This document shows, piece after piece, positions 1 to 64,000 of a DNA stretch of 64,000 bases. The notes beneath the pieces were generated by a model. That model was not told the origin of the DNA. It searched no databases and saw only the letters and a program-made list of their open reading frames with translations. The DNA comes from Gardnerella vaginalis (GTDB taxonomy: Bacteria > Actinomycetota > Actinomycetes > Actinomycetales > Bifidobacteriaceae): positions 1 to 64,000 of the forward strand of contig CAMPUL010000003.1 of the NCBI GenBank assembly GCA_946997215.1, written 5' to 3'. How positions within the stretch are numbered: position 1 is the first letter of the stretch; the number at the start of each line of letters is the position of its first letter. The position numbers and the translations under genes were made by a program.

Positions 1-52
1 TTAAATCAAGATATTAAATCAAGATATTAAATCAAGATATTAAATCAAGATA
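1..52. repeat. 13-bp tandem repeat, four copies
   Basis: Four perfect head-to-tail copies of TTAAATCAAGATA, followed by a partial fifth. It begins at the window edge, so the array may be longer. It lies just beyond the terminator of glgX and may be the 3' flank of a gene to the left. Confidence 0.9.
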
Positions 53-101
53 TTAAAAATGTGACCTACCACCAGCTAAAATCAGCAAAGCCGTAGGCCA
101 C
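50..101 (-). terminator. Intrinsic terminator of glgX
   Basis: On the minus strand GTGGCCTAC (93-101) pairs with GTAGGTCAC (61-69), nine pairs with one G-U, followed by ATTTTTAATAT. It sits about 55 nt downstream of the glgX stop codon. Confidence 0.6.
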
Positions 102-116
102 AATTAATTAATTTGC

Positions 117-163
117 TTATATTATTCTTAATATTATTGATATTATTTTTTTATATTATTCTT
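117..163. repeat. Direct repeat spanning the glgX stop codon
   Basis: TTATATTATTCTT occurs at 117-129 and again at 151-163. The second copy contains the glgX stop codon (156-158). AT-rich spacer with further ATATTATT units lies between them. Confidence 0.7.
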
Positions 164-2279
164 GCTTCTCGCTCATAAGAAGAAGGAAGCTTCTTGATTG
201 AGCAACAATATTAAAACCAGATTCGTAATGCAATTGCGGACCTTTTGGATTATGAGTATCTACAACAAGAGTCCACTTTTCGCCATAACGCTTATCTGGC
301 AAAGTGAAAGTTATAGGCTCATAATGCGCGTTGAAAATAAGAATAAAGTCATTATCGACCATTCTGCTTCCGTACCAATCGGTTTCTGGAATATCTGAAC
401 CGTTCAAATAAATCATCACCGAAAGCGCGTGAGTATTAGTCCAAGCTTCCATATCCATTACGGAACCTGTGTGATCAAACCACTCTACTTGCGGAATCTC
501 TGAAGCATCGTCCGAAGGCATACGACCAATAAAGAACCTACGCCTATGTAAAACAGGGTGATCCAACCTTAAATGAATAAGCTTAGAAACAAAGTCAAAC
601 ATATCTTTTTGAGTGGAATCAAAGTCCCAATTAATCCAAGAAATAGCATTATCTTGGCAATATGCGTTGTTGTTTCCATTTTGAGTACGCATAATCTCGT
701 CTCCAGCGCAAATCATAGGAATGCCCTGGCTCATTAGCAAAGTGGAGAAAAGATTTCGCATTTGACGCTGACGAAGCTCGTTAACATCGTGAATATTTGT
801 AGGGCCTTCTACTCCGCAATTCCACGAACGATTGTCGTTAGCACCGTCGTTATTACCTTCTTTATTAGCTTCATTATGCTTTTCGTTATAACTCACCAAA
901 TCGTTCATAGTAAAGCCATCGTGAGCAGTAATAAAGTTTACAGAAGCTACAGGCTTACGACCATTTTGCTCATATAAATCGGAGCTTCCCATAAGTCGGC
1001 TTGCAAACTCAGGCAAAGTCGAAGGCTGCGAGCGCCAAAAATCGCGTACACAATCGCGGTAGCGACCATTCCACTCGGACCAGCTTGGAGGGAATCCACC
1101 AACTTGGTATCCGCCAACGCCAATATCCCAAGGCTCTGCAATAAGTTTTACGCTAGAGATAATAGGGTCTTGCTCAATAATGTCGAAGAATGCAGAAAGC
1201 TTATCTACTTCTTGGAATTGACGAGCAAGCGTTGCAGCCAAGTCGAATCGGAATCCATCTACATGCATTTCCGTAACCCAATATCGCAAGCTATCTGTGA
1301 TTAATCGCAAGGCTTTAGGAGATCGCATAAGAAGCGAGTTTCCTGTGCCAGTAGTGTCAAAATAATGACGCTTATCGTTGTCTACTAAACGATAGTATGC
1401 ACGGTTATCGATTCCTCGGAAGCTTAAAGTTGGGCCTCTATCGTTTCCTTCGGCAGTGTGATTGTAAACAACGTCTAGAATAACTTCCATTCCTGCAGCA
1501 TGATAAGCCTTAACCATTGCCTTAAACTCGTTTACTTGCTCGCCGCGCTGACCAGAGCTTGAATACGAGTTTTGAGGAGCAAAGAAGCCAATTGTGTTAT
1601 ATCCCCAATAGTTGCTTAAGCCTTTATTTTGCAAGAAAGAATCGTTTACAAATTGGTGAATAGGCATAAGCTCAATTGCAGTAATTCCAAGCTTTTTTAA
1701 GTAAGATATTACACTTGGATGAGCTAATCCAGCATACGTTCCGCGAATTTCGGGAGGAACATTACGATTTAGATTCGTCATTCCTCTAACATGAGCTTCG
1801 TAAATCACGCTATCGTGATATGGGATCATTGGGTGCTGGTCGTTCCCCCAATCAAAATATGGGTTTATAACAGCAGCTTTCATAGTGTGATCTGCAGAAT
1901 CCAAAGTGTTCATTGCTGCTAAATCATCTGGATTTGCAAACCAATAAGAAAACAGGCTCTCGTCGCCGTCAATATTGCCCTCAATCGCCTTAGCATATGG
2001 ATCCAAAAGCAGCTTGTTTGGATTACACCACAATCCATGATTTGGATCATACGGACCGTGAACTCTATAGCCGTATCTCTGGCCTGGCTGTATTCCAGAT
2101 ATGTAGGTATGCCAAACATAAGAATTCTGCTCAGTCATATCGATGCGCGTTTCGTTGTCTTGCTCGTCAAACAAGCACAACTCAACATGCTTTGCTACTT
2201 CGGAAAACAATGCGAAGTTTACGCCCGCGCCATCGTAGGTAGCTCCAAGCGGATACATAGAACCTGGTCTAATTTGCAT
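156..2279 (-). CDS. glgX: Glycogen debranching enzyme GlgX (GH13 isoamylase type)
   Basis: A 707-residue GH13 enzyme that hydrolyses alpha-1,6 branches of glycogen or limit dextrins in the cytoplasm. The N-terminal CBM48-like domain (about residues 1-150, with the GATYDGAGVNFALFS motif) precedes the TIM barrel. Catalytic motifs are visible: the nucleophile Asp in GFRFDLA (about 342), the acid Glu in IAEPWDIG (about 382) and the AHDGF Asp (about 451). Length matches GlgX/TreX enzymes (about 650-720). It starts at ATG with no gene close upstream and is transcribed alone toward a terminator at 50-101. In this family of vaginal and gut bacteria it would serve breakdown of host or stored glycogen; that role is inference. 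Confidence 0.95.
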   Translation of the reverse strand: MQIRPGSMYPLGATYDGAGVNFALFSEVAKHVELCLFDEQDNETRIDMTEQNSYVWHTYISGIQPGQRYGYRVHGPYDPNHGLWCNPNKLLLDPYAKAIEGNIDGDESLFSYWFANPDDLAAMNTLDSADHTMKAAVINPYFDWGNDQHPMIPYHDSVIYEAHVRGMTNLNRNVPPEIRGTYAGLAHPSVISYLKKLGITAIELMPIHQFVNDSFLQNKGLSNYWGYNTIGFFAPQNSYSSSGQRGEQVNEFKAMVKAYHAAGMEVILDVVYNHTAEGNDRGPTLSFRGIDNRAYYRLVDNDKRHYFDTTGTGNSLLMRSPKALRLITDSLRYWVTEMHVDGFRFDLAATLARQFQEVDKLSAFFDIIEQDPIISSVKLIAEPWDIGVGGYQVGGFPPSWSEWNGRYRDCVRDFWRSQPSTLPEFASRLMGSSDLYEQNGRKPVASVNFITAHDGFTMNDLVSYNEKHNEANKEGNNDGANDNRSWNCGVEGPTNIHDVNELRQRQMRNLFSTLLMSQGIPMICAGDEIMRTQNGNNNAYCQDNAISWINWDFDSTQKDMFDFVSKLIHLRLDHPVLHRRRFFIGRMPSDDASEIPQVEWFDHTGSVMDMEAWTNTHALSVMIYLNGSDIPETDWYGSRMVDNDFILIFNAHYEPITFTLPDKRYGEKWTLVVDTHNPKGPQLHYESGFNIVAQSRSFLLLMSEKQE

Positions 2280-2417
2280 AATTCAAGTATTGCATATATT
2301 TATATAGTTTTCATCAATACATAAGGCGATTCTTAAAAAAGATTAAACTTTTACATAATGCAAGCTTTTTTAGAAAATAAAAAAATCCTTTATTAAACAG
2401 TATGATTTTTCCCTAGA

Positions 2418-2448
2418 TTAAAGGCAACACGCCGAAGTATAGCCTTTA
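2418..2448. other. Hairpin with CAACACGCCGAAG loop between glgX and yraN
   Basis: In the glgX/yraN divergent spacer, TTAAAGGC (2418-2425) and GCCTTTAA (2441-2448) form a perfect 8-bp stem around a loop that contains AACACGCCGAAG. The same 14-base string GCAACACGCCGAAG recurs at 8232-8245 upstream of tRNA-Leu, again between short inverted repeats. Function unknown. Confidence 0.5.
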
Positions 2449-2503
2449 ACCACATTGCTCTAAAAAGCTAGAAAAAAGATTTTAAGCTTGATGAAATTGC
2501 ATC

Positions 2504-2986
2504 ATGATAAACGAGCAAAACATGATATTAGATATATCGCAAGAAGATATACAACAAGAAAATATACAACAAGAAGAGCTGCTAAGACGCGTAGCAAAAG
2601 TCGAAGAACAACTATGCGACTTTTCAATACCAAATAAAACAATAGGCAGCCTTGGCGAAGAATACACATCACTAAAACTAATGCTTAAAAATTGGATTTT
2701 GCTAGATAGAAATTGGCATAGCCGTTTTGGAGAGCTTGACGTTGTAATGATGAACACAGAAGGAATAATCGTATTTATTGAAGTAAAAACGCGTAGAAGC
2801 ATACGTTTTGGTACTCCGCTAGAAGCAGTAACAGAAGAAAAACGTATAAAAACGCATAAAGCTGCATTCAATTGGCTAGAAAATCACAAAATGTTTAAGC
2901 ATAGAAGAATACGATTCGACGTTGTATCAATCCTTATTTTAAAAGACAAAAACATTCAAACACACCACATTTTAGGAGCATTCTAA
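2504..2986 (+). CDS. YraN/UPF0102 family endonuclease-like protein
   Basis: A 160-residue protein of the UPF0102 (YraN) family, related in fold to Holliday-junction resolvases and restriction endonucleases. The family core begins near residue 46 (IGSLGEEYTSLKL) and carries the signature GELDVV (about 77-82) and FIEVKTRR (about 92-99), which holds the E-x-K pair of the nuclease fold. The first 45 residues are a Gln/Glu-rich extension with a short internal repeat (QQENIQQEE). Its stop codon overlaps the yifB start by one base, giving the yraN-yifB-dprA order seen in many bacteria. Biochemical role of the family is not settled. Confidence 0.85.
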   Translation: MINEQNMILDISQEDIQQENIQQEELLRRVAKVEEQLCDFSIPNKTIGSLGEEYTSLKLMLKNWILLDRNWHSRFGELDVVMMNTEGIIVFIEVKTRRSIRFGTPLEAVTEEKRIKTHKAAFNWLENHKMFKHRRIRFDVVSILILKDKNIQTHHILGAF

Positions 2987-4671
2987 TGATTATTGGAAAC
3001 GCATTATCTGTAGGACTACTCGGGTTAAAAGCCTTTACAATACAATTGCAAGCATTCATATCTAGCGGCCTGCCTGGATTCTCAATTATTGGCCTTCCCG
3101 ACACTTCTTTAAGTGAAGCAAGGGAACGAGTTAAATCAGCATATATGTCTTTGCGATGCGACTGGCCAGACACAAGACTAACAGTAAATCTTTCACCTGC
3201 ATCTATGCCAAAAAGTGGAGCCTCTTACGACCTTGCAATCGCAGCAAGCATACTAAGCGCTAGAGGAATTATTCCACTTAGTGAGCTAGAAAACACTATT
3301 ATTTTAGGCGAACTTAATTTAGACGGATCCGTTTTGCCAATTCAAGGAATGCTGCCAATCGCACTATACGCTAAGCAAAAAAATATTACAAAAATGATTA
3401 TTCCATACGGAAATCTTGAAGAAGCAAAACTAGTAAATGGGATTGAAGCAATTGGTATTAAGCATATTTTAGATTTAGTAGACGAGCTAAACGGAAAATT
3501 AGAAGACGAAGCTAGGCCGATTGCCGAAAAGAACAGAGAACGCGCGTTAAATGCGATTAAAACGTACGACCACATTAGAGTAGAAGAAAGAGAAAAAGCT
3601 GGCGATTTGCACAATTCTAATAGTAACAGCATTAAATACTCTAGCAAAAATATGGCAGATAACGTTGAGCCTGTACATAACGATAAGCCATTAAACGAGA
3701 TTGGAGATATGTCGGAAGTATTAGGTCAAGAGCACACAAAGTGGGCTTTGCAAGTGGCGGCAGCTGGAGGACACCATGTTATGATGATAGGTCCTCCTGG
3801 GTCTGGAAAAACAATGCTAGCTTCTAGAATGCCAAGCATAATGTGCCCTCTTAACGAGCGAGAGCAGCTAGAAGTGGCATCTATTAGGTCGCTTTGCGGA
3901 ACACTTCCCTACTACGGAATAACGGACGTTCCGCCTTTTGAAGCGCCTCATCACACTTCTTCCGCAGCATCTCTTATAGGAGGAGGCGCAGGTTTAGCCA
4001 AACCCGGAATCATAACTCGCGCGCATTGTGGAGTTTTATTTATGGACGAAGCTCCAGAATTTTCACCACGAGTTTTGCAAACACTTAGAGAACCATTGGA
4101 ATCTGGCCATATTGCTGTTTCTAGATCTAAAGGAACAACACTGTATCCTGCTAAATTCCAGCTCGTTATAGCAGCAAACCCATGCCCATGCGGATATGCG
4201 TACGGAAATGGAGAGCGATGCACTTGTAAAGAGAAGGAACGCATACGCTATTTTTCTAGACTTTCTGGCCCAATTCTAGACAGGATTGATATTCAAATGG
4301 ATGTTCCGCCAGTAGAAAAAATCATAACTAAAAAAGCCATGTTAGAAAACGGCGCAAGTCAAATGTCGGAAAAAATTTTGACTAGTGCAATGATGCGTGA
4401 AAACGTAAAAAACGCAAGACTTGTTGCGCAAGATCGTTTTAAGAAACTTGGCTGGAGTTGCAACGCTCAAGCTTCTGGAACATGGCTTAGAAAATACACA
4501 TCTCAAAAAGCGATTGAGCTTATAAATAAGTCTCTTGAAAAACACAAGTTGAGTTTACGCGGAGCAGATAGAGCACTTAGACTTGCTTGGACTTTAGCAG
4601 ATCTTTGTGGTCACACTTGCCCAGATTTAACCGATATGGCTCAAGCAATTAGCTTAAGGACAAGAATATGA
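2986..4671 (+). CDS. YifB/ComM family Mg-chelatase-like AAA+ ATPase
   Basis: A 561-residue AAA+ protein of the YifB/ComM family. ComM is a helicase that promotes branch migration during natural transformation. The N-terminal ChlI-like domain (about 20-145) precedes the AAA+ module with Walker A GPPGSGKT (about 268-275), Walker B LFMDEAPEF and the cysteine-bearing PCPCGY...CTC insert, then the C-terminal Mg-chelatase subunit domain. An ATG preceded by AGGAGC and a one-base overlap with yraN fix the start; the end overlaps dprA by four bases (ATGA), implying translational coupling. The linker at about 175-245 is longer and less conserved than usual. Confidence 0.92.
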   Translation: MIIGNALSVGLLGLKAFTIQLQAFISSGLPGFSIIGLPDTSLSEARERVKSAYMSLRCDWPDTRLTVNLSPASMPKSGASYDLAIAASILSARGIIPLSELENTIILGELNLDGSVLPIQGMLPIALYAKQKNITKMIIPYGNLEEAKLVNGIEAIGIKHILDLVDELNGKLEDEARPIAEKNRERALNAIKTYDHIRVEEREKAGDLHNSNSNSIKYSSKNMADNVEPVHNDKPLNEIGDMSEVLGQEHTKWALQVAAAGGHHVMMIGPPGSGKTMLASRMPSIMCPLNEREQLEVASIRSLCGTLPYYGITDVPPFEAPHHTSSAASLIGGGAGLAKPGIITRAHCGVLFMDEAPEFSPRVLQTLREPLESGHIAVSRSKGTTLYPAKFQLVIAANPCPCGYAYGNGERCTCKEKERIRYFSRLSGPILDRIDIQMDVPPVEKIITKKAMLENGASQMSEKILTSAMMRENVKNARLVAQDRFKKLGWSCNAQASGTWLRKYTSQKAIELINKSLEKHKLSLRGADRALRLAWTLADLCGHTCPDLTDMAQAISLRTRI

Positions 4672-6185
4672 TTAGCACAAATAACGCAAATATAACAAAC
4701 CCGCGAACAAGCGATATTTATACAATAAATGACGATACTTTAGCGCGAGCAATCCTAACGTTTTGCACAGACGGAGCAGACGCAATAATGTACACGCTTA
4801 CTATAGGAACTGTTAATGCTGCAAGCATTGTAGATGCGCTATATTCTATTTGCGAATCAATTACTAAAAACGCAAGCAAAATAAGCAATAAACAATTAGA
4901 ACTTGACTTTCCAGCAAATTGCTATAAAAAAGATTCGAGCGAAAATGAACAACAAGAAGGCAATACCAATTCAAGCACAAACGATTTAGATAATGTGCTT
5001 ATAAACATTGTAAAAAATCACCCACAAATCAAAGTTCTAGAAAAATGCTTTTTGGAAGGTCTTAAAATTTGGGGCGGTAAAAGTGCAAATAATAAAAACG
5101 AAGTAAATAATTTTGCTGTATTGCATAAGTCTGTTAAAAAATGGTGCCTACGAATGCAAAAACTACCTTTTTGGGATGCAAGCAAACTCAAAAAATGGTT
5201 TAGCTCAAGCGGATCACAATGGATTATATCTCCAAAAAGCAAGTATTGGCCTAAACAATTACAAGATTTAGCAACAAAATGCAAAGTTGCTCCCCCACTT
5301 TGCTTATGGGGAATTGGAGATCCAAACGCTCTTATTCAATGCAAACAACCACTTGCAATCGTTGGATCTAGAGGATGCAATGACTACGGGTACGAGCTTA
5401 GCTTTACTTTCGCAAAATCGTGTGCTAAAAAGGGGCACACAATTGTTTCTGGCGGAGCTTATGGAATTGACGCTGCAGCGCATTGGGGAACATTAGACGC
5501 ACTGGACAGCCACGCAATAAACGCAAGCCCTGTGGGTAAAACAATAGTCGTTTTTGCTGGAGGACTAAACAATATGGGTCCAAGTAGCAATGCTCAGCTT
5601 TTTAACGCAATACTTGCAAGCGGAGGAGCGTGCATAAGCGAGCTTTGCCCCGAAACTATTCCAGAAGCACGCAGATTCCTGCTAAGAAACCGCCTTATTG
5701 CAGCCCTTGCTAGCAAAGTCATAGTTTCTCAAGCTAGATTAAGGTCGGGAGCGTTAAACACAGCAAATTGGGCATTGGAATTAAACCGAGAATTGTACGC
5801 AGTTCCTGGAGACGTAACTTTGCCAAATAACGCTGGATGCAACATGCTTATTCATGACGGAAAAGCTATGATGATATGCTCACACAGAGATATAGAAGAC
5901 ATCTACCCTAATTCACATCACTATTTGCCACATTCACTAAGTAATAATGAAAGCATTCCAGACACTTGCAATGATTTACAAAAGCTTATATTAAAAGCGA
6001 TTTACAAGTGCAAGCACAACAAAGTATGTTCAAACATAGACAACATTCATGAAGTTATTGCAAAAACGGAAACAAATGGCGATTTTTCAATATCGCAAAT
6101 ATCAGGAGAGCTTGCAATTCTTGAGCTAGATGGATTAATCAAAAGTCAAAATGGCGTTTTTAGCATAAATCGAAAAAAGACTTAA
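4668..6185 (+). CDS. dprA: DNA-processing protein DprA/Smf
   Basis: DprA loads RecA onto incoming single-stranded DNA. The Rossmann-like core is clear at about residues 230-410: AIVGSRG, VSGGAYGIDAAAH, FAGGLNNMGP, ISELCPE and RNRLIAAL, ending with AVPGDV. A C-terminal winged-helix segment follows (about 435-505). The N-terminal 180 residues are divergent and long (505 residues in total against about 300-400 usually), with a Ser/Asn-rich stretch. The gene starts in the ATGA overlap with yifB, so yraN, yifB and dprA form one operon. No competence pilus genes are in the window, so transformation is possible but not shown. Confidence 0.93.
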   Translation: MISTNNANITNPRTSDIYTINDDTLARAILTFCTDGADAIMYTLTIGTVNAASIVDALYSICESITKNASKISNKQLELDFPANCYKKDSSENEQQEGNTNSSTNDLDNVLINIVKNHPQIKVLEKCFLEGLKIWGGKSANNKNEVNNFAVLHKSVKKWCLRMQKLPFWDASKLKKWFSSSGSQWIISPKSKYWPKQLQDLATKCKVAPPLCLWGIGDPNALIQCKQPLAIVGSRGCNDYGYELSFTFAKSCAKKGHTIVSGGAYGIDAAAHWGTLDALDSHAINASPVGKTIVVFAGGLNNMGPSSNAQLFNAILASGGACISELCPETIPEARRFLLRNRLIAALASKVIVSQARLRSGALNTANWALELNRELYAVPGDVTLPNNAGCNMLIHDGKAMMICSHRDIEDIYPNSHHYLPHSLSNNESIPDTCNDLQKLILKAIYKCKHNKVCSNIDNIHEVIAKTETNGDFSISQISGELAILELDGLIKSQNGVFSINRKKT

Positions 6186-6222
6186 GTCTTAAATAAAAAA
6201 GTCATAAAGTCTTAAATAAAAA
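6184..6222. repeat. Direct repeat at the dprA stop codon
   Basis: AAGTCTTAAATAAAAA at 6184-6199 is repeated exactly at 6207-6222 (period 23). The first copy begins inside the dprA TAA stop codon (6183-6185). Confidence 0.85.
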
Positions 6223-6249
6223 TGCGAAAAATATGAGAAAATAAGTGTT

Positions 6250-8229
6250 ATGCAATCAAACTTTGAGCAAAGCGAATTAAACGCAAAAAGTCAAGAAAAA
6301 AGCGAGCAAATAAAAATAAATAACTCGTTTTACAACGTTTTAATTATTGGAGCTGGAGCTGCAGGACTTTCGGCAGCATTAGGCTTAGTAAAGTCTAAAG
6401 AGTACCAAACGCTAAAATCTCAAGGAAAACAACCTAAAATATTAGTGATTTGCAAGCTTCAAGCATTAAGATCTCATACAGGCTCTGCCGAAGGTGGAAT
6501 TGCAGCATCATTAGGAAACGTAGAAAAAGATTGCTGGCAATGGCACTATTACGACACTGTTCACGGAGGCGACTGGCTAAGCGATCAAGACGCAGCAAAA
6601 ATGCTAGCAAAAGAAGCTAGAGACACAGTTATTGAACTTGAGCACTTTGGAGTTGCTTTTTCTAGAACAAAAGACGGTCACATTAATCAAAGATTCTTTG
6701 GAGGCCACACTGCCGACTTTGGAAAACAGCCAGTTAGGCGAGCTGCGTACGCTGCAGATAGAATCGGCCACCAAATTCTATACAGTTTGTGGCAAAAATG
6801 CTTAGAAGAAAACATTGAAATTAGCGAAGAAATTTACGTTACAGACATTGCAATAAATAGCGAAACCAACAGCGTAGAAGGAGTTATAGCGCTAAACGAA
6901 AAAACAGGAAACGTAGAAAAAATAAGCGCAAACAATGTTCTTATTGCAACTGGAGGCGCTGGAAGACTATTTGCAACAACTTCCAACTCTTGGGATTTAA
7001 CTGGAGACGGAATGGCTTTAGCGCTAAACGCTGGATTGCAATTAGAAGACATAGAGTTTATACAATTCCACCCAACTGGATTAGCGCACACTGGAATATT
7101 GCTTTCGGAAGCTGCGCGTGGAGAAGGCGGAGTGCTTAGGAATTGCAAAAACGAAGCATTTATGAAGAACTACGACAATACGCACGCGGATTTAGCTCCA
7201 AGAGACGTTGTAAGCAGAGCGATTATAGCAGAAGTAGACGCAGCGCGAGGAGTGAAAGACACAACTAGCAACATTGATAAAAAAGATTGCGTTTGGCTAG
7301 ACATGACTCATATAGAAAAACAGCACATGTTAGAGGCTCTTCCGCAAGTTGTTGAGACTATTGAAAAATATGCGCATTTAGATCCTTCAAAAGATCTTGT
7401 GCCTATTAAGCCTACTGCACACTACACAATGGGTGGAATACCAATCACTCTTAACAGTCAAGTCTATAAATTAGATAGAGGAGAAAAACAAACTATAAAT
7501 GGGTTGTATGCTGCTGGAGAATGCGCTTGCTCGGGAGTGCATGGCGCTAATCGCCTTGGCGGAAACTCACTTCTTGACGCTTGCTTATTTGGAAAAATCG
7601 CAGGAAAATCTATTGCAAAAAACTTGCAAAATCAAGATGAAGCTAAAAATCAAGAAGAAACTCTAGAACAAAATAATCAAAATAATCAAAATAATTTACA
7701 AAATAAAACACAAGAAATAGACGAGCTAGCTAAAAAGCGAATACAAAAAATACGCGCTCTTATGCAAAGCGAGAACGATTCAAAAGATGAGCAAAATCCA
7801 TACATGCTTTTAAATGCGCTAGAAGAGATTATGGAAACAGCTGTTGCAGTAAGATGCAGCGAACAGAGCATTAAAGAAGCTTTGCAAAAAATCGATACGC
7901 TTATTATTCCAAAAGCTAAAATGCTTATTTTGCATTCTAAAAATCTTGTTTTTAATCAAGAACTAACAGCTATTTTGGAATTGAAAAACTTGATTACATT
8001 TGCAAAAGCAGTTTTGCAAGCATCGTTAGCAAGACATGAATCTAGAGGATCTTTTACAAGATTGGATTATCCTCAACATAACAACAGCCAAAATCCGCAA
8101 CATTCCATAGTGGATTTAAGCGGAAAAGTGCAAAATATTCCAGTTGTAGTAGTGGATTTTGACCCAAATCGTCCAATTAACGCTCAAAATGCTAGCGAAA
8201 TTAAAAAAATTATTACAAAAATCAATTAA
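6250..8229 (+). CDS. Succinate dehydrogenase/fumarate reductase flavoprotein subunit (orphan)
   Basis: A 659-residue FAD protein of the SdhA/FrdA family, interconverting succinate and fumarate. Visible are the dinucleotide fold GAGAAGLSAAL (about 34-44), SHTGSAEGGIAA with the His that normally binds FAD covalently, the substrate-site QFHPTG and RGEGG, the catalytic-Arg region PRDVVSRAI, HYTMGG and HGANRLGGNSLLD. A Gln/Asn-rich insert (about 465-495) precedes the C-terminal domain. No iron-sulfur or membrane subunit gene adjoins it: the next feature is tRNA-Leu. It may act as a soluble fumarate reductase or partner a distant subunit. L-aspartate oxidase is the main alternative, but the DWLSDQDA and SRTKDG motifs favour SdhA. 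Confidence 0.85.
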   Translation: MQSNFEQSELNAKSQEKSEQIKINNSFYNVLIIGAGAAGLSAALGLVKSKEYQTLKSQGKQPKILVICKLQALRSHTGSAEGGIAASLGNVEKDCWQWHYYDTVHGGDWLSDQDAAKMLAKEARDTVIELEHFGVAFSRTKDGHINQRFFGGHTADFGKQPVRRAAYAADRIGHQILYSLWQKCLEENIEISEEIYVTDIAINSETNSVEGVIALNEKTGNVEKISANNVLIATGGAGRLFATTSNSWDLTGDGMALALNAGLQLEDIEFIQFHPTGLAHTGILLSEAARGEGGVLRNCKNEAFMKNYDNTHADLAPRDVVSRAIIAEVDAARGVKDTTSNIDKKDCVWLDMTHIEKQHMLEALPQVVETIEKYAHLDPSKDLVPIKPTAHYTMGGIPITLNSQVYKLDRGEKQTINGLYAAGECACSGVHGANRLGGNSLLDACLFGKIAGKSIAKNLQNQDEAKNQEETLEQNNQNNQNNLQNKTQEIDELAKKRIQKIRALMQSENDSKDEQNPYMLLNALEEIMETAVAVRCSEQSIKEALQKIDTLIIPKAKMLILHSKNLVFNQELTAILELKNLITFAKAVLQASLARHESRGSFTRLDYPQHNNSQNPQHSIVDLSGKVQNIPVVVVDFDPNRPINAQNASEIKKIITKIN

Positions 8230-8295
8230 TTTGCAACACGCCGAAGCAAAGAGTTAAAAAAGATGTTATAGTTCTATCTGTTGTCTAAAACACCC

Positions 8296-8382
8296 GTCCG
8301 GGTGGCGGAATGGTAGACGCGCTAGCTTGAGGTGCTAGTGCCTATTTGTACAGGCGTGCGGGTTCAAGTCCCGCTCCGGACA
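8296..8382 (+). tRNA. tRNA-Leu (anticodon GAG)
   Basis: An 87-nt class II tRNA. The acceptor stem GTCCGGG pairs with TCCGGAC, the anticodon stem CTAGC/GCTAG encloses the loop TTGAGGT, and a long variable arm and the T-arm GGTTCAAGTCC are present. The 3' CCA is not encoded. Discriminator base is A. Confidence 0.96.
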
Positions 8383-8390
8383 CAAAATAA

Positions 8391-8421
8391 AGTCTTGTTG
8401 AGAAATCAGCAAGACTTTTTT
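8391..8421 (+). terminator. Terminator after tRNA-Leu
   Basis: AGTCTTG (8391-8397) pairs with CAAGACT (8410-8416), followed by a T run. It closes the tRNA-Leu transcript and lies between convergent units. Confidence 0.85.
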
Positions 8422-8432
8422 GTTTCGTATTC

Positions 8433-8457
8433 GCAAACACTAATTGCAAACACTAAT
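8433..8457. repeat. 13-bp tandem repeat abutting the nif3-like stop codon
   Basis: GCAAACACTAAT at 8433-8444 and 8446-8457, period 13. It lies 4 bp downstream of the TAG of the minus-strand gene. Confidence 0.8.
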
Positions 8458-8461
8458 CGCA

Positions 8462-9316
8462 CTAGTTAATCACGTAATTCCAAGGGTCAAAAGCTCTACC
8501 AATCCAAGAAACATCTAATGATTCACCAAAATTCTTACATATAGAATCGTGAATATCTTTAACAGCATACTTAAACCACAAAGATTCAATAGCGCTATGA
8601 GGAGTGTTTATAAGCATAGGCTTAATAATATTAGAGTGCGTTAATTGCGATTCATAAATAGCTTGCTCGTACGCGTCCGTTGCAGGATGATGTCTTAAAT
8701 CACTTGTTACATACACGTCTGCTCCGCAAGCGCGAACTTCATCAAATAAAGAATCGCCCGAACCTGGAAGAACAGCTATTTTACTAACCATTGCATCAAC
8801 ATCTCCGCACACTTGAACGCCTAGCTTAGTAGCAGGTAAAGCGTTAAAAACGCGCATAGCAAACTCTTTAAGCGTGATTTTTTGCTCAAGCACTCCAACT
8901 CTGCCAAGCCCAAGAGAAGGGTTATTATTTGCTGGAACAAGAGGGTGCAAATCCTTAAGACCAAAAGCATTAGACGCAGCATCTGCTACTCCCCTAAAAG
9001 CCGCATCCGCATTAGTGTGACCAACCCACAATCCGCAACGATTTTCAATAAGAGTTTGAACTATTTTTCCACGAACAAAAAAACCAGAAACTTCGTGAAC
9101 CGACTTAAAAAACAAAGGATGGTGCGAAACAATCAAATCCGCTCCCATTTTGCATGATTCTTCAACAGCTTCTAAAGTTGGATCCGATAAGCAAACAATT
9201 TTATTAACTTTATGCGAAGGATTGCCAACGATTAATCCTGGATTATCCCAAGGCTCAGCGAGACACAGAGGATACAAGTCTTCTAAGACCTTAACAATAT
9301 CACCCAAAGTTGCCAT
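8462..9316 (-). CDS. Nif3/DUF34 family dinuclear metal-centre protein
   Basis: A 284-residue member of the DUF34/Nif3 (YbgI, YqfO) family. The metal-binding signature VSHHPLFF (about 65-72) is present, as are the early GLIVG motif and the second-half GSGDSL and TSDLRHH motifs. Family members form toroidal hexamers with a two-metal site; the physiological substrate is still debated, and some are annotated as GTP cyclohydrolase-related without firm support. I start at ATG 9316, with AAAGGTG placed correctly upstream; a GTG two codons earlier is possible. It is followed at short distance by polA on the same strand order (polA ends at 9363). Confidence 0.85.
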   Translation of the reverse strand: MATLGDIVKVLEDLYPLCLAEPWDNPGLIVGNPSHKVNKIVCLSDPTLEAVEESCKMGADLIVSHHPLFFKSVHEVSGFFVRGKIVQTLIENRCGLWVGHTNADAAFRGVADAASNAFGLKDLHPLVPANNNPSLGLGRVGVLEQKITLKEFAMRVFNALPATKLGVQVCGDVDAMVSKIAVLPGSGDSLFDEVRACGADVYVTSDLRHHPATDAYEQAIYESQLTHSNIIKPMLINTPHSAIESLWFKYAVKDIHDSICKNFGESLDVSWIGRAFDPWNYVIN

Positions 9317-9362
9317 ATTCACACCTTTACAATAATCCTACAGTGGTCTTTACAATACAAAA

Positions 9363-12300
9363 TCAATGCGCAGCAAGCTGCCAATCAGCGCCAACTCCAG
9401 TAGAAACACTAAGCGGAACAGAAAGCTCAACAGTATGTTCCATAGCATTTTTAACAATATCTTCTACAACATCCGCCTCGCCATGAGCAATCTCAAGAAC
9501 AAGTTCATCGTGGATTTGCAAAATCACGCGACTCTTAACATTAGCTTTTCGCAAATCATCGTCTACTCTAATCATTGCAAGCTTCATAATGTCTGCAGCA
9601 CTTCCCTGAATAGGAGCGTTTAGAGCAGCTCGTTCTGCAGCTTCCCTAGATGCCCTGTTCGTAGAATTTAACTTTGGGAAATATCTTCTTCTACCAAACA
9701 TTGTTTGAGTGTATCCAAGCTTTCTAGCTTTATCTACTAAAGACTCCAAATAGTCGTGTACTGCACCAAAAGTATTGAAATACTTTTCCTTAAGAACTTC
9801 TGCAGCAGCAGGACTAATTCCTAGTTGCTTTGCAAGACCATACGTACTGAGTCCATACGCTAACCCGTAGCTCATTGCTTTAACATGGCTACGCTGACCT
9901 GCACTAACTTGCTCTATTGGAATTCTATAAACTAAGCTCGCTACAAACTTATGAAAATCAACACCAGACTGGAAAGCATCAATAAGCGTTTTATCTGCAG
10001 AAGCATGAGCCATAATTCTAAGTTCCACTTGCGAATAATCGCAGCTCATAAGCTGCTCATAGTCTCTTCCTGGAACAAAAGCCGCCCTAATCTCCCTACC
10101 ATCAACATTCTTGTTTGGTATGTTTTGCAAGTTTGGGTCCGAAGAACTTAATCGACCAGTAGCAGCAATAGTTTGCTCAAAAGTCGTGTGAATCCTACCG
10201 TCTTTATATCTTGCAGCATCAATAAGGCTTTGAACAATTTGCTTTAACTTATTAGTTTCTCGATACTTAAGCAAAGCACCTAAAAATTGACTTGACTTTT
10301 CATCTGGATCAATTTTTGCATACAACTCTTGCAAAGCTTCTGCATTAGTAGTATACGATCCACTTTTTGTTCTACGAGTAGGCTTTAGACCCATGTCTTC
10401 GAACAGCAATTGCTGAATTTGCTTAGGACTTTGCAAATTTATTTGCTTAGCTGCAACGTCTAGCGCCATTTTTTGAGCAAAATTCGCTTCACTTGCAAAA
10501 TTATCTTTCATAGACGCAAGTCGTAGCATATCTACAGCAGCGCCCGTATCTTCCATCTTCCTTAAAACTCTAGAAACAGGCATTTCAACGTCTATCATTA
10601 AGCCAGTTTGCTTGCGCTCATCCAACTTTTTCGCATATTGTTTAGAAAGCAAACGTATAGTCAAAGCTGTTTCTAGCATGCTTTCTTCTAATTCTTGGTT
10701 ATCTTGACTTTGCGAATCTTGCTCTTTAGAATCTTGGCTGCTATCAATATCAAAATCAAGTTTGCCTTGCGTCGGTTCATCGTTTAATTGCGAAGAGCCT
10801 ATATGAATATTCAAAACATGCTCAGCCATATCGCAAAGATTTTCGTTCTTAAAATCTGGCTCAATTAAGTAAGATGCTAAGCGAGTGTCGACTAGTGGGC
10901 TAAAAGAATAATTATCTTCTACAACTTTTAGAGACGCTAAAAGAGCAATATGCTTTTTATAATCATGCAAAACAACTGAAGACTCATGCTTTTTTATAAA
11001 ATCTCTTAGTTTAGAAGCGATTCCACTATTTTCATTAAGAACATTTGCATACACAATTGCAGCGTCGTTACCAGCTAGGATTATTAATGCTTTTGCAAAA
11101 ATACCAAACTGATTAGTGTTGTTTTTTTCTTCTACAGCAAATACTACTAATTCTTTATGCTCTTTTATTGTTTTTGCGCATTCTAAGTCGTTTCTTATAA
11201 GATTTGCGCTATTTATATACGAGTCGGAAAAGTCGCAAGAATCCGCAACACAAGATTTTGCAATACTAATCCAATTATCTGCATCAGACTCAGAATTAAT
11301 ATTATGCACGTTTATTTTATCTAACAGAGTTTTAACGTCTTCTATATCATCTGAATCATTTGATTCCATAGAACCACTATTTTCTGCATGCGCACTTCCA
11401 GCAGAAATCATTGTTTTAATATTCTCATCTAAAAGCTCTTTGCTCCCGCGCGTAAACTCTTTTAGAATCTTTCTTCTAGTACGTGTACCAAATTCAAGAT
11501 TTTCGAACAGCTCTCCAACAGACGCAGCGTTTACATTGCCAAAATCAAGATCGTTAACACTAACTCCAAGGTCTAAATCTTTAACAAGAGTATTAACTTT
11601 TTTATTTAATCGAATCTGATCAATGCTTTCTCGTAAAGACTCGCCTTTTTTACCACTGATTTGACTTGCGTTTTCAATAATGCCTTCTAGACTTCCAAAT
11701 TGATTAATCCACTTAGCAGCATAACCATCTCCAACTCCTGGAACTCCTGGAATATTATCAGACGTTTCCCCGCGCAATGCTGCTAAATCTGAATACTGAC
11801 TAGGCGTAACATTGTATTTTTCAACAATCGCATTAGGATCCATTTGCTTTAGATCCTTAAAATGCCTGCCTGGGTACAGCACGTTAATAGTGTTATTAAT
11901 TAGCTGAAAAGCATCGCGATCTCCAGAAAGCACAAGCGTTTTATAACCAGCATTAGCACCCATAGTTGCCAAAGTAGCAATAATATCGTCGCCTTCGTAG
12001 CCCTGCTTTGTAATGTACTTAACACCTAACGCACTAAGCATTTTTTGAATAACGGGCAACTGAGCTATAAGTTCTTCTGGAGCAGCTTCACGAGTACCCT
12101 TATATTGCGGCAAAAGCTTGTTTCTAAAAGTTCCACCTTTAACGTCGAAAGCAACCGCAAGCTTATCTGGCTTCTCTTTTTCTATGACTTGCGAAAGCAT
12201 AGTAGAAAAGCCCCATATTGCATTAGTAGCAAAACCAGATTTTGTGGAAAAATTATCTGCCGATATTGCGTAAAAAGCACGAAACGCAAGTGAGTGGCCA

Positions 12301-12374
12301 TCTACCACCAACAACGTTCCCTTATAATCCTCGTTATTTAAAGAATCCTCGCTTGAAACGATGTTGGTATTCAC
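9363..12374 (-). CDS. polA: DNA polymerase I
   Basis: A 1003-residue family A polymerase for Okazaki-fragment processing and repair. The N-terminal 5' nuclease domain (about 20-310) shows VVDGHSLAFRAF, YEGDDIIATL, GDRDAFQL and the helix-hairpin-helix GVPGVGDGYAAKW. The polymerase domain (about 620-1003) shows SSDPNLQNIP, motif A DYSQVELR (about 780), motif B KAMSYGLAYG and motif C QIHDELVLE (about 956). The middle domain keeps the fold (VDTRLASYLIEPD) but I find no DxE of motif I, so 3'-5' proofreading is probably lost, as in other actinobacterial Pol I. Start is a GTG behind AGGTGGGTG. The linker near 330-360 and 560-580 is acidic and Ser-rich. Confidence 0.96.
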   Translation of the reverse strand: MNTNIVSSEDSLNNEDYKGTLLVVDGHSLAFRAFYAISADNFSTKSGFATNAIWGFSTMLSQVIEKEKPDKLAVAFDVKGGTFRNKLLPQYKGTREAAPEELIAQLPVIQKMLSALGVKYITKQGYEGDDIIATLATMGANAGYKTLVLSGDRDAFQLINNTINVLYPGRHFKDLKQMDPNAIVEKYNVTPSQYSDLAALRGETSDNIPGVPGVGDGYAAKWINQFGSLEGIIENASQISGKKGESLRESIDQIRLNKKVNTLVKDLDLGVSVNDLDFGNVNAASVGELFENLEFGTRTRRKILKEFTRGSKELLDENIKTMISAGSAHAENSGSMESNDSDDIEDVKTLLDKINVHNINSESDADNWISIAKSCVADSCDFSDSYINSANLIRNDLECAKTIKEHKELVVFAVEEKNNTNQFGIFAKALIILAGNDAAIVYANVLNENSGIASKLRDFIKKHESSVVLHDYKKHIALLASLKVVEDNYSFSPLVDTRLASYLIEPDFKNENLCDMAEHVLNIHIGSSQLNDEPTQGKLDFDIDSSQDSKEQDSQSQDNQELEESMLETALTIRLLSKQYAKKLDERKQTGLMIDVEMPVSRVLRKMEDTGAAVDMLRLASMKDNFASEANFAQKMALDVAAKQINLQSPKQIQQLLFEDMGLKPTRRTKSGSYTTNAEALQELYAKIDPDEKSSQFLGALLKYRETNKLKQIVQSLIDAARYKDGRIHTTFEQTIAATGRLSSSDPNLQNIPNKNVDGREIRAAFVPGRDYEQLMSCDYSQVELRIMAHASADKTLIDAFQSGVDFHKFVASLVYRIPIEQVSAGQRSHVKAMSYGLAYGLSTYGLAKQLGISPAAAEVLKEKYFNTFGAVHDYLESLVDKARKLGYTQTMFGRRRYFPKLNSTNRASREAAERAALNAPIQGSAADIMKLAMIRVDDDLRKANVKSRVILQIHDELVLEIAHGEADVVEDIVKNAMEHTVELSVPLSVSTGVGADWQLAAH

Positions 12375-12422
12375 TTAGCACCCACCTGCGTTTTCGTAAA
12401 ACAATCTTCGATTTTTCTAAAC

Positions 12423-13211
12423 TTAAGCTTCACCTTGAGGCTTTTCTTCTCCATATTTTGCAATAATAGCCAAAGCGAGACGCTTCTTTGGAATACGCTG
12501 ATCCATAGAAGTTTTTTGAATCCAGCGGAAAGCACCCTGCTCCGAGAACCCAGCTTTATCCATAAGTAGACCTTTTGCTCTATCTACAAGCTTGCGCTCT
12601 TCGAGAGTATCTTCTGCTTTCTTAAGCTTTTCTTCCGCTTTACGAAGCTGATCTTGAGCATCTTGAAGCTTGTTTTCTGTGCGCTCAACACTATCGAGCA
12701 AATCGTTAATCTCTCTAAATCTGCCCATTGCAACTTCTAGAGCTGGCAAAAGCTTTGACTCTTCGTAAGGCTTTGTAACATACGCCATTGCTCCAGCGCC
12801 AGTAGCGCGCTTAACTAAGTCAGATTGAGAAAAAGCAGTTAGCATAACAACAGGTGCAATATTTTCGTCGCAAATCGTAGCAGCCGCTTGAATTCCATCC
12901 ACACCAGGCATTTTAACGTCCATGCAAACAACGTCTGGGCGATGTTCACGAGTAAGGTCAATAGCCTCCTGCCCATTTGCAGCTTGACCAACAACCTTAT
13001 ATCCGTTATCTTCTAGCATTGCTACAAGATCCATACGGTTTACTGCTTCATCTTCTGCAACAACAACAGTTTTAACGCTGTTTTCTTTTTTATCGCTATC
13101 GTTATTATTGCTTTCTACGCTATTCGACGATTCATATGCATTACGCAATTCATCATCTGTAAGCACAACAGGCGCATTCCCCATCTCTTCATCGCTGTTT
13201 TCAGCCGACAT
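12423..13211 (-). CDS. ANTAR-domain response regulator (PdtaR-like)
   Basis: A 262-residue regulator. The receiver domain (about 48-165) has the phosphoacceptor Asp in VCMDVKMPG, acidic EDE at its start and the Lys in YVTKPYEES. A coiled-coil linker follows (about 170-205, Lys/Glu-rich repeats KAEEKLKKAED). The C-terminal ANTAR domain (about 200-255; RAKGLLMDKAGFSE, then AFRWIQKTSM) binds tandem RNA hairpins to prevent transcription termination. The first 45 residues are Asn/Ser-rich and probably disordered. No histidine kinase adjoins it; in actinobacteria the partner kinase is usually unlinked. Target transcripts cannot be told from the window. Confidence 0.9.
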   Translation of the reverse strand: MSAENSDEEMGNAPVVLTDDELRNAYESSNSVESNNNDSDKKENSVKTVVVAEDEAVNRMDLVAMLEDNGYKVVGQAANGQEAIDLTREHRPDVVCMDVKMPGVDGIQAAATICDENIAPVVMLTAFSQSDLVKRATGAGAMAYVTKPYEESKLLPALEVAMGRFREINDLLDSVERTENKLQDAQDQLRKAEEKLKKAEDTLEERKLVDRAKGLLMDKAGFSEQGAFRWIQKTSMDQRIPKKRLALAIIAKYGEEKPQGEA

Positions 13212-13426
13212 TCTAACCTCATTTCCTTACCAAAACACAAGGCAACAGCGCTATGCATTCCACTAACACATACATTCGCACACTTAATACTCATACTCGC
13301 CATCTTTGCGTTTATTTTTTAGGCTAGCATCATGCAAGTTTTATGCACAAACACTAAAAGCACACTGTGCGCGTCGCCAACGATTTTACTCGCATGCGTG
13401 TATAAAAATACGCTACAAACCGCTTT

Positions 13427-14527
13427 TTAATGCGGTAAAGCACATGCAAATAATGACAATACAAAAGTCAAAGCACCGAGCATTGCTAACTGTACGCACA
13501 ATGGAAAAGCACTAGCATAATTCCCATTAATAACTGCGTATATTAGCGAGCACGCTTTTTTAATAAACACGCAAGTAGTCAATAGTAACAGAATGCAAGA
13601 AACAACAAACACACCATTATTAAACAATGTATTGCTTAATGCGAAAACAGTTTTATAAGGGTTATCAATACTTAAAAATACGCCTATAAATCGCGAATAG
13701 AACACATATAAAAGCACGTACGCAAATTGTAAAATCGCCACTAAAACAGTAACACAAGTAAACACAACACTGCCCTTGCGCTTGCCAAGCAAAGCCATTG
13801 CAGTAATCTTTTTATGCTGCATATCACTTTCTATGTCTCTTAAATTGTTAATCATCATAAGGCAAGCAGAAAATCCACCTGGAATAAAGGATAATAATAC
13901 GCAAAACACAATTTGCTCAATGCTTGATGCATTTATTGAATCTTTAGAAAAACCACTTGCGTAAAAAAGCGCGCACAATGTTCCCAAAAACGCTACTGGT
14001 CCAAAGAACAAAAATGCGCTAAGCTCTCCCCAACCCCTATATCCGTATGGGTGTGATCCTCCTGCATAAAACCAAGCTGCTATAACACAAATTAATCCAA
14101 GCGGAATAAACATCCAAATTCCACTTCTAATCGTAATAACTAATCCAAAAACACACGATATTAGAGCAGATATGCAAGCAGCATACAACACTGATTTTGG
14201 CTTAATACCAGCATTTGCAAGCCTCCAAGACACGTCACATAGCGCTTTGTTTTCTGCGCTTACATCTCGCTTAGACCTTTGATTATCTAATCCTCGCAAA
14301 CCATCACAATAATCGTTTGCGTAGTTTACGGAAATTTGCATAAAAACAGCAACACACAAACACAAAAACGCTTGCAAAGCAAAATTTTCAACATTATAAG
14401 TCTTTACAAGTATTTGACCGCTAAATAAATACCTTGCAAAAATCGAAATTGCCATAACAACTGGAACAATCCCGATTGGAAGAGTATAAAGTCTTGCACC
14501 TTTAAGCCAAAACTTAATATTAGTCAT
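13427..14527 (-). CDS. MenA/UbiA-family prenyltransferase
   Basis: A 366-residue integral membrane protein of the UbiA superfamily, closest by eye to MenA (1,4-dihydroxy-2-naphthoate prenyltransferase). The first Asp-rich motif is NDYCDGLRGLD (about 71-81), and a second polar motif, NNLRDIESD (about 226-234), follows. I count eight or nine hydrophobic segments. The N-terminal KGARLYTLPIGIVPV matches the MenA start. No other menaquinone gene is in the window, so the acceptor is uncertain; some bifidobacteria appear to keep this gene without a full menaquinone pathway (from memory). It lies 56 bp downstream of the ECF operon end and could be read through from it. Confidence 0.8.
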   Translation of the reverse strand: MTNIKFWLKGARLYTLPIGIVPVVMAISIFARYLFSGQILVKTYNVENFALQAFLCLCVAVFMQISVNYANDYCDGLRGLDNQRSKRDVSAENKALCDVSWRLANAGIKPKSVLYAACISALISCVFGLVITIRSGIWMFIPLGLICVIAAWFYAGGSHPYGYRGWGELSAFLFFGPVAFLGTLCALFYASGFSKDSINASSIEQIVFCVLLSFIPGGFSACLMMINNLRDIESDMQHKKITAMALLGKRKGSVVFTCVTVLVAILQFAYVLLYVFYSRFIGVFLSIDNPYKTVFALSNTLFNNGVFVVSCILLLLTTCVFIKKACSLIYAVINGNYASAFPLCVQLAMLGALTFVLSLFACALPH

Positions 14528-14583
14528 TAAAATCGCCTAAATTCTAGAATTTTTTAATTGATTCTAGATTAGTTTAGACTATT

Positions 14584-15357
14584 TTAGATTATTTGTGGAG
14601 CAAACATAGACGCAAGAATTGGCAAAGCAATCATTAAAACAGATATAACAAGAAGAACAAATCCACGCCAGCCAAAAGGATATTTTCTAAAAGAAGACTT
14701 ACGTGTGCGCAAATAGAATCCTCGCTCTTCTGCAGCTAGCGCACAACTATCTGCTTTACGAACAGACAAAACTAAAAGAGGCACAATCAAAGGCATCATA
14801 AGCTTAATCTTTTTGAAAGGATTCTTTGTATCGAACTCCACTCCTCTTGCCATTTGAGCTTCTGTAATTTGAGACATTTCGTACGCAAAAATAGGAACAA
14901 ATCGCACAGCTGTAGTGATCGTAAAAGCATAGCAATATGGAATGTGTAAGTATTGAACAACAGCATTAGCTAAATCGTTTAATTTTGTAATGCTAAGAAC
15001 ACTTACAAGAGGCAATGCAAAGCAAAAAAGCCTTAAAGATGCTCGCAATGCAACAGAAATTCCTTTTGTGCTAAACCATAAGAACATGTAGTTTCCGCCT
15101 TGAGCAATAACTGTTTGCAAAAAGAACATTACAACGCCAAGAATAAGCATTGCGCGCACAAGAGGAAACAGCGCTTTAAGAATCCCAGCCATAGCCATGC
15201 CAGCAAGAATAAGAACTGCAATAAATACAAGAATGCTAAATTGTTGAGCTATAAAAGCAGACACAACAACGCTTATAGCTAATATGAGTTTTGCAATAGG
15301 ATTTGCTTTGTGAAGAAAAGTTGAGCCTTCGTTATACGTTAAGATTTTAGTTTGCAT
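14584..15357 (-). CDS. ecfT: ECF transporter T component (EcfT)
   Basis: The transmembrane scaffold of an energy-coupling-factor importer, 257 residues from the ATG at 15357, which has CAAGGTG upstream; a frame open nine codons further back has no ribosome site. Four to six hydrophobic segments are visible. The two Ala-Arg-Gly-like coupling motifs that contact the ATPases are MARGVEF (about 172) and AEERGFYL (about 211). It follows the dual ATPase gene by 14 bp and ends the operon leader peptide - S component - S component - EcfA - EcfT. Tryptophan is the inferred substrate of the complex because of the upstream attenuator. Confidence 0.9.
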   Translation of the reverse strand: MQTKILTYNEGSTFLHKANPIAKLILAISVVVSAFIAQQFSILVFIAVLILAGMAMAGILKALFPLVRAMLILGVVMFFLQTVIAQGGNYMFLWFSTKGISVALRASLRLFCFALPLVSVLSITKLNDLANAVVQYLHIPYCYAFTITTAVRFVPIFAYEMSQITEAQMARGVEFDTKNPFKKIKLMMPLIVPLLVLSVRKADSCALAAEERGFYLRTRKSSFRKYPFGWRGFVLLVISVLMIALPILASMFAPQII

Positions 15358-15371
15358 AATTACACCTTGCT

Positions 15372-17240
15372 TTACAAATTGCAACTCTTTTTAAGAGCAT
15401 CAACCAACATATCCCTCTTATACAAGCCTTTACAAGCATCAAAACCATTCTTGACTAAGCCTTGAGATACTGCGCATAAAAGCGGAGCGCATAATGCAGC
15501 TTCATCGCAAATCGCATTGTTTTCAAAAACGCAACTTATACTTCCGTCTTCTAGAATTTTCCCATCGTTTACTACGATTAAGCGCGTTGCAAAGTCAAGA
15601 ACCAATTCCATATCGTGGCAAACCATTATTATGCAACAACCGTGATCTCTAAGGTCTTCTACAACTTGCATAATGCGCAAGCATTCCATGTAGTCTAAGC
15701 CACACGTTGGCTCGTCTAAAACAAGAATCTTAGGCTTAGTTACAACAGTTGCAGCCAATGCAACCATTTGACGCTGTCCTCTAGAAAGCATAAACGGGCT
15801 TGCTTTAGGGTCTAGATTTAGCTTTTCAATCATTTGCATTGCATGATCATTAGCATCTTTAACAGACTCTCCTAAAAGAATGCAACTAAACGCTACTTCT
15901 TCTAAAACAGTATCTTTGCAAAGCTGGCGATCTGGATTTTGGAAAAGCGTAGAAACATAGTGAGCAATTTGGCTAATCTTCATGTTGCTAGTGTCTTTAC
16001 CATCAATAAAAATGTTGCCACTGCTCGCCTTAAGCAAACCGTTGATTAGCTTAGTAACAGTTGTTTTTCCAGCGCCATTTCTTCCAACAAGAGTTACAAG
16101 CTCCCCAGCGTAAGCTTCAAAAGACACGTTTTTTAGCGCACTAACGCCACTTGGGTAGGAAAAACTTACGTTTTTAAGCGAAAGACACGGAGAAGTGTTT
16201 TTTGATTGATCTTGTGCGGAAGATTGTGCGTAGGCTTGCGATTCGTGCGAAAAGTCGCCAGCAACCGCCGATGTGTTTGAATCGCATTCGCTATTATCAA
16301 ATTCACCATGAGAATCACCATGAGAATTACTATTAGAAGTCAAAGATTTTCTACTATTAATCGTATTAACAATAGTATTTACTGTATCTTCTACAGACAC
16401 AGGCAAATCGCTTTTATAGCAAATATTCTCACGCTGCAAATCATTAACCAAATGCGTAGTACGCGGATAATTTATTCCAATAGAATAAAGCAAATCCATG
16501 TTTTTCAACGCTTTCGGTAAAGGTAAATCAAGCGCCAAAGTGCCATTAGAAAGCACAACTAAACGCTTGCAATACTCGCTTAAAAGCGCCACTTTTTGCT
16601 CAATTACAACAACAGTTATTCCAAAATTCTTATTCAAATCTTTAAGAATCGAAAAAATCATTTTAGAAGAAACAGGATCTAAAGCGCACGTAGGCTCATC
16701 TAACACCATAACTTTAGGCTTTAGCGCAAGAATAGCAGCAATCGCAACTTTCTGCTTTTGGCCTCCAGAAAGAGTATCTAAATCGCGGTTGCGCAAATCA
16801 CTAATGCCAACAATTTGCAAAGCTTCATCTATTCGACTTGGTATTTCGCTATGCGCAACGCCAAAGTTTTCTAAGCCAAAAAGAATCTCATCTTCTACGT
16901 TTGCAGCAACCATTTGCGCATCAATATCTTGAATAACAGATCCAATTAAGCAAGCAATGTTAGTTAAAGCAAGATTTTTAGTGTCTTGACCTGCAATTTT
17001 AACGCTTCCTAAGAGTTCGCCAGAATAATGATGCGGAATAGCACCAGAAAAAAGCGAAGCAAGAGTTGTTTTTCCAGATCCTGAAGGGCCAATAATTCCC
17101 ACAAATTCGCCAGATTCTACGCTAAGACTTACATCTTTTAGCGCAAAAGTAGAATCTTGTGCCTTTGAAGAGTCCAAAGAATCATCTTTATTCCGATTCA
17201 CATACTTAAAAGACACATCTTTTAACTCAAGCAAAGGCAC
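15372..17240 (-). CDS. ECF transporter dual ATPase (EcfA-EcfA' fusion)
   Basis: A 622-residue protein with two ABC ATPase domains. Domain 1 (about 1-260): Walker A GPSGSGKTT, signature LSGGQKQK, Walker B VMVLDEPT. A Ser/Asn-rich linker (about 290-350) joins domain 2 (about 350-600): Walker A GRNGAGKTT, signature LSRGQRQM, which departs from the LSGGQ consensus, and LVLDEPTCGLD. It powers the importer with the EcfT encoded 14 bp downstream and the two S components upstream. The start ATG is close to the stop of the preceding S-component gene (145-bp spacer). Confidence 0.93.
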   Translation of the reverse strand: MPLLELKDVSFKYVNRNKDDSLDSSKAQDSTFALKDVSLSVESGEFVGIIGPSGSGKTTLASLFSGAIPHHYSGELLGSVKIAGQDTKNLALTNIACLIGSVIQDIDAQMVAANVEDEILFGLENFGVAHSEIPSRIDEALQIVGISDLRNRDLDTLSGGQKQKVAIAAILALKPKVMVLDEPTCALDPVSSKMIFSILKDLNKNFGITVVVIEQKVALLSEYCKRLVVLSNGTLALDLPLPKALKNMDLLYSIGINYPRTTHLVNDLQRENICYKSDLPVSVEDTVNTIVNTINSRKSLTSNSNSHGDSHGEFDNSECDSNTSAVAGDFSHESQAYAQSSAQDQSKNTSPCLSLKNVSFSYPSGVSALKNVSFEAYAGELVTLVGRNGAGKTTVTKLINGLLKASSGNIFIDGKDTSNMKISQIAHYVSTLFQNPDRQLCKDTVLEEVAFSCILLGESVKDANDHAMQMIEKLNLDPKASPFMLSRGQRQMVALAATVVTKPKILVLDEPTCGLDYMECLRIMQVVEDLRDHGCCIIMVCHDMELVLDFATRLIVVNDGKILEDGSISCVFENNAICDEAALCAPLLCAVSQGLVKNGFDACKGLYKRDMLVDALKKSCNL

Positions 17241-17385
17241 AATAATTCCTAACTCTTAAAAACCTAACAATTACTATTACTAATGATTATTCTATGATTA
17301 TGCTTATTCTACGATTTATTCTTTGATAATTATATGACTTGCTAAATATTATCCAACACAAATCATCTAGAACAAATTCAAACAC

Positions 17386-17967
17386 TTACTTGTGTAGAAC
17401 GAGTCGAATTGGAGTGTAAAGAACTTCAACAACAACAGCATTAAACACAGCAGTTCCCAAAATGATTGGAAGCATAACAAGAATCGTCTTAGGAGAATGA
17501 AGAACAAAGAAAGATGCAGTAGATGCAAATATTAAACCAGAAACAACTGTAGTTATAAAAGTTGCTATAAGTGGGAAAATACTGAACTTTCTAGCAGCAT
17601 CCTTAGGGAAAACGCGAACATAAGCCATAATCATCAAAGTCATAACAATTGCTGCTGGAATATCGCAAACATAATTAAGACCAGGAATAGATGCGTTAAA
17701 TTGCATTAAAGTTGCAGCCAATGCGCCAATAATCGCACCTTGAATAACATTTGGACGAACCAGCAAAATCGCAAGGCAGAATGATGCGATTAAAAAGTTT
17801 GGTTTAATATTTCCGATTGAAAGCGCTTTTGCAACTGTAAAATCAAGAATACATCCTGCTGCAAAAAGAACAGCAACCAACACCAAAGACGTAACATCTA
17901 AAGAGTGCTTTTTAATACTTACAGCATTAATCATGCTACCTGCATGTCCATTAATTCCCTGATTCAT
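17386..17967 (-). CDS. ECF S component, copy 1 (putative tryptophan-specific)
   Basis: A 193-residue, highly hydrophobic protein with about six membrane segments, the size of an ECF substrate-binding S component. The only soluble part is a 25-residue N-terminus. It is a paralogue of the gene at 18119-18748: the last 32 residues are identical and most of the rest matches, with near-identical DNA. Both genes share the same ribosome site and start (AAAGGAGAA, ATGAATCAG). Placement between an attenuator with Trp codons and ecfA-ecfT points to tryptophan or a close derivative. I do not recognise a named S-component family with certainty. Confidence 0.8.
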   Translation of the reverse strand: MNQGINGHAGSMINAVSIKKHSLDVTSLVLVAVLFAAGCILDFTVAKALSIGNIKPNFLIASFCLAILLVRPNVIQGAIIGALAATLMQFNASIPGLNYVCDIPAAIVMTLMIMAYVRVFPKDAARKFSIFPLIATFITTVVSGLIFASTASFFVLHSPKTILVMLPIILGTAVFNAVVVEVLYTPIRLVLHK

Positions 17968-18018
17968 AATCTTCTCCTTTATGTTGCGATAATTAAGTTT
18001 TAATTATCGACTTTTGAT

Positions 18019-18068
18019 GTTTATTTACGTTTATTTACATTCATTTATGTTTGTTTATATTTGTTTAC
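18019..18068. repeat. 10-bp degenerate tandem repeat between the S-component genes
   Basis: Five 10-bp units based on GTTTATTTAC (18019, 18029, 18039, 18049, 18059). It occupies part of the 151-bp spacer between the two paralogous genes. No function is evident. Confidence 0.7.
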
Positions 18069-18118
18069 GTTGATTAAAGTTAATTTATTTCTTATTCTTC
18101 AATTTCTTCAATGTTGAT

Positions 18119-18748
18119 TTACTTGTGCAAAACGAGTCGAATTGGAGTGTAAAGAACTTCAACAACAACAGCATTAAACACAGCAGTTCCCAAAATGATT
18201 GGAAGCATAACAAGAACAGTGTTTGGAGAGTGAAGAATAAAGAAAGATGCGATTGTTGCAAAAATCATTCCAGAAATAACAGTTGCAACAAACGTAGAGA
18301 TAAATGGGAACACACTAAACTTTCTAGCAGCATCCTTAGGGAAAGCTTTTAAGTATCCCATAAGCACTAACGTCATAATGATTGCTGCTGGAATATCGCA
18401 AGCGTATTCAAGACCAGGAATCGAAGTATTAAATTGAATTAAAGTAGCAGCTAATGCGCCAATAATCGCACCTTGAATAACATTTGGACGAACAAGCAAA
18501 ATAGACAAGCAGAACGATGCAATAACAAATTCTGGCTGAATATTTCCAATCGAAAGCGACTTTGCAACTGTAAAGTCAAGAATGCATCCTGCTGCAAAAA
18601 GAACAGCAACTAGCACCAAAGACGTAATATCTAAAGCGTGCTTTTTAACATTTACGCCTTTTAGCAAAGTAGCTGCTTGATTAATTTCGGACTGTGCAGA
18701 TGTTGCATCTACGTTAGTGGACTCTACGTTAGTGGACTCCTGATTCAT
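18119..18748 (-). CDS. ECF S component, copy 2 (putative tryptophan-specific)
   Basis: A 209-residue membrane protein, first structural gene after the Trp leader. I start at ATG 18748, with AAAGGAG 8 bases upstream; an open frame continues 14 codons further without a ribosome site. The N-terminus has a short repeat (ESTNVESTNVD) before about six membrane segments. It is closely similar to copy 1 throughout, including the segments FAAGCILDFTVAK and LVRPNVIQGAIIGALAATL. Two S components with one EcfA/EcfT set could give two related specificities or simply more dosage. Confidence 0.8.
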   Translation of the reverse strand: MNQESTNVESTNVDATSAQSEINQAATLLKGVNVKKHALDITSLVLVAVLFAAGCILDFTVAKSLSIGNIQPEFVIASFCLSILLVRPNVIQGAIIGALAATLIQFNTSIPGLEYACDIPAAIIMTLVLMGYLKAFPKDAARKFSVFPFISTFVATVISGMIFATIASFFILHSPNTVLVMLPIILGTAVFNAVVVEVLYTPIRLVLHK

Positions 18749-18895
18749 GATTTTCTCCTTTACGTAAATTTTTACGTTGTTTTTCAACAATTTTGATTTG
18801 AAAATTGTTATTGGTTTTTGATTGTTATTGGTTTAGATTGTTTAGATTGTTTTAGATTTGGATTAAAACCAAATGGATTTTGCGTTTTAGGATAT

Positions 18896-18932
18896 AAAAA
18901 AGACCCCTAGGTTTACCCTAGAGGTCTTTTAT
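18896..18932 (-). terminator. Attenuator terminator of the Trp-leader ECF operon
   Basis: On the minus strand AAAAGACCTCTAGG (18917-18930) pairs fully with CCTAGGGGTCTTTT (18898-18911), one pair being U-G, with a 5-base loop and a trailing T run. It lies 27 nt after the leader-peptide stop and about 150 nt before the first S-component gene, so it must be bypassed for expression. Confidence 0.9.
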
Positions 18933-18970
18933 AAGCCTAAACAAGCAGCTTCTAAAACTTTAGAGTAAAC
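18911..18970 (-). promoter_or_regulatory. Antiterminator pairing of the Trp attenuator
   Basis: In the minus-strand transcript GUUUACUCUA (18961-18970, the last codons of the leader peptide) can pair with UAGGGUAAAC (18911-18920, the 3' end of the terminator's first arm plus its loop): ten pairs, one G-U. The pairing excludes the terminator. A ribosome stalled at the Trp codons (18990-18998) leaves the first element free; a ribosome that reaches the stop codon covers it. This is the logic of trp attenuation. The competing early hairpin was not identified. Confidence 0.7.
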
Positions 18971-19049
18971 TACGCCAAAGAGAAGTCTGCCACCACCACA
19001 TACGAGCAGCATCAAAAGTATCGCGAGCTTGAGCATTCATGTTACGCAT
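18960..19049 (-). CDS. Tryptophan-rich leader peptide
   Basis: A 29-codon reading frame with a strong ribosome site (AAGGAGG at 19058-19064, 8 bases from ATG). It begins MRNMNAQARD and has three consecutive TGG codons in MWWWQTS (codons 18-20) and a fourth in LWRSLL (codon 25), four Trp in 29 residues. It ends 27 nt before a strong terminator and is followed by two ECF S-component genes. The arrangement is that of a classical trp-operon attenuator leader. No T-box consensus is present. The promoter is not resolved: TTGACC lies on the minus strand at 19099-19104 but no good -10 box follows at the right distance. Confidence 0.88.
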   Translation of the reverse strand: MRNMNAQARDTFDAARMWWWQTSLWRSLL

Positions 19050-19378
19050 GATAGCCGCCTCCTTAAATACTTTAGCTGCAAAAGCTAAATGCTTACGTGG
19101 TCAATCACAAACCTAACACCGTAAAATTTACGATATGCGTTTGTGTTGTGTTCGATGCTAACACCATAAAAGTACAAATGCAAACAAAAATATAAAATTA
19201 GCAAAAAATCACGCAAAAACACGTAAAACAATTTCAATCAAATCCGCACAATTCCAAGCAAAACGCCGTAAGCACATAAAACGCATAGTTTAAGTTTTTA
19301 CACGCTTATAAAAATCTTAAACAAAGCTTATATAAAACAACCTCAATCCCTAGCAACGTGTATACTTTCACAAGTTGC

Positions 19379-19451
19379 GGGCTTGTAGCTCAGTGGATAG
19401 AGCGTCTGCCTCCGGAGCAGAAGGCCGTGGGTCCGAATCCCATCAAGCCCA
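19379..19451 (+). tRNA. tRNA-Arg (anticodon CCG)
   Basis: A 73-nt tRNA. Acceptor GGGCTTG pairs with CAAGCCC, the D-arm GCTCAGTGGATAGAGC is normal, and the anticodon stem TCTGC/GCAGA encloses CTCCGGA. No encoded CCA. It is convergent with the ykoDC fusion, whose stop codon lies only 13 bp away. Confidence 0.96.
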
Positions 19452-19464
19452 CGTTTTGCGTTAA

Positions 19465-22131
19465 TTAATTTCCACCAAGAAGCGCAAACGTGCCATAGTA
19501 AACAGATGCAATTAATGCAATTGCAGGAATAATTAAGCACACAACCATAAACACATAATCGCGCTTATTTACGTGACTTATGCGCGCATGAGATCTTGGA
19601 TTTTCTCCTCCAAAACCGCGCGCTTGCATTGCTGTTGCTAAAGTACTAGACCTACGAATCGAAAGAACAAGAAGCGCAAAAGCTTGAGGCATAAATGCGC
19701 GAATCTTACTATCGTCTCCAAGACCGCGAGAACTCCTAGAAGCGCTAAGAGCTGCCCAATCGTCTTGCAAAACGCTAAAAAGCCTCATTCCCGCTAATCC
19801 ACCATAAACAAACTTATCTGGCAAATGCATAACTTGACTAAAAGCATCTGCTAAATCTGTAGCATCAATACCAATAACAGTAACAATTGCAGGAACACCA
19901 ATCGCTAAAATACGAATAAACGTTGCAATTGCAAGAGTTGTTGAGTGCTCACTTACGTGAATAATTCCCCAATCAAACAACGTTTGACCGCCAGATTTAC
20001 CGTACAACCACACTGCTAGAGCCGATCCAGGCGCACCAACCCAAACAGGCCAAGAAAGCTTAACAACACGCCAAGGATTCATTCCAACAATCCATAAAAT
20101 TACAAACTCTAAAACAAGTGCAATAGTCGAAGAAAGCCAATCTAGAGTAAATAGCAAAGGAATGGAAAGTAGAAAAGCTCCAAGCATGCGGTAAACAGGA
20201 TTTAGCGAAGCTAAAAATGGCGAGCAACTTGCAGCTTTTTCTTGCTCATCACGCTTATTTACGGCACTAACTTTTATTCGAGAAATATTCGTTGCATTAG
20301 TTGTAGAAGACAACGCTTCCGATGATTCTAAAGCTTCTTTTGCTTGCGATTCGCCAGCGCGTGTTAAATCGCCAGAATCAATATTTTTATGCTCGCTAGT
20401 ATGCTCGCTAGTCGGCTCGCTAATCGGCATAAGTTCAACCAAACGCGCTCCAAGTGCGTCCACTAGCTCTTTATCGTGAGTAACAACAATAACACTAACG
20501 CCTTCTGCTCTAAGGCTTGCAATCAGCTTTATAATTTGCATCCAAGTTTTTCGATCTTGTCCAAAAGTTGGCTCGTCTAAAATCAAAACTCTTGGAGCTG
20601 CAGCCAAAGATGCAGCAACTGTAAGTCTGCGCTTTTCTCCACCAGAAAGCGTGTACGGATTTGCATTGGCATATCTGCCTAATCGGAATCGCTCTAGCAA
20701 TTCTTTAGCTTTTGATCGAGCATCCTCTTCGCTCATGCCTGTTCTAATAGGGCCTAACATAACCTCTTCTAAAACAGTTCCGCAAGCAAATTGGTGTTCT
20801 GGATTTTGAAAAACATAAGATATTCTTTTAGCGAGTTCAGTTGACTTCCACTTTATAGGATCACTTGAGTCTAACTCTTTACAAAGATTCTCACTTGCTA
20901 CAACTTCGCCTTCTATTGACGGAATTAGCCCTGCCAAAGTTAGAGACAAAGTTGATTTTCCAGCACCATTTGCACCAACCAAAGCCGTTATTTGACCAGA
21001 ATTAAACTCAAGATTAATGTTTTTGGCTATTGGAGTATCCGTATGACTAATCGCAAGGTTTTTTGTAGATAAAACTACTTTCCCATCTCCTACAGAAGGA
21101 TCGTAATCAGGCTCTCCTTTAACATGAATCCTACTTATATTGCGATTTTTTGAATCCTTATACTTGTCTGGAAGCCATATTCCAAGATCTTCAAAATCAA
21201 GATCCTTGCGAGTAAACACCTGATCAGGAGTTCCATCAGCTACGATTACTGTTTTAGCATTCTCGTCTCTTGCAATATCGTCATCGTGAACAAAGTTTTC
21301 GCTATCTTCACTATTACTATTACCGCTATTTTCAAGCCCAAGAACAATCACTCTGTCTATTAAATCAATCCAAGGCTGCGCATGATGTTCCACAAGAACC
21401 ATTGTTGCATGAGTATCGTCAAGCACTTTTCCAACTGCTGAAACAATTTGCTCAACACCGTCTGGATCAAGATTTGCTGTAGGCTCATCTAAAAGAAGAA
21501 CGCTAGGCTTCATTGCAAGCGCGCCTGCAAGAGCCAATCGCTGCATTTGACCACCGCTTAAATGTGCAGTAGAACGATGAAGTTGCAAGCCATCTAAGCC
21601 AACCTCTTTAAGACTTTCGTCAACAATATTCCAAATCTCTTTACGCGGAACATTCATGTTTTCTGGACCAAACGCAACGTTATCTCCTAAACGTTGAAAA
21701 ATCGCTTGCGCTTCTGGGTCTTGTAAAACTAAGCCAACACGTCCGCGAGCCTTATGAACTGGTACATCGTCTACTAATACCGCGCCTTCACTCACTCCGC
21801 CATCTTCGTCTTCAACTAAAACATTATGCGAAGAAGAGTTACTATTTTTATCGTTTGAATCACTTTTAAGAATAATATCGCTGCCTATTAATCCAGCAGC
21901 GCCTTCAAGAATAGTGGATTTACCTATGCCTGATGCACCTAATAGCAATACTCTCTGCCCTGCTTCAATAGTCAGGTTTAAACCACGAACAGCAAACGCT
22001 TTGCGAGAGGCATGACGATAACCCCAATTCTCAAAACGCAACTGAGCAGCATTAAAAGACGACGGAAGGAAAGTTTCAGCTTTATGCTTGTTGTTTTCGT
22101 TTAAAACCTGCGTTTTAGATGCATCGGGCAT
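19465..22131 (-). CDS. YkoD-YkoC fusion: dual ECF ATPase plus T component
   Basis: An 888-residue fusion of three ECF parts. ATPase 1 (about 30-300): Walker A GASGIGKST, signature LSGGQMQR, LLLDEPTANLD. ATPase 2 (about 350-580): GANGAGKST, LSGGEKRR, LILDEPTFGQD. The C-terminal 230 residues (about 655-888) are an EcfT-like membrane domain with the coupling motifs SRSSRGLGD and MQARGFGG. Ser-rich linkers separate the parts. It lies 83 bp downstream of ykoE in the same direction, so it is the energy module for a thiamine-precursor importer, consistent with the TPP riboswitch upstream. Separate EcfA and EcfT proteins are the usual arrangement; the triple fusion is uncommon. Confidence 0.92.
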   Translation of the reverse strand: MPDASKTQVLNENNKHKAETFLPSSFNAAQLRFENWGYRHASRKAFAVRGLNLTIEAGQRVLLLGASGIGKSTILEGAAGLIGSDIILKSDSNDKNSNSSSHNVLVEDEDGGVSEGAVLVDDVPVHKARGRVGLVLQDPEAQAIFQRLGDNVAFGPENMNVPRKEIWNIVDESLKEVGLDGLQLHRSTAHLSGGQMQRLALAGALAMKPSVLLLDEPTANLDPDGVEQIVSAVGKVLDDTHATMVLVEHHAQPWIDLIDRVIVLGLENSGNSNSEDSENFVHDDDIARDENAKTVIVADGTPDQVFTRKDLDFEDLGIWLPDKYKDSKNRNISRIHVKGEPDYDPSVGDGKVVLSTKNLAISHTDTPIAKNINLEFNSGQITALVGANGAGKSTLSLTLAGLIPSIEGEVVASENLCKELDSSDPIKWKSTELAKRISYVFQNPEHQFACGTVLEEVMLGPIRTGMSEEDARSKAKELLERFRLGRYANANPYTLSGGEKRRLTVAASLAAAPRVLILDEPTFGQDRKTWMQIIKLIASLRAEGVSVIVVTHDKELVDALGARLVELMPISEPTSEHTSEHKNIDSGDLTRAGESQAKEALESSEALSSTTNATNISRIKVSAVNKRDEQEKAASCSPFLASLNPVYRMLGAFLLSIPLLFTLDWLSSTIALVLEFVILWIVGMNPWRVVKLSWPVWVGAPGSALAVWLYGKSGGQTLFDWGIIHVSEHSTTLAIATFIRILAIGVPAIVTVIGIDATDLADAFSQVMHLPDKFVYGGLAGMRLFSVLQDDWAALSASRSSRGLGDDSKIRAFMPQAFALLVLSIRRSSTLATAMQARGFGGENPRSHARISHVNKRDYVFMVVCLIIPAIALIASVYYGTFALLGGN

Positions 22132-22214
22132 AGCAAATCCTTTATGGCAATGATTTTTATTTAATTATTTTCTATTTATAAATAATTTATAAATATCTGA
22201 TTATTTAGCATGAA

Positions 22215-22826
22215 CTATTTGTGTATTTCTCTGCCAGAAGCAAAATGGTCTAAAGCTCCAGTATTCGCTACAGCCTTAAACAAATACCACATTAAAACAC
22301 CTGCTATAACAGCACCAGAAACAGCTGTTGTAACAAGATATGCAATACCGTAGCTTCCAACAAGATCAATACCTTGGAAATGCTTAATAAAGCTATAAGC
22401 CCAGCATCCAACGCCAGAAAGAACGCCAGAAAGAACTATAGAATCAAGAGTCCAACGCTTATACATAAATGCAGCAAATGCAATTTCTGCACCAATACCC
22501 TGTACTAAAGCTATTACGAAAGTAGACCATCCACCCCACTGATTTCCAAGAAGAGCTTCTAGGACTCCAGCAACAACTTCAGCGTAGATTGCAGCGCCAG
22601 GCTTACGGACAATAATAGCAGCCAATGGACCAGCAAAAAGCCACAAGCCATTCATCAAGCCGCCAAAACCTGGAAGAACACTTTCAAACAGCGCCCATGG
22701 AGCTGAAGAAGTAATAGCTACAACCCAATAAACAAGAGCAGAAGCAACAGCAATTACAGAAGCAGCAGCAATATCTGCAACTCGCCATCGCAAATTAGCT
22801 TGGATAGAAATTTTTTCTTCTACCAT
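22215..22826 (-). CDS. ykoE: ECF S component YkoE (thiamine/HMP uptake)
   Basis: A 203-residue hydrophobic protein recognisable as YkoE, the S component tied to thiamine or its hydroxymethylpyrimidine precursor. Motifs include PGFGGLMNGLWLFAGPLA (about 49-66), ALLGNQWGG (about 90-98) and the final YLFKAVANTGALD. About six membrane segments. The start ATG (22824-22826) follows a GAAAGG ribosome site that may be sequestered by the upstream riboswitch. First gene of the ykoE-ykoDC operon. Confidence 0.92.
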   Translation of the reverse strand: MVEEKISIQANLRWRVADIAAASVIAVASALVYWVVAITSSAPWALFESVLPGFGGLMNGLWLFAGPLAAIIVRKPGAAIYAEVVAGVLEALLGNQWGGWSTFVIALVQGIGAEIAFAAFMYKRWTLDSIVLSGVLSGVGCWAYSFIKHFQGIDLVGSYGIAYLVTTAVSGAVIAGVLMWYLFKAVANTGALDHFASGREIHK

Positions 22827-22903
22827 TGTGTGCCTTTCATTCCACGCTGTGAATTAGAAAATCACCTAAATCACAGAATTACCGTAGGCACGGGAAAAAC
22901 TGA

Positions 22904-22983
22904 CCTCCGTGCGCCAGTATTACCTGGATTCACGTTCAAGCGGTTTCTCTCAGCTTTACGAATTAGCGCAAAGCACCCGTGTC
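22904..22983 (-). ncRNA. TPP (THI-box) riboswitch
   Basis: The minus strand carries the thiamine-pyrophosphate aptamer: GGGTGC at the 5' side, the invariant CTGAGA (22948-22953), the linking CGCTTGAACGTGAATCC and the pyrophosphate-site GGTAATACTGGCGCA. It precedes ykoE by about 80 nt. A second hairpin uses the 3' side of P1: GCACGG (22907-22912) with CCGUGC (22888-22893). When P1 forms, the released GUGCCU (22886-22891) can pair with AGGCAC (22830-22835), which overlaps the ykoE ribosome site. Translational control is therefore likely; this last step is inference. Confidence 0.92.
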
Positions 22984-23076
22984 GAGTGAAGATTCTACGG
23001 CATTGTGTAGACTCGCGCACAAAATACATCAAAACCCATATATCCAGGTACTTTATGCGCGAGTTAGAACTTACAA

Positions 23077-23104
23077 TATTACTTCACTGCTTTATTACTT
23101 CGCT
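23077..23104. repeat. Direct repeat spanning the M20 peptidase stop codon
   Basis: TATTACTTCACT (23077-23088) and TATTACTTCGCT (23093-23104), period 16, 11 of 12 bases alike. The second copy contains the stop codon (23095-23097). Confidence 0.7.
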
Positions 23105-24462
23105 AAACGGCTAAGAAGCAAAGCTTCCGTTACAATATTTGACTTCAAGCCAAAAAGAGAAATCGACTCGTTTGGGCTATGAGCATTAGACTTTGGATCT
23201 TCAGGACCCGTAACCAAAACTTGAGCTTTAGGGAAGATTCTTTGCAATTCTGGAATAAATGGAATCGAACCACCTTCGCCCTTGTTAATAGGATCCACAC
23301 CAAAAGCGTCTTTCATAGATGCGAGCGCATCTTTAGTTGCAACAGCATTTGGATCCATAGCCCAACCCATGCCATTATCTAAAGGCTCTACAGTTACTTG
23401 CGCGCCAAACGGTGCATTTTTAACCAAAAAGTCACTCAATGCTTTTTGCGCTTCCTCCGGGCGCTGGCAAGGCGCAGTTCTAAGCGAAAGTCGCAAGCGT
23501 GTCTCGTGAGCAATAACGTTAAAGCTTTCTTCTACTGGATGCGCGTCCATTCCAATAACAGTCAAGCTTGGCTTAGTCCACATTCGTGCAGCAAGCGATC
23601 CCGTTCCTGCGAGCTTGTATGAATCAACAACCGAAGAATCGGCTCTAACTTGAGTCTCATCTAAATCGCGTTGCAAACCGCCAACAGGCTCTTGCGATTC
23701 AACTCCAGGAACATCTAAATCGCCGTCTTTGTTGTAAAGAGAAGCAACAAGCATTGAAGCAAGCGTGTATGCGTCTAAAATAGGACCACCAAACTGTCCA
23801 GAGTGAACTTGATGATCAAGAACCTTAACCTTAACGTCTACTGTAGTGTTTCCGCGCAAGCTAGTCGTAAGACTTGGAACTTCGGCAGACCAATTTCCAG
23901 AATCTGCAACAATAATCACATCGGATTCAAACTCATCTTTGTGAGACTCAATAAAAGGAATAAAGCTTGGAGAACCCATCTCCTCTTCGCCTTCAATGAA
24001 CACTTTAATGTTTACGCCTAAATCTTCGCTTAAAGCTCGCAAAGCACCATAGTGAATAGCAATTCCACCACCATCGTCCGCGCTGCCGCGACCATACAAG
24101 CGCCCATCTATCTCAGTTCCTTTAAAAGGATCCGTATTCCACTCGCTTGCATTTGGAACAGGCTGAACATCGTGATGAGCGTAAAGCAAAACAGTTGGAG
24201 CACTTGGGTTTACAATCCTAGATCCAACAACCTCGAATGCACCTGGAGTGCCATCTGGATTTTGCGACTGTTCAACTCGAGCATCAACACCAACTTCGCG
24301 CAATACACTAGCAACGTATTCAGCAGAAGCACGCATATGATCCCCAGTAATGCCTTTAGCAGAAACAGCTCCTAAAGAAATCTTCTTATTTAATACGCTA
24401 ATAACGTCTTCCCAAGCGTTTTGCACACGTGAGCGCACATCATCAACCTCTAAACCAGCCAT
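23095..24462 (-). CDS. M20 family dipeptidase
   Basis: A 455-residue zinc metallopeptidase of the M20 (ArgE/DapE/CPG2) family, probably a cytoplasmic dipeptidase. Metal and catalytic residues are visible in order: His in YAHHDVQPV (about 95), Asp in GRGSADDGGG (about 128), the Glu pair in EGEEEMGSP (about 161), Asp in ADSGNWS and the last His in NAHSPNES (about 430). The lid domain lies at about 205-370. Starts at ATG behind TGGAGGA. No operon partner; it diverges from the DUF3043 gene. Confidence 0.92.
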   Translation of the reverse strand: MAGLEVDDVRSRVQNAWEDVISVLNKKISLGAVSAKGITGDHMRASAEYVASVLREVGVDARVEQSQNPDGTPGAFEVVGSRIVNPSAPTVLLYAHHDVQPVPNASEWNTDPFKGTEIDGRLYGRGSADDGGGIAIHYGALRALSEDLGVNIKVFIEGEEEMGSPSFIPFIESHKDEFESDVIIVADSGNWSAEVPSLTTSLRGNTTVDVKVKVLDHQVHSGQFGGPILDAYTLASMLVASLYNKDGDLDVPGVESQEPVGGLQRDLDETQVRADSSVVDSYKLAGTGSLAARMWTKPSLTVIGMDAHPVEESFNVIAHETRLRLSLRTAPCQRPEEAQKALSDFLVKNAPFGAQVTVEPLDNGMGWAMDPNAVATKDALASMKDAFGVDPINKGEGGSIPFIPELQRIFPKAQVLVTGPEDPKSNAHSPNESISLFGLKSNIVTEALLLSRLAK

Positions 24463-24578
24463 AAGTCCTCCAAAAAACAGTAGATTAGTAAAAACATTAT
24501 TTGAATTACTATTATCAGACTATTCATAACCAACGAAATTGCTAATAACGCGTCTAGTCTGTTGAGTAATCTGCAAAC

Positions 24579-25235
24579 ATGACATGGAATCCATTCGTAA
24601 AAAGAGACGCTGATAATAACGCACAAAATGGCGATCAACCATCAGCCAATAAAAATAGCGAAAATAAAGTAGAAAATAAGCCAAAAACTCGCACAAAAAA
24701 CGCTCCAACGCCAAAGCAAAGCGAAGCTGCAGCGCAAAATCTTAGACCGCTAGTTCCAACAGATAGAAAAGCTAGCGCAAAGGCTGCTCGAGCACGATTG
24801 CGAGAAAAAGAAAACGCACAATACGAAGCTATGAAAAGCGGCGATTTAGCGCATATGCCAAAGTCGGAGCAGCTTCCTTGGAGAGTGTATATTCGCGATT
24901 ATGTAGATGCGCGCTTTAATATTGGCGAGTTTTTTGTTCCATTTGCAATCGTGATTATGATTTGCATCTTCTTTACGCAAAACTTCTTGTCTACTAAATA
25001 TATTGCTCTTTATTTTGCGCTTGCGATTATTCTTTACGCGTATCTTTTTGCTGCAATTATTGACGTTTTAATAATGTGGCGAAAGCTTAGAAAAGAACTT
25101 GTTAAAAGATACGGCCAAGCTGCTGTTGCTAAAAGCTCTAGATCGGCAATGTATGCTTGCAGCCGTGCAATACAAATGCGCAGGTGGAGGCTACCAAAGC
25201 CAAGCACGCCAAAACGCGGTAATTGGCCAAAGTAA
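24579..25235 (+). CDS. DUF3043 membrane protein
   Basis: A 218-residue actinobacterial protein of the DUF3043 type. The N-terminal 90 residues are charged (many Lys/Ala/Asn, e.g. KAAKAARARLREKE-like stretch at about 68-80), followed by LPWRVYIRDYVDARFNIGEFFVPFA and two hydrophobic segments (about 118-170), then a basic C-terminus ending PKRGNWPK. Function unknown. It is followed at 162 bp by a DUF4191 gene on the same strand, a second actinobacterial membrane protein. Confidence 0.8.
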   Translation: MTWNPFVKRDADNNAQNGDQPSANKNSENKVENKPKTRTKNAPTPKQSEAAAQNLRPLVPTDRKASAKAARARLREKENAQYEAMKSGDLAHMPKSEQLPWRVYIRDYVDARFNIGEFFVPFAIVIMICIFFTQNFLSTKYIALYFALAIILYAYLFAAIIDVLIMWRKLRKELVKRYGQAAVAKSSRSAMYACSRAIQMRRWRLPKPSTPKRGNWPK

Positions 25236-25397
25236 AACGCTAGTATACCAACAAAGATATGATTTATAGAAATGTGTGTTTGCAGCATGCTACTTAAGCA
25301 ATAGTGGCAAAAACGTGGTAACAAACCCGTGGTATAAAACCTTGCAATAAGCACAAAACAAAATTAACGCGAATATCGTATAGGGGATAAACGCAAA

Positions 25398-26183
25398 ATG
25401 GCAAACGAGAAGTCAAAGAACACTAAGAAATCGGGCATGATTTCACAAATTGTGCGCATTTACAAGTACACGCATACAGACGATAAGCAGCTTCCGCTTT
25501 GGCTTGGCCTGGCTTTTGTAGCCCCTGTAGTGCTATGCGCTATAGTTGGCGCTATTTTACGCTGGTCCATTTTTACATGGATTATGATGGTTGTAACAGC
25601 GCTTATGCTTGGTCTTTTGCTTTTTACTGTTGTTTTAACAAAGCGCGCAGATAAAGTTGGATACGCAAAACTAGAAGGTAAGCCTGGAGCTGCAGCTGGA
25701 ATTTTAAGCGCAATCAATAAAGGCGGTTTTACTTTCCCACAACAGCCAGTATGGGTTGATCCTCGCACCAAAGATGCAATTTGGCGTGGAACTGGTTTTA
25801 ACGGAATATTTCTTGTTGGAGAAGGCAATTACGAACGCTTGACTCATGCTATGGAACGCCAAGAGCATGCTATTAAAAGTGTTACAGCTGGATCCAATAT
25901 TCCTGTTTACCGCATTTGCGTTGGAAATGGCCAAAATCAAATTAAGCTTAAGGATTTAAGGAGTAAAGTTCTAAAGTCTAAAACTTTGATTCCTACAAAT
26001 CACAAGTTTGCTCCTCTTGCTGCAATTCACCCAAATCGCAGATTCTTCCTAACTAAAACAGAGCTTGCGATTCTAAACGATCGTTTACGCACTTTGCAAG
26101 GAAAGCTAGGATTTGGAATCCCAAAGGGAATTGACCCTACGCATACTCCGCGCGTAAGTCGCAGAGCTTTAAGAGGAAAATAA
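25398..26183 (+). CDS. DUF4191 membrane protein
   Basis: A 261-residue protein of the actinobacterial DUF4191 family, recognised from IVRIYKYTHTDDKQLPLW (about 18-35), two adjacent membrane segments (about 36-80) and the cytoplasmic core with KLEGKPGAAAGIL (about 91-103) and FRGTGFNGIF-like sequence. Function unknown. A ribosome site AGGGGAT lies upstream of ATG. It probably forms a small unit with the DUF3043 gene and ends at a strong terminator. Confidence 0.82.
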   Translation: MANEKSKNTKKSGMISQIVRIYKYTHTDDKQLPLWLGLAFVAPVVLCAIVGAILRWSIFTWIMMVVTALMLGLLLFTVVLTKRADKVGYAKLEGKPGAAAGILSAINKGGFTFPQQPVWVDPRTKDAIWRGTGFNGIFLVGEGNYERLTHAMERQEHAIKSVTAGSNIPVYRICVGNGQNQIKLKDLRSKVLKSKTLIPTNHKFAPLAAIHPNRRFFLTKTELAILNDRLRTLQGKLGFGIPKGIDPTHTPRVSRRALRGK

Positions 26184-26207
26184 ACCTAGGCTTTTAGGTT
26201 TAAAAAT

Positions 26208-26240
26208 AAACCAGACGTTCCAAGCGGTTCGTCTGGTTTT
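26208..26240. terminator. Bidirectional terminator between the DUF4191 and phosphatase genes
   Basis: AAACCAGACG (26208-26217) pairs with CGTCTGGTTT (26230-26239), ten perfect pairs, with A and T runs on either side. It serves convergent transcripts. Confidence 0.9.
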
Positions 26241-26253
26241 AATATATTTATAC

Positions 26254-26290
26254 GCGATTTTACTTGTGATTTTACTTGCGATTTATATGC
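26254..26290. repeat. 12-bp tandem repeat next to the phosphatase stop codon
   Basis: GATTTTACTT at 26256-26265 and 26268-26277 (period 12), with a third partial copy GATTTA at 26280. It lies just downstream of the minus-strand stop codon at 26296. Confidence 0.75.
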
Positions 26291-26295
26291 AAATA

Positions 26296-26841
26296 CTATT
26301 CTCGAGTTATCTGCGATTCCACCCAATCAACAATGTACGGAGCGCACTCCTCCACTTGATCCATTGCAATCTCAAACTCTTTAGGACCACCATACCAAGG
26401 GTCCGCCAAGTCTAAAACAGCTTCACGACCAGCTTGTGGCTTTTCTAAAGACGGATCAAACGACCTATACATATGAACAAGACTACGCTTTTGCGGCGGA
26501 ATAATCCTAAGCAAAGATTGCATATGCGAAGCAGTCATTGGAAGAAAAAGATTCGTCTCTTCTATTTCGTCTCGCTCAATCCTATGCGCAAAATGACTTA
26601 ATGGCAAAGAATATCCCCTACTTTTAAGCTCTTTTTGCGCACGCCTATCAATCGGATTTCCGTATTCTTCGTCGCTTACGCCGCATGATTTTACAGCAAC
26701 AACATCGCTTAATCCTCTAAGCTTAAACTCGTTACGCAAAACAATTTCTGCCATTGGAGATCTGCAAATATTCCCCGTGCAAACTGTCATAACAACATAC
26801 GGATGCTTAGCATCTACGTGAATTTTGCTTAAAGATTCCAT
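26296..26841 (-). CDS. Low-molecular-weight protein tyrosine phosphatase
   Basis: A 181-residue LMW-PTP. The P-loop C-T-G-N-I-C-R with the nucleophilic Cys is at about residues 21-27 (VCTGNICRSPMAE), and the general-acid Asp sits in ADPWYGG (about 146-152). The Asp is followed by Pro as in the family. It starts 18 bp after folA, so it appears to be the third gene of a thyA-folA-phosphatase unit. A role in dephosphorylating protein tyrosines (for example a polysaccharide-linked kinase) is only family knowledge. Confidence 0.92.
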   Translation of the reverse strand: MESLSKIHVDAKHPYVVMTVCTGNICRSPMAEIVLRNEFKLRGLSDVVAVKSCGVSDEEYGNPIDRRAQKELKSRGYSLPLSHFAHRIERDEIEETNLFLPMTASHMQSLLRIIPPQKRSLVHMYRSFDPSLEKPQAGREAVLDLADPWYGGPKEFEIAMDQVEECAPYIVDWVESQITRE

Positions 26842-26859
26842 ACATATCCTTAATCTAGC

Positions 26860-27498
26860 TTATTTTTTAGATTTAACTGGCTCATAAACCATAAACTTAT
26901 ATTTTGTATTGAATTGTTTTTCGCCAACTTTTATAGGCGATTCCTGCCAATCGCCATCGCGCGCAACTTTCCACAATCCATCATCCACAAGTTTTTGAAT
27001 GTTTGGAGCAAAGGTATCTGCTTCTACTCTAGCTTCAATTTGAGTTACATAAGATGCGTCAACAATTTGTGACTTAATCACTTCTCTAAAAATTGCTCCG
27101 CCACCAATAATCCAAATTGCTCTGCCATCTTTTGGTAAATCCAAAGAATCTACATGCTCAATAGGATTATCTTCAATCCACTTTTTTGCGTAGCATATTG
27201 CGTCTTCGATCTTTGTAAAACTTTTTGCTCCATTTGGATTAAAGTATGGATTCCTAGAAACAACAATATTTTCGCGACCGGGAAGAGGCCTAAATTTTTT
27301 TGGCATAGAATCCCAAGTTCCTCTGCCCATTATTACTGGGCAAGAGATTGTCATTGCCTTAAAATAGCGCAAATCTGGGGAAAGTCTCCAAGGCATGCCG
27401 CCATTTACACCCATCGCTCCTGCGCGACCCTCAAAATCGTACGCTTGCCCCCAAATTAAGCGCACAGGAATATTGCTAATCATAATATTGTTAGTCAT
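26860..27498 (-). CDS. folA: Dihydrofolate reductase
   Basis: Reduces dihydrofolate to tetrahydrofolate with NADPH. A 212-residue protein, longer than the usual 160-170 because of an N-terminal extension and an insert near 165-185. Motifs: VNGGMPWRLSPDLRYFK (about 32-48) with the active-site acidic residue, PVIMGRGTWDSMP, LPGRENIVVSR and WIIGGGAIF. Starts at ATG behind TAGGAG. It lies 64 bp downstream of thyA, which makes the dihydrofolate it consumes, and 18 bp upstream of the phosphatase gene. Confidence 0.95.
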   Translation of the reverse strand: MTNNIMISNIPVRLIWGQAYDFEGRAGAMGVNGGMPWRLSPDLRYFKAMTISCPVIMGRGTWDSMPKKFRPLPGRENIVVSRNPYFNPNGAKSFTKIEDAICYAKKWIEDNPIEHVDSLDLPKDGRAIWIIGGGAIFREVIKSQIVDASYVTQIEARVEADTFAPNIQKLVDDGLWKVARDGDWQESPIKVGEKQFNTKYKFMVYEPVKSKK

Positions 27499-27531
27499 AA
27501 AACTCCTACGTAAGCCTACTAATCAATCACT

Positions 27532-27556
27532 AAACAAAGCAAACAAGCAAACAAGC
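27532..27556. repeat. 8-bp tandem repeat abutting the thyA stop codon
   Basis: AAACAAGC at 27541-27548 and 27549-27556, preceded by AAACAAAGC at 27532-27540. It begins 6 bp downstream of the thyA stop codon. Confidence 0.75.
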
Positions 27557-27562
27557 AAAATC

Positions 27563-28435
27563 TCACACAGCTACAGGAGCTTTAATCGTAGGATGATGCT
27601 TATAATCAACAACCTTAAAATCGCTATAGTCGTAGCTAAAAATAGAATCGGCTTTGCGAATTTCTAGCTGCGGATACGGGTACGGCTCGCGCGAAAGCTG
27701 CTCAAGCACTTGCTCAACGTGATTGTCGTAAATATGGCAATCGCCACCAGTCCAAACGAACTCTCCTGGCTCTAATCCTGCTTGTTGAGCCATCATCATT
27801 GTTAAAAGCGAGTAAGACGCAATGTTAAATGGCACACCAAGGAACATATCGCAAGAACGCTGGTAAAGCTGGCAAGAAAGCTTGCCATCGGCAACGTAGA
27901 ACTGGAAAAGCGAGTGGCATGGAGGCAAAGCCATATTCTCTACTTCTGCAGGATTCCAAGCACTAACAATCATTCTTCTAGAATCAGGATGATTTTTAAT
28001 AAGATCCATAACGTTTGCAATCTGGTCGATTGTGCGATTTGGATTTTCAGCAGTTGGCGCTGGCCAACTCCTCCACTGAACGCCGTAAACAGGCCCTAAA
28101 TCGCCATTTTCGTCTGCCCACTCATCCCAAATATGCACGCCGTTTTCTTGCAACCAGCGCACATTGCTAGAGCCTTTAAGGAACCAAAGAAGCTCGTATG
28201 CAAGCCCCTTAAAGAACACAGTTTTTGTGGTTATAAGCGGGAAACTCTTGCTTAAGTCAAATCTAATTTGTTGACCAAAAAGAGATATTGTTCCCGTACC
28301 AGTGCGATCTGATTTTAATGTGCCTTCCATAAAGATTTTTCTAACCAAATCCTCGTAAGGAGTAGGAATATTTGACACTGGTTTTTGCGGCACGCGCGCG
28401 CGCAAATCTGCAAGTTCTTGTTGAGTTAAAGCCAT
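27563..28435 (-). CDS. thyA: Thymidylate synthase
   Basis: Makes dTMP from dUMP with methylene-tetrahydrofolate. A 290-residue ThyA-type enzyme: [17 protein letters not shown] (about 47-63), [11 protein letters not shown], the active-site Cys in [12 protein letters not shown] (about 173), [19 protein letters not shown] and GDCHIYDNH. All hallmark residues are present. First gene of thyA-folA-phosphatase, with no clear ribosome site, so possibly weakly translated or leaderless. Confidence 0.97.
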
Positions 28436-28551
28436 ACGTTTATTCTAGCATTAGCTAAATTCAACACTACCAATGCATGTGCAAATATACTTATACTGTA
28501 CATCTCTATATAATTGTTTTAGCTAAGCACAACAAATGCAAAGGAGCAAAA

Positions 28552-28971
28552 ATGTCTAGAAGAATATGGGTCGAACGTTTAGAAGACGGCTCTTGGATTG
28601 CAAAAAGCGAAGACGGAGCAACACTAAAATTTGGCAAAGGTGAAGGGCAATTTTCTCCCGTAGAACTAATGCAAATAGCTCTAGCTGGTTGCACAGCTTT
28701 AAGCAGCCAATACGCTGTTGAGCATGCGATTGGAGAAGGAAAAGGCGCGCGCGTAGTTGTAAATGGCACTTACGACCTAGAAGAAGGAACTTACTTAAGA
28801 TTCCAAGAAGACTTAACAGTAGACGCTACAAGCGCAAAGCCTGCACTAACTAACGAAGATGCACAAGCACTAAAAGAACGCATGGAAAAGCATATTAGCA
28901 AGGGTTGCACAGTTAAGCACACGCTTGAGCGCGGAGCTGCTGTACAAGTTAGCGTAAATATTCGGCATTAA
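28552..28971 (+). CDS. OsmC family peroxidase-like protein
   Basis: A 139-residue OsmC/Ohr-superfamily protein that would reduce organic hydroperoxides through a Cys pair. The peroxidatic Cys is in LAGCTALSS (about 46) and the second in SKGCTVKHTLERG (about 119). I take ATG 28552, preceded by AAAGGAGC; an open frame runs 25 codons further upstream but has no ribosome site. It stands alone between the divergent thyA and the glycosyltransferase. Confidence 0.88.
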   Translation: MSRRIWVERLEDGSWIAKSEDGATLKFGKGEGQFSPVELMQIALAGCTALSSQYAVEHAIGEGKGARVVVNGTYDLEEGTYLRFQEDLTVDATSAKPALTNEDAQALKERMEKHISKGCTVKHTLERGAAVQVSVNIRH

Positions 28972-29135
28972 CGGGAAGATTTGCGACAGCACTTTTAGCA
29001 CGCGGAAAATGGCCACTAGCCGATGATTCAAAAAACGCCACTAAAGTGGCAAAAAATAACGATTTGTGGCACAATGCTAAACACAATGCTAAACTTTTAA
29101 CGTTGTTAGAGCTATTTATGTAATCGGAGGAAACT

Positions 29136-30374
29136 TTGAAAATCGCGATTTTTACAGAAACGTATCCACCATACATAAACGGCGTAGCAACACAATCCTA
29201 CATGCTTAAAAAAATGTACGAAGAACTTGGGCACGAAGTTCTTGTTGTTACAGTTGGCTCCGAAAAACAGCGTAAAACCAAGCTTGTAGACGGCGTTGTT
29301 TACGTTCCAGGCATTCTTTTGAAAAAGCTTTATAAGTATAGAGTTGCTATTCCAATTGGAAACATGCGCAAAAAATTCCCTATTAACTTTAAGCCAGATA
29401 TTATTCATATTCAAAATGAGTTTGGCATTGGAGAAATCGGCCTAGAAGTGGCCAAAAAAGAGCATATTCCAGTTGTGTACACGCTACATACCGAATACGA
29501 TAAATTCCTGTTTTACATTGGTCTAAAGCATTTTACTGAGTTTTCGAGAAATATATCGGCAAAATATTTTACGCGATTTTCTAAGAACGCAACAATTATT
29601 ACGAGCATGTCTGCTAAGGCTCAAGCTTATATTGACAGACAAAAAGTTGATAAAAAGGTTGTTGTTCTTAGCAATGCCGTTGAATACAAAAAGTTTTTAC
29701 CAACACCAGAGCGAATTGCTTTTAGAGAAGAATTCCGTAAAAAATACGGTATTGCTGATTCCACAAAGCTTTTTGTGTTTGTTGGAAGAATTGGCGCCGA
29801 AAAGAACATTAGCGAGTTGATTGACAACTTTATGTATTGCGATTTTCCGCGCGATTTAGCTCGACTTGTTGTTATTGGCGGAGGCCCTGATTTAGAAGAC
29901 TTACGCAATAAGGTAGCAAGCAAAGGATTTGAAGATAGAATCTACCTTCTAGGACCTATTGAGCACACGCAAATTCCTAAATATTTGCACGCAATGGACT
30001 ACTACACTACCGCTTCCCTATCGGAGATGCACTCGCTTTCTATGCTGGAAGCAATGGCCTCTGGATTGTTTGCGCTTGTTAAGCACGATGCTCCTAATGA
30101 AAATCAAATTATTAGTGGCAAAAATGGATACCAATGGGATTCTAAAGAAGACTTTAAGCAAGTGTTTAGCCGCGTTCTTAATATGAGCAAAGAAGAGCAA
30201 GAGCAGTTAAAAGCAAATGTTCTTGAATATTCAAAGAATAATGACTTTAAAAAGCAAGCTCAAGAATTAATTAAGATTTATGAGCGCGCAATTAGCATTA
30301 ACAACCAAGAACTAGCTCAAAAACGCGCTAAGCGTGAAGCAAGACGCGCACGATTTTTGCTTAAAAGAAAGTAA
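29136..30374 (+). CDS. GT4 family glycosyltransferase (diacylglycerol-type)
   Basis: A 412-residue retaining GT-B glycosyltransferase of family 4. N-terminal IFTETYPPYINGVATQS, FVGRIGAEKNISELI at the start of the nucleotide-sugar domain, and the E-x7-E motif SEMHSLSMLEAMASG (about 297-310). The opening matches enzymes that glycosylate diacylglycerol in Gram-positive membranes, so glycolipid or lipoglycan synthesis is the likeliest role. Start is TTG behind TCGGAGG. The C-terminus is strongly basic (RAKREARRARFLLKRK), typical of membrane association. Confidence 0.88.
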   Translation: MKIAIFTETYPPYINGVATQSYMLKKMYEELGHEVLVVTVGSEKQRKTKLVDGVVYVPGILLKKLYKYRVAIPIGNMRKKFPINFKPDIIHIQNEFGIGEIGLEVAKKEHIPVVYTLHTEYDKFLFYIGLKHFTEFSRNISAKYFTRFSKNATIITSMSAKAQAYIDRQKVDKKVVVLSNAVEYKKFLPTPERIAFREEFRKKYGIADSTKLFVFVGRIGAEKNISELIDNFMYCDFPRDLARLVVIGGGPDLEDLRNKVASKGFEDRIYLLGPIEHTQIPKYLHAMDYYTTASLSEMHSLSMLEAMASGLFALVKHDAPNENQIISGKNGYQWDSKEDFKQVFSRVLNMSKEEQEQLKANVLEYSKNNDFKKQAQELIKIYERAISINNQELAQKRAKREARRARFLLKRK

Positions 30375-30396
30375 AATCAAGAACAAATAAAATCAA
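30372..30396. repeat. Direct repeat containing the glycosyltransferase stop codon
   Basis: TAAAATCAA at 30372-30380 (its TAA is the stop codon) and again at 30388-30396, period 16. Confidence 0.65.
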
Positions 30397-30442
30397 ACTT
30401 AAACAATAAAAAGCGCATATTATAAATGCTATGCTTTGAAAC

Positions 30443-30487
30443 AAAATAGCGTCCAAAACACCATCTTAGTGCTCTGGACGCTATTTT
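30443..30487. terminator. Bidirectional terminator between the GT4 and USP genes
   Basis: AAAATAGCGTCCA (30443-30455) pairs perfectly with TGGACGCTATTTT (30475-30487), 13 pairs, and serves convergent transcripts from both sides. Confidence 0.92.
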
Positions 30488-30500
30488 CTACTTCAATCTA

Positions 30501-31544
30501 CTAGTGAAGCGGATCAATTGTTTGCTCAATTTGCTTAGCTTCTTCAACACCAGCCTTTGGAACATCAACTTTATGAACGCCACTTATAGAATCAATAGCA
30601 CTAGTATCGTTACTTACCTTAGCCTGCTGAGCCACTTGTGCAGCGCTCAGCTCCACGTACTTGCGAGGAACAACATACACTGGTCTAGACGAATGCTGAA
30701 GCAAACCTTGACTAATCGAACCAAGAAGCAAACCAGTAAATCCACCCCTGCCTCTAGAGCCAACAACAACCAAATCGTTGTTTAAGCTAGCTTGAGTCAA
30801 AGCATTTACAGCAGAGCCAGGAACTACAGAACGATGAATCTTTAAGTTTGGCAAGCGTTGCAAAATTGGCTTTACACGCTCGTCAAGATCTTCCATATAA
30901 GATCCCATAACTGCAGTATCTCCCTCGGCTCCTTGAACGCTAGGAACAGCAGAAATCACATCTAATTGAGCATTCCAACTATCTGCCAAATCTGCAGCAA
31001 TCTCAAGCGCTTTTAATCCCCACTTAGATTCGTCGGAGCCAACAGCAATCTTAGAAATCTTATTGTTCAAGTGGATCCGTTGACCATCATCATCCGTATA
31101 TGGAACAACAACAATTGGGCAATAAGCGTATGCAGGCAGCGAAGAACTTGTTGTGCCAAGTAAACGCTCTGCTAATCCACCTTTACCACGGTTTCCAATA
31201 ACAATAAGTTGATAGTTTCTAGAAAGCTCCACAAACACAGAAGATGGGTCGCCAGTAACAATCAAAGTTGTTGCATCCACACCCTGCTCTAAAGCTACAG
31301 CTTTAGCTTTAGAAAGAATCTCTTGAGCGTCTTGATGAGCAACATTATCGTCTCCGATGGCAGTATAAGTTGCGTCAAAAGACACAGCAGCATAACTTGG
31401 CAAAGAGTATGCACAAACAATTTGAAGTTGCAATCCAGCATGCTTAGCGTAGTTTGACGCCCACCAAACAGCCTTATAGCTTGCATGAGAACCATCAACG
31501 CCTACAAGAACAGCTTTTTCTTGTGTAATAACATTCTGTGTCAT
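30501..31544 (-). CDS. Universal stress protein with two USP domains
   Basis: A 347-residue tandem USP-A protein. Domain 1 (about 10-150) ends in GNRGKGGLAERLLGTTSSSL, domain 2 (about 165-300) in GSRGRGGFTGLLLGSISQGL; both contain the G-x2-G-x9-G ATP-binding motif. Nucleotide-binding stress protein, cytoplasmic. Starts behind AGGAGGATC. The C-terminal 45 residues are polar and not part of either domain. Single-gene unit. Confidence 0.92.
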   Translation of the reverse strand: MTQNVITQEKAVLVGVDGSHASYKAVWWASNYAKHAGLQLQIVCAYSLPSYAAVSFDATYTAIGDDNVAHQDAQEILSKAKAVALEQGVDATTLIVTGDPSSVFVELSRNYQLIVIGNRGKGGLAERLLGTTSSSLPAYAYCPIVVVPYTDDDGQRIHLNNKISKIAVGSDESKWGLKALEIAADLADSWNAQLDVISAVPSVQGAEGDTAVMGSYMEDLDERVKPILQRLPNLKIHRSVVPGSAVNALTQASLNNDLVVVGSRGRGGFTGLLLGSISQGLLQHSSRPVYVVPRKYVELSAAQVAQQAKVSNDTSAIDSISGVHKVDVPKAGVEEAKQIEQTIDPLH

Positions 31545-31690
31545 CTAGATCCTCCTAGTATTGCGCGAATTTTGCAATCTTTGCTTAAATACTACAATAG
31601 CCGTTTAATTGTTTTGAGTCTATCGCGACACAGAAGATTTGCTATTTATGACTTGCCAATTGCCAATTTCTGCTAAAACAACTTGCGACT

Positions 31691-31734
31691 AACGCTAGAA
31701 AACTCTCGCTAGAAAAACTTAACGCTAGAAAACT
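31691..31734. repeat. Three-copy repeat spanning the NlpC/P60 stop codon
   Basis: AACGCTAGAAAACT at 31691-31704 and 31721-31734, identical, with CGCTAGAAAAACT at 31707-31719 between. The copy at 31721 contains the minus-strand stop codon (31725-31727). Confidence 0.85.
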
Positions 31735-32492
31735 CGGCGAATTGAATAAGCAGATGTAAAAACGTAAGGAATAGGGCTATATTTTGTTCCGCCATATTGC
31801 GAATTAATAACCATTCCATTGCCTACGTAAATCGCAGCGTGAGTGCCATTTGCAATAATATCTCCTGGAGCTGCTTGAGCAAGACTTGGAACAGCTGTGC
31901 CAACTGTTGCTTGCGCTCCAGAAGTTCTAGGCAAAGAAACACCCATATTTGCAAAAACGTATTGTACAAAGCCAGAGCAATCCCAGCCAGCAGGAGTTGT
32001 TCCACCAGAACGATACGGCACTTTGTTTAAGAATTGGGCAGCAAAATTAAGCATTGCCGATGTAGAAGAACCATCTGGAGGAGCAACAAAATAGCTTTGC
32101 GATGTTCCTCTAACACCAGAACGACTTGCAGCAGAATCGTAATCGCCATCATTATTGCGAGCAGCATTACGCGCATTTTCTGCAGCCGCTTGAGCCGCAG
32201 CCTGAGCCGCCAATTCTGCAGCACTTTTAGTTTGTGGAACATTCAAAGACTCAATACCGCCCCAGCGCGAATTAGAATCAACACTTGTAGAAGTAGATTC
32301 TGTTAATAAATCGCGCTTAACAGATGTTACTTTAGGGAACGAACGCGTAGAAGTAATTGCAGACTCTTCTGCATAAGCACAAGCAAAAGGAACCATAGTA
32401 GCAAGAAGAGTTGTGCACACAGCTCCCGCAACTACAGAAGAAAAAATCTTATTTTGTTTAATCTTTTGTTCAAACTTTTGCTCAACCATCAT
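31725..32492 (-). CDS. Secreted NlpC/P60 peptidoglycan endopeptidase
   Basis: A cell-wall hydrolase of about 255 residues that would cut peptide stems. A signal peptide (basic start, hydrophobic VVAGAVCTTLLATMVPFACAYA) is followed by an Ala-rich linker (about 90-120) and a C-terminal NlpC/P60 domain with the catalytic Cys in WDCSGFVQYVF and the His in GTHAAIYVGNG. I take ATG 32492; no ribosome site is clear, and the next ATG, one codon later, is equally possible. Its neighbour upstream is another secreted hydrolase (CHAP) on the same strand, 100 bp away. Confidence 0.88.
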   Translation of the reverse strand: MMVEQKFEQKIKQNKIFSSVVAGAVCTTLLATMVPFACAYAEESAITSTRSFPKVTSVKRDLLTESTSTSVDSNSRWGGIESLNVPQTKSAAELAAQAAAQAAAENARNAARNNDGDYDSAASRSGVRGTSQSYFVAPPDGSSTSAMLNFAAQFLNKVPYRSGGTTPAGWDCSGFVQYVFANMGVSLPRTSGAQATVGTAVPSLAQAAPGDIIANGTHAAIYVGNGMVINSQYGGTKYSPIPYVFTSAYSIRRVF

Positions 32493-32592
32493 TAGCGATG
32501 TTAACACGTTAACAATACAAAGCGCCTAAAAAACGCATAATAAACCAACAAAAGTTGATAAATCTAATATTATGCAAGTAACTCTTAAAAGA

Positions 32593-33618
32593 TTAGTAGT
32601 GAATAAACTCAAAAGCGGAAGCATCTTTAGCACTAACAGCTCTTGAATAAGTTCTACCATGATATTCAGCGCTAGATTCAGATGTTTCTATAGAACCATC
32701 TTGATTAATCTTTTCTACGATTGCAACGTGGCCATAAGTGCGATTAACGCCAGCCTGACCGCGGCCAAACACCATTATGTCTCCAACGTGACGAGGTGTG
32801 TTATCTACCCAGTAGCCAAGCTTGCGAGCAGTCCAGCCCCACATCCATCCGTCTCCCATATTGGATCCAACAGGAAGTCCAAGCTGATGCCTGCGAACAT
32901 AAACCCACCAAGTGCATTGGCTAAATTCGTAGGCATTTCCTGAATCGCCAGAATCGTGATTTGGATTAAAACCAGATGGAACAATCTTTGCGTCTGAATC
33001 CAAGAAAACAGCAACATTCGGATTATTTGCTGCCGACTTAGACATTTCCGAAACCTTAAAATCGGAATTAGAACCCAAATCCCACTTAGACTTATGAGAA
33101 GACTTAGTAGAAAATGCGCTTAAATCGGATTCAAGGCCAGCAACTGCGCTGCTAAAGTTCAAATATTTATTAGCGCGATTAATGCTTTCTCGCATACTAG
33201 AACGAGATGCTGCTTGAGCAGAAGAATCGTCTACAAAACTCAACTTAGAAGAATAAGATTTAGAAGCCAAAGAATCCATGCTATTAGGCTTGTTCAACGT
33301 CATAGAAGTTAAAGCAGCTCCGACTAACGCAAACAAAGAAGCAGAAACAATCATGCGATTCTTACGTTCTTTAGCAACACGTGCTAAACGAAGCTGGCGA
33401 CGAGATAACGAAACAGCAAATTCTTGATTTACGTTCTCTAAATCTACGTTTTCTAGACTTACAACAGCACCATTATTTGCTAAAACGGCTGCACTATTAT
33501 TGCTAGAAAATGCATGACGATTGCTAGAAGATGCATGAGAACCGCGCACAGAGGTAAAAAGCATAAAAGGCGAATTAAACCGCCCCTTCGCTTTAGCGCC
33601 ATGCTCAGCATGCTTCAT
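32593..33618 (-). CDS. Secreted or membrane-anchored CHAP-domain amidase/endopeptidase
   Basis: A 341-residue protein. A long N-terminal cytoplasmic segment (about 1-90, Ser/Asn-rich, then RRQLRLARVAKERKNR) precedes one hydrophobic segment (about 89-108), so it is either a type II membrane protein or has a long signal. The C-terminal CHAP domain (about 225-341) holds the catalytic Cys in FSQCTWWVYVRR and the His in YGHVAIVEKI. The WMWGWTARKLGYWV stretch is typical of CHAP. It probably works with the adjacent NlpC/P60 enzyme in cell separation. Confidence 0.88.
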   Translation of the reverse strand: MKHAEHGAKAKGRFNSPFMLFTSVRGSHASSSNRHAFSSNNSAAVLANNGAVVSLENVDLENVNQEFAVSLSRRQLRLARVAKERKNRMIVSASLFALVGAALTSMTLNKPNSMDSLASKSYSSKLSFVDDSSAQAASRSSMRESINRANKYLNFSSAVAGLESDLSAFSTKSSHKSKWDLGSNSDFKVSEMSKSAANNPNVAVFLDSDAKIVPSGFNPNHDSGDSGNAYEFSQCTWWVYVRRHQLGLPVGSNMGDGWMWGWTARKLGYWVDNTPRHVGDIMVFGRGQAGVNRTYGHVAIVEKINQDGSIETSESSAEYHGRTYSRAVSAKDASAFEFIHY

Positions 33619-33764
33619 AAAATCGCTCCTAAAATCTTCTAAATCGTATTCGCAAATTTACACTTACAAATCTAAAGGATACAATGTGGTACGGATACGA
33701 AACACAATACGCAATGTATTACGCAATGTAATTCTTAAAATTGATATTGAACACGCAAAGATGT

Positions 33765-34031
33765 ATGGTTAATCATATGAAGCTAGCACCGATTATTAAT
33801 CCAGACGCGCGCAAAGAAGCGCCTAAGCCATTGCGAGTAGACTTGTGCAAAGCGTTTATGGCTGGAACGATTATTTGGCTAATAGCATCATTAATCACAG
33901 TTGTTCTTGCTATTTTACACTTTTTATTGTGGTTCTTTGCTGTAATTTGCCTTAGCGGATTCGTAATTGGAATTTTGCTTTTAATCTGGGAACACTTTGA
34001 TCGCTGGGATTATAGAAGATTAGGAAAATAA
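33765..34031 (+). CDS. DUF2530 small membrane protein
   Basis: An 88-residue protein with two hydrophobic segments (about 27-75) and a charged C-terminus HFDRWDYRRLGK, matching the actinobacterial DUF2530 family. Start is uncertain: ATG 33765 or 33777, neither with a strong ribosome site. Function unknown. It is convergent with the histidine kinase, and its 3' flank is the 12-bp repeat array. Confidence 0.65.
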   Translation: MVNHMKLAPIINPDARKEAPKPLRVDLCKAFMAGTIIWLIASLITVVLAILHFLLWFFAVICLSGFVIGILLLIWEHFDRWDYRRLGK

Positions 34032-34043
34032 GTTACTAATCAA

Positions 34044-34103
34044 GCTTTGCATAAGACTTTGCATAAGACTTTGCGCACTACTTTGCGCACTACTTTGCAA
34101 GCG
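34044..34103. repeat. 12-bp tandem repeat, five units, spanning the kinase stop codon
   Basis: Units at 34044, 34056, 34068, 34080 and 34092 follow (A/G)CTTTGC plus AWAAG or GCACT-type ends. Units two/one and three/four are near-identical pairs. The kinase stop codon (34090-34092) lies at the boundary of units four and five. Confidence 0.85.
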
Positions 34104-35538
34104 GAATCGCAAAATTAACAGTAGTTCCCTGCCCAGGCCTACTCCACAATGTTATGCTACCGTGATGTGTAAGAGCCACGTGCTTAGCAATAGCAAGACC
34201 TAATCCAACACCGTCTTTACTAAAGTCATTTTGATTACTCGATCTATAAAAACGTTCAAAAATACGCGGCTGATCTTTTAGTGGGATTCCAATTCCAGAA
34301 TCAACAACGCGAATCACAGCAAATCGATTATCTTCTGACTTTAAAGCGCAAAGCGCAACAACACTATTTTTCTTAGAATAGATAATAGCGTTTTCAACAA
34401 GTTTTCTAATCGCACTGCTTATTTGACTAGAATCCGCTAAAACGTTAAGTGAAGAATCTGCTTTAATAATTACGCGAACATTTTGACTAGACGAAAGAGC
34501 AAAGACAAGATTTTTAACATCTTCCAACACTTTCAAAACGTTTACAACACTAGCTTTTGAAGCATCAATAGGACTTTGAGCTCGCATAAGAAGAAGCAAA
34601 TCTTCTAACATATGTTCCAAGTGTTTAGACGATTTTTGAGCAGACGCAGCAATATCTTTAATACGACTTGCATTAACATCTTTGCTTTGCAAAACATTAG
34701 TAAGGCTGGAAATCATGCGTGTTGAGCTAATAAGTTGATTAGAAACATTGCTTATAAAATCGTTTCGCGTTTGCTCAAAAAGATGCTCAGCACTGGAATC
34801 GTTTATAATAACAACGACTTTGCCTGTTCCAACACTTCCAACTGTAATATTAAGCCAATTAGGTCTAGAAATTGTAGAAGGATTAGACGCGGAATCGCTA
34901 GATTGTGTTAATGAAGAATCGAAAGCAGCCGAAGATTGCAAATACGAAGTTTTATCTACATTATCTACATTATCTACATTATCTACATAAAAATCGTTAT
35001 CTTCACTAATCGTTACATACTGTTTAGGAGTAAAAGTCACTAAATCAAAGCTTTCATAGCCTCCAGAAGATCGCACGTTATTTACAGATTGCAAAACGCG
35101 CGGCTGAACAATCGAATCGTCTAAAACAACACCAAGAGTGTAGCTTTGCGAACTCGCGCGCAAAACTTCGTTATTTTTATCAACAACAATCGTAGCTCCT
35201 GGAAGCATAGCTAAAACAGCGCAAGCATCGTAGCTAATGTCTTCGGAACTATCGTCTACATCAAAGTCGGAATCAGAATCGGAATCAGAATCGCCCAAAA
35301 CTTTTTGCATTTTCTTAAAATTACGATGAAAAATTATGCGAAAAATGCGCTTAAAACCACGTCTAAAAGTCATAGAAATACGACTAAAAGTAGAATCAAA
35401 AAACGGAACAAAAACATTGCGAAATGCTGATAGAACAAAGTCAAAAGCAAACATAACCACAACAATTGCAACGCAAAGTGCAATCAAAGCAAAAACAACA
35501 AACACCATTAAAGGCGAATATGGCGAATCTTGAAGCAT
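34090..35538 (-). CDS. SenX3-like histidine kinase lacking the phosphoacceptor His
   Basis: A 482-residue sensor kinase. One N-terminal membrane segment (about 10-38) precedes a PAS-like region and an acidic Asp/Ser repeat (about 83-95). The HisKA segment reads RNDFISNVSNQLISS where kinases have NVSHEL(R/K)TP: the His is Asn267 (codon AAT) and Glu is Gln268. The ATPase domain looks intact: N-box LVENAIIYSK, D-box VVDSGIGIP, RIFERFYR and G-box GVGLGLAIA. It lies next to divergent phoU and near gpmA, the usual senX3 context, but no response-regulator gene follows. It may be a phosphatase-only or scaffold pseudokinase. A four-fold 9-bp repeat at 34952-34987 encodes an NVD repeat. Confidence 0.88.
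   Translation of the reverse strand: MLQDSPYSPLMVFVVFALIALCVAIVVVMFAFDFVLSAFRNVFVPFFDSTFSRISMTFRRGFKRIFRIIFHRNFKKMQKVLGDSDSDSDSDFDVDDSSEDISYDACAVLAMLPGATIVVDKNNEVLRASSQSYTLGVVLDDSIVQPRVLQSVNNVRSSGGYESFDLVTFTPKQYVTISEDNDFYVDNVDNVDNVDKTSYLQSSAAFDSSLTQSSDSASNPSTISRPNWLNITVGSVGTGKVVVIINDSSAEHLFEQTRNDFISNVSNQLISSTRMISSLTNVLQSKDVNASRIKDIAASAQKSSKHLEHMLEDLLLLMRAQSPIDASKASVVNVLKVLEDVKNLVFALSSSQNVRVIIKADSSLNVLADSSQISSAIRKLVENAIIYSKKNSVVALCALKSEDNRFAVIRVVDSGIGIPLKDQPRIFERFYRSSNQNDFSKDGVGLGLAIAKHVALTHHGSITLWSRPGQGTTVNFAIPLAK
34952..34987. repeat. In-frame 9-bp tandem repeat in the kinase gene
   Basis: Four perfect copies of TTATCTACA encoding a Val-Asp-Asn repeat in the linker before the kinase core. 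Changes in copy number would keep the frame. Confidence 0.9.
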
Positions 35539-35683
35539 ACTCTTAAAGAATACTCTAACGCGCTCACATTTAAGCGACTAATACGTTTAACGCACGTGCG
35601 CACAGTAGTCTATACTTGATTAGGGCAATCTAAACAAACGCGAATATGCTCCAAACGCAATTGAACGCAAGAAAGGACGCACC

Positions 35684-36364
35684 ATGCGAGTGATTTTCAA
35701 CGAAGAGATGAAAGCAGTTGCATCAAACATTGAACGCATGGCAGAGCTTGTTGCAAAAGCCATGAACGATGCTGGAAACGCTCTAGTAAACGCGGACTTA
35801 GAATCCGCGCAAACAGTTATAGATAACGATGCAAAGCTAGACGCACTAGAAGCAAACGTTATAGATCAGTGCTTAATATTACTTGCACGTCAAAATCCAG
35901 TTGCAACGGATTTGCGAGAAGTAGTTGCAACTATGAGGCTTGCTGCAACTTTTGAGCGCATGGGAGATTTAACAAGTCACGTTGCACAAATCGCAAGAAG
36001 AAATTGGCCTGATTGTGCAATACCAAGTCAAGCAAAAGAAACTGTTGAAAAAATGGTTGACTTTTTGCGCGCTCTTTCTACGCAACTAACAGACATGCTT
36101 TCAAATAGAGACGTTAATGTAGCAGATGCAATTATTCATGGCGACGATGTAATGGATAAGTTGCACGAACACATTTTTGCGCTTGTAGAAAGTGAAGACT
36201 GGAACGGCACTAGAAAACAGTTGATTGACTTAGTGCTTCTAAGCAGATTCATGGAGCGAATCGGCGACCACAGCGTTGCTGCTGCAAGACAAGTTGTATT
36301 TATTGTTTCGGGATTTGACCCAACTAAGAAGCCAGAACCCGATAAAGACACAGTTGTTGCATAA
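35684..36364 (+). CDS. phoU: Phosphate signalling protein PhoU
   Basis: A 226-residue PhoU with two three-helix repeats, each with its metal-binding motif: ATFERMGDLTSHVAQIA (about 87-103) and SRFMERIGDHSVAAARQVVF (about 186-205). In other bacteria it links the Pst transporter to the phosphate sensor kinase and represses the Pho response when phosphate is plentiful. It is divergent from the kinase gene (145-bp spacer) and convergent with gpmA. No pst genes are in the window. Confidence 0.93.
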   Translation: MRVIFNEEMKAVASNIERMAELVAKAMNDAGNALVNADLESAQTVIDNDAKLDALEANVIDQCLILLARQNPVATDLREVVATMRLAATFERMGDLTSHVAQIARRNWPDCAIPSQAKETVEKMVDFLRALSTQLTDMLSNRDVNVADAIIHGDDVMDKLHEHIFALVESEDWNGTRKQLIDLVLLSRFMERIGDHSVAAARQVVFIVSGFDPTKKPEPDKDTVVA

Positions 36365-36410
36365 AATACGATTTTGAATAAAAACTTAAAACAAAAATAA
36401 CTTGTAAAAC

Positions 36411-36448
36411 AAAAGTAGGCTTGCAATTAATTTTGCAAACCTACTTTT
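36411..36448. terminator. Bidirectional terminator between phoU and gpmA
   Basis: AAAAGTAGG (36411-36419) pairs with CCTACTTTT (36440-36448), continued by TTGCAA/TTGCAA inside the stem. It separates convergent phoU and gpmA. Confidence 0.88.
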
Positions 36449-36494
36449 TATTTAAGTTAATTAAGATAATTAAGCTAACTTAAGCTAGTCAAAC

Positions 36495-37235
36495 TCACTT
36501 CTGACCCTGAGCAGCCACGGCAGCAGCACCAGCAGCAGCAGCTTCTGGATCCAAATACTCACCGCGAGGCTTGATTGGCTTAAAGTTTTCGTCCAACTCG
36601 TAAAGAAGAGGAATAGCTGTTGGAATATTCACCTTGGAAATCTCTTCTTCGCTCAAGTTGTCGAGCATCTTAACGATTGCGCGCAAGCTGTTGCCGTGAG
36701 CTGCAATCATTACAGTCTTGCCAGACTTAAGCTCTGGAATAATATCCGACTCCCAATAAGGAGTTACGCGGGTCACAACGTTTGCCAAAGCTTCAGTTTC
36801 TGGAACTGGATCGCCTGCGTAACGAGGATCGTTAGTCTGAGAATACTCATCGTTTGGATCAATCTCAGGAGGTGGAGTTGCGTAAGAACGACGCCAAATC
36901 ATGAACTTCTCATCGCCATATTCCTGACGAATCTCAGACTTGTTCTTACCTTGCAAAGCACCGTAGTGACGCTCGTTCAAACGCCAGCTGCGACGAACTG
37001 GAATCCACAAGCGGTCGGCTGCATCAAGCGCGTAATTCGCGGTGTTGATAGCACGACGAAGCAAAGAAGTGAACACGATGTCTGGAAGAACGTTCTTCTC
37101 TTTAAGAAGCTCGCCACCATGCTTAGCTTCCTCAACACCCTGCTCAGTCAGCGGTACATCAACCCAACCAGTGAACTGATTGGTCTTATTCCATGCGCTC
37201 TGACCATGTCGGAGCAATACTAATTTATATGTCAT
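36495..37235 (-). CDS. gpmA: 2,3-bisphosphoglycerate-dependent phosphoglycerate mutase
   Basis: Interconverts 3- and 2-phosphoglycerate in glycolysis. 246 residues with the phosphohistidine motif [10 protein letters not shown] (about 7-16), [23 protein letters not shown] and the second catalytic His in [12 protein letters not shown] (about 180). The Ala/Gly-rich tail (about 230-246) is extra. In actinobacteria gpmA commonly lies next to senX3-regX3; here phoU and the kinase are adjacent but regX3 is missing. Confidence 0.96.
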
Positions 37236-37301
37236 AGTTACCTAGTCTATTCGTTTCGTACGACTACTTACAAAAAGTAAACAAACACAAAAAATTTAAT
37301 C

Positions 37302-37342
37302 AAAAAGTCGCCGAACACTAAAAACAGCATTCAACGACTTTT
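37302..37342 (-). terminator. Terminator of lysS
   Basis: On the minus strand AAAAGTCGTTGAA (37330-37342) pairs with TTCGGCGACTTTT (37303-37315), 13 pairs with two G-U, followed by TTG. Confidence 0.75.
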
Positions 37343-37370
37343 AAGATTAATTCAACTGATTATAACTGAT

Positions 37371-37397
37371 ACAACTAGCGATAATCACAACTAGCGA
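37371..37397. repeat. Direct repeat spanning the lysS stop codon
   Basis: ACAACTAGCGA at 37371-37381 and 37387-37397, period 16. The second copy holds the lysS TAG (37391-37393). Confidence 0.8.
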
Positions 37398-39067
37398 AGT
37401 GGCTTGACAAGTGGGAACGTAATCGTCTCGCGAATGGTTGCGCCCGTAAGTGCGATTAGCAAGCGGTCAATACCCATTCCCATGCCACCAGCAGGAGGCA
37501 TACCAACGCCGAGAGCCTCAATGAAGTCCTCGTCAATATCCATTGCCTCAACGTCTCCAGCCAAAGCATCCTTAGCTTGAGCAACAAAGCGCTCGCGCTG
37601 CACAACAGGATCGTTAAGCTCGGAGTAGCCAGTTGCAAGCTCAAAGCCGCGCACGTACAAATCCCACTTTTCAACCATTCCTGGCTTTGTGCGGTGACCC
37701 TTAACAAGTGGGCTGGTTTCCACTGGGAAGTCGCGAACAAACGTTGGCTCGTAAAGCTTATCTTCGTAGAAGTGCTCCCACAAGTGCTCAACCAACTTGC
37801 CATGATTTTCCACTTCGTCGCGCTCAACGCCAAGCTTGTCTGCGATTGCGCCCAAATGCTCAACAGAAGTTTCTGGCGTAATCTCCTCACCCAAAGCCTC
37901 AGAAAGCGAGCCGTACATGGTAATTTGCTTCCATTCGCCGCCAAAATCGTACTCTTCGCCATTAAGCAAAGTCACCTTAGTGGAGCCGAATGCGTCTACA
38001 GCAGCCTTTTGAATCAGCTCTTTAGTAAGAGCGCCAATCGTATCGTAAGTGCCGTAAGCCTGGTACGCCTCGAGCATTGTAAACTCTGGAGCGTGAGTTG
38101 CATCCACGCCTTCGTTTCTAAAATCACGGTTGATTTCAAACACGCGGTCAATACCACCAACCAAGCAGCGCTTCAAGAAAAGCTCTGGAGCAATACGCAA
38201 GTAGAGATCAATGTCGAAAGCGTTCATATGAGTTGTAAACGGACGAGCAGCAGCACCGCCGTGAACCGTTTGCAACATTGGAGTTTCGACTTCCAAAAAG
38301 TCGTGGCTGTCGAAAGTGCGGCGAAGAGAAGCAACAGCATGCGAACGCCTGCGAACCATATCTCGAATCTTCTCGTCTGCAATCATGCCAATATATGGCT
38401 TGCGAGTACGAGTATCGTCACTTAATTCCTTATGCAAAGCTGGAAGCGGCTGCAAAGCCTTAGCAGCAATCGCCCACTCTGTTGCAAACACGGAAAGCTC
38501 ACCCGTCTTGGAAGAAATAACGCGACCGCGAACGTACAAATGGTCTCCCAAATCAACCATCTGCTTGAAGCTTTTAATGGATTCTTCGCCGATTTCCTTC
38601 TTGGAAACCATAGCCTGAATCGTAGTGCCGTCACCAGCAGAAAGCTTAACGAAGCACAAGCCGCCAGCATTACGCAAGAAAAGCACGCGGCCAGCAATGC
38701 CAACCTCTGTATCGGTTTCTTCGCCAGCTTGAAGCTTGCCATCAAAATCGGCGCGAACTTTTTCGATTGTATCCGTAACGTTAAGATGCACTGGGTATGG
38801 TTGCACGCCTTCCTTAAGCATCATCGCGCGCTTTGCAACGCGCATTTGCACCTGCTCTGGGTGCGCAAGGGGACCAAACTCTTTATTGCTTGGGTCAATT
38901 GCTTCGTCCAGGCTTGCGCCCTCGTTTACACGCTTAGCAATAACCTCATCCTGCGCGAGCAGCATTTCGGCATGCTCAACGGTGTCAATTTCGTTGACGT
39001 TGTCTGTTGATTCATTTTCTGCTGCATCGTTTTGCGCAGCGAGCATTGTAGTATTCGTGTCACTCAT
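37391..39067 (-). CDS. lysS: Lysyl-tRNA synthetase (class II)
   Basis: Charges tRNA-Lys. 558 residues, longer than the usual 490-510 because of an acidic N-terminal extension of about 50 residues. The OB-fold anticodon domain (about 95-215; VGIAGRVLFLRNAGGLCFVKL) precedes the class II core: motif 1 FLEVETPML, motif 2 FRNEGVDATHAPEFTMLE (about 321-338) and motif 3 GMGIDRLLIALTG (about 530-542). Start is ATG. Single gene with its own terminator. Confidence 0.97.
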   Translation of the reverse strand: MSDTNTTMLAAQNDAAENESTDNVNEIDTVEHAEMLLAQDEVIAKRVNEGASLDEAIDPSNKEFGPLAHPEQVQMRVAKRAMMLKEGVQPYPVHLNVTDTIEKVRADFDGKLQAGEETDTEVGIAGRVLFLRNAGGLCFVKLSAGDGTTIQAMVSKKEIGEESIKSFKQMVDLGDHLYVRGRVISSKTGELSVFATEWAIAAKALQPLPALHKELSDDTRTRKPYIGMIADEKIRDMVRRRSHAVASLRRTFDSHDFLEVETPMLQTVHGGAAARPFTTHMNAFDIDLYLRIAPELFLKRCLVGGIDRVFEINRDFRNEGVDATHAPEFTMLEAYQAYGTYDTIGALTKELIQKAAVDAFGSTKVTLLNGEEYDFGGEWKQITMYGSLSEALGEEITPETSVEHLGAIADKLGVERDEVENHGKLVEHLWEHFYEDKLYEPTFVRDFPVETSPLVKGHRTKPGMVEKWDLYVRGFELATGYSELNDPVVQRERFVAQAKDALAGDVEAMDIDEDFIEALGVGMPPAGGMGMGIDRLLIALTGATIRETITFPLVKPLR

Positions 39068-39527
39068 AGTCGCTAATTGTAGCTACTAGGTAATACAGAT
39101 AAGTGCGCAACAAATACGTTTTATTGCGTTATTTAGTTGATTGTGCGAATCATTTTTACATCAAATACACATTTTTATAGAAATATTTATATTTTTCTGT
39201 TTTCGGAAGAAAAATAGATTTACAGTAAAAATTTTTATTATTTTATTAAGATATACAAAATTATTTACGAAAAGAGACATGATTTTGCAAATATTGCAGA
39301 TTGCATGCAAGCCATAAAAAGTGAAAGTAAATTTTTAATAAAATCTCAAAAAATTATTTAATAGCGACACACACAAACGACACATACCAGCAACACACAC
39401 CAGCGACACACAATGATATTTTGTAGCAAGTTCACGCTATTATAACCAAGTTGTTGTAGTGTTTCATGAGCGATTACAGCATGTAGTTGCATCATGTATT
39501 CGCAAGATGAATTCACACAATTAACAT
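39068..39527. other. 460-bp AT-rich non-coding region upstream of lysS and tRNA-Pro
   Basis: No credible reading frame or RNA gene. It must contain the lysS promoter (minus strand) and the tRNA-Pro promoter (plus strand), neither of which I can place with confidence. The middle (39150-39360) is very AT-rich. A degenerate 13-bp repeat occurs at 39363-39414. Confidence 0.6.
39363..39414. repeat. Degenerate 13-bp tandem repeat (AGCGACACACAC-type)
   Basis: Four 13-bp units at 39363, 39376, 39389 and 39402, based on AGCGACACACAC with one to four changes per unit, in otherwise AT-rich non-coding DNA. Confidence 0.7.
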
Positions 39528-39601
<74 letters not shown>

Positions 39602-39609
39602 CTTTTATG

Positions 39610-39727
39610 ATGTCTCAGCGGATATGTCCTCATATTCCGCTGAGATTTTTTATTTTCTATCACATGTCTCAGCGCATATGTCCGCTTTCGCGTTAATTTC
39701 AAATGTTATGTCTCAGCAGACATGTCC
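39610..39727. repeat. Three copies of a 20-bp element after tRNA-Pro
   Basis: ATGTCTCAGCGGATATGTCC (39610-39629), with variants at 39664-39683 and 39708-39727 that differ in two or three bases. The first and third copies are followed by CATATTCC(G/A)CTGAG, so each can fold into a hairpin. Confidence 0.8.
39613..39651 (+). terminator. Terminator after tRNA-Pro
   Basis: TCTCAGCGGA (39613-39622) pairs with TCCGCTGAGA (39636-39645), followed by six T. It is formed by the first copy of the repeated element. Confidence 0.88.
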
Positions 39728-39802
39728 ACATATTCCACTGAGGCATAACGATGACGACATTCGATTTTGATGCTTGCAAATAATGGTTTTGCAAAAACAA
39801 AC

Positions 39803-42208
39803 TTATTTACGCAAGTGGCTTCCACGCGAAGTAGCAAAACGATTCCACTTCCATGCAAACACAGCAATTCCAGCGCACATCACCACATACGCACACATGC
39901 TTAATTCAGCAATTACACTACCAGTGCGAGCCAGCATAGGCACAGATTCGTGACCCTGACCAGCAATATTTTTCTCTCCGTCATTATTAGATTTCTTAAT
40001 ATTCTTTTCATACGTGTTATTGCGAATATCTTTTGTTTTTGCAGAATTAACACCATTATTCAAAATCGTAGAGTCAATAGAAATATTTTGATGATTATGT
40101 TTAGCGTCAGATAGACTTTCGTCTGAATAAGAATCAGGATTCACATCCTTATTCGGATTCGTATCCTTAATCGGGCTAGAACCACTTGGATTAGAACCAC
40201 TTGGATTAGAACCACCACCTGGATTCGATGGATTGTGCGTCACATGCGCAGTGAACGTAACATCTTTCCAAGGCAAAAGAATATAGGCACCAAAAACAGA
40301 ATCGGACTGCTCTTTTTTATTGTCAGCAGTTACTTCTATAGCATCTTTATCTCTTGCAGAATGGAAGATGCCTGTGTGAACAGCATTTACACCTTGCCCA
40401 CGAACTATCTCTTTAATGCTTTTTACTACTGGAGTTTCATCAATATCCCACTTAACGGTATCGCCTGATTTAATTCCTAACGCACTTTTTACTTGAAAAA
40501 GAGTCATAGTAGACGAACCACTAGCAGACCTACTAGCTTTATTTGCATCTTCTTGATTGCAACTAATAAAGTTTTGAATTCCATTAATTGAGTAAGTATT
40601 GGCTTTCTTGGTTGCAGGATCTTTGCCTTGCAATACATCCGCTATGCAATTAACAGTTTTACTATTCTTACCGCTTGTCTTGAAAGTTACTTTAATGTAG
40701 TCTCGTACTTTACGAATAATTGTTTTCGTACTAGTAACAGGCCTTTTAGCAGGCTCGTTTGACTTTTTAGAGGATTTTGTATTAGCAATAAGATCAATAT
40801 TCTCACCTGGATTTACACCCGATATTCCAGAGGAATCACGCCAAACGCCTACTGGAATAGAGGAATAAATATTGACGTGAGGAAATGTTACATCACGCAA
40901 ATTATTGGTATATAGCATATTTGAAGAAGTACTTACTTTATAGGTCTTATCATTACCATCAGGAATATCTACAGTTCCTTGAGGAATCGTCCATCCGCTA
41001 ATATTTAAAGATTGAATACCAGATCCTTCAAACATATAATGCATGTCTGTGACTTTTTTGGTATTCCAGTTAGACACATCAATAGACTTCAAGTTGGAAT
41101 CGTTATAAAACATTGAAGACATATTTGTTACATTGCTTGTGTTCCATTTTTCACCAAATTTTATCGATTTAAGATTTGGCATTAATGCAAACATCGCATA
41201 CATTCCGCCTAACGTTTCGGTTTTATCTGTTCCTGCTGCGGAAGTATCCCATTTAGATAAGTCTAAAGTAGTTAAACCAGTCTTAGCAAATGTTTGGTAG
41301 AATTCAACTACCTTTGATGTTTTTAAATCAGCAATATTATTGAGTTTGTTTAATTTTTGATCACCCGTAAACATGTTATTAATACGAGTTAAACTGGCTT
41401 CTTTTTGTTTAAACAACATCAAAGTCGTCAGAGCTGTCATATTCATAAACATGCCTTGAGCTAATTCCAAATCAGGAACTATCCAACCATGTAGGTCTAA
41501 AGTTGTAATAGAAGAGCATCCGTCGAACATGTCATCAGCATTAACAACATTAGTTAAATCCCAGTTTTCAATACCACCAATATGTTTAAGTTTTGGGCAA
41601 TCCTCAAACATATATGCTGTTGTAACAATGTCGGCTTGTTTTTTATCTTTGCTTTTATCTTCTTTAAACTTAATGTTATTTATATTTTCAACACTCTCCA
41701 AATTTTCCATGTCCTTAAACATGTTCTCAGATACACTCATCGTAATTTGTTCATCAAATACAACTTTAGTAATTTTGCTAGCAACAGTTGATAATTCGAA
41801 CTTTGAGTTGTTTACATGTACTGTACTGTTTTTCAACTGTGTAGTTATACGAGCTATTTGCTTATCATCAACAGGCTTAATATGAAGAGTTAGAGTTCCT
41901 TCTTCATTCTTATCATTATTTTCTTCTAGCATAACCTTCAAATTAATGCCAGAGGAAGCCGTCCCCCATTTATTATAAATGTTACTCGCTGATGGTTCAG
42001 ATTCAGCGGAAGACCTTTCTGTAGTTTTTGTAACATCGGTTTCAGGACTCTCACTAGCCTTAGTATTAGAAGTAGTTCTAGATATATTGTTAGATACACC
42101 GCTAGCAGTTTCAGCATTAGCTACATTGCCAGTAAACTCCATTGTCATTGCAATAGTTGCAAAAACAGCAACCAAACCAATAACGTTATTATGCAGACTA
42201 CCCCTCAT
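39803..42208 (-). CDS. BspA-like surface protein with DUF285 repeats and LAxTG anchor
   Basis: An 801-residue cell-surface protein. A signal peptide (hydrophobic VIGLVAVFATIAMTM, cleavage near NVANAE) is followed by DUF285/BspA-type leucine-rich repeats (about 190-450; units such as LKSIDVSNWNTKKVTDMHYMF and TLDLSKWDTS). A Gly/Ser/Pro/Asn-rich stalk (about 665-720, SNPSGSNPSG repeats) leads to the sortase-type signal LARTG (about 759), a hydrophobic segment and a basic tail, fitting actinobacterial class E-like sortases. A ribosome site GGAGGAC precedes ATG. Expression may be phase-variable because of the homopolymer in its promoter. Likely adhesin; ligand unknown. Confidence 0.88.
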   Translation of the reverse strand: MRGSLHNNVIGLVAVFATIAMTMEFTGNVANAETASGVSNNISRTTSNTKASESPETDVTKTTERSSAESEPSASNIYNKWGTASSGINLKVMLEENNDKNEEGTLTLHIKPVDDKQIARITTQLKNSTVHVNNSKFELSTVASKITKVVFDEQITMSVSENMFKDMENLESVENINNIKFKEDKSKDKKQADIVTTAYMFEDCPKLKHIGGIENWDLTNVVNADDMFDGCSSITTLDLHGWIVPDLELAQGMFMNMTALTTLMLFKQKEASLTRINNMFTGDQKLNKLNNIADLKTSKVVEFYQTFAKTGLTTLDLSKWDTSAAGTDKTETLGGMYAMFALMPNLKSIKFGEKWNTSNVTNMSSMFYNDSNLKSIDVSNWNTKKVTDMHYMFEGSGIQSLNISGWTIPQGTVDIPDGNDKTYKVSTSSNMLYTNNLRDVTFPHVNIYSSIPVGVWRDSSGISGVNPGENIDLIANTKSSKKSNEPAKRPVTSTKTIIRKVRDYIKVTFKTSGKNSKTVNCIADVLQGKDPATKKANTYSINGIQNFISCNQEDANKASRSASGSSTMTLFQVKSALGIKSGDTVKWDIDETPVVKSIKEIVRGQGVNAVHTGIFHSARDKDAIEVTADNKKEQSDSVFGAYILLPWKDVTFTAHVTHNPSNPGGGSNPSGSNPSGSSPIKDTNPNKDVNPDSYSDESLSDAKHNHQNISIDSTILNNGVNSAKTKDIRNNTYEKNIKKSNNDGEKNIAGQGHESVPMLARTGSVIAELSMCAYVVMCAGIAVFAWKWNRFATSRGSHLRK

Positions 42209-42238
42209 TGAAGTCCTCCGAGTTACGCAATCCCATCG

Positions 42239-42258
42239 TTAGCCCGTATACGGGCTAA
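42239..42258. promoter_or_regulatory. 20-bp perfect palindrome in the surface-protein 5' leader
   Basis: TTAGCCCGTATACGGGCTAA, a perfect palindrome centred about 40 bp upstream of the start codon and about 20 bp downstream of the -10 box. It could be a repressor operator, or in RNA only a hairpin with a very tight loop. Confidence 0.7.
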
Positions 42259-42277
42259 TCTCAATACAACGCACGAA

Positions 42278-42311
42278 AGTATAGCTCTTAAAAAAAAAAA
42301 AAAAATGAAAG
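42278..42311 (-). promoter_or_regulatory. Promoter with 16-base homopolymer in the spacer
   Basis: The minus strand has a good -10 box TATACT (42278-42283), preceded by AAGAGC and a run of 16 T (42290-42305 on the plus strand as A). A -35 element at the normal 17-bp spacing would fall inside the tract; TTTCAT or CTTTCA just beyond it is 21-22 bp away. Changes in tract length would shift -35/-10 spacing. Confidence 0.65.
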
Positions 42312-42490
42312 AAAAATCAGGAAATAAGTTAGAAAATATCTTCTTTATCACAAATCATTAAAAAATAAAACAGGATTCGCATGCATTACAACACTCTTAT
42401 AAACGCGTAATTCTCTGTATAAACGCATAACTCTGTATGATTGAGTAGTGAGTAAAACGGAATTAAATCGCAAGAAGCAAGGTGGCTTAA

Positions 42491-44566
42491 ATGTTAAGCG
42501 TTTCGCAATTGTATAAAGAACTAGACAGTATGTTTGCTAATCACGCAAACGCGCAAGAAATCGAAAAATATTTGCTAAACGCTCTAAACCAATCGCAAGC
42601 AAAAGCAAACCAAGAAACAACAAACCAAGAAGAATCAAACGCTCAAGCATTGCAACTATCTGTGTTAAACGAGTTGATGGGATTTTATAGGTCTCGAGGA
42701 GAATACGCAAAAAACAAGCAAATCATTGATAATGCGCTAAAACTTTCAAATAAAATGCAACTAGCAGGCAGTGAAGCTGGCACAACAACGCTTATAAACG
42801 CTGCTACTAGTCTTCGCGCAGCTGGCGATTATGAGCGCGCAACAGAAATATATTCTAAAGCTCTTAAAGAATCATCGAAAACACTGAAACCAAACGATAG
42901 AAAGCTCGCGGCCCTTCACAACAATCTTTCAATGCTTTACAGCGAAACAGGCAAAATTAAAGAGGCAATAGATCAGCTTGAAAAAGCATTAGATATATTG
43001 CAAAAATCGAGTATCAATCCTTCAACAGACATAGATATAGCAGCAACTCACACGAATATTGCGCTTGCGATTTTGCAAGAGTGCTCGCAGCCTAGGGAAA
43101 GCACGAATAGCAAATCTGCAACTCTTAACTCTGCTTTTGAACATGCTTCAACCAGCATTCGCATGTACATTGCAGGAAACAACCAAAATCAACCGCACTA
43201 CGCTTCTGCGTTGGCAGGATATGCGCAAGTTCAATATGCACGAAAAGAGTATTCCGATTCTGTAGACGCATACAGTAAAGCGCTTGATTTAATAGCACAA
43301 TGTTACGGAAAAGATAGCGAGTCCTATGCGATTACGTTGGAAAATCTACAGCAATCACAGAAGGCAGCAGAAAAATTTACGGAGACTGGCGTGGCGGATG
43401 CGATTCGGTGTGATGCGGAAAAGTCGCCAGCAACCGATGAGACACAGCCAGAGTCAAATAAAACCATAAAAATAGATAAAACCATACAATTAAATAACAC
43501 TATAAAATCAAGCAGAACTATAAAAGCAGAAGATAACCCAAAAATCAAAAACGGCATGCAACTTGCAAAAGAATATTGGCAAACTTACGGAAAGCCGCTG
43601 CTTGAACTTGAAGAATTTAGGGACTATAAAAACCGCATAGCTGCAGGATTAGTTGGTCACGGATCGGAATGCTACGGATTTGACGACGAGATTTCTAGAG
43701 ACCACGATTTTGGACCAGGATTCTGCTTATGGCTTACAGATGAAGACTATGCGAAAATTGGCGAGGATTTGCAAACAGCTTACAACGATTTGCCGCAAGA
43801 ATTTGCTGGTTTTGGTTCTCGCGAAGAAACTCCACGCGCTAAATCATGTGAAAGCAGTAAGCGAGTCGGAGTATTTAGTACATCTGAGTTTTTTGAAAAC
43901 ATAACAGGATTTTCCGCCGCGCCAAGCCAAGACGAGCCGTATTTGTGGCTTTCGCTAAACGAGTCAACACTTGCTGCAGCTACGAATGGCCAAATTTTTG
44001 CAGACCCACTTGGAGAATTTAGCAAAACGCGTCAAAGTTTTAAGCTTATGCCAGACGATGTGCGAATATCGCTAATCTCCAGAAGGCTTGGCATGATGGC
44101 TCAAGCAGGCCAATACAATGTTCCACGAATGCTAGCGCGAAAAGACGGAGCTGCAACGTGGCTTTCTATAAACGAGTTCGTGCGTGCAAGCGCGTCAATC
44201 GTATTTTTTCTAAATAACCCAATAAGTACGGGATATTTGCCATATTATAAGTGGCAATTTGCAGCTTTACGCAAGCTCAGCGCGCGAATGGCGTCTAGAC
44301 TTTCAAACGTGTGCAATCAGCTTGAATCGCTTATGCGACTAAGCTCCGCGGCATGCTTTGGTGGAATCGGATTTGGCGAAGGCACAAAAGGAAGCAGCGA
44401 AGCCGAATCTAAAATAAACGAGATTATTCAAAACGTGTGCAACGAAGTAGTGGAAGAGCTTAAATATCAAGGCTTAAGCAATTGCAATGAAACATTTTTG
44501 GAATGGCAGCGCCCGTATGTTGAAGCACATATTAAGCAAAAAGATGCATGCTTGCATAGCTTGTAA
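42491..44566 (+). CDS. TPR protein with DUF4037 nucleotidyltransferase-like domain
   Basis: A 691-residue cytoplasmic protein. The first 290 residues are tetratricopeptide repeats (YERATEIYSKAL, LAALHNNLSMLYSETGKIKEAIDQLEKAL, DSVDAYSKAL). A polar linker (about 300-350, an IK/KT repeat) leads to a DUF4037 domain (about 360-690) with GHGSECYGFDDEISRDHDFGP (about 389-409), which resembles the GS...DxD metal motif of nucleotidyltransferases. The substrate is unknown. A DUF4125 gene follows by 109 bp on the same strand; the two families tend to be neighbours. Ribosome site AAGGTGG. Confidence 0.85.
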   Translation: MLSVSQLYKELDSMFANHANAQEIEKYLLNALNQSQAKANQETTNQEESNAQALQLSVLNELMGFYRSRGEYAKNKQIIDNALKLSNKMQLAGSEAGTTTLINAATSLRAAGDYERATEIYSKALKESSKTLKPNDRKLAALHNNLSMLYSETGKIKEAIDQLEKALDILQKSSINPSTDIDIAATHTNIALAILQECSQPRESTNSKSATLNSAFEHASTSIRMYIAGNNQNQPHYASALAGYAQVQYARKEYSDSVDAYSKALDLIAQCYGKDSESYAITLENLQQSQKAAEKFTETGVADAIRCDAEKSPATDETQPESNKTIKIDKTIQLNNTIKSSRTIKAEDNPKIKNGMQLAKEYWQTYGKPLLELEEFRDYKNRIAAGLVGHGSECYGFDDEISRDHDFGPGFCLWLTDEDYAKIGEDLQTAYNDLPQEFAGFGSREETPRAKSCESSKRVGVFSTSEFFENITGFSAAPSQDEPYLWLSLNESTLAAATNGQIFADPLGEFSKTRQSFKLMPDDVRISLISRRLGMMAQAGQYNVPRMLARKDGAATWLSINEFVRASASIVFFLNNPISTGYLPYYKWQFAALRKLSARMASRLSNVCNQLESLMRLSSAACFGGIGFGEGTKGSSEAESKINEIIQNVCNEVVEELKYQGLSNCNETFLEWQRPYVEAHIKQKDACLHSL

Positions 44567-44593
44567 AACTCGCGAAAATTAAAACTCGTGAAA
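44564..44593. repeat. Direct repeat starting at the DUF4037-gene stop codon
   Basis: TAAAACTCGCGAAA (44564-44577; the TAA is the stop) and TAAAACTCGTGAAA (44580-44593), 13 of 14 bases alike, period 16. Confidence 0.85.
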
Positions 44594-44675
44594 TTCGAAA
44601 AGCTAGATTAACACAGCAAACCCTAATCGGAGATAGTATAAAAGATTACTAGAACTAAAATCGATAGGATTAAAA

Positions 44676-45329
44676 ATGATTAGCAAAGAAGACAACGCGC
44701 AAATAACGCAAATAGGCAGCAAAAATCACACAATTGCAGAAGAAATTACAAGACTAGAATGGCAGCAATTTCAGCTTACAGAAAACGAAGGCGGGCGCGC
44801 AAATTGCCAAGGAGATTGGCAAACGTTCCACATTATGCGAATGAGCCAATTTTTAACTTGGCAGCTTGATTTGCAAGAGTCTTATAGGCAAGATCTTGAG
44901 CGCGCAAATAGCGATGGTAGAAATTTGATAACAGAAAAATATGCAAGAATGATGGAGTCTACTGCGCCAGAGATTTTTGAACGCACGATTAAGCCTTATA
45001 TTAAGCCGATTTTAGAGCCTAGAAAAAGTGAGCAAGAGAAGATTATTTTAACGCAAGTTAAATGGGCAGATGATTTTCGCAATCGCTACCCTCATTTAGG
45101 TTTTGCAATGCGCGTTCTAAAAACAAGCGAAGATACAGCAGAAAATACGTCTTTTGAAACATATTTGCGAGGAGAATTAAGCACGTATTCTGCCGAAACT
45201 TTTGCTAAATATAAAACTTTTATAGAAGATTTAACGGCAAAAAATCTAAATCTTACGCAAATGATTATTACGAATACTGTGCACATGTATGGCTATGACT
45301 CACTCGATTCGGCCGAATGCGCACACTAG
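44676..45329 (+). CDS. DUF4125 protein
   Basis: A 217-residue soluble protein of the DUF4125 family, recognised from LEWQQFQLTENEGGRANCQ (about 28-46) and the MRMSQFLTWQLDLQESY stretch (about 60-76). Mostly helical, no membrane segment or signal. Function unknown. It follows the TPR-DUF4037 gene and probably shares its transcript; the pair may form an enzyme-partner unit, which is inference from co-occurrence. Confidence 0.78.
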   Translation: MISKEDNAQITQIGSKNHTIAEEITRLEWQQFQLTENEGGRANCQGDWQTFHIMRMSQFLTWQLDLQESYRQDLERANSDGRNLITEKYARMMESTAPEIFERTIKPYIKPILEPRKSEQEKIILTQVKWADDFRNRYPHLGFAMRVLKTSEDTAENTSFETYLRGELSTYSAETFAKYKTFIEDLTAKNLNLTQMIITNTVHMYGYDSLDSAECAH

Positions 45330-45337
45330 TTAACTTG

Positions 45338-45397
45338 CTTATAAAAAAAAACTTGCTTTTGTGCGTTATCTATGAAAATATGAAGCACAAAAGCAAG
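45338..45397 (-). terminator. Terminator of abiE; left copy of the boundary repeat
   Basis: CTTGCTTTTGTGC (45352-45364) pairs perfectly with GCACAAAAGCAAG (45385-45397); on the minus strand a run of nine T follows directly. The sequence CTTATA-(A)n-CTTGCTTTTGTGC recurs at 47023-47046 on the other side of the abiE pair. Confidence 0.88.
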
Positions 45398-45421
45398 CTA
45401 CAAAATCAAAGCTAAAAAAAC

Positions 45422-46360
45422 CTAATCAAGCATAAGATTTATTAGTTTTGAGATAGCGGAAATAACATCTTCAAAATTTACACTTTTCGCGTACTGATGC
45501 TTCTTAGCATATCTATTCCATCTATCGATTACAGCACTATCGCATGAGATACATTCAAGTATTTCACATGCTTTTACTTTTGAAAAATACGTATTTCTAT
45601 GCTTGCAAGTAAGTGACATAGCAATTTTTAATACACTAAAATCAATACTTTCATTAATTTGATTCACAAACTCACAATCGGCTAAATACGAAATAGCAAC
45701 TCCACAATTCCCGTTATTAGACGCATTCAGCGAATTCATAATTGCGTAAATATCGTAAAAGTCTTTGCTTCTTGTATTACTCTCCGCCTTAGAAAGAATG
45801 GTTTGCAATTTTTCAGCCAATACTGATTCAAGTGGATACATTTGCAAATCTATATCATCTCCAAGAACAGTAGAATATTTTCCCACTTTAACTTCTGGAT
45901 ACATTGGATCTCCAGTAGCTATATCAACCGAAAAAGGAAACCTAATTTTATCTAAATGACCGATTATATGAAAACGATATCCACCATATTCATCTTCAGG
46001 TCTAATAGAATCAATAGAATCGTTGATTTCAAACCACACACCATCATGGTTTTCATCATAAGCTGTAACACTTTTAATAATATTAAATAAATAAGAATCC
46101 TCCATTTTTAAACCATTAATCAAAAAATCAATATCTTGGGTTGATCTATTATCAATTCCAAGCACAAAGCTCAGAAGCATTCCGCCTTTCAAGACGAAAT
46201 TATTTTTATACTCACTTTTTGCAAGCAACTTCAAAAACTCATCAAAGAAATATCTACTTAACAAAGTGTTGTAATCTAAGCTAAGTTCTTGCGACTTGTT
46301 ACGCAAACGCTGAGTAACACTATCTCTAATTGCAATACTTTTATTACTACTGTTATTCAT
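45422..46360 (-). CDS. AbiEii/AbiGii-type nucleotidyltransferase toxin
   Basis: The toxin half of a type IV toxin-antitoxin/abortive-infection pair, 312 residues. The nucleotidyltransferase core reads FVLKGGMLLSFVLGIDNRSTQDIDFLING (about 47-75): the KGG(M)xL and (R)xTxDIDF motifs define the family; further Lys/Asp motifs are VLAEKLQTIL and SKDFYDIYAI. I start at ATG 46360, which overlaps the antitoxin stop by 8 bp (ATGAATAA); the frame opens 18 codons earlier but would sit deep in the antitoxin gene. It would block cell growth by modifying a nucleic-acid or nucleotide target unless balanced by AbiEi. Confidence 0.9.
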   Translation of the reverse strand: MNNSSNKSIAIRDSVTQRLRNKSQELSLDYNTLLSRYFFDEFLKLLAKSEYKNNFVLKGGMLLSFVLGIDNRSTQDIDFLINGLKMEDSYLFNIIKSVTAYDENHDGVWFEINDSIDSIRPEDEYGGYRFHIIGHLDKIRFPFSVDIATGDPMYPEVKVGKYSTVLGDDIDLQMYPLESVLAEKLQTILSKAESNTRSKDFYDIYAIMNSLNASNNGNCGVAISYLADCEFVNQINESIDFSVLKIAMSLTCKHRNTYFSKVKACEILECISCDSAVIDRWNRYAKKHQYAKSVNFEDVISAISKLINLMLD

Positions 46361-46973
46361 CGAGAATCTCCAAAATATCGTCAACTTGCCGAAGAATACC
46401 AAATTGTTTGGCATATTCGCGCAATCTATGTACGTTTTTATTAGGATTCCTCACATACGCACGCAAAGCCTTACCAAATATCTCTGAATCCTGACACCTA
46501 CGATTTCTAACCAAATCGCAGATAGTGCGCTCCATATCACAAGACATCACATAATTACCAATAATTGTGCGCACCCTTGTAACGCCAATTTTATACCATT
46601 CTTTCCTAATTTGATGCACTTCAACATCATTTTTTATACGCCATGCGTTATAACCCTGGCATACCGTAACTTCGTTTATAAACGGCATGCGATCTGTAAG
46701 ATTATGCAAATACAAAGCAGTTTGGTAAGAGTATATGCAAGCTTTATTGCGAAGTTGGAAAAAATAAAGTTCATCGTAATTATTTGAATTGCTATCAAAA
46801 TACACACCGCGCGCAACTCTTTCCAAATCATTATTTTTGACCATGCTAGTTAGATACCAAGAGTCAATTCCTGCAGAAGAAATTTCTTTTGCAGTGACAA
46901 TACCGTTATTTTTCCTAACTATTTCTTTAATCGAACTAATATTCGTTCTCTTTTGATTCGCTGTTACTTTCAC
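46353..46973 (-). CDS. AbiEi-type antitoxin / transcriptional regulator
   Basis: A 206-residue protein of the AbiEi family: an N-terminal winged helix-turn-helix (about 12-60; IVTAKEISSAGIDSWYLTSMVKNNDLERVARGVY) and a C-terminal antitoxin domain with MSCDMERTICDLVRNR (about 143-158). It neutralises AbiEii and usually represses its own promoter by binding inverted repeats. Start is GTG with no strong ribosome site. The gene overlaps abiEii by 8 bp. Upstream, 46974-47249 holds only the HAD-gene terminator and AT-rich sequence. Confidence 0.9.
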   Translation of the reverse strand: MKVTANQKRTNISSIKEIVRKNNGIVTAKEISSAGIDSWYLTSMVKNNDLERVARGVYFDSNSNNYDELYFFQLRNKACIYSYQTALYLHNLTDRMPFINEVTVCQGYNAWRIKNDVEVHQIRKEWYKIGVTRVRTIIGNYVMSCDMERTICDLVRNRRCQDSEIFGKALRAYVRNPNKNVHRLREYAKQFGILRQVDDILEILDE

Positions 46974-47022
46974 TGATGCATACCAACCTATTAAAAAATT
47001 ATCATTTTATAGATAACAAACA

Positions 47023-47080
47023 CTTATAAAAAACTTGCTTTTGTGCTTTATTATTATATAAATAAAGCACAATTGCAAGT
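47023..47080 (-). terminator. Terminator of the HAD gene; right copy of the boundary repeat
   Basis: ACTTGCTTTTGTGCTTTATT (47033-47052) faces AATAAAGCACAATTGCAAGT (47061-47080), a long nearly perfect stem, and the minus strand ends in a T run. Its left arm repeats the abiE terminator at 45338-45364, differing mainly by three A. Confidence 0.85.
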
Positions 47081-47233
47081 AAATACAGCTAAAAAGTTAC
47101 ATATAGGTGATTATTTAGGACTGAAAAACGTAAAAAATAACAAATGTTTATAAGTCAAGTATTGACACTGTTGACAAACATTGACAAATTCAAATAACTA
47201 TTGATAAATATTTACAAATGTTGAGGCAACTAT

Positions 47234-47268
47234 AGTGTGAATAGTTTTATTACAGTGTGAATAGTTTT
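47234..47268. repeat. 20-bp-period repeat around the HAD-gene stop codon
   Basis: AGTGTGAATAGTTTT at 47234-47248 and 47254-47268. The minus-strand stop codon (47250-47252) lies within the repeat unit. Confidence 0.85.
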
Positions 47269-47930
47269 GCAAATACACAATCGACTCTTTGCGCAGTTTT
47301 TAAGCTACGCAAATCAGATTCAACAAAAACAGTAGAAGACGCACTCAAACCATTTTTGCTCAAAAAATCCCGATAAATCATAATATTCGGTTTGCGCAAA
47401 TGAGACTCGCAAGATGCACTAACGCCATTTATCTCGCCAAGTATTGGGCAAGTTTCGCGCGCGCAATCAATCCACTCTTGCGAAGCATTTCCCAGCGCCC
47501 AAACGCGCACACCTTTTGCAATCAAATCGCGAGCAAAAGAGGCAAAACGCGCTCGCTCCCCTAAAAATCCGCGTGAAAAATTCTTAAAATACAAGCGATA
47601 AAGCCATGTTACGGCAGGTCCGTGATGCTCGCTAAACGATTCAAGCGCGCGCTTACTGCTCCACGCTGCTTCTCGCAAAGCTTCGTGAAACTCAAAACCC
47701 CATTCTGGTTCGTAGCTAAACAGAACTTCGCCAATATAATCTGGGTAATCTGAGCCCAACGTGCGCCGCGAATCCCAATCAACAAGAAGATGCAAGTCAA
47801 AAACAACATCTGTTATGCCGTTTTCAACAATTTTTTGCGCGCATAAATCGCAATAAGCGTCACTATTCTTGCAATCGTCACTATTCTTAAAATCATTGCG
47901 ATTAGGCAAAAAATCTTCTGTACAAACCAT
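47250..47930 (-). CDS. HAD-superfamily hydrolase (IA type, YihX-like)
   Basis: A 226-residue HAD phosphatase. The nucleophile Asp lies in VVFDLHLLVDWD (about 40-51), with His where most relatives have Gly; motif II is seen in VWALGNASQEW, the Lys in the CESHLRKPNIMIY stretch and acidic motif IV in VFVESDLRSL. Substrate unknown. I take ATG 47930 (TAGGAT upstream); the frame is open 14 codons earlier into sufT. It is the last gene of the sufS-sufU-sufT run, 13 bp after sufT. Confidence 0.8.
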   Translation of the reverse strand: MVCTEDFLPNRNDFKNSDDCKNSDAYCDLCAQKIVENGITDVVFDLHLLVDWDSRRTLGSDYPDYIGEVLFSYEPEWGFEFHEALREAAWSSKRALESFSEHHGPAVTWLYRLYFKNFSRGFLGERARFASFARDLIAKGVRVWALGNASQEWIDCARETCPILGEINGVSASCESHLRKPNIMIYRDFLSKNGLSASSTVFVESDLRSLKTAQRVDCVFAKLFTL

Positions 47931-47943
47931 TAAAAATCCTAAA

Positions 47944-48417
47944 TTATTCGGTTGGCGAAATTCCGCCAACATAGGATGAAATTCCAGAAGCGCCAGGAGC
48001 TACAGAAGAACCAGAAGAACCAACGCCAGAAACCCCAGCCCCAAAGCTAGCAGGCAAATTGTTCAAATTATAGCCAAGCGCCTCAAGCTGCGCGCGCCCA
48101 TCTTCCGTAATATTTTCAACACTCCAACGCGGCTTCCAAGTCCAATCAATCCTAAATTCGTCTACAAGTCCAACCAGCGCACTCGCACACTCGTCTTCAA
48201 TCAAATCTGTAAGCGGGCAAGCAGGTGTTGTAAGCGTCATAGTAAGAATTGCACGCCCAAGCTCATCAATCTCAATCCCGTAAACTAACCCCAAGTCAAC
48301 AACATCAATACCAAGCTCTGGGTCCACAACATTGTGCAAAGCCTCTTGAATATCTTCCTCAGTTACGCGCCCAATATTGTTTGCGCTAAGAGTTGATTCT
48401 GCTTGATTTTCTGCCAT
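47944..48417 (-). CDS. sufT: SufT/MIP18-family iron-sulfur assembly factor
   Basis: A 157-residue DUF59 (MIP18/PaaD) protein that helps insert Fe-S clusters. The domain (about 17-115) shows ALHNVVDPELGIDVVDLGLVYGI and the conserved Cys in LTTPACPLTDLIEDE (about 68). The last 40 residues are a Gly/Ser-rich tail not found in the core family. Downstream of sufS and sufU in the same orientation, with SD AAGGAA. Confidence 0.9.
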   Translation of the reverse strand: MAENQAESTLSANNIGRVTEEDIQEALHNVVDPELGIDVVDLGLVYGIEIDELGRAILTMTLTTPACPLTDLIEDECASALVGLVDEFRIDWTWKPRWSVENITEDGRAQLEALGYNLNNLPASFGAGVSGVGSSGSSVAPGASGISSYVGGISPTE

Positions 48418-48430
48418 CTTGTTCCTTATT

Positions 48431-48501
48431 TTTAAGTGTTACAACGCGATTTTTTTAAGTGTTACAACGCGATTTTATAAAGCTACATACGATTTTATAA
48501 A
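48431..48501. repeat. Nested direct repeats spanning the sufU stop codon
   Basis: TTTAAGTGTTACAACGCGAT plus TTT at 48431-48453 repeats exactly at 48454-48476 (23 bp). A second repeat, CGATTTTATAAA, occurs at 48470-48481 and 48490-48501, the last copy containing the sufU stop codon (48495-48497). Confidence 0.88.
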
Positions 48502-49154
48502 TCCTCAATAGCCTTTGCAATACCGTCTTTTAAGCCTTCCCACGCAAGCAACGCGCACTTGATTCGCATTGGATATTTAGAAACGCCTTGAAAAACCATC
48601 GCATCTTCCAACTCATCTTCGTCTTGCTCGCTTTTTAACCCCGCTCCCCTAGATTCCATAAGCTTGTGGAAAAGAGCGGCCAATCGCAAGGCATCCGCAA
48701 CGGTTTTCCCCTCAACCAAATCAACCATAATCGAAAGACTCGCTTGCGAGATTGAGCAACCGTGGCCATCCCACTTAATACTTTTAATAAGCGCATTGCT
48801 TGAATTGTCAGCATTTTTAGCAAGTTCCACATGCATTGTAACCTCATCTCCACAAGTTGGGTTAAATTGATGAGATTCGCCAAATGCGTAACCTTTATTA
48901 GCTTCTACAGCACAATTTTCGTGATGATTTGTAATTGTTATATTAGAATCGTTTTTAAACTCATCGGTTGCTGGCGATTTATCCGAAACCTCCTCAACTT
49001 TCTCTTCCTGCATCTCTGCCTTAGAAAGGCTCTCTGTGCTTAAAAAATGTGTTTTTCCGTGCGGATTTCTAGCAGCATCTAAAATCACTTCTTGATACAT
49101 GCTTTCCAAGCCGCTACTTGCACCGTTAGCGTCATCAAAACCCATATCAAACAT
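48495..49154 (-). CDS. sufU: SufU iron-sulfur scaffold / sulfurtransferase
   Basis: Zinc-dependent partner that accepts sulfur from SufS. 219 residues from ATG 49154 (AAGGAGAG 3 bases upstream). The three zinc/active-site Cys lie in NPTCGDEV, GHGCSIS and RIKCALLAWEGL. About 60 acidic, low-complexity residues are inserted between the N-terminal LDAARNPHGK and NPTCGD, where relatives have about a dozen. Frames open 86 codons further upstream inside sufS are rejected. Confidence 0.92.
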   Translation of the reverse strand: MFDMGFDDANGASSGLESMYQEVILDAARNPHGKTHFLSTESLSKAEMQEEKVEEVSDKSPATDEFKNDSNITITNHHENCAVEANKGYAFGESHQFNPTCGDEVTMHVELAKNADNSSNALIKSIKWDGHGCSISQASLSIMVDLVEGKTVADALRLAALFHKLMESRGAGLKSEQDEDELEDAMVFQGVSKYPMRIKCALLAWEGLKDGIAKAIEDL

Positions 49155-49182
49155 ACTCTCTCCTTGCATTAAAATATTACGA

Positions 49183-50529
49183 CTATGCACCAAAATATGC
49201 GCGAACATGGGAAACAGCTTCCACAAGCGCGCGAGCTTCTTCGATTGTGTTATAAACTCCAACAGATGCGCGATTCGAAGCGTACACGCCAAAATGGCGA
49301 TGAATCGGCTGAGCGCAATGATGCCCAACGCGAATCGCAATTCCTTGCGCATCCAAAAACTGGCCAACGTCATGCGGATGCACGCCTTCAACTTCAAAAG
49401 AAACCGTTGCAATGCGGTTGCTTAAATCAAGTGGTCCAAGCACGCGAACACCTGGAACATCTTGCAATTTAAGCAATTCTGCAGCAAGTTCCTGCTCGTG
49501 CTGTGCAACTCGATTCATGCCCAACTCGCGAAGCCAATCCGCAGCAACTCCTGCAGCGACCATTTGCGCAACTGGCTGAGTTCCTGCCTCAAATCGGTAA
49601 GGCGCTTCCATATATTGCGCTGGCTTATTAAGCCACGCAAGCTCCACCATAGACCCCCCAAAATTAGCAGGCGGAAGAGCGTTCAAAAGATTGCGGCGGC
49701 CATACAAAAACCCAACACCCGTAGGACCATACATTTTATGAGCACTAAACGCTGCAAAATCAACGTCTAACGCGTGAAAATCAACTGGAATATGCGGCAC
49801 AGACTGGCACGCGTCAAGAACAAAAATCGCACCAACCTTGTGCGCACGCTTGCAAATCGGCGAAACATCCGTGATCGCGCCAGTAACGTTGCTAATATGC
49901 GTAACTGCAACGATTCTAGTGCGCTCATCAATAACAGTGCTCAAATAATCCGCGTCCGCGCGCACGCGCCCATCTTCAGTTACATCAATCCATCGAAGCT
50001 CCGCACCCGATCGAATCGCAAGCTCTTGGAATGGCAATAAAACGGAATGATGCTCTGCGCGAGAAACAACAATATTATCTCCCTCATTAATCACAAAATG
50101 CTGGCGCAAAGTTAAGTTATCTTCCGCAAAACCAGAGCGATTTAGCTTAGCGTTAATAGTGGCGTTTCCAATAGAAGTGGCAAGAAGATTCAACGCGCCT
50201 GTAGCGCCAGGCGTAACAATAATCTCTTCGCTGCCTTCCTTGCTACAAGCTCCAACGAGTTTTGCAACCTTTGCGCGCGCTTCTTCAAACGCAACTGTGC
50301 TAAGCGCTGCCAACTCGTGCGCTCCTCTATGCACGCCAGCATTAATCGTTTTATAAAACTCGCTTTCGGCATTAATTACAACTTTCGGCTTTTGAGAAGT
50401 TGCTGCAGAATCCAAGTAAATCAAGGGTTTTGAATGTACTTTGCGACTTAAAATCGGAAATTGAGACCGTAAATCTTCAAAATCGCGCATTAGCGCAAAG
50501 TCTGTATCAAGATTTTTATGATTCAACAT
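49183..50529 (-). CDS. sufS: Cysteine desulfurase SufS
   Basis: A 448-residue PLP enzyme that takes sulfur from cysteine for Fe-S clusters. The PLP-binding region AAFSAHKMYGPTGVGFLYG (about 246-264) has the Schiff-base Lys; SRAEHHSVLLPFQ and HISNVTGAI are present; the active-site Cys lies in VGHHCAQPIHR (about 400). First gene of the sufS-sufU-sufT-HAD run. The SufBCD scaffold genes that usually precede sufS are not here; upstream is ldh. Confidence 0.95.
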   Translation of the reverse strand: MLNHKNLDTDFALMRDFEDLRSQFPILSRKVHSKPLIYLDSAATSQKPKVVINAESEFYKTINAGVHRGAHELAALSTVAFEEARAKVAKLVGACSKEGSEEIIVTPGATGALNLLATSIGNATINAKLNRSGFAEDNLTLRQHFVINEGDNIVVSRAEHHSVLLPFQELAIRSGAELRWIDVTEDGRVRADADYLSTVIDERTRIVAVTHISNVTGAITDVSPICKRAHKVGAIFVLDACQSVPHIPVDFHALDVDFAAFSAHKMYGPTGVGFLYGRRNLLNALPPANFGGSMVELAWLNKPAQYMEAPYRFEAGTQPVAQMVAAGVAADWLRELGMNRVAQHEQELAAELLKLQDVPGVRVLGPLDLSNRIATVSFEVEGVHPHDVGQFLDAQGIAIRVGHHCAQPIHRHFGVYASNRASVGVYNTIEEARALVEAVSHVRAYFGA

Positions 50530-50561
50530 TCAAAATCACCTTTTAATCAAATTTATAACTT

Positions 50562-50602
50562 AAAAGCCGCTCCCCCAAAACAATGATTGAAGGAGCGACT
50601 TT
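50562..50602 (-). terminator. Probable terminator of ldh
   Basis: AAAAGCCGCTCC (50562-50573) pairs with GGAGCGACTTT (50592-50602), one G-U. It lies between the ldh stop and the sufS start. Confidence 0.65.
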
Positions 50603-50694
50603 CAAGACTTAAATCTTAGTAATTAGCGCTTTACGAACAGCTAAGCCTAAAAGCATAAAAGCATAAACGCTTAAATCATAAAGCAGAAAGCTAA

Positions 50695-51684
<990 letters not shown>

Positions 51685-51787
51685 TCAACCCTCTAGCTAA
51701 TAAATAACTCAAAATATAAGGGCTGCTCTAATAATAGAGATATATGCATGAACAGTTTTTACTTTAATCACACCTAAGGAGTTTTGC

Positions 51788-53305
51788 TTAAAACGCAATT
51801 TGCATAAGTTTTGCAGCCAAAGAATCTCCAACAAAAGCATCTAATTCTATGCCAGAATCCTTATATTCCACTGATTTTACAATGCCATTTTCCCTAACTT
51901 TAGATAGCAAAGATCCAGAATAATCACTATAAGGAAGCCTAACTTTAACATGAACATGTGGTGAAGGTAACAAATTTTCTATGCGCGTTCTTAAACGGTC
52001 AATATTTGTTCCACTTGCAGCAGACACAATTAAAGAATCAGGGTACAACGATTGCAAGCGCAAACGCATTGGCTCTTGCATAACATCCGACTTATTAAAC
52101 GCAATAATTTGCGCAATATCTTCCACACCGTCAATTTGAGCTAAAACCTCGTTAACTGCCTCAATTTGAGAAACAGGGTCTGGGTGAGAACCGTCAACAA
52201 CGTGCAAAATAACGTCTGCTTGGCCAACTTCTTCCAAAGTGGACTTAAACGCTTCTACTAGCTGAGTTGGCAGCCTTCGCACAAAACCAACCGTGTCTAC
52301 AAGCGTATAAGCGCGACCATCTTTAGTTAAAGACTTTCGAACAGCAGTATCCAAAGTAGCAAAAAGCGCATTTTCTACAAGCTCCTTAGAGCCAGTAAGC
52401 CTATTTATAATCGAAGATTTTCCAGCATTTGTATACCCTACTACTGCAACAGTTGGAATATCTTGACGACGCCTAGATCCACGCTTTGTCTCGCGAGTCG
52501 GTGCCATTAACGCAATGTCGTGACGCAATTTTGAAATTCGATTCCTAATTGCGCGCCTATCCATCTCGATTTTTGTTTCGCCAGGGCCTCTAGAGCCTAT
52601 TCCTGCGTCTCCTGCAGCGCGACCGCCAGCCTGCCTAGAAAGAGCAGCACCCCAACCTCTAAGTCGCGGAAGCATGTATTGAAGCTGAGCAAGCTCGACT
52701 TGTGCCTTTCCCTCCCTGCTTGTTGCATGTTGAGCGAAAATGTCTAAAATAACAGCCGTTCTGTCTACAACCTTGACTTTAGTGGCATCTTCCAAAGCTC
52801 TTCTCTGACTTGGTGGAAGATCGTCGTCTACAACAATCGTATCCGCATCATTTTGCGCCACAACCGCCGCAAGTTCACGCGCTTTTCCGGAACCAACATA
52901 CGTTGCTGCATCTGGCCTATATCTTTGTTGCAACATGCCGTCACACACTACTGCTCCAGCGGTTTTAGCAAGAGCGGCCAACTCTCTAAGAGACTCTTCT
53001 GCTTGGCTTAAAGTTCCGCGAGCGCTAGACCACACGCCTACTAAAACAACGCGTTCCAGCCTTAGTTTTCTGTATTCTACTTCGGTTACGTCTTGTAATT
53101 CTCCAAGGCCAGCAACTCGTTTTAAGGCGTTTCTTGATTCGCGCTCTTGCCAAGCTTCATCGTTGCTTTCTAGGCTTGATCCAGCGTTTGCATTGTCTAG
53201 CAGAACTTCACTATGACCTGAAAGAACGTCTTTATGCTCATTTTTATACTCAGGCATATTATTATCACCACTTGCCAAATCGCTGTTTGCTAAAGTATCT
53301 ACCAA
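51788..53305 (-). CDS. hflX: Ribosome-associated GTPase HflX
   Basis: A 505-residue GTPase that rescues or disassembles stalled ribosomes. The N-terminal HflX domain (about 80-210; RRALEDATKVKVVDRTAVILDIF and QLQYMLPRLRG) is followed by the G domain: G1 GYTNAGKSS (about 289), G3 DTVGF (about 337) and G4 NKSD (about 405). A polar 75-residue N-terminal extension is extra. Start is TTG with AAAGGGC upstream. Diverges from the methyltransferase gene. Confidence 0.95.
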   Translation of the reverse strand: MVDTLANSDLASGDNNMPEYKNEHKDVLSGHSEVLLDNANAGSSLESNDEAWQERESRNALKRVAGLGELQDVTEVEYRKLRLERVVLVGVWSSARGTLSQAEESLRELAALAKTAGAVVCDGMLQQRYRPDAATYVGSGKARELAAVVAQNDADTIVVDDDLPPSQRRALEDATKVKVVDRTAVILDIFAQHATSREGKAQVELAQLQYMLPRLRGWGAALSRQAGGRAAGDAGIGSRGPGETKIEMDRRAIRNRISKLRHDIALMAPTRETKRGSRRRQDIPTVAVVGYTNAGKSSIINRLTGSKELVENALFATLDTAVRKSLTKDGRAYTLVDTVGFVRRLPTQLVEAFKSTLEEVGQADVILHVVDGSHPDPVSQIEAVNEVLAQIDGVEDIAQIIAFNKSDVMQEPMRLRLQSLYPDSLIVSAASGTNIDRLRTRIENLLPSPHVHVKVRLPYSDYSGSLLSKVRENGIVKSVEYKDSGIELDAFVGDSLAAKLMQIAF

Positions 53306-53426
53306 AACTATGCCCTTTGCTATTTTGCTTTAACTACTAACGCTAAATCCCTTGTTAATACACGATTTACAACGTTTGTTTTATTATTGTGAATCTAGAA
53401 GACATAATTTTTAACGCAACACTAAA

Positions 53427-54167
53427 ATGGCTATTAACACTTTTAATAAAACTAAAAAGACGAGCAGCATTAATGCTACTAAAACAAACAAGAATACTAA
53501 AGAATCTAAAACTAGCGGCGAACAGTATTTTTCCGCTAATCCAAATTCTTTAGACTTAAGACGGACTTTGCAAGTTGATTTGCGCGGTCACAAAGTTAGC
53601 GTGCAAGTTTCTAACGGAGTTTTTAGCTCTTCTAAACTTGATTTAGGAACTGCAGTTCTTCTTAAGCACGCTCCACAACCCCCAGAAAATGGGCGATTTT
53701 TCGATATCGGTTGCGGATGGGGCGCTATTAGTTTGGCTTTAGGTTTTGAATCCCCTAATGCGCAAATTTACGCAGTAGATGTTAACGAGCGCGCTCTAGA
53801 ACTTACTAATATTAATGCAAAAAATGCTGGATTAAATAACATTCACACTTATCTTGTAGAAGATGCGCTAAAAGAACTAAAAGAAAATGCGCTACATGAA
53901 AATACACAAAGCGAGGACGCACAAAAAAACATTGATCTTATTTGGTCAAATCCTCCAATCCGCGTTGGAAAAGACGTTTTGCACAATATTTTGCTAACAT
54001 GGCTTCCTCGATTAAAAGTTGGTGGAGCTGCTTATTTGGTTGTTCAAAAAAATCTTGGTTCCGACTCCTTAATCCCTTGGCTTTCTAAAAATCTTGGTGA
54101 AGATTTTAGCGTTGAAAAATACGCAAGTTCTAAGGGATACAGGATTATAGAAGTCTTAAGAAAATAG
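53427..54167 (+). CDS. RsmC-like class I methyltransferase
   Basis: A 246-residue SAM-dependent methyltransferase. Motif I FDIGCGWGAISLAL (about 92-105), acidic AVDVNERAL, and the catalytic NPPIRVG (about 175-181) of N-methylating (exocyclic amine) enzymes. The arrangement matches the C-terminal half of RsmC (16S rRNA G1207), so rRNA is the probable substrate. The first 30 residues are Lys/Thr/Asn-rich. 28 bp upstream of hrpA, probably co-transcribed. Confidence 0.88.
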   Translation: MAINTFNKTKKTSSINATKTNKNTKESKTSGEQYFSANPNSLDLRRTLQVDLRGHKVSVQVSNGVFSSSKLDLGTAVLLKHAPQPPENGRFFDIGCGWGAISLALGFESPNAQIYAVDVNERALELTNINAKNAGLNNIHTYLVEDALKELKENALHENTQSEDAQKNIDLIWSNPPIRVGKDVLHNILLTWLPRLKVGGAAYLVVQKNLGSDSLIPWLSKNLGEDFSVEKYASSKGYRIIEVLRK

Positions 54168-54195
54168 GATTTAGCAAGATTTAACAGGATTGAAT

Positions 54196-57100
54196 ATGAA
54201 CTTTGACTATCCTAGTGAACTGCCGATTTGTTCTGCACACGATCAGATTATTGAAGCTATTAAAGAGTCGCAGATTATAATCGTATCTGGTCAAACTGGT
54301 TCTGGCAAAACCACTCAAATCCCAAAAATGGCTTTGGAACTTGGCAGAGGCGGTCGCGGAAAGCAAATTGTTCACACGCAACCTCGCAGGCTTGCTGCGC
54401 GCACAGTTGCCGAGCGAATCGCAAGCGAAATGGGTGTTAAGCTTGGCGAAGAAATCGGCTACCAAGTGCGTTTTAACGACGAAAGCTCATCTAAAACAAA
54501 GCTTCGCATAGTTACAGACGGTATTCTACTTGCTCAAATTCAGCGCGATCCACTTCTTACGCGCTACGACACGATTATTATTGACGAAGCTCACGAGCGC
54601 AGCCTAAACATTGATTTTTTGCTTGGATATTTAACAACTCTTTTGCCAAAGCGCAAAGACTTAAAGCTTATTATTACTTCTGCAACAATCGATTCTGCAA
54701 AGTTCAAAGACCATTTTGAGCAAGCTTTACACATTAAAGTTCCTGTTATAGAGGTTTCCGGGCGAACATACCCCGTGCGCGTACTTTACGAGCCGCTTGG
54801 AAGCGCGCCTTCGCTTATGAAGCATGTTCCAGGTTTTGCCGATATTGCTATGGACGATGAAAGCGTTGCGCAAAGCCAAAGTCTTTCTAGTTTTTCGCAA
54901 AGCGGAGATATTTGCGATGAAGACATTGCTTCTGCTGTAACTCGCGCATGCGCTCAACTTGTGATTCATTCAAACCACACTCAAGGCGCGCGAGATATTA
55001 TGGTTTTTGCTTCTGGCGAGCGCGATATTCGCGAGTTTGAAGCATCGTTGCGTTCTTATTTCGGTACACGCACAAGCGACATGAATCGCAGTGACGCCAT
55101 TGAGATTGTTCCACTTTTTGCGCGTCTTTCTTCTAAAGACCAGCATCGCGTTTTTGAGCATCACACTCATCAGCGTATTGTAATCGCCACTAATGTTGCA
55201 GAAACTTCTCTTACAGTGCCTGATATTCGCTACGTTGTAGACCCTGGTTTTGCTAGAATTTCGCGCTATTCTAAGTCTGCTAAAGTTCAGCGTCTTCCTA
55301 TAGAACCTATTTCTCAAGCAAGCGCGGATCAGCGCTCTGGCCGTTGTGGGCGAATTGCAGATGGAATTGCTATTCGCTTGTACTCTAGGGAAGATTACGA
55401 TACTCGCCCACGCTTTACCGATCCCGAGATTTTGCGCACTTCACTTGGTGCTGTTGTTTTGCACATGCTTTCTGTTGGAGTTGCTAAAACTGGCGAAGAT
55501 ATAACGAATTTTGGATTTATTGATCCTCCAGATATTAAGGCTGTGAGCGATGGTTTTAACGAGCTTAGTGAGCTTGGCGCAATAAGCAGAAAATCTGGTG
55601 TTATAAGTTTGACTCGCATCGGCCGCGAGCTTAGTCATATTCCAATTGACATTCGTTTAGGCCGCATGATTATTGAAGCTGCGCGCAACACTACGCCTAA
55701 TACTTTAGCTGCGATTCTTGTGATTGTTGCATTTTTGAGTTTGCAAGATCCGCGCGAGCGCCCAGAGGACAAGCGCGACGAAGCAGATAGATTACACAAT
55801 CGTTACGCCGATGAGTTAAGTGACTTTTTAACAGCATTGAATATTTGGGATCGCATATTCCAGGCAGATGGCGAAATCAGCAACAACGCACTAAGGCGAC
55901 TTTGCAAAGAGGAATTTTTCCACTTTTTACGCCTAAAACAGTGGAAAGATTTAGTTAATCAGCTTAAAGATTTATGCAAAGAACTCCATTATAATGTTGG
56001 CGAAGCTCTGCCAATTAAACGCGCGCCTTTGCAAATCCGCCAATTGCCAAACAATCAGCAGGCGGCTCACAGTCTTTGCTGCACTTGGGATTATCAAGGA
56101 ATCCACTCTTCTATGCTTTCTGGCTTGCTTTCTATGATTGGCATGCAAGTTATTCGCGAGCCTAAGGCTTCGGATTTTGCAGGACTTCGAGGAACAGCCA
56201 AAATTCGCGCAATTAAGCGCGCTCAAAAAATGGCAAAAAACGATTATCAAGGCGCTAGAAGCACAAGATTTTCAATCTTCCCATCTTCATCTGTTTCTAA
56301 AGCAACTCCTTCTTGGATTATGTGTACGGAATTGGTTGAAACTTCTAGACTTTGGGCAAGGTATTGCGCGCAAATCGACCCTGCTTGGGCGGAATCTTTA
56401 GCTAAGAATCTTACTCGCGTAACATATTTAGATGCTCATTGGAGCGCAAGCAAAGGTGCGGCAATTGCTCAATCGAAAGTGCTTTTGTACGGCTTGCCTA
56501 TTGTGCAAAATCGCACTGTTCAATGGTCTAAAATCAACCCTTACGAATCTCGAATGTTAATGATTCGTCAAGGCTTAGTCGAAGGAAATGTTCAGCAGCG
56601 TTTTCCATTTAACGATTTTATCTCCTCAAATATTAACGTTTTGAACGATGCCGATAATCAAACAAATCGCACTAGGCAGGCAAGCGAAACTGTAAACGAC
56701 GAGGATTTGTTTACTTTTTACGATAATAAACTTCCTCAAGAAGCTACGACTATTGCAGATTTGGCTAAATGGTGGAAAAATTACAGACTTCAAGATCCGC
56801 ATTTTCTTGATTTTAACCCAGATTGTGTTGAGCGCTTGCAATACGCGAATGACACTGATTTAGCAGACTACCCCGATACTTGGCATACGATTGGAACAGA
56901 CGGCCAGAAAATTAATTTGCGCTTAAGCTACATTTACGATCCGCATAATCCTTTAGATGGCGTAACTGTGCACGTTCCACTTCATGCGCTTTTGCGACTT
57001 AAGCCTCAAGAGTTTACTTGGAATGTGCCAGGCTTATTAGATGAGCTAATTATTGGCATGATTAAGTCTCTTCCTAAGACTTTGCGCGTGCAATTCGTGC

Positions 57101-58278
57101 CAGCTCCAGATACTGCTCGTAAAATCCGCGAGTGGATTGACGAAAACTACGATTATCTTCCAGGAATAAACGAGAATCCACAAGAAGATTTTATTTGGCA
57201 AGATTTTAGCGAAGTCTTTACTAAAGCTGCGATTAGTGTTGTTGGAGCGCAAATCCACCCAGAAGTTTTAAGCGATGAACAGTTGCAACGGCTATCTCCT
57301 TATTTGCGCGTAACTTTTAGCGTTGAGCAAAAGAAATCTAATCCAAACAAACCTAATCAAAACAACTCGCATAATCGAAACAACAAGCGTATTAAGCCTA
57401 CTGTTTTAGGAACAGACAAGTCGCTAATAAGCCTTCAGAATCGCTTTGCAAAATCAGCTCAAGAGTGTGCGTTAAATGTTGTTAACAGCAAGGCAATTAA
57501 AGCAGCAGAGGCCGGAAATGTTGTTGAGCGAGCAGATTTATTACACAAGTCTGGTGCAACTAATCTTTCTAGATCTCAAATGGTTTGGCAAGGCGCGCTT
57601 AACATGCTTATTTTAGACGATAAGCGCATTACATCTAGATGGCTCGGAAGCGAGGCTTTGCTACTTGCTTCTGCACCTTATAAGTCTTCTAAAGATTTGG
57701 CTCAAGATTTGCAAATGGCAGCTATTAAGCGACTTATACCAAATACGCAAAAAATTACTAACGATGTTGAGCTTAAAGAAGCCGTTGGAAATATTGCCGA
57801 AGTTTACGAAGACACGGTTTATAGTGTTGCGCACAGTGTTATTGCTATTTTGGAGCGATTTGCTAAAGTCGAGTCTGCTGTTAGCGGCAAAGCCGACTTG
57901 CCAATGCTTAGTGTTCTTCAATCGATTAAAGAACACGCATCTTCGCTTGTTTTTCCTGGATTTATTGCAAAAGCAGATTCTAGCGCACTTACTTCAATAG
58001 AGCGCTACTTGCATGCGGATTTGATTCGACTTAGCAAAGCTAAGTTAGACAAAAATCGAGATGTTCAATGGGCTTGGCAGGCAGATGAAGCTCATAAGAT
58101 TGTGTTAGAAGCTCAAAAGAGAGCAGAAAGCTTGCCTGCAGGACCTAATAGAGATGAGGCTCAAGAAAAAGCACAAAAACTAAAGTGGATGTGCGAAGAA
58201 TTCTACGTTTCTCTTTGGGCGCAAGAGCTTGGAACAGCATACCCGATTAGTATTCAGCGCATGAAAAAACTATGTTAG
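54196..58278 (+). CDS. hrpA: ATP-dependent RNA helicase HrpA
   Basis: A large DEAH helicase, about 1360 residues (the family is about 1300). Motif I GQTGSGKTTQIPK (about 32), motif II DEAHERSLNID, motif III SATIDSAKF, motif V ATNVAETSLTVPDI and motif VI QRSGRCGRI (about 378). The helicase core is followed by the ratchet-like, OB and long C-terminal domain unique to HrpA. It resolves stalled ribosomes and mRNA structure. I start at ATG 54196, with CAGGA upstream, rather than the TTG two codons earlier. Confidence 0.96.
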   Translation: MNFDYPSELPICSAHDQIIEAIKESQIIIVSGQTGSGKTTQIPKMALELGRGGRGKQIVHTQPRRLAARTVAERIASEMGVKLGEEIGYQVRFNDESSSKTKLRIVTDGILLAQIQRDPLLTRYDTIIIDEAHERSLNIDFLLGYLTTLLPKRKDLKLIITSATIDSAKFKDHFEQALHIKVPVIEVSGRTYPVRVLYEPLGSAPSLMKHVPGFADIAMDDESVAQSQSLSSFSQSGDICDEDIASAVTRACAQLVIHSNHTQGARDIMVFASGERDIREFEASLRSYFGTRTSDMNRSDAIEIVPLFARLSSKDQHRVFEHHTHQRIVIATNVAETSLTVPDIRYVVDPGFARISRYSKSAKVQRLPIEPISQASADQRSGRCGRIADGIAIRLYSREDYDTRPRFTDPEILRTSLGAVVLHMLSVGVAKTGEDITNFGFIDPPDIKAVSDGFNELSELGAISRKSGVISLTRIGRELSHIPIDIRLGRMIIEAARNTTPNTLAAILVIVAFLSLQDPRERPEDKRDEADRLHNRYADELSDFLTALNIWDRIFQADGEISNNALRRLCKEEFFHFLRLKQWKDLVNQLKDLCKELHYNVGEALPIKRAPLQIRQLPNNQQAAHSLCCTWDYQGIHSSMLSGLLSMIGMQVIREPKASDFAGLRGTAKIRAIKRAQKMAKNDYQGARSTRFSIFPSSSVSKATPSWIMCTELVETSRLWARYCAQIDPAWAESLAKNLTRVTYLDAHWSASKGAAIAQSKVLLYGLPIVQNRTVQWSKINPYESRMLMIRQGLVEGNVQQRFPFNDFISSNINVLNDADNQTNRTRQASETVNDEDLFTFYDNKLPQEATTIADLAKWWKNYRLQDPHFLDFNPDCVERLQYANDTDLADYPDTWHTIGTDGQKINLRLSYIYDPHNPLDGVTVHVPLHALLRLKPQEFTWNVPGLLDELIIGMIKSLPKTLRVQFVPAPDTARKIREWIDENYDYLPGINENPQEDFIWQDFSEVFTKAAISVVGAQIHPEVLSDEQLQRLSPYLRVTFSVEQKKSNPNKPNQNNSHNRNNKRIKPTVLGTDKSLISLQNRFAKSAQECALNVVNSKAIKAAEAGNVVERADLLHKSGATNLSRSQMVWQGALNMLILDDKRITSRWLGSEALLLASAPYKSSKDLAQDLQMAAIKRLIPNTQKITNDVELKEAVGNIAEVYEDTVYSVAHSVIAILERFAKVESAVSGKADLPMLSVLQSIKEHASSLVFPGFIAKADSSALTSIERYLHADLIRLSKAKLDKNRDVQWAWQADEAHKIVLEAQKRAESLPAGPNRDEAQEKAQKLKWMCEEFYVSLWAQELGTAYPISIQRMKKLC

Positions 58279-58295
58279 CGTAAAAACTATGTTAG
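58265..58295. repeat. 17-bp-period repeat containing the hrpA stop codon
   Basis: AAAAACTATGTTAG at 58265-58278, whose TAG is the hrpA stop, repeats exactly at 58282-58295. Confidence 0.9.
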
Positions 58296-58321
58296 TTTAA
58301 AAATGCGCGGCATAAGAATAC

Positions 58322-58375
58322 AAAAAAGTGGTCACTATCCACGCAGCCAAAGATGACTGCAAGATAGTGACCACT
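58322..58375 (-). terminator. Terminator of the MFS transporter gene
   Basis: AGTGGTCACTATC (58327-58339) pairs perfectly with GATAGTGACCACT (58363-58375), 13 bp; six T follow on the minus strand. It also separates convergent hrpA. Confidence 0.92.
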
Positions 58376-58396
58376 AACATATTGAGTAAATAATAA

Positions 58397-59800
58397 TTAC
58401 TCTTTAACCATAAGGCTACGAGCAATGTAAACTACTAAGCCAATAAAGGCTACAATAGCGCCCATCATAAGCAAGTTAGAATAACCTGCACCTAAGCCTT
58501 GGATTCCAGCAAAAGAGAATCCTTTTAGCAAGTTTCCGCCAAAGAAACCGCTGAAAATGGAAATACCGATTGATGCAGTAACATTCATAACTAAATCGTT
58601 CATACCGCATCCACGACCCGATTCTTCAACAGGCAATGCGCTAAGAACCGTTGAAACGATTGGCGAATACATAAGTCCGCAACCAGCGTAGTAAACGCAT
58701 GCGCACAAAGTTAGAACAAGGAATCCGCAATTGATGAATACAGCAGCTCCGACCCATCCAAGAATCATGAGAACAGCAGCTGTAATAATGCCAGCTTTAC
58801 GTCCAATGAAACCGATAATTGCTCCAGAGCATGTTCCAAACACTGCTGCTACAACAAATGCCCATACAAGGTAGGAAGAAACTGCCTCAGTGCTCATATG
58901 ATACAAAGCTCCACCAATAACATTGTAAATTGGAGGCATGCAGTAGTTTGTAAAGTAGAAGATGAAGATCAAAATAATGCCCGAAAGCCAACGCTTATTC
59001 TTAAAGAATGCAGGAGTTACAAACGGGTTCTTTGCCTTCATAATATAACCAGCAAACACAACAAACAGCACGATGGATCCAAGTAGCAATCCCCAAGCTT
59101 TGTAAGAGAAGAACAAAGTCAGCAATGCAACAGCAATACCAAACACTGTAAAGCCGAGTTTATCAATCTTTCCACCAATACCGTTCTTAGTTGGTAAGCA
59201 TTTAACAAGTACTGGCAGGAATAGAATGGTTACTGCAGGAATAAGGAACAAATATTGCCAAGCGATAGAGCTTAAAAGACCAGCAGCAAATACGCCAATA
59301 GAAGCAGAAAGCTGATAGGCTGCAGTAAAGAGTCCAAAGAAAATTACCTTAAGATCGTTGCGCAAATACTTAGTTGCAATAACAAGGAATGAAGAACCTG
59401 CTACTTGCTCGCCAGCTGTTTGTAAAATACGCGCAATAATAACAGTCCACAAGTTTGGAGTGAAGAAGAAGTTTGCAATAAAACCGAACAAGGATCCAAC
59501 AAACAGTGTTACAAGTCCGATTGTTATGAGTCTACGAAGCGACACAAAGTCACCCAAAGAGCCGTAAATAAAGCACACAATGCCTAAAACAATAATTGGC
59601 AAACTCGTAATAAGCGAAGCTTGATTAGGAGCACCAACAGCTTTACCAATCTGATCGAATACCAGATTAAATCCCTGCAAACACAATGTTCCAAGAATAA
59701 AGGTTATAAGAAGTAAAATTAGCGAGTAAATCGCCACTTTGTCGCGGGTTTTTGGATCCTCGTATGGGTCTACCGCGCTAGATTTTGCAATCTCAGTCAT
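58397..59800 (-). CDS. Major facilitator superfamily transporter (DHA2-like)
   Basis: A 467-residue membrane protein with about 14 hydrophobic segments, the size of drug:H+ antiporter-2 type MFS proteins. The loop motif YGSLGDFVSLRRLITIG (about 79-95) matches the MFS G-D-(R/K) signature. Its substrate is unknown. It lies 141 bp downstream of a nucleoside hydrolase gene on the same strand, which suggests a nucleoside- or base-related cargo, but a hairpin lies between them and the link is only positional. Confidence 0.85.
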   Translation of the reverse strand: MTEIAKSSAVDPYEDPKTRDKVAIYSLILLLITFILGTLCLQGFNLVFDQIGKAVGAPNQASLITSLPIIVLGIVCFIYGSLGDFVSLRRLITIGLVTLFVGSLFGFIANFFFTPNLWTVIIARILQTAGEQVAGSSFLVIATKYLRNDLKVIFFGLFTAAYQLSASIGVFAAGLLSSIAWQYLFLIPAVTILFLPVLVKCLPTKNGIGGKIDKLGFTVFGIAVALLTLFFSYKAWGLLLGSIVLFVVFAGYIMKAKNPFVTPAFFKNKRWLSGIILIFIFYFTNYCMPPIYNVIGGALYHMSTEAVSSYLVWAFVVAAVFGTCSGAIIGFIGRKAGIITAAVLMILGWVGAAVFINCGFLVLTLCACVYYAGCGLMYSPIVSTVLSALPVEESGRGCGMNDLVMNVTASIGISIFSGFFGGNLLKGFSFAGIQGLGAGYSNLLMMGAIVAFIGLVVYIARSLMVKE

Positions 59801-59846
59801 AATAATCCAATCAATTAATATTTTTAGTTTCTACATTGGTAAATAA

Positions 59847-59889
59847 GGCACGTCGTATATTGCGAAAATGTTGCGATTTACGGCGTGTC
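59847..59889. other. Long inverted repeat between the nucleoside hydrolase and MFS genes
   Basis: GGCACGTCGTA (59847-59857) can pair with TACGGCGTGTC (59879-59889), 11 pairs with two G-U. The 21-base loop holds two copies of TTGCGA. No T run follows on either strand, so it is more likely an operator or mRNA element than a terminator. Confidence 0.55.
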
Positions 59890-59941
59890 GAACAACAAAA
59901 AGCGTAGTTAAAACGGAATTAAAAACGCATGAAATCCACAC

Positions 59942-60898
59942 TCAGCCAGCGATTTTAGCCAAGCCAAAAATACGCGTCATAAACTCGTTCAAGAATCGTG
60001 GAACATCAACGCCAACAGCAACTTGCATTGTTTTAACAGGATCATTCAAGCGCGTAACGTCTCCAATTGTGCGTCCACGAGTTGGACCTTCAACATCCAC
60101 TTGCATATTGATTGGAAGCGTTGTAACAAGCGTTGGATCCACAGCTACAGCCACTGCCAAAGGATCATGCAAGCCGCATCCGCCAAGGTGCGGAGCCGTA
60201 GTCTCATATGCCTTAATGTAAAAATCGGTCATATCTGCAAGGAACTTGCCAGCCTTTGTGCCAAGGTCACGCCACTGCTTTGTCTCCTTGTAAGTAAGCA
60301 AAGTCTGTAATGTAACATCCAAGCCAACCATTGTTACTGGAGCACCAGAGCGGAAGAGTACATCTGCAGCATCTGGGTCTTGAGATATATTCGCCTCAGT
60401 CCAAGCGTTTACGTTTCCATGAATAGTAAGCGCGCCGCCCATAAGAACAATCTTGCCAATCTCATCTTTGATTTCTGGAGCCTTCTTCAATGCAGCAGCA
60501 ATATTTGTCATTGGTCCTGTTGGAACATACACCAAATCCTTGCCATATTTCTTTACAGAATCAATAATGAAATCAACAGCGGATTCATCTTCTGCTTTGC
60601 GAGGAGAATCTGGAATCTCAACATCGCCAATTCCGTTATCTCCGTGAATAAATGCAGATATTGGAAGAACTTCAAACGAATCTTTTGTGCTTGCGTGCGA
60701 AAGTCCCTTATAAACTTTTACTTCTGGATGCCCAAGTAAGTCTGTGATTGCAAGCGCGTTACGAACACCTTGCTCCATTAAAACGTTGCCATACGTACCA
60801 GTTATGCCAATAAGCTCCATTTCAGGGCTTCCAAGAGCATAAGATATAGCGAGAGTATCGTCAACACCAGTATCAAGATCAAGAATCAGCTTCTTCAC
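59942..60898 (-). CDS. Ribonucleoside (inosine-uridine type) hydrolase
   Basis: A 318-residue enzyme that splits nucleosides into base and ribose. The Ca-binding motif LDLDTGVDDTLA (about 5-16), GALTIHGNVN, the EANISQDPDAADVLF motif and the active-site HDPLA (His-Asp, about 238) are all present. Start is GTG 60898 with AAGGGAGGT upstream (60906-60914); the frame is open 25 codons further back. Family members act on pyrimidine or purine ribosides; the specificity cannot be told. Possibly co-transcribed with the MFS gene. Confidence 0.93.
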   Translation of the reverse strand: MKKLILDLDTGVDDTLAISYALGSPEMELIGITGTYGNVLMEQGVRNALAITDLLGHPEVKVYKGLSHASTKDSFEVLPISAFIHGDNGIGDVEIPDSPRKAEDESAVDFIIDSVKKYGKDLVYVPTGPMTNIAAALKKAPEIKDEIGKIVLMGGALTIHGNVNAWTEANISQDPDAADVLFRSGAPVTMVGLDVTLQTLLTYKETKQWRDLGTKAGKFLADMTDFYIKAYETTAPHLGGCGLHDPLAVAVAVDPTLVTTLPINMQVDVEGPTRGRTIGDVTRLNDPVKTMQVAVGVDVPRFLNEFMTRIFGLAKIAG

Positions 60899-61315
60899 TT
60901 GAGTTACCTCCCTTTGTGTATTTGGCATGATTTTACAGTCGTTGTAAATCATGGATTGCACGAATATTTTCAAAATTATTCAAATGCAACCAAGCAAAAA
61001 TTCTATCCACATAATTTTGAAAATCAACATTACAATTAGATAATTTTAGACATATAATTGTTTCTCTATTGTGCAATAGTTTGCGATTTTTGTTATAAAA
61101 TGTTCCAATCGCAAGCAAAAGTTAAATTAAATAAACAAACGTTTAGATTATACTTAAAAACTAACATTCAAACACAAACATTCAAATATAACAATCTAAA
61201 AAATTTTGTGAAAAATGTTAAAAAATAATCAAAGAAAAACCTAAAAATAAAACGCGCGACACGCACCACGGCACATCGCGCAATCTAATAGTCAACACAA
61301 ACTAAACGCAAAAAC
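60899..61315. other. 417-bp non-coding region between the nucleoside hydrolase and glnA2
   Basis: AT-rich, no reading frame of note. It contains the nucleoside hydrolase promoter region (minus strand) and the glnA2 terminator at 61245-61281. I see no other structure. Confidence 0.6.
61245..61281 (-). terminator. Terminator of glnA2
   Basis: On the minus strand GCGCGA (61276-61281) pairs with TCGCGC (61254-61259), with GTTTTATTTTT following. The loop is 16 bases. Confidence 0.65.
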
Positions 61316-62653
61316 CTACAGTCTAGGCAAGTATTTCTCGAGTTCGTAAGGCGTTACTTGTCGACGATACTCTTCCCACTCTTTATGCTTATTGCGCAAG
61401 AAGTATTCAAACGCATGCTCACCTAATACGCTAGCTACAAAATCAGACTTCTCCATAATCTTCAAAGCTTCATCCAAAGACTCAGGAAGAGGCTGAATGC
61501 CCATAGCTTGACGCTCAGCATCCGTAAGCTCCCAAACGTCGTCGCTAGTAGGATCGCACAAAGTCATTTGCTTTTCAATGCCATCTAAGCCAGCAGCCAA
61601 CAAAACAGAGTATGCAAGATATGGATTCGCAACAGGGTCAAGCGCGCGAAACTCCATACGGCAAGAATTGCCTTTGCCTGGTTTATATTGAGGCACACGC
61701 AAAAGCGCGGAACGGTTGCTATGACCCCAGCAAACATAGCTAGGAGCTTCCGCTCCACCCCACAAGCGCTTATAAGAGTTAACGTATTGATCTGTAACAG
61801 CGCAAATTTCTGCAGCATGATGCAAAATACCAGCCGCAAATTGGCGCGCAATAAGAGACATATTAAACTCTTGACCAGCCTCGTAGAAAGCGTTGGAATC
61901 TCCTTCAAACAGGCTTAGATGCGTGTGCATACCAGAACCAGGCTGATCTGTAAGCGGCTTAGGCATAAAGCTGGCATACATTCCGCGCTCAAGAGAAATC
62001 TCCTTAACAACAGTGCGGAAAGTCATAATGTTATCTGCAGTAGTAAGAGCATCTGCATATCTTAAGTCAATCTCGTTTTGACCAGGGCCGCCTTCGTGGT
62101 GAGAATACTCAACAGAAATACCCATCTGTTCAAGCATGCTCACGGCACTACGACGAAAGTCCATTGCCGAACTTCTTGGAACGTGGTCAAAATACCCACC
62201 TTCATCAATAGGAACAGGTGCTTTAGACCAATCGTCTTGCGCTTCAAATAAGTAAAACTCAATTTCTGGATGAACGTAAAAAGTAAAGCCCTTTTCTTTA
62301 GCTTTTGCGAGCGCAGTTTTAAGAACGTGACGAGGGTCTCCAAGAGACGGCTCACCATCTGGCGTTAAAACATCGCAAAACATGCGTGCCGTACCTTCTG
62401 GACCGCCATGCCATGGCAAAAGTTGGAAAGTCGAAGGATCTGGCTTAACAATCATATCGTCTTCTAAAACACGAGTCATGCCTTCAATCGCAGAACCGTC
62501 AAAGCCAATACCCTCTTCAAACGCAGCTTCAAGCTCTGCTGGAGCAATAGCAACCGATTTAAGCGTTCCAAGAACATCCGTGAACCATAGTCGAATAAAA
62601 CGAACGTCACGCTCTTCAACTGTACGCAAAGCGAATTCTTGCTGTCTATCCAT
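61316..62653 (-). CDS. glnA2: Glutamine synthetase type I (GlnA2-like)
   Basis: Makes glutamine from glutamate and ammonia. 445 residues, the short GlnA2 form; the opening MDRQQEFALRTVEERDVRFIRLWFTD matches actinobacterial GlnA2, by memory. Active-site motifs: FDGSAIEGM, EFYLFEAQDDW, NEIDLRYADAL, GSGMHTHLSLF and NSYKRL. I do not see the adenylylation loop (NLYDLP) of GlnA1. Upstream spacer to the next gene is 177 bp. Single gene with its own terminator. Confidence 0.94.
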   Translation of the reverse strand: MDRQQEFALRTVEERDVRFIRLWFTDVLGTLKSVAIAPAELEAAFEEGIGFDGSAIEGMTRVLEDDMIVKPDPSTFQLLPWHGGPEGTARMFCDVLTPDGEPSLGDPRHVLKTALAKAKEKGFTFYVHPEIEFYLFEAQDDWSKAPVPIDEGGYFDHVPRSSAMDFRRSAVSMLEQMGISVEYSHHEGGPGQNEIDLRYADALTTADNIMTFRTVVKEISLERGMYASFMPKPLTDQPGSGMHTHLSLFEGDSNAFYEAGQEFNMSLIARQFAAGILHHAAEICAVTDQYVNSYKRLWGGAEAPSYVCWGHSNRSALLRVPQYKPGKGNSCRMEFRALDPVANPYLAYSVLLAAGLDGIEKQMTLCDPTSDDVWELTDAERQAMGIQPLPESLDEALKIMEKSDFVASVLGEHAFEYFLRNKHKEWEEYRRQVTPYELEKYLPRL

Positions 62654-62830
62654 ATCTACAGTCCAATCAATTTAAGTGTGTAACTATATGTTTTTCTCTC
62701 ATACTCTTTAACTAATATTTAAGAGACTAATTATTATATTATCTCTTACTTTTCGCTTTTATTTAGCTTTATGAGCATGAATTTACTTATTTTTAATGTA
62801 ACAATCTAGTAGCAATCTATTTAACATAGA

Positions 62831-63523
62831 CTACATCTTTTTGCCATATTTATAAAAAATCTCTTTTGCTTGATCATCGCTTAAATCATCTGTACTTGTA
62901 ACTTCAATCCCAGATTCTTTAAGATCTTTAACACTTGAGTAGCAAATCATAAGATCTTCAACGCATCTAGCAGACATTGCAAGAATCATAGGTGGAACAG
63001 CATCTAAAACACCTTGCTTATATTCGTAGATTTTTGCATCGATTTTATTAGCACGATTCACCATTAAAATAGCAGGCATTCCGCGAAAATAGTCGGTAAA
63101 TTTTTTAACTGATTTTTCTGGATTGTCTTCGTCTAAATCGCGTAAAACTGCCACTCCCCCATTTTCGTCGTTAAAACAATCCGCATTAACTCCAGCCATT
63201 TTGCAAAAACATGCAAGAAGCTCCCCTGGCTCTATAGCTGTTAAGAACAGCGCGCACTTTGCCTTTTTTCCAAGCAGACCTTGCAAATCTTCTTCAAAAT
63301 CTGCTTGCTCAATCTTTTTTACAGCATCATCGATTGAATCACGATTTTGCTCTTCGCTAAACTCTTTTTCAAAACCAAGCAATGCGTCTTCAAGTTCTTT
63401 ATCGGTAAAAGAAGTACGAACATCGTTAGAATCATTAGAACCAACGCCATTATTGCCATTAACGCCATTATTATTATCGCTAACGTTATTGTTTTTATTC
63501 AAATCGTCGTTATCTTTACACAT
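62831..63523 (-). CDS. Uncharacterised bifidobacterial-type protein
   Basis: A 230-residue cytoplasmic protein I do not recognise. The first 35 residues are Asn-rich low complexity (N-N-G-V repeats). The rest is acidic and looks globular, with KCALFLTAIEPGELLACFCKMAGV (about 90-113, about three Cys) and the alternating helices SVKKFTDYFRGMPAILMVNRANK and VPPMILAMSARCVEDL. No signal or membrane segment. AAGGTGG precedes ATG. It lies 160 bp downstream of dnaE on the same strand and could share its transcript. Confidence 0.7.
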   Translation of the reverse strand: MCKDNDDLNKNNNVSDNNNGVNGNNGVGSNDSNDVRTSFTDKELEDALLGFEKEFSEEQNRDSIDDAVKKIEQADFEEDLQGLLGKKAKCALFLTAIEPGELLACFCKMAGVNADCFNDENGGVAVLRDLDEDNPEKSVKKFTDYFRGMPAILMVNRANKIDAKIYEYKQGVLDAVPPMILAMSARCVEDLMICYSSVKDLKESGIEVTSTDDLSDDQAKEIFYKYGKKM

Positions 63524-63651
63524 ATTTTTCCACCTTCTAAATCACAAAACCTTGTTTTTACTTATCTTTACTTGCTTTACTTATCTTGATCACTTCTTAA
63601 AACGCTTAAAATCACTCTAAATCACTCTAAGAATATTCTACGCGATTAGCT

Positions 63652-63690
63652 TTATTTTAGGCGCTTATTTTAGGCGCTTATTTTAAGCAC
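63652..63690. repeat. 13-bp tandem repeat containing the dnaE stop codon
   Basis: TTATTTTAGGCGC at 63652-63664 and 63665-63677 (identical) and TTATTTTAAGCAC at 63678-63690. The last unit contains the dnaE stop codon (63683-63685). Confidence 0.88.
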
Positions 63691-64000
63691 TTGGTAAGCA
63701 AGCTGGACCAAACAATATTTTTAGCTCTGCAAAAAGTGACGTATCTCGCTTGACTCTAAATCTATCTCCAAAAGATAAGACTTTTGCGCACCCCTTAGAG
63801 TCAATCAAAGCAAGATTTACTTCGCAACAACCAGGATGCCTTGTAACAATGTTTTCAAGCTCTTTTATACGAGACTTTTCTAGCGCTTGCAAAGGCAAAA
63901 CAATAGTTACAGGTTGAGCGTCTTCTGCCTCTAAGCTTGGAACTTCAAAATCCGTAGCTCTTAAAGAAACAGTTTCGTCTCGAACTTCTACCTGGCCCCT
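63683..64000 (-). CDS. dnaE: DNA polymerase III alpha subunit, 3' end (cut by window)
   Basis: The C-terminal 105 residues of a protein that runs past the window's right edge. The frame reads VEVRDETVSLRATDFEVPSL and ends with a segment matching the OB-fold/tail of actinobacterial DnaE: LPLQALEKSRIKELENIV, TRHPGCCEVNLALID, VLSFGDRFRVKRDTSLFAELKILFGPACL. It is the replicative polymerase's catalytic subunit. The apparent start at 63898 is only an internal TTG. The catalytic part is not visible. Confidence 0.8.
   Translation of the reverse strand, partial: RGQVEVRDETVSLRATDFEVPSLEAEDAQPVTIVLPLQALEKSRIKELENIVTRHPGCCEVNLALIDSKGCAKVLSFGDRFRVKRDTSLFAELKILFGPACLPSA

Follow-up and report, generated by a model that had tools for sequence, protein, structure and literature searches.

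ECF importers are known chiefly for vitamins and metals, the substrates of their S components are often unproven, and surveys of these systems include TrpP among the S components. Ribosome-mediated attenuators with double or triple UGG codons are described in PMC1262725 for the trp operons of Corynebacterium and Streptomyces and for Streptomyces trpS. These actinobacterial attenuators have a tandem-UGG leader, a GC-rich terminator with poly-U, and an overlapping antiterminator; the same parts, with the antiterminator as a candidate, occur in the Gardnerella vaginalis locus presented here, which lies in a stretch of 64,000 nucleotides analyzed as a whole (the window). They front biosynthesis and tRNA-synthetase genes, whereas the Gardnerella leader fronts an ECF importer of the TrpP type; nowhere in its main text does that source use the word "transporter" (PMC1262725). 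A preliminary description of the locus had named trp biosynthesis as the setting in which such attenuators are known, which is correct but incomplete, as trpS had already been predicted too (PMC1262725). His leader-peptide attenuators are reported for the his operons of Firmicutes in PMC9413887.

TrpP (YhaG) of Bacillus subtilis, a tryptophan importer characterized by genetics according to PMC13170310, belongs to Pfam family PF17099, as do the proteins described below, and is repressed by tryptophan. There, TRAP blocks translation, whereas the Gardnerella switch would be a ribosome-mediated transcription attenuator (PMC13170310); the Gardnerella operon also differs from B. subtilis TrpP in having a dedicated ECF module. 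Corynebacterium glutamicum TrpP (Cg3357) shares the name and a site beside trp genes, and in PMC11995493 its authors exclude tryptophan transport. We rejected it as a relative and regard it as a namesake; C. glutamicum was among 14 control genomes, and PF17099 was not matched there.

No Rfam family matched in the leader at gathering thresholds. RF00513 (Trp_leader) and RF04312 (trpB motif) share with the window a terminator and an upstream hairpin near Trp genes. Both were rejected as identities, with window scores of 17.9 (cut-off, 41) and 33 (cut-off, 59), respectively, and neither model matched any of 12 further leader loci. RF04312 is a riboswitch candidate of Firmicutes and Fusobacteria, for which attenuation is left possible in PMC11109978.

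Among the matches listed, no title or abstract in the open-access literature describes a TrpP-type ECF importer under the control of a leader-peptide attenuator; subscription journals are mostly outside this scope. The mechanism and the protein family are each known; their combination appears in none of the open-access matches listed and is widely conserved. We consider it very probable that the locus is a TrpP-family ECF importer operon under classical ribosome-mediated tryptophan attenuation, expressed when charged tRNA-Trp is scarce.

The leader and the operon

The leader ORF (18960..19049, minus strand) encodes 29 residues, MRNMNAQARDTFDAARMWWWQTSLWRSLL, with the Shine-Dalgarno sequence AAGGAGG immediately 5′. 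Three tandem TGG (Trp) codons lie at 18990..18998 (minus strand), and a fourth is at 18977-18975. The locus therefore has the short ORF with a ribosome site and tandem Trp codons expected of an attenuator, and its translation is predicted. The preliminary description had read the 29 residues, the WWW run with its fourth Trp, and the strong ribosome site correctly; it put the stop codon 27 nt from the terminator, and the actual spacing is 29 nt. Across the 171-nt leader region, the fold beats 200 of 200 shuffles (z, −2.97).

Behind the leader, all on the minus strand, lie the genes that had been described from the sequence: two S components, a dual ATPase, and EcfT. The first S component (S1; 18119..18748) starts at the ATG at 18748 with AGGAG upstream and scores 27.3 bits against PF17099, "Tryptophan transporter TrpP"; the second (S2; 17386..17967) scores 33.7 bits. 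Both match the family at its cut-off of 27.2 bits, S1 by a mere 0.1 bit, so that the S-component family, earlier said to be one that could not be named, is TrpP for both copies. None of the NCBIfam models names S1 or S2. The 622-residue fused EcfA-EcfA′ ATPase (15372..17240) matches TIGR04520 and TIGR04521 above cut-off, and the EcfT gene (14584..15384; PF02361, 86.3 bits) overlaps the ATPase gene by 13 nt. The S components of the window thus have the linked EcfA, EcfA′, and EcfT genes of an ECF importer, and an EcfA match adjoins TrpP in every one of 48 loci (L001 to L048). The closest named relative of S1 is from Gardnerella piotii (97%). S1 and S2 are 77% identical in alignment A1, and S2 is present in 3 of 10 loci (L001 to L010). 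Among the 14 control genomes, PF17099 matched in only two, B. subtilis and M. acetivorans.

The AlphaFold model of S1 (pLDDT, 79.3; pTM, 0.72) is consistent with an S-component fold. Nine of its ten best PDB matches are titled as S subunits (RibU, ThiT, and other ECF S proteins); the tenth, 4huq_S, is titled just "a transporter," and we take it to be an ECF complex. The S-subunit matches have E values of 0.04 to 0.24 and TM scores of 0.43 to 0.55 by query length (Foldseek); nothing in the PDB matched the model at an E value of 0.001 or better. A PDB sequence search with S1 returned no relative, only two lectin matches at E values of 0.8 to 1. Helix 1 of the modeled protein carries an AxxxA motif with A46 and A50 invariant across the 51 rows of alignment A4. 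In the wider alignment A1 these alanines vary, with Ser at the first position in one second-copy S component. AxxxA is given as the motif that docks S components on EcfT in PMC11109136, and the modeled fold together with this motif fits an S component of an ECF importer.

Terminator, antiterminator, and protector hairpin

Between the leader and the structural genes lies an intrinsic terminator (18898..18930, minus strand) with a 14-bp stem, a 5-nt loop, a folding energy of −21.4 kcal/mol, and a T-run after it. By script, terminators were found in 106 of the 108 sequences (of 145) that satisfy a stricter leader rule, two being without one. Alignment A3 holds 54 of 56 representatives, excluding L004 and L083, whose hairpins were stretched by the script. 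In it, 13 of 15 terminator pairs change on both sides, with 48 two-sided-change cells against 16.4 in shuffles, and 0 of 500 shuffles were as high on the covariation score.

The 5′ arm of the antiterminator, GUUUACUCUA (18961..18970, minus strand), overlaps the leader stop codon, and its 3′ arm, UAGGGUAAAC (18911..18920, minus strand), comprises the top of the terminator 5′ arm, the loop, and the first base of the 3′ arm. The two form ten standard pairs, one of them G-U. Measured back from the last base of the stop codon, the 5′ arm starts at 10 to 15 nt in 71 of 87 unique sequences, a range that holds 13% of shuffles, and at 18 to 24 nt in nine more; the latter range is that of most Gardnerella and takes in 20% of shuffles. 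Paired cells make up 76.7% of the antiterminator against 33 to 51% when it is slid. Covariation of the antiterminator is weak, its score being matched or exceeded in 37 of 500 shuffles and its number of pair types in 280 of 500. For individual sequences, the antiterminator energy is often no better than that of shuffled arms; in 25 of 106, at most 5 of 100 shuffles did as well. In the Gardnerella alignment, one pair changes from A-U to G-C in some loci, and strains 1500E and NR021 lose pairs at the end of the antiterminator where this change occurs. The 14-bp terminator with its T-run (18930-18898) and the ten antiterminator pairs (18961-18970 with 18911-18920) had both been pointed out beforehand and are in the sequence. 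The accompanying proposal that these stems covary among orthologues holds strongly for the terminator; for the antiterminator, the place is conserved but covariation is weak.

A third structure, a protector (1:2-type) hairpin at 18944..18991 (minus strand) in the minimum free energy and centroid folds, would hold the antiterminator arm in ribosome-free RNA. We computed partition-function folds of nascent RNA for seven sequences in four ribosome states, using as an index the pairing summed over the arm, which is not a probability. In the window, the antiterminator forms with the ribosome stalled at the Trp codons and is gone with the ribosome at the stop codon, the latter in all seven sequences. 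Without a ribosome, the antiterminator arm of the window is mostly sequestered, and such protection is seen in three of the seven (the window, L057, and L085). In the other four (L003, L010, L141, and L053), the antiterminator forms even with no ribosome, so the protector hairpin is not general. In full-length RNA, the terminator dominates in every ribosome state in six of seven sequences, the exception being L141; the switch must thus be kinetic, operating during RNA synthesis.

The following sequence of events would fit these structures. A ribosome stalled at WWW would leave the segment over the stop codon exposed, and this segment could then pair with the terminator 5′ arm and loop; with the antiterminator formed, RNA polymerase would read through into S1-S2-EcfAA′-EcfT. 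A ribosome that reached the stop codon would cover the antiterminator arm and allow the terminator to form. Without translation, in the window, the protector hairpin would hold the arm and the terminator would likewise form.

Distribution of the leader

All 12 named loci have a WWW leader ahead of S1 (ten from Gardnerella or "Bifidobacteriaceae bacterium," one from Atopobium, and one from Lancefieldella), and in leader alignments the Gardnerella loci retain WWW and one later W. PF17099 matched at an E value of 0.001 or better in 12 of 189 Bifidobacteriaceae genomes, six of them above cut-off; we call these 12 Gardnerella-like, by likeness to the named loci, and all 12 have the WWW leader at the TrpP-ECF operon (L013 to L024). 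These counts share genomes, as L001 to L010 are probably among the 12 Gardnerella-like genomes, and two further named loci, L011 and L012, are likely the same as G406 and G721.

The TrpP family profile matched in 162 of 296 Coriobacteriia-class genomes. From 131 of these 162 we took 132 upstream regions; the other 31 genomes, including G666 (L081), where the gene is at a contig edge, lie outside this set. A small ORF with WWW is present in 96 of the 132 regions, compared with 8 of 132 on the reverse strand and 0 of 660 Markov shuffles. It is concentrated in two families, f41 (48 of 50) and f20, taken as Atopobiaceae (46 of 48), which together have it in 94 of 98 regions. The expectation that Trp runs would be conserved among orthologues was borne out by the named loci, L013 to L024, and these two families. 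Two regions missed by the scan still hold Trp leaders, WW in G702 and W-A-W in G718. Coriobacterium glomerans was placed in f41. In L158 and L171, a leader lies about 790 nt upstream, perhaps with another S gene in between.

In family f27, probably Eggerthellaceae, most TrpP-ECF loci lack this leader (present in 2 of 33 regions), which indicates that TrpP needs no such leader; the single f95 region also lacks it (0 of 1), and one f27 genome outside the 132 regions, G733, has WWW. No T-box or other Rfam element matched in 20 loci searched (16 from f27, one of which bears the leader, 2 from f20, and 1 each from f41 and f95).

The terminator might only end upstream transcription, with the WWW ORF there by chance, and a simple consensus scan of the minus strand, from the leader upstream as far as 19400, did list no sigma-70-like promoter. 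Conservation already contradicts this reading, to which we assign a negligible probability. A pattern of Shine-Dalgarno sequence, ATG, and WWW has exactly one match in 11 of the 12 Gardnerella-like genomes, always upstream of TrpP, whereas the same pattern read backwards as a control has one match over all 12. In the twelfth genome (G120), the leader is present and was picked up with a looser scan. The leader is also kept into another bacterial class despite changed flanking residues, and none of the 660 shuffles produced it.

The residues that flank WWW differ widely between Gardnerella and Coriobacteriia, so what is conserved is the Trp codons. This variation also bears on a TnaC-like control, in which the nascent WWW peptide would stall the ribosome at high free tryptophan, so that tryptophan would induce the operon instead of repressing it. 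A Trp-containing leader peptide alone would not reveal the sign of regulation, which leaves room for such a reading. We nevertheless hold it to be very improbable: wide variation around WWW argues against a sequence-specific arrest peptide, tna-type systems are Rho-dependent, and the locus has three tandem Trp codons, an intrinsic terminator, and, in a conserved position, an antiterminator arm that spans the stop codon.

Related leaders and the transported substrate

A covariance model (R1) was built on 54 leaders, including that of the window and two others from Gardnerella. Every one of the 12 Gardnerella-like genomes holds a single strong site for it (E value at most 3.8e-11), and among the remaining 177 Bifidobacteriaceae there are only weak matches, in nine genomes (best E value, 4e-5). 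At an E value of 1e-5 or better, the model matches in 76 of 197 Coriobacteriia-class genomes. There were 22 extra places, namely, 21 away from known TrpP genes and the one in G718, of which 20 were inspected (G666:C8 and G309:C34 were left out): 13 precede a TrpB-like gene, 3 precede a gene of the sodium:neurotransmitter-symporter family, 2 precede a TrpP gene, and 2 have no leader. Before the trpB-like genes, putative leaders carry WWW (WW in L180) in a reading frame with a stop shortly after, within a few codons.

Seven of the 13 TrpB-like proteins were compared with family libraries, and all seven match TIGR01415 (trpB_rel) above cut-off; the other six calls rest on tblastn. We take this protein to be TrpB2, with a role in indole salvage. 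For two of the three symporter genes, comparison with the libraries gave PF00209 and NF037979; among solved structures, the best relative of one is 4us3, presumably the Trp-binding transporter MhsT. The Coriobacteriia leaders before TrpP-ECF, trpB-like, and symporter genes likely constitute a tryptophan regulon, and the presence of related Trp leaders before genes for a TrpB-like enzyme and for a probable amino-acid symporter points to tryptophan as both signal and substrate.

Biosynthesis genes bear on the same question. Of 189 Bifidobacteriaceae genomes, 143 have trpA (TIGR00262) above cut-off, and it was found in none of the 12 that carry TrpP (Fisher P = 1.3e-8, with no correction for kinship and with Gardnerella forming one clade). 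Four of the 12 Gardnerella-like genomes have trpB, and eight show neither trpA nor trpB. Among Coriobacteriia genomes, 24 of the 162 that have TrpP and 73 of the 134 that lack it show trpA above cut-off, kinship ignored. The presence of trpA in 8 of 95 leader-bearing Coriobacteriia genomes examined means that auxotrophy is not universal.

The attenuator could be real and tryptophan starvation only its signal, with one or both S components carrying a relative of tryptophan, such as indole, kynurenine, 5-hydroxytryptophan, or another aromatic amino acid. Two S components in one operon, diverged to 77% identity, and the low PF17099 scores would suit this, and the four Gardnerella-like genomes with trpB and without trpA could use indole. 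We nonetheless think it unlikely, though less so than the alternatives above. PF17099 is the family of the B. subtilis tryptophan importer, indole would be no feed for tryptophan synthase B in the eight genomes that lack both genes, and the other genes behind related Coriobacteriia leaders are trpB-like or of the sodium-symporter family. Tryptophan itself gains independent support as the substrate from PF17099 membership, from the absence of trpA in related genomes, and from the leaders on trpB-like and symporter genes. The predicted role of the importer is uptake of L-tryptophan by cells unable to make it.

In a tree of 24 S proteins, Gardnerella and the first S components of the leader-bearing families share a group whose branching is unresolved; given its long branch, transfer of the importer to Gardnerella is only suggested by these sequences. 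A broader reading, which we favor with moderate confidence, is that a tryptophan-acquisition regulon spanning two Actinomycetota classes is governed by a single family of ribosome-mediated Trp attenuators, the regulon comprising a TrpP-type ECF importer, TrpB-like indole salvage, and a sodium-coupled amino-acid symporter, and that a trpA-less Gardnerella ancestor acquired importer and switch together. If true, this would be an amino-acid ECF importer under leader-peptide attenuation.

The Trp-codon leader would give the substrate of an S component through its regulation, without recourse to homology, and homology leads to the same answer. For Coriobacteriia, it is a ready reporter for the prediction of a whole regulon, and reading leader peptides could give substrates to other orphan S components. 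For Gardnerella, whose niche is one in which host and microbes compete for tryptophan, a controlled tryptophan auxotrophy is predicted.

Genes within and next to the TrpP-ECF operon

The TrpP-ECF operon contains two similar S component genes in tandem (window positions 17386 to 18748), the second of which is present in 3 of the 10 loci recorded as Gardnerella or Bifidobacteriaceae bacterium (L001 to L010). In the S-protein tree, the second copy found in some Coriobacteriia forms a separate branch. A UbiA/MenA-family prenyltransferase gene (13427 to 14527, minus strand) starts 56 nt after EcfT and is possibly cotranscribed with it. It lies downstream of EcfT in all 10 of these loci, split into two pieces in L006, and was not found in either Atopobium/Lancefieldella locus (L011 and L012). 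A second ECF operon adjoins the TrpP operon, comprising a PF09819 gene of the YkoE type and a large ATPase-EcfT fusion behind a TPP riboswitch (22888 to 22990, minus strand) that scores just at the gathering score.

Trp-codon leaders in Coriobacteriia

In Coriobacteriia-class genomes, a TrpB-like gene (TIGR01415, over the cut-off in the 7 of 13 proteins run; tblastn for the other six) follows Trp codons and a terminator at L178 to L186 and L188 to L191. The codons are three in tandem (WWW), except for WW in L180, and these leader peptides bear scant similarity to TrpP leaders. At L175, L176, and L177, all from a single genus (g238) of the Coriobacteriia family f27, a sodium:neurotransmitter-symporter-family gene follows a WWW leader and terminator. 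The WWW leader is absent from TrpP-ECF operons L030, L031, L034 to L036, L117, L133, and L136 and further f27 loci, and Rfam gave no matches in those leaderless f27 loci that were searched.

trpB and trpA in Gardnerella-like genomes

Neither trpB nor trpA was found in 8 of the 12 Gardnerella-like genomes carrying TrpP. The remaining four (G091, G113, G121, and G122) have trpB over the cut-off and lack trpA, and may salvage indole.
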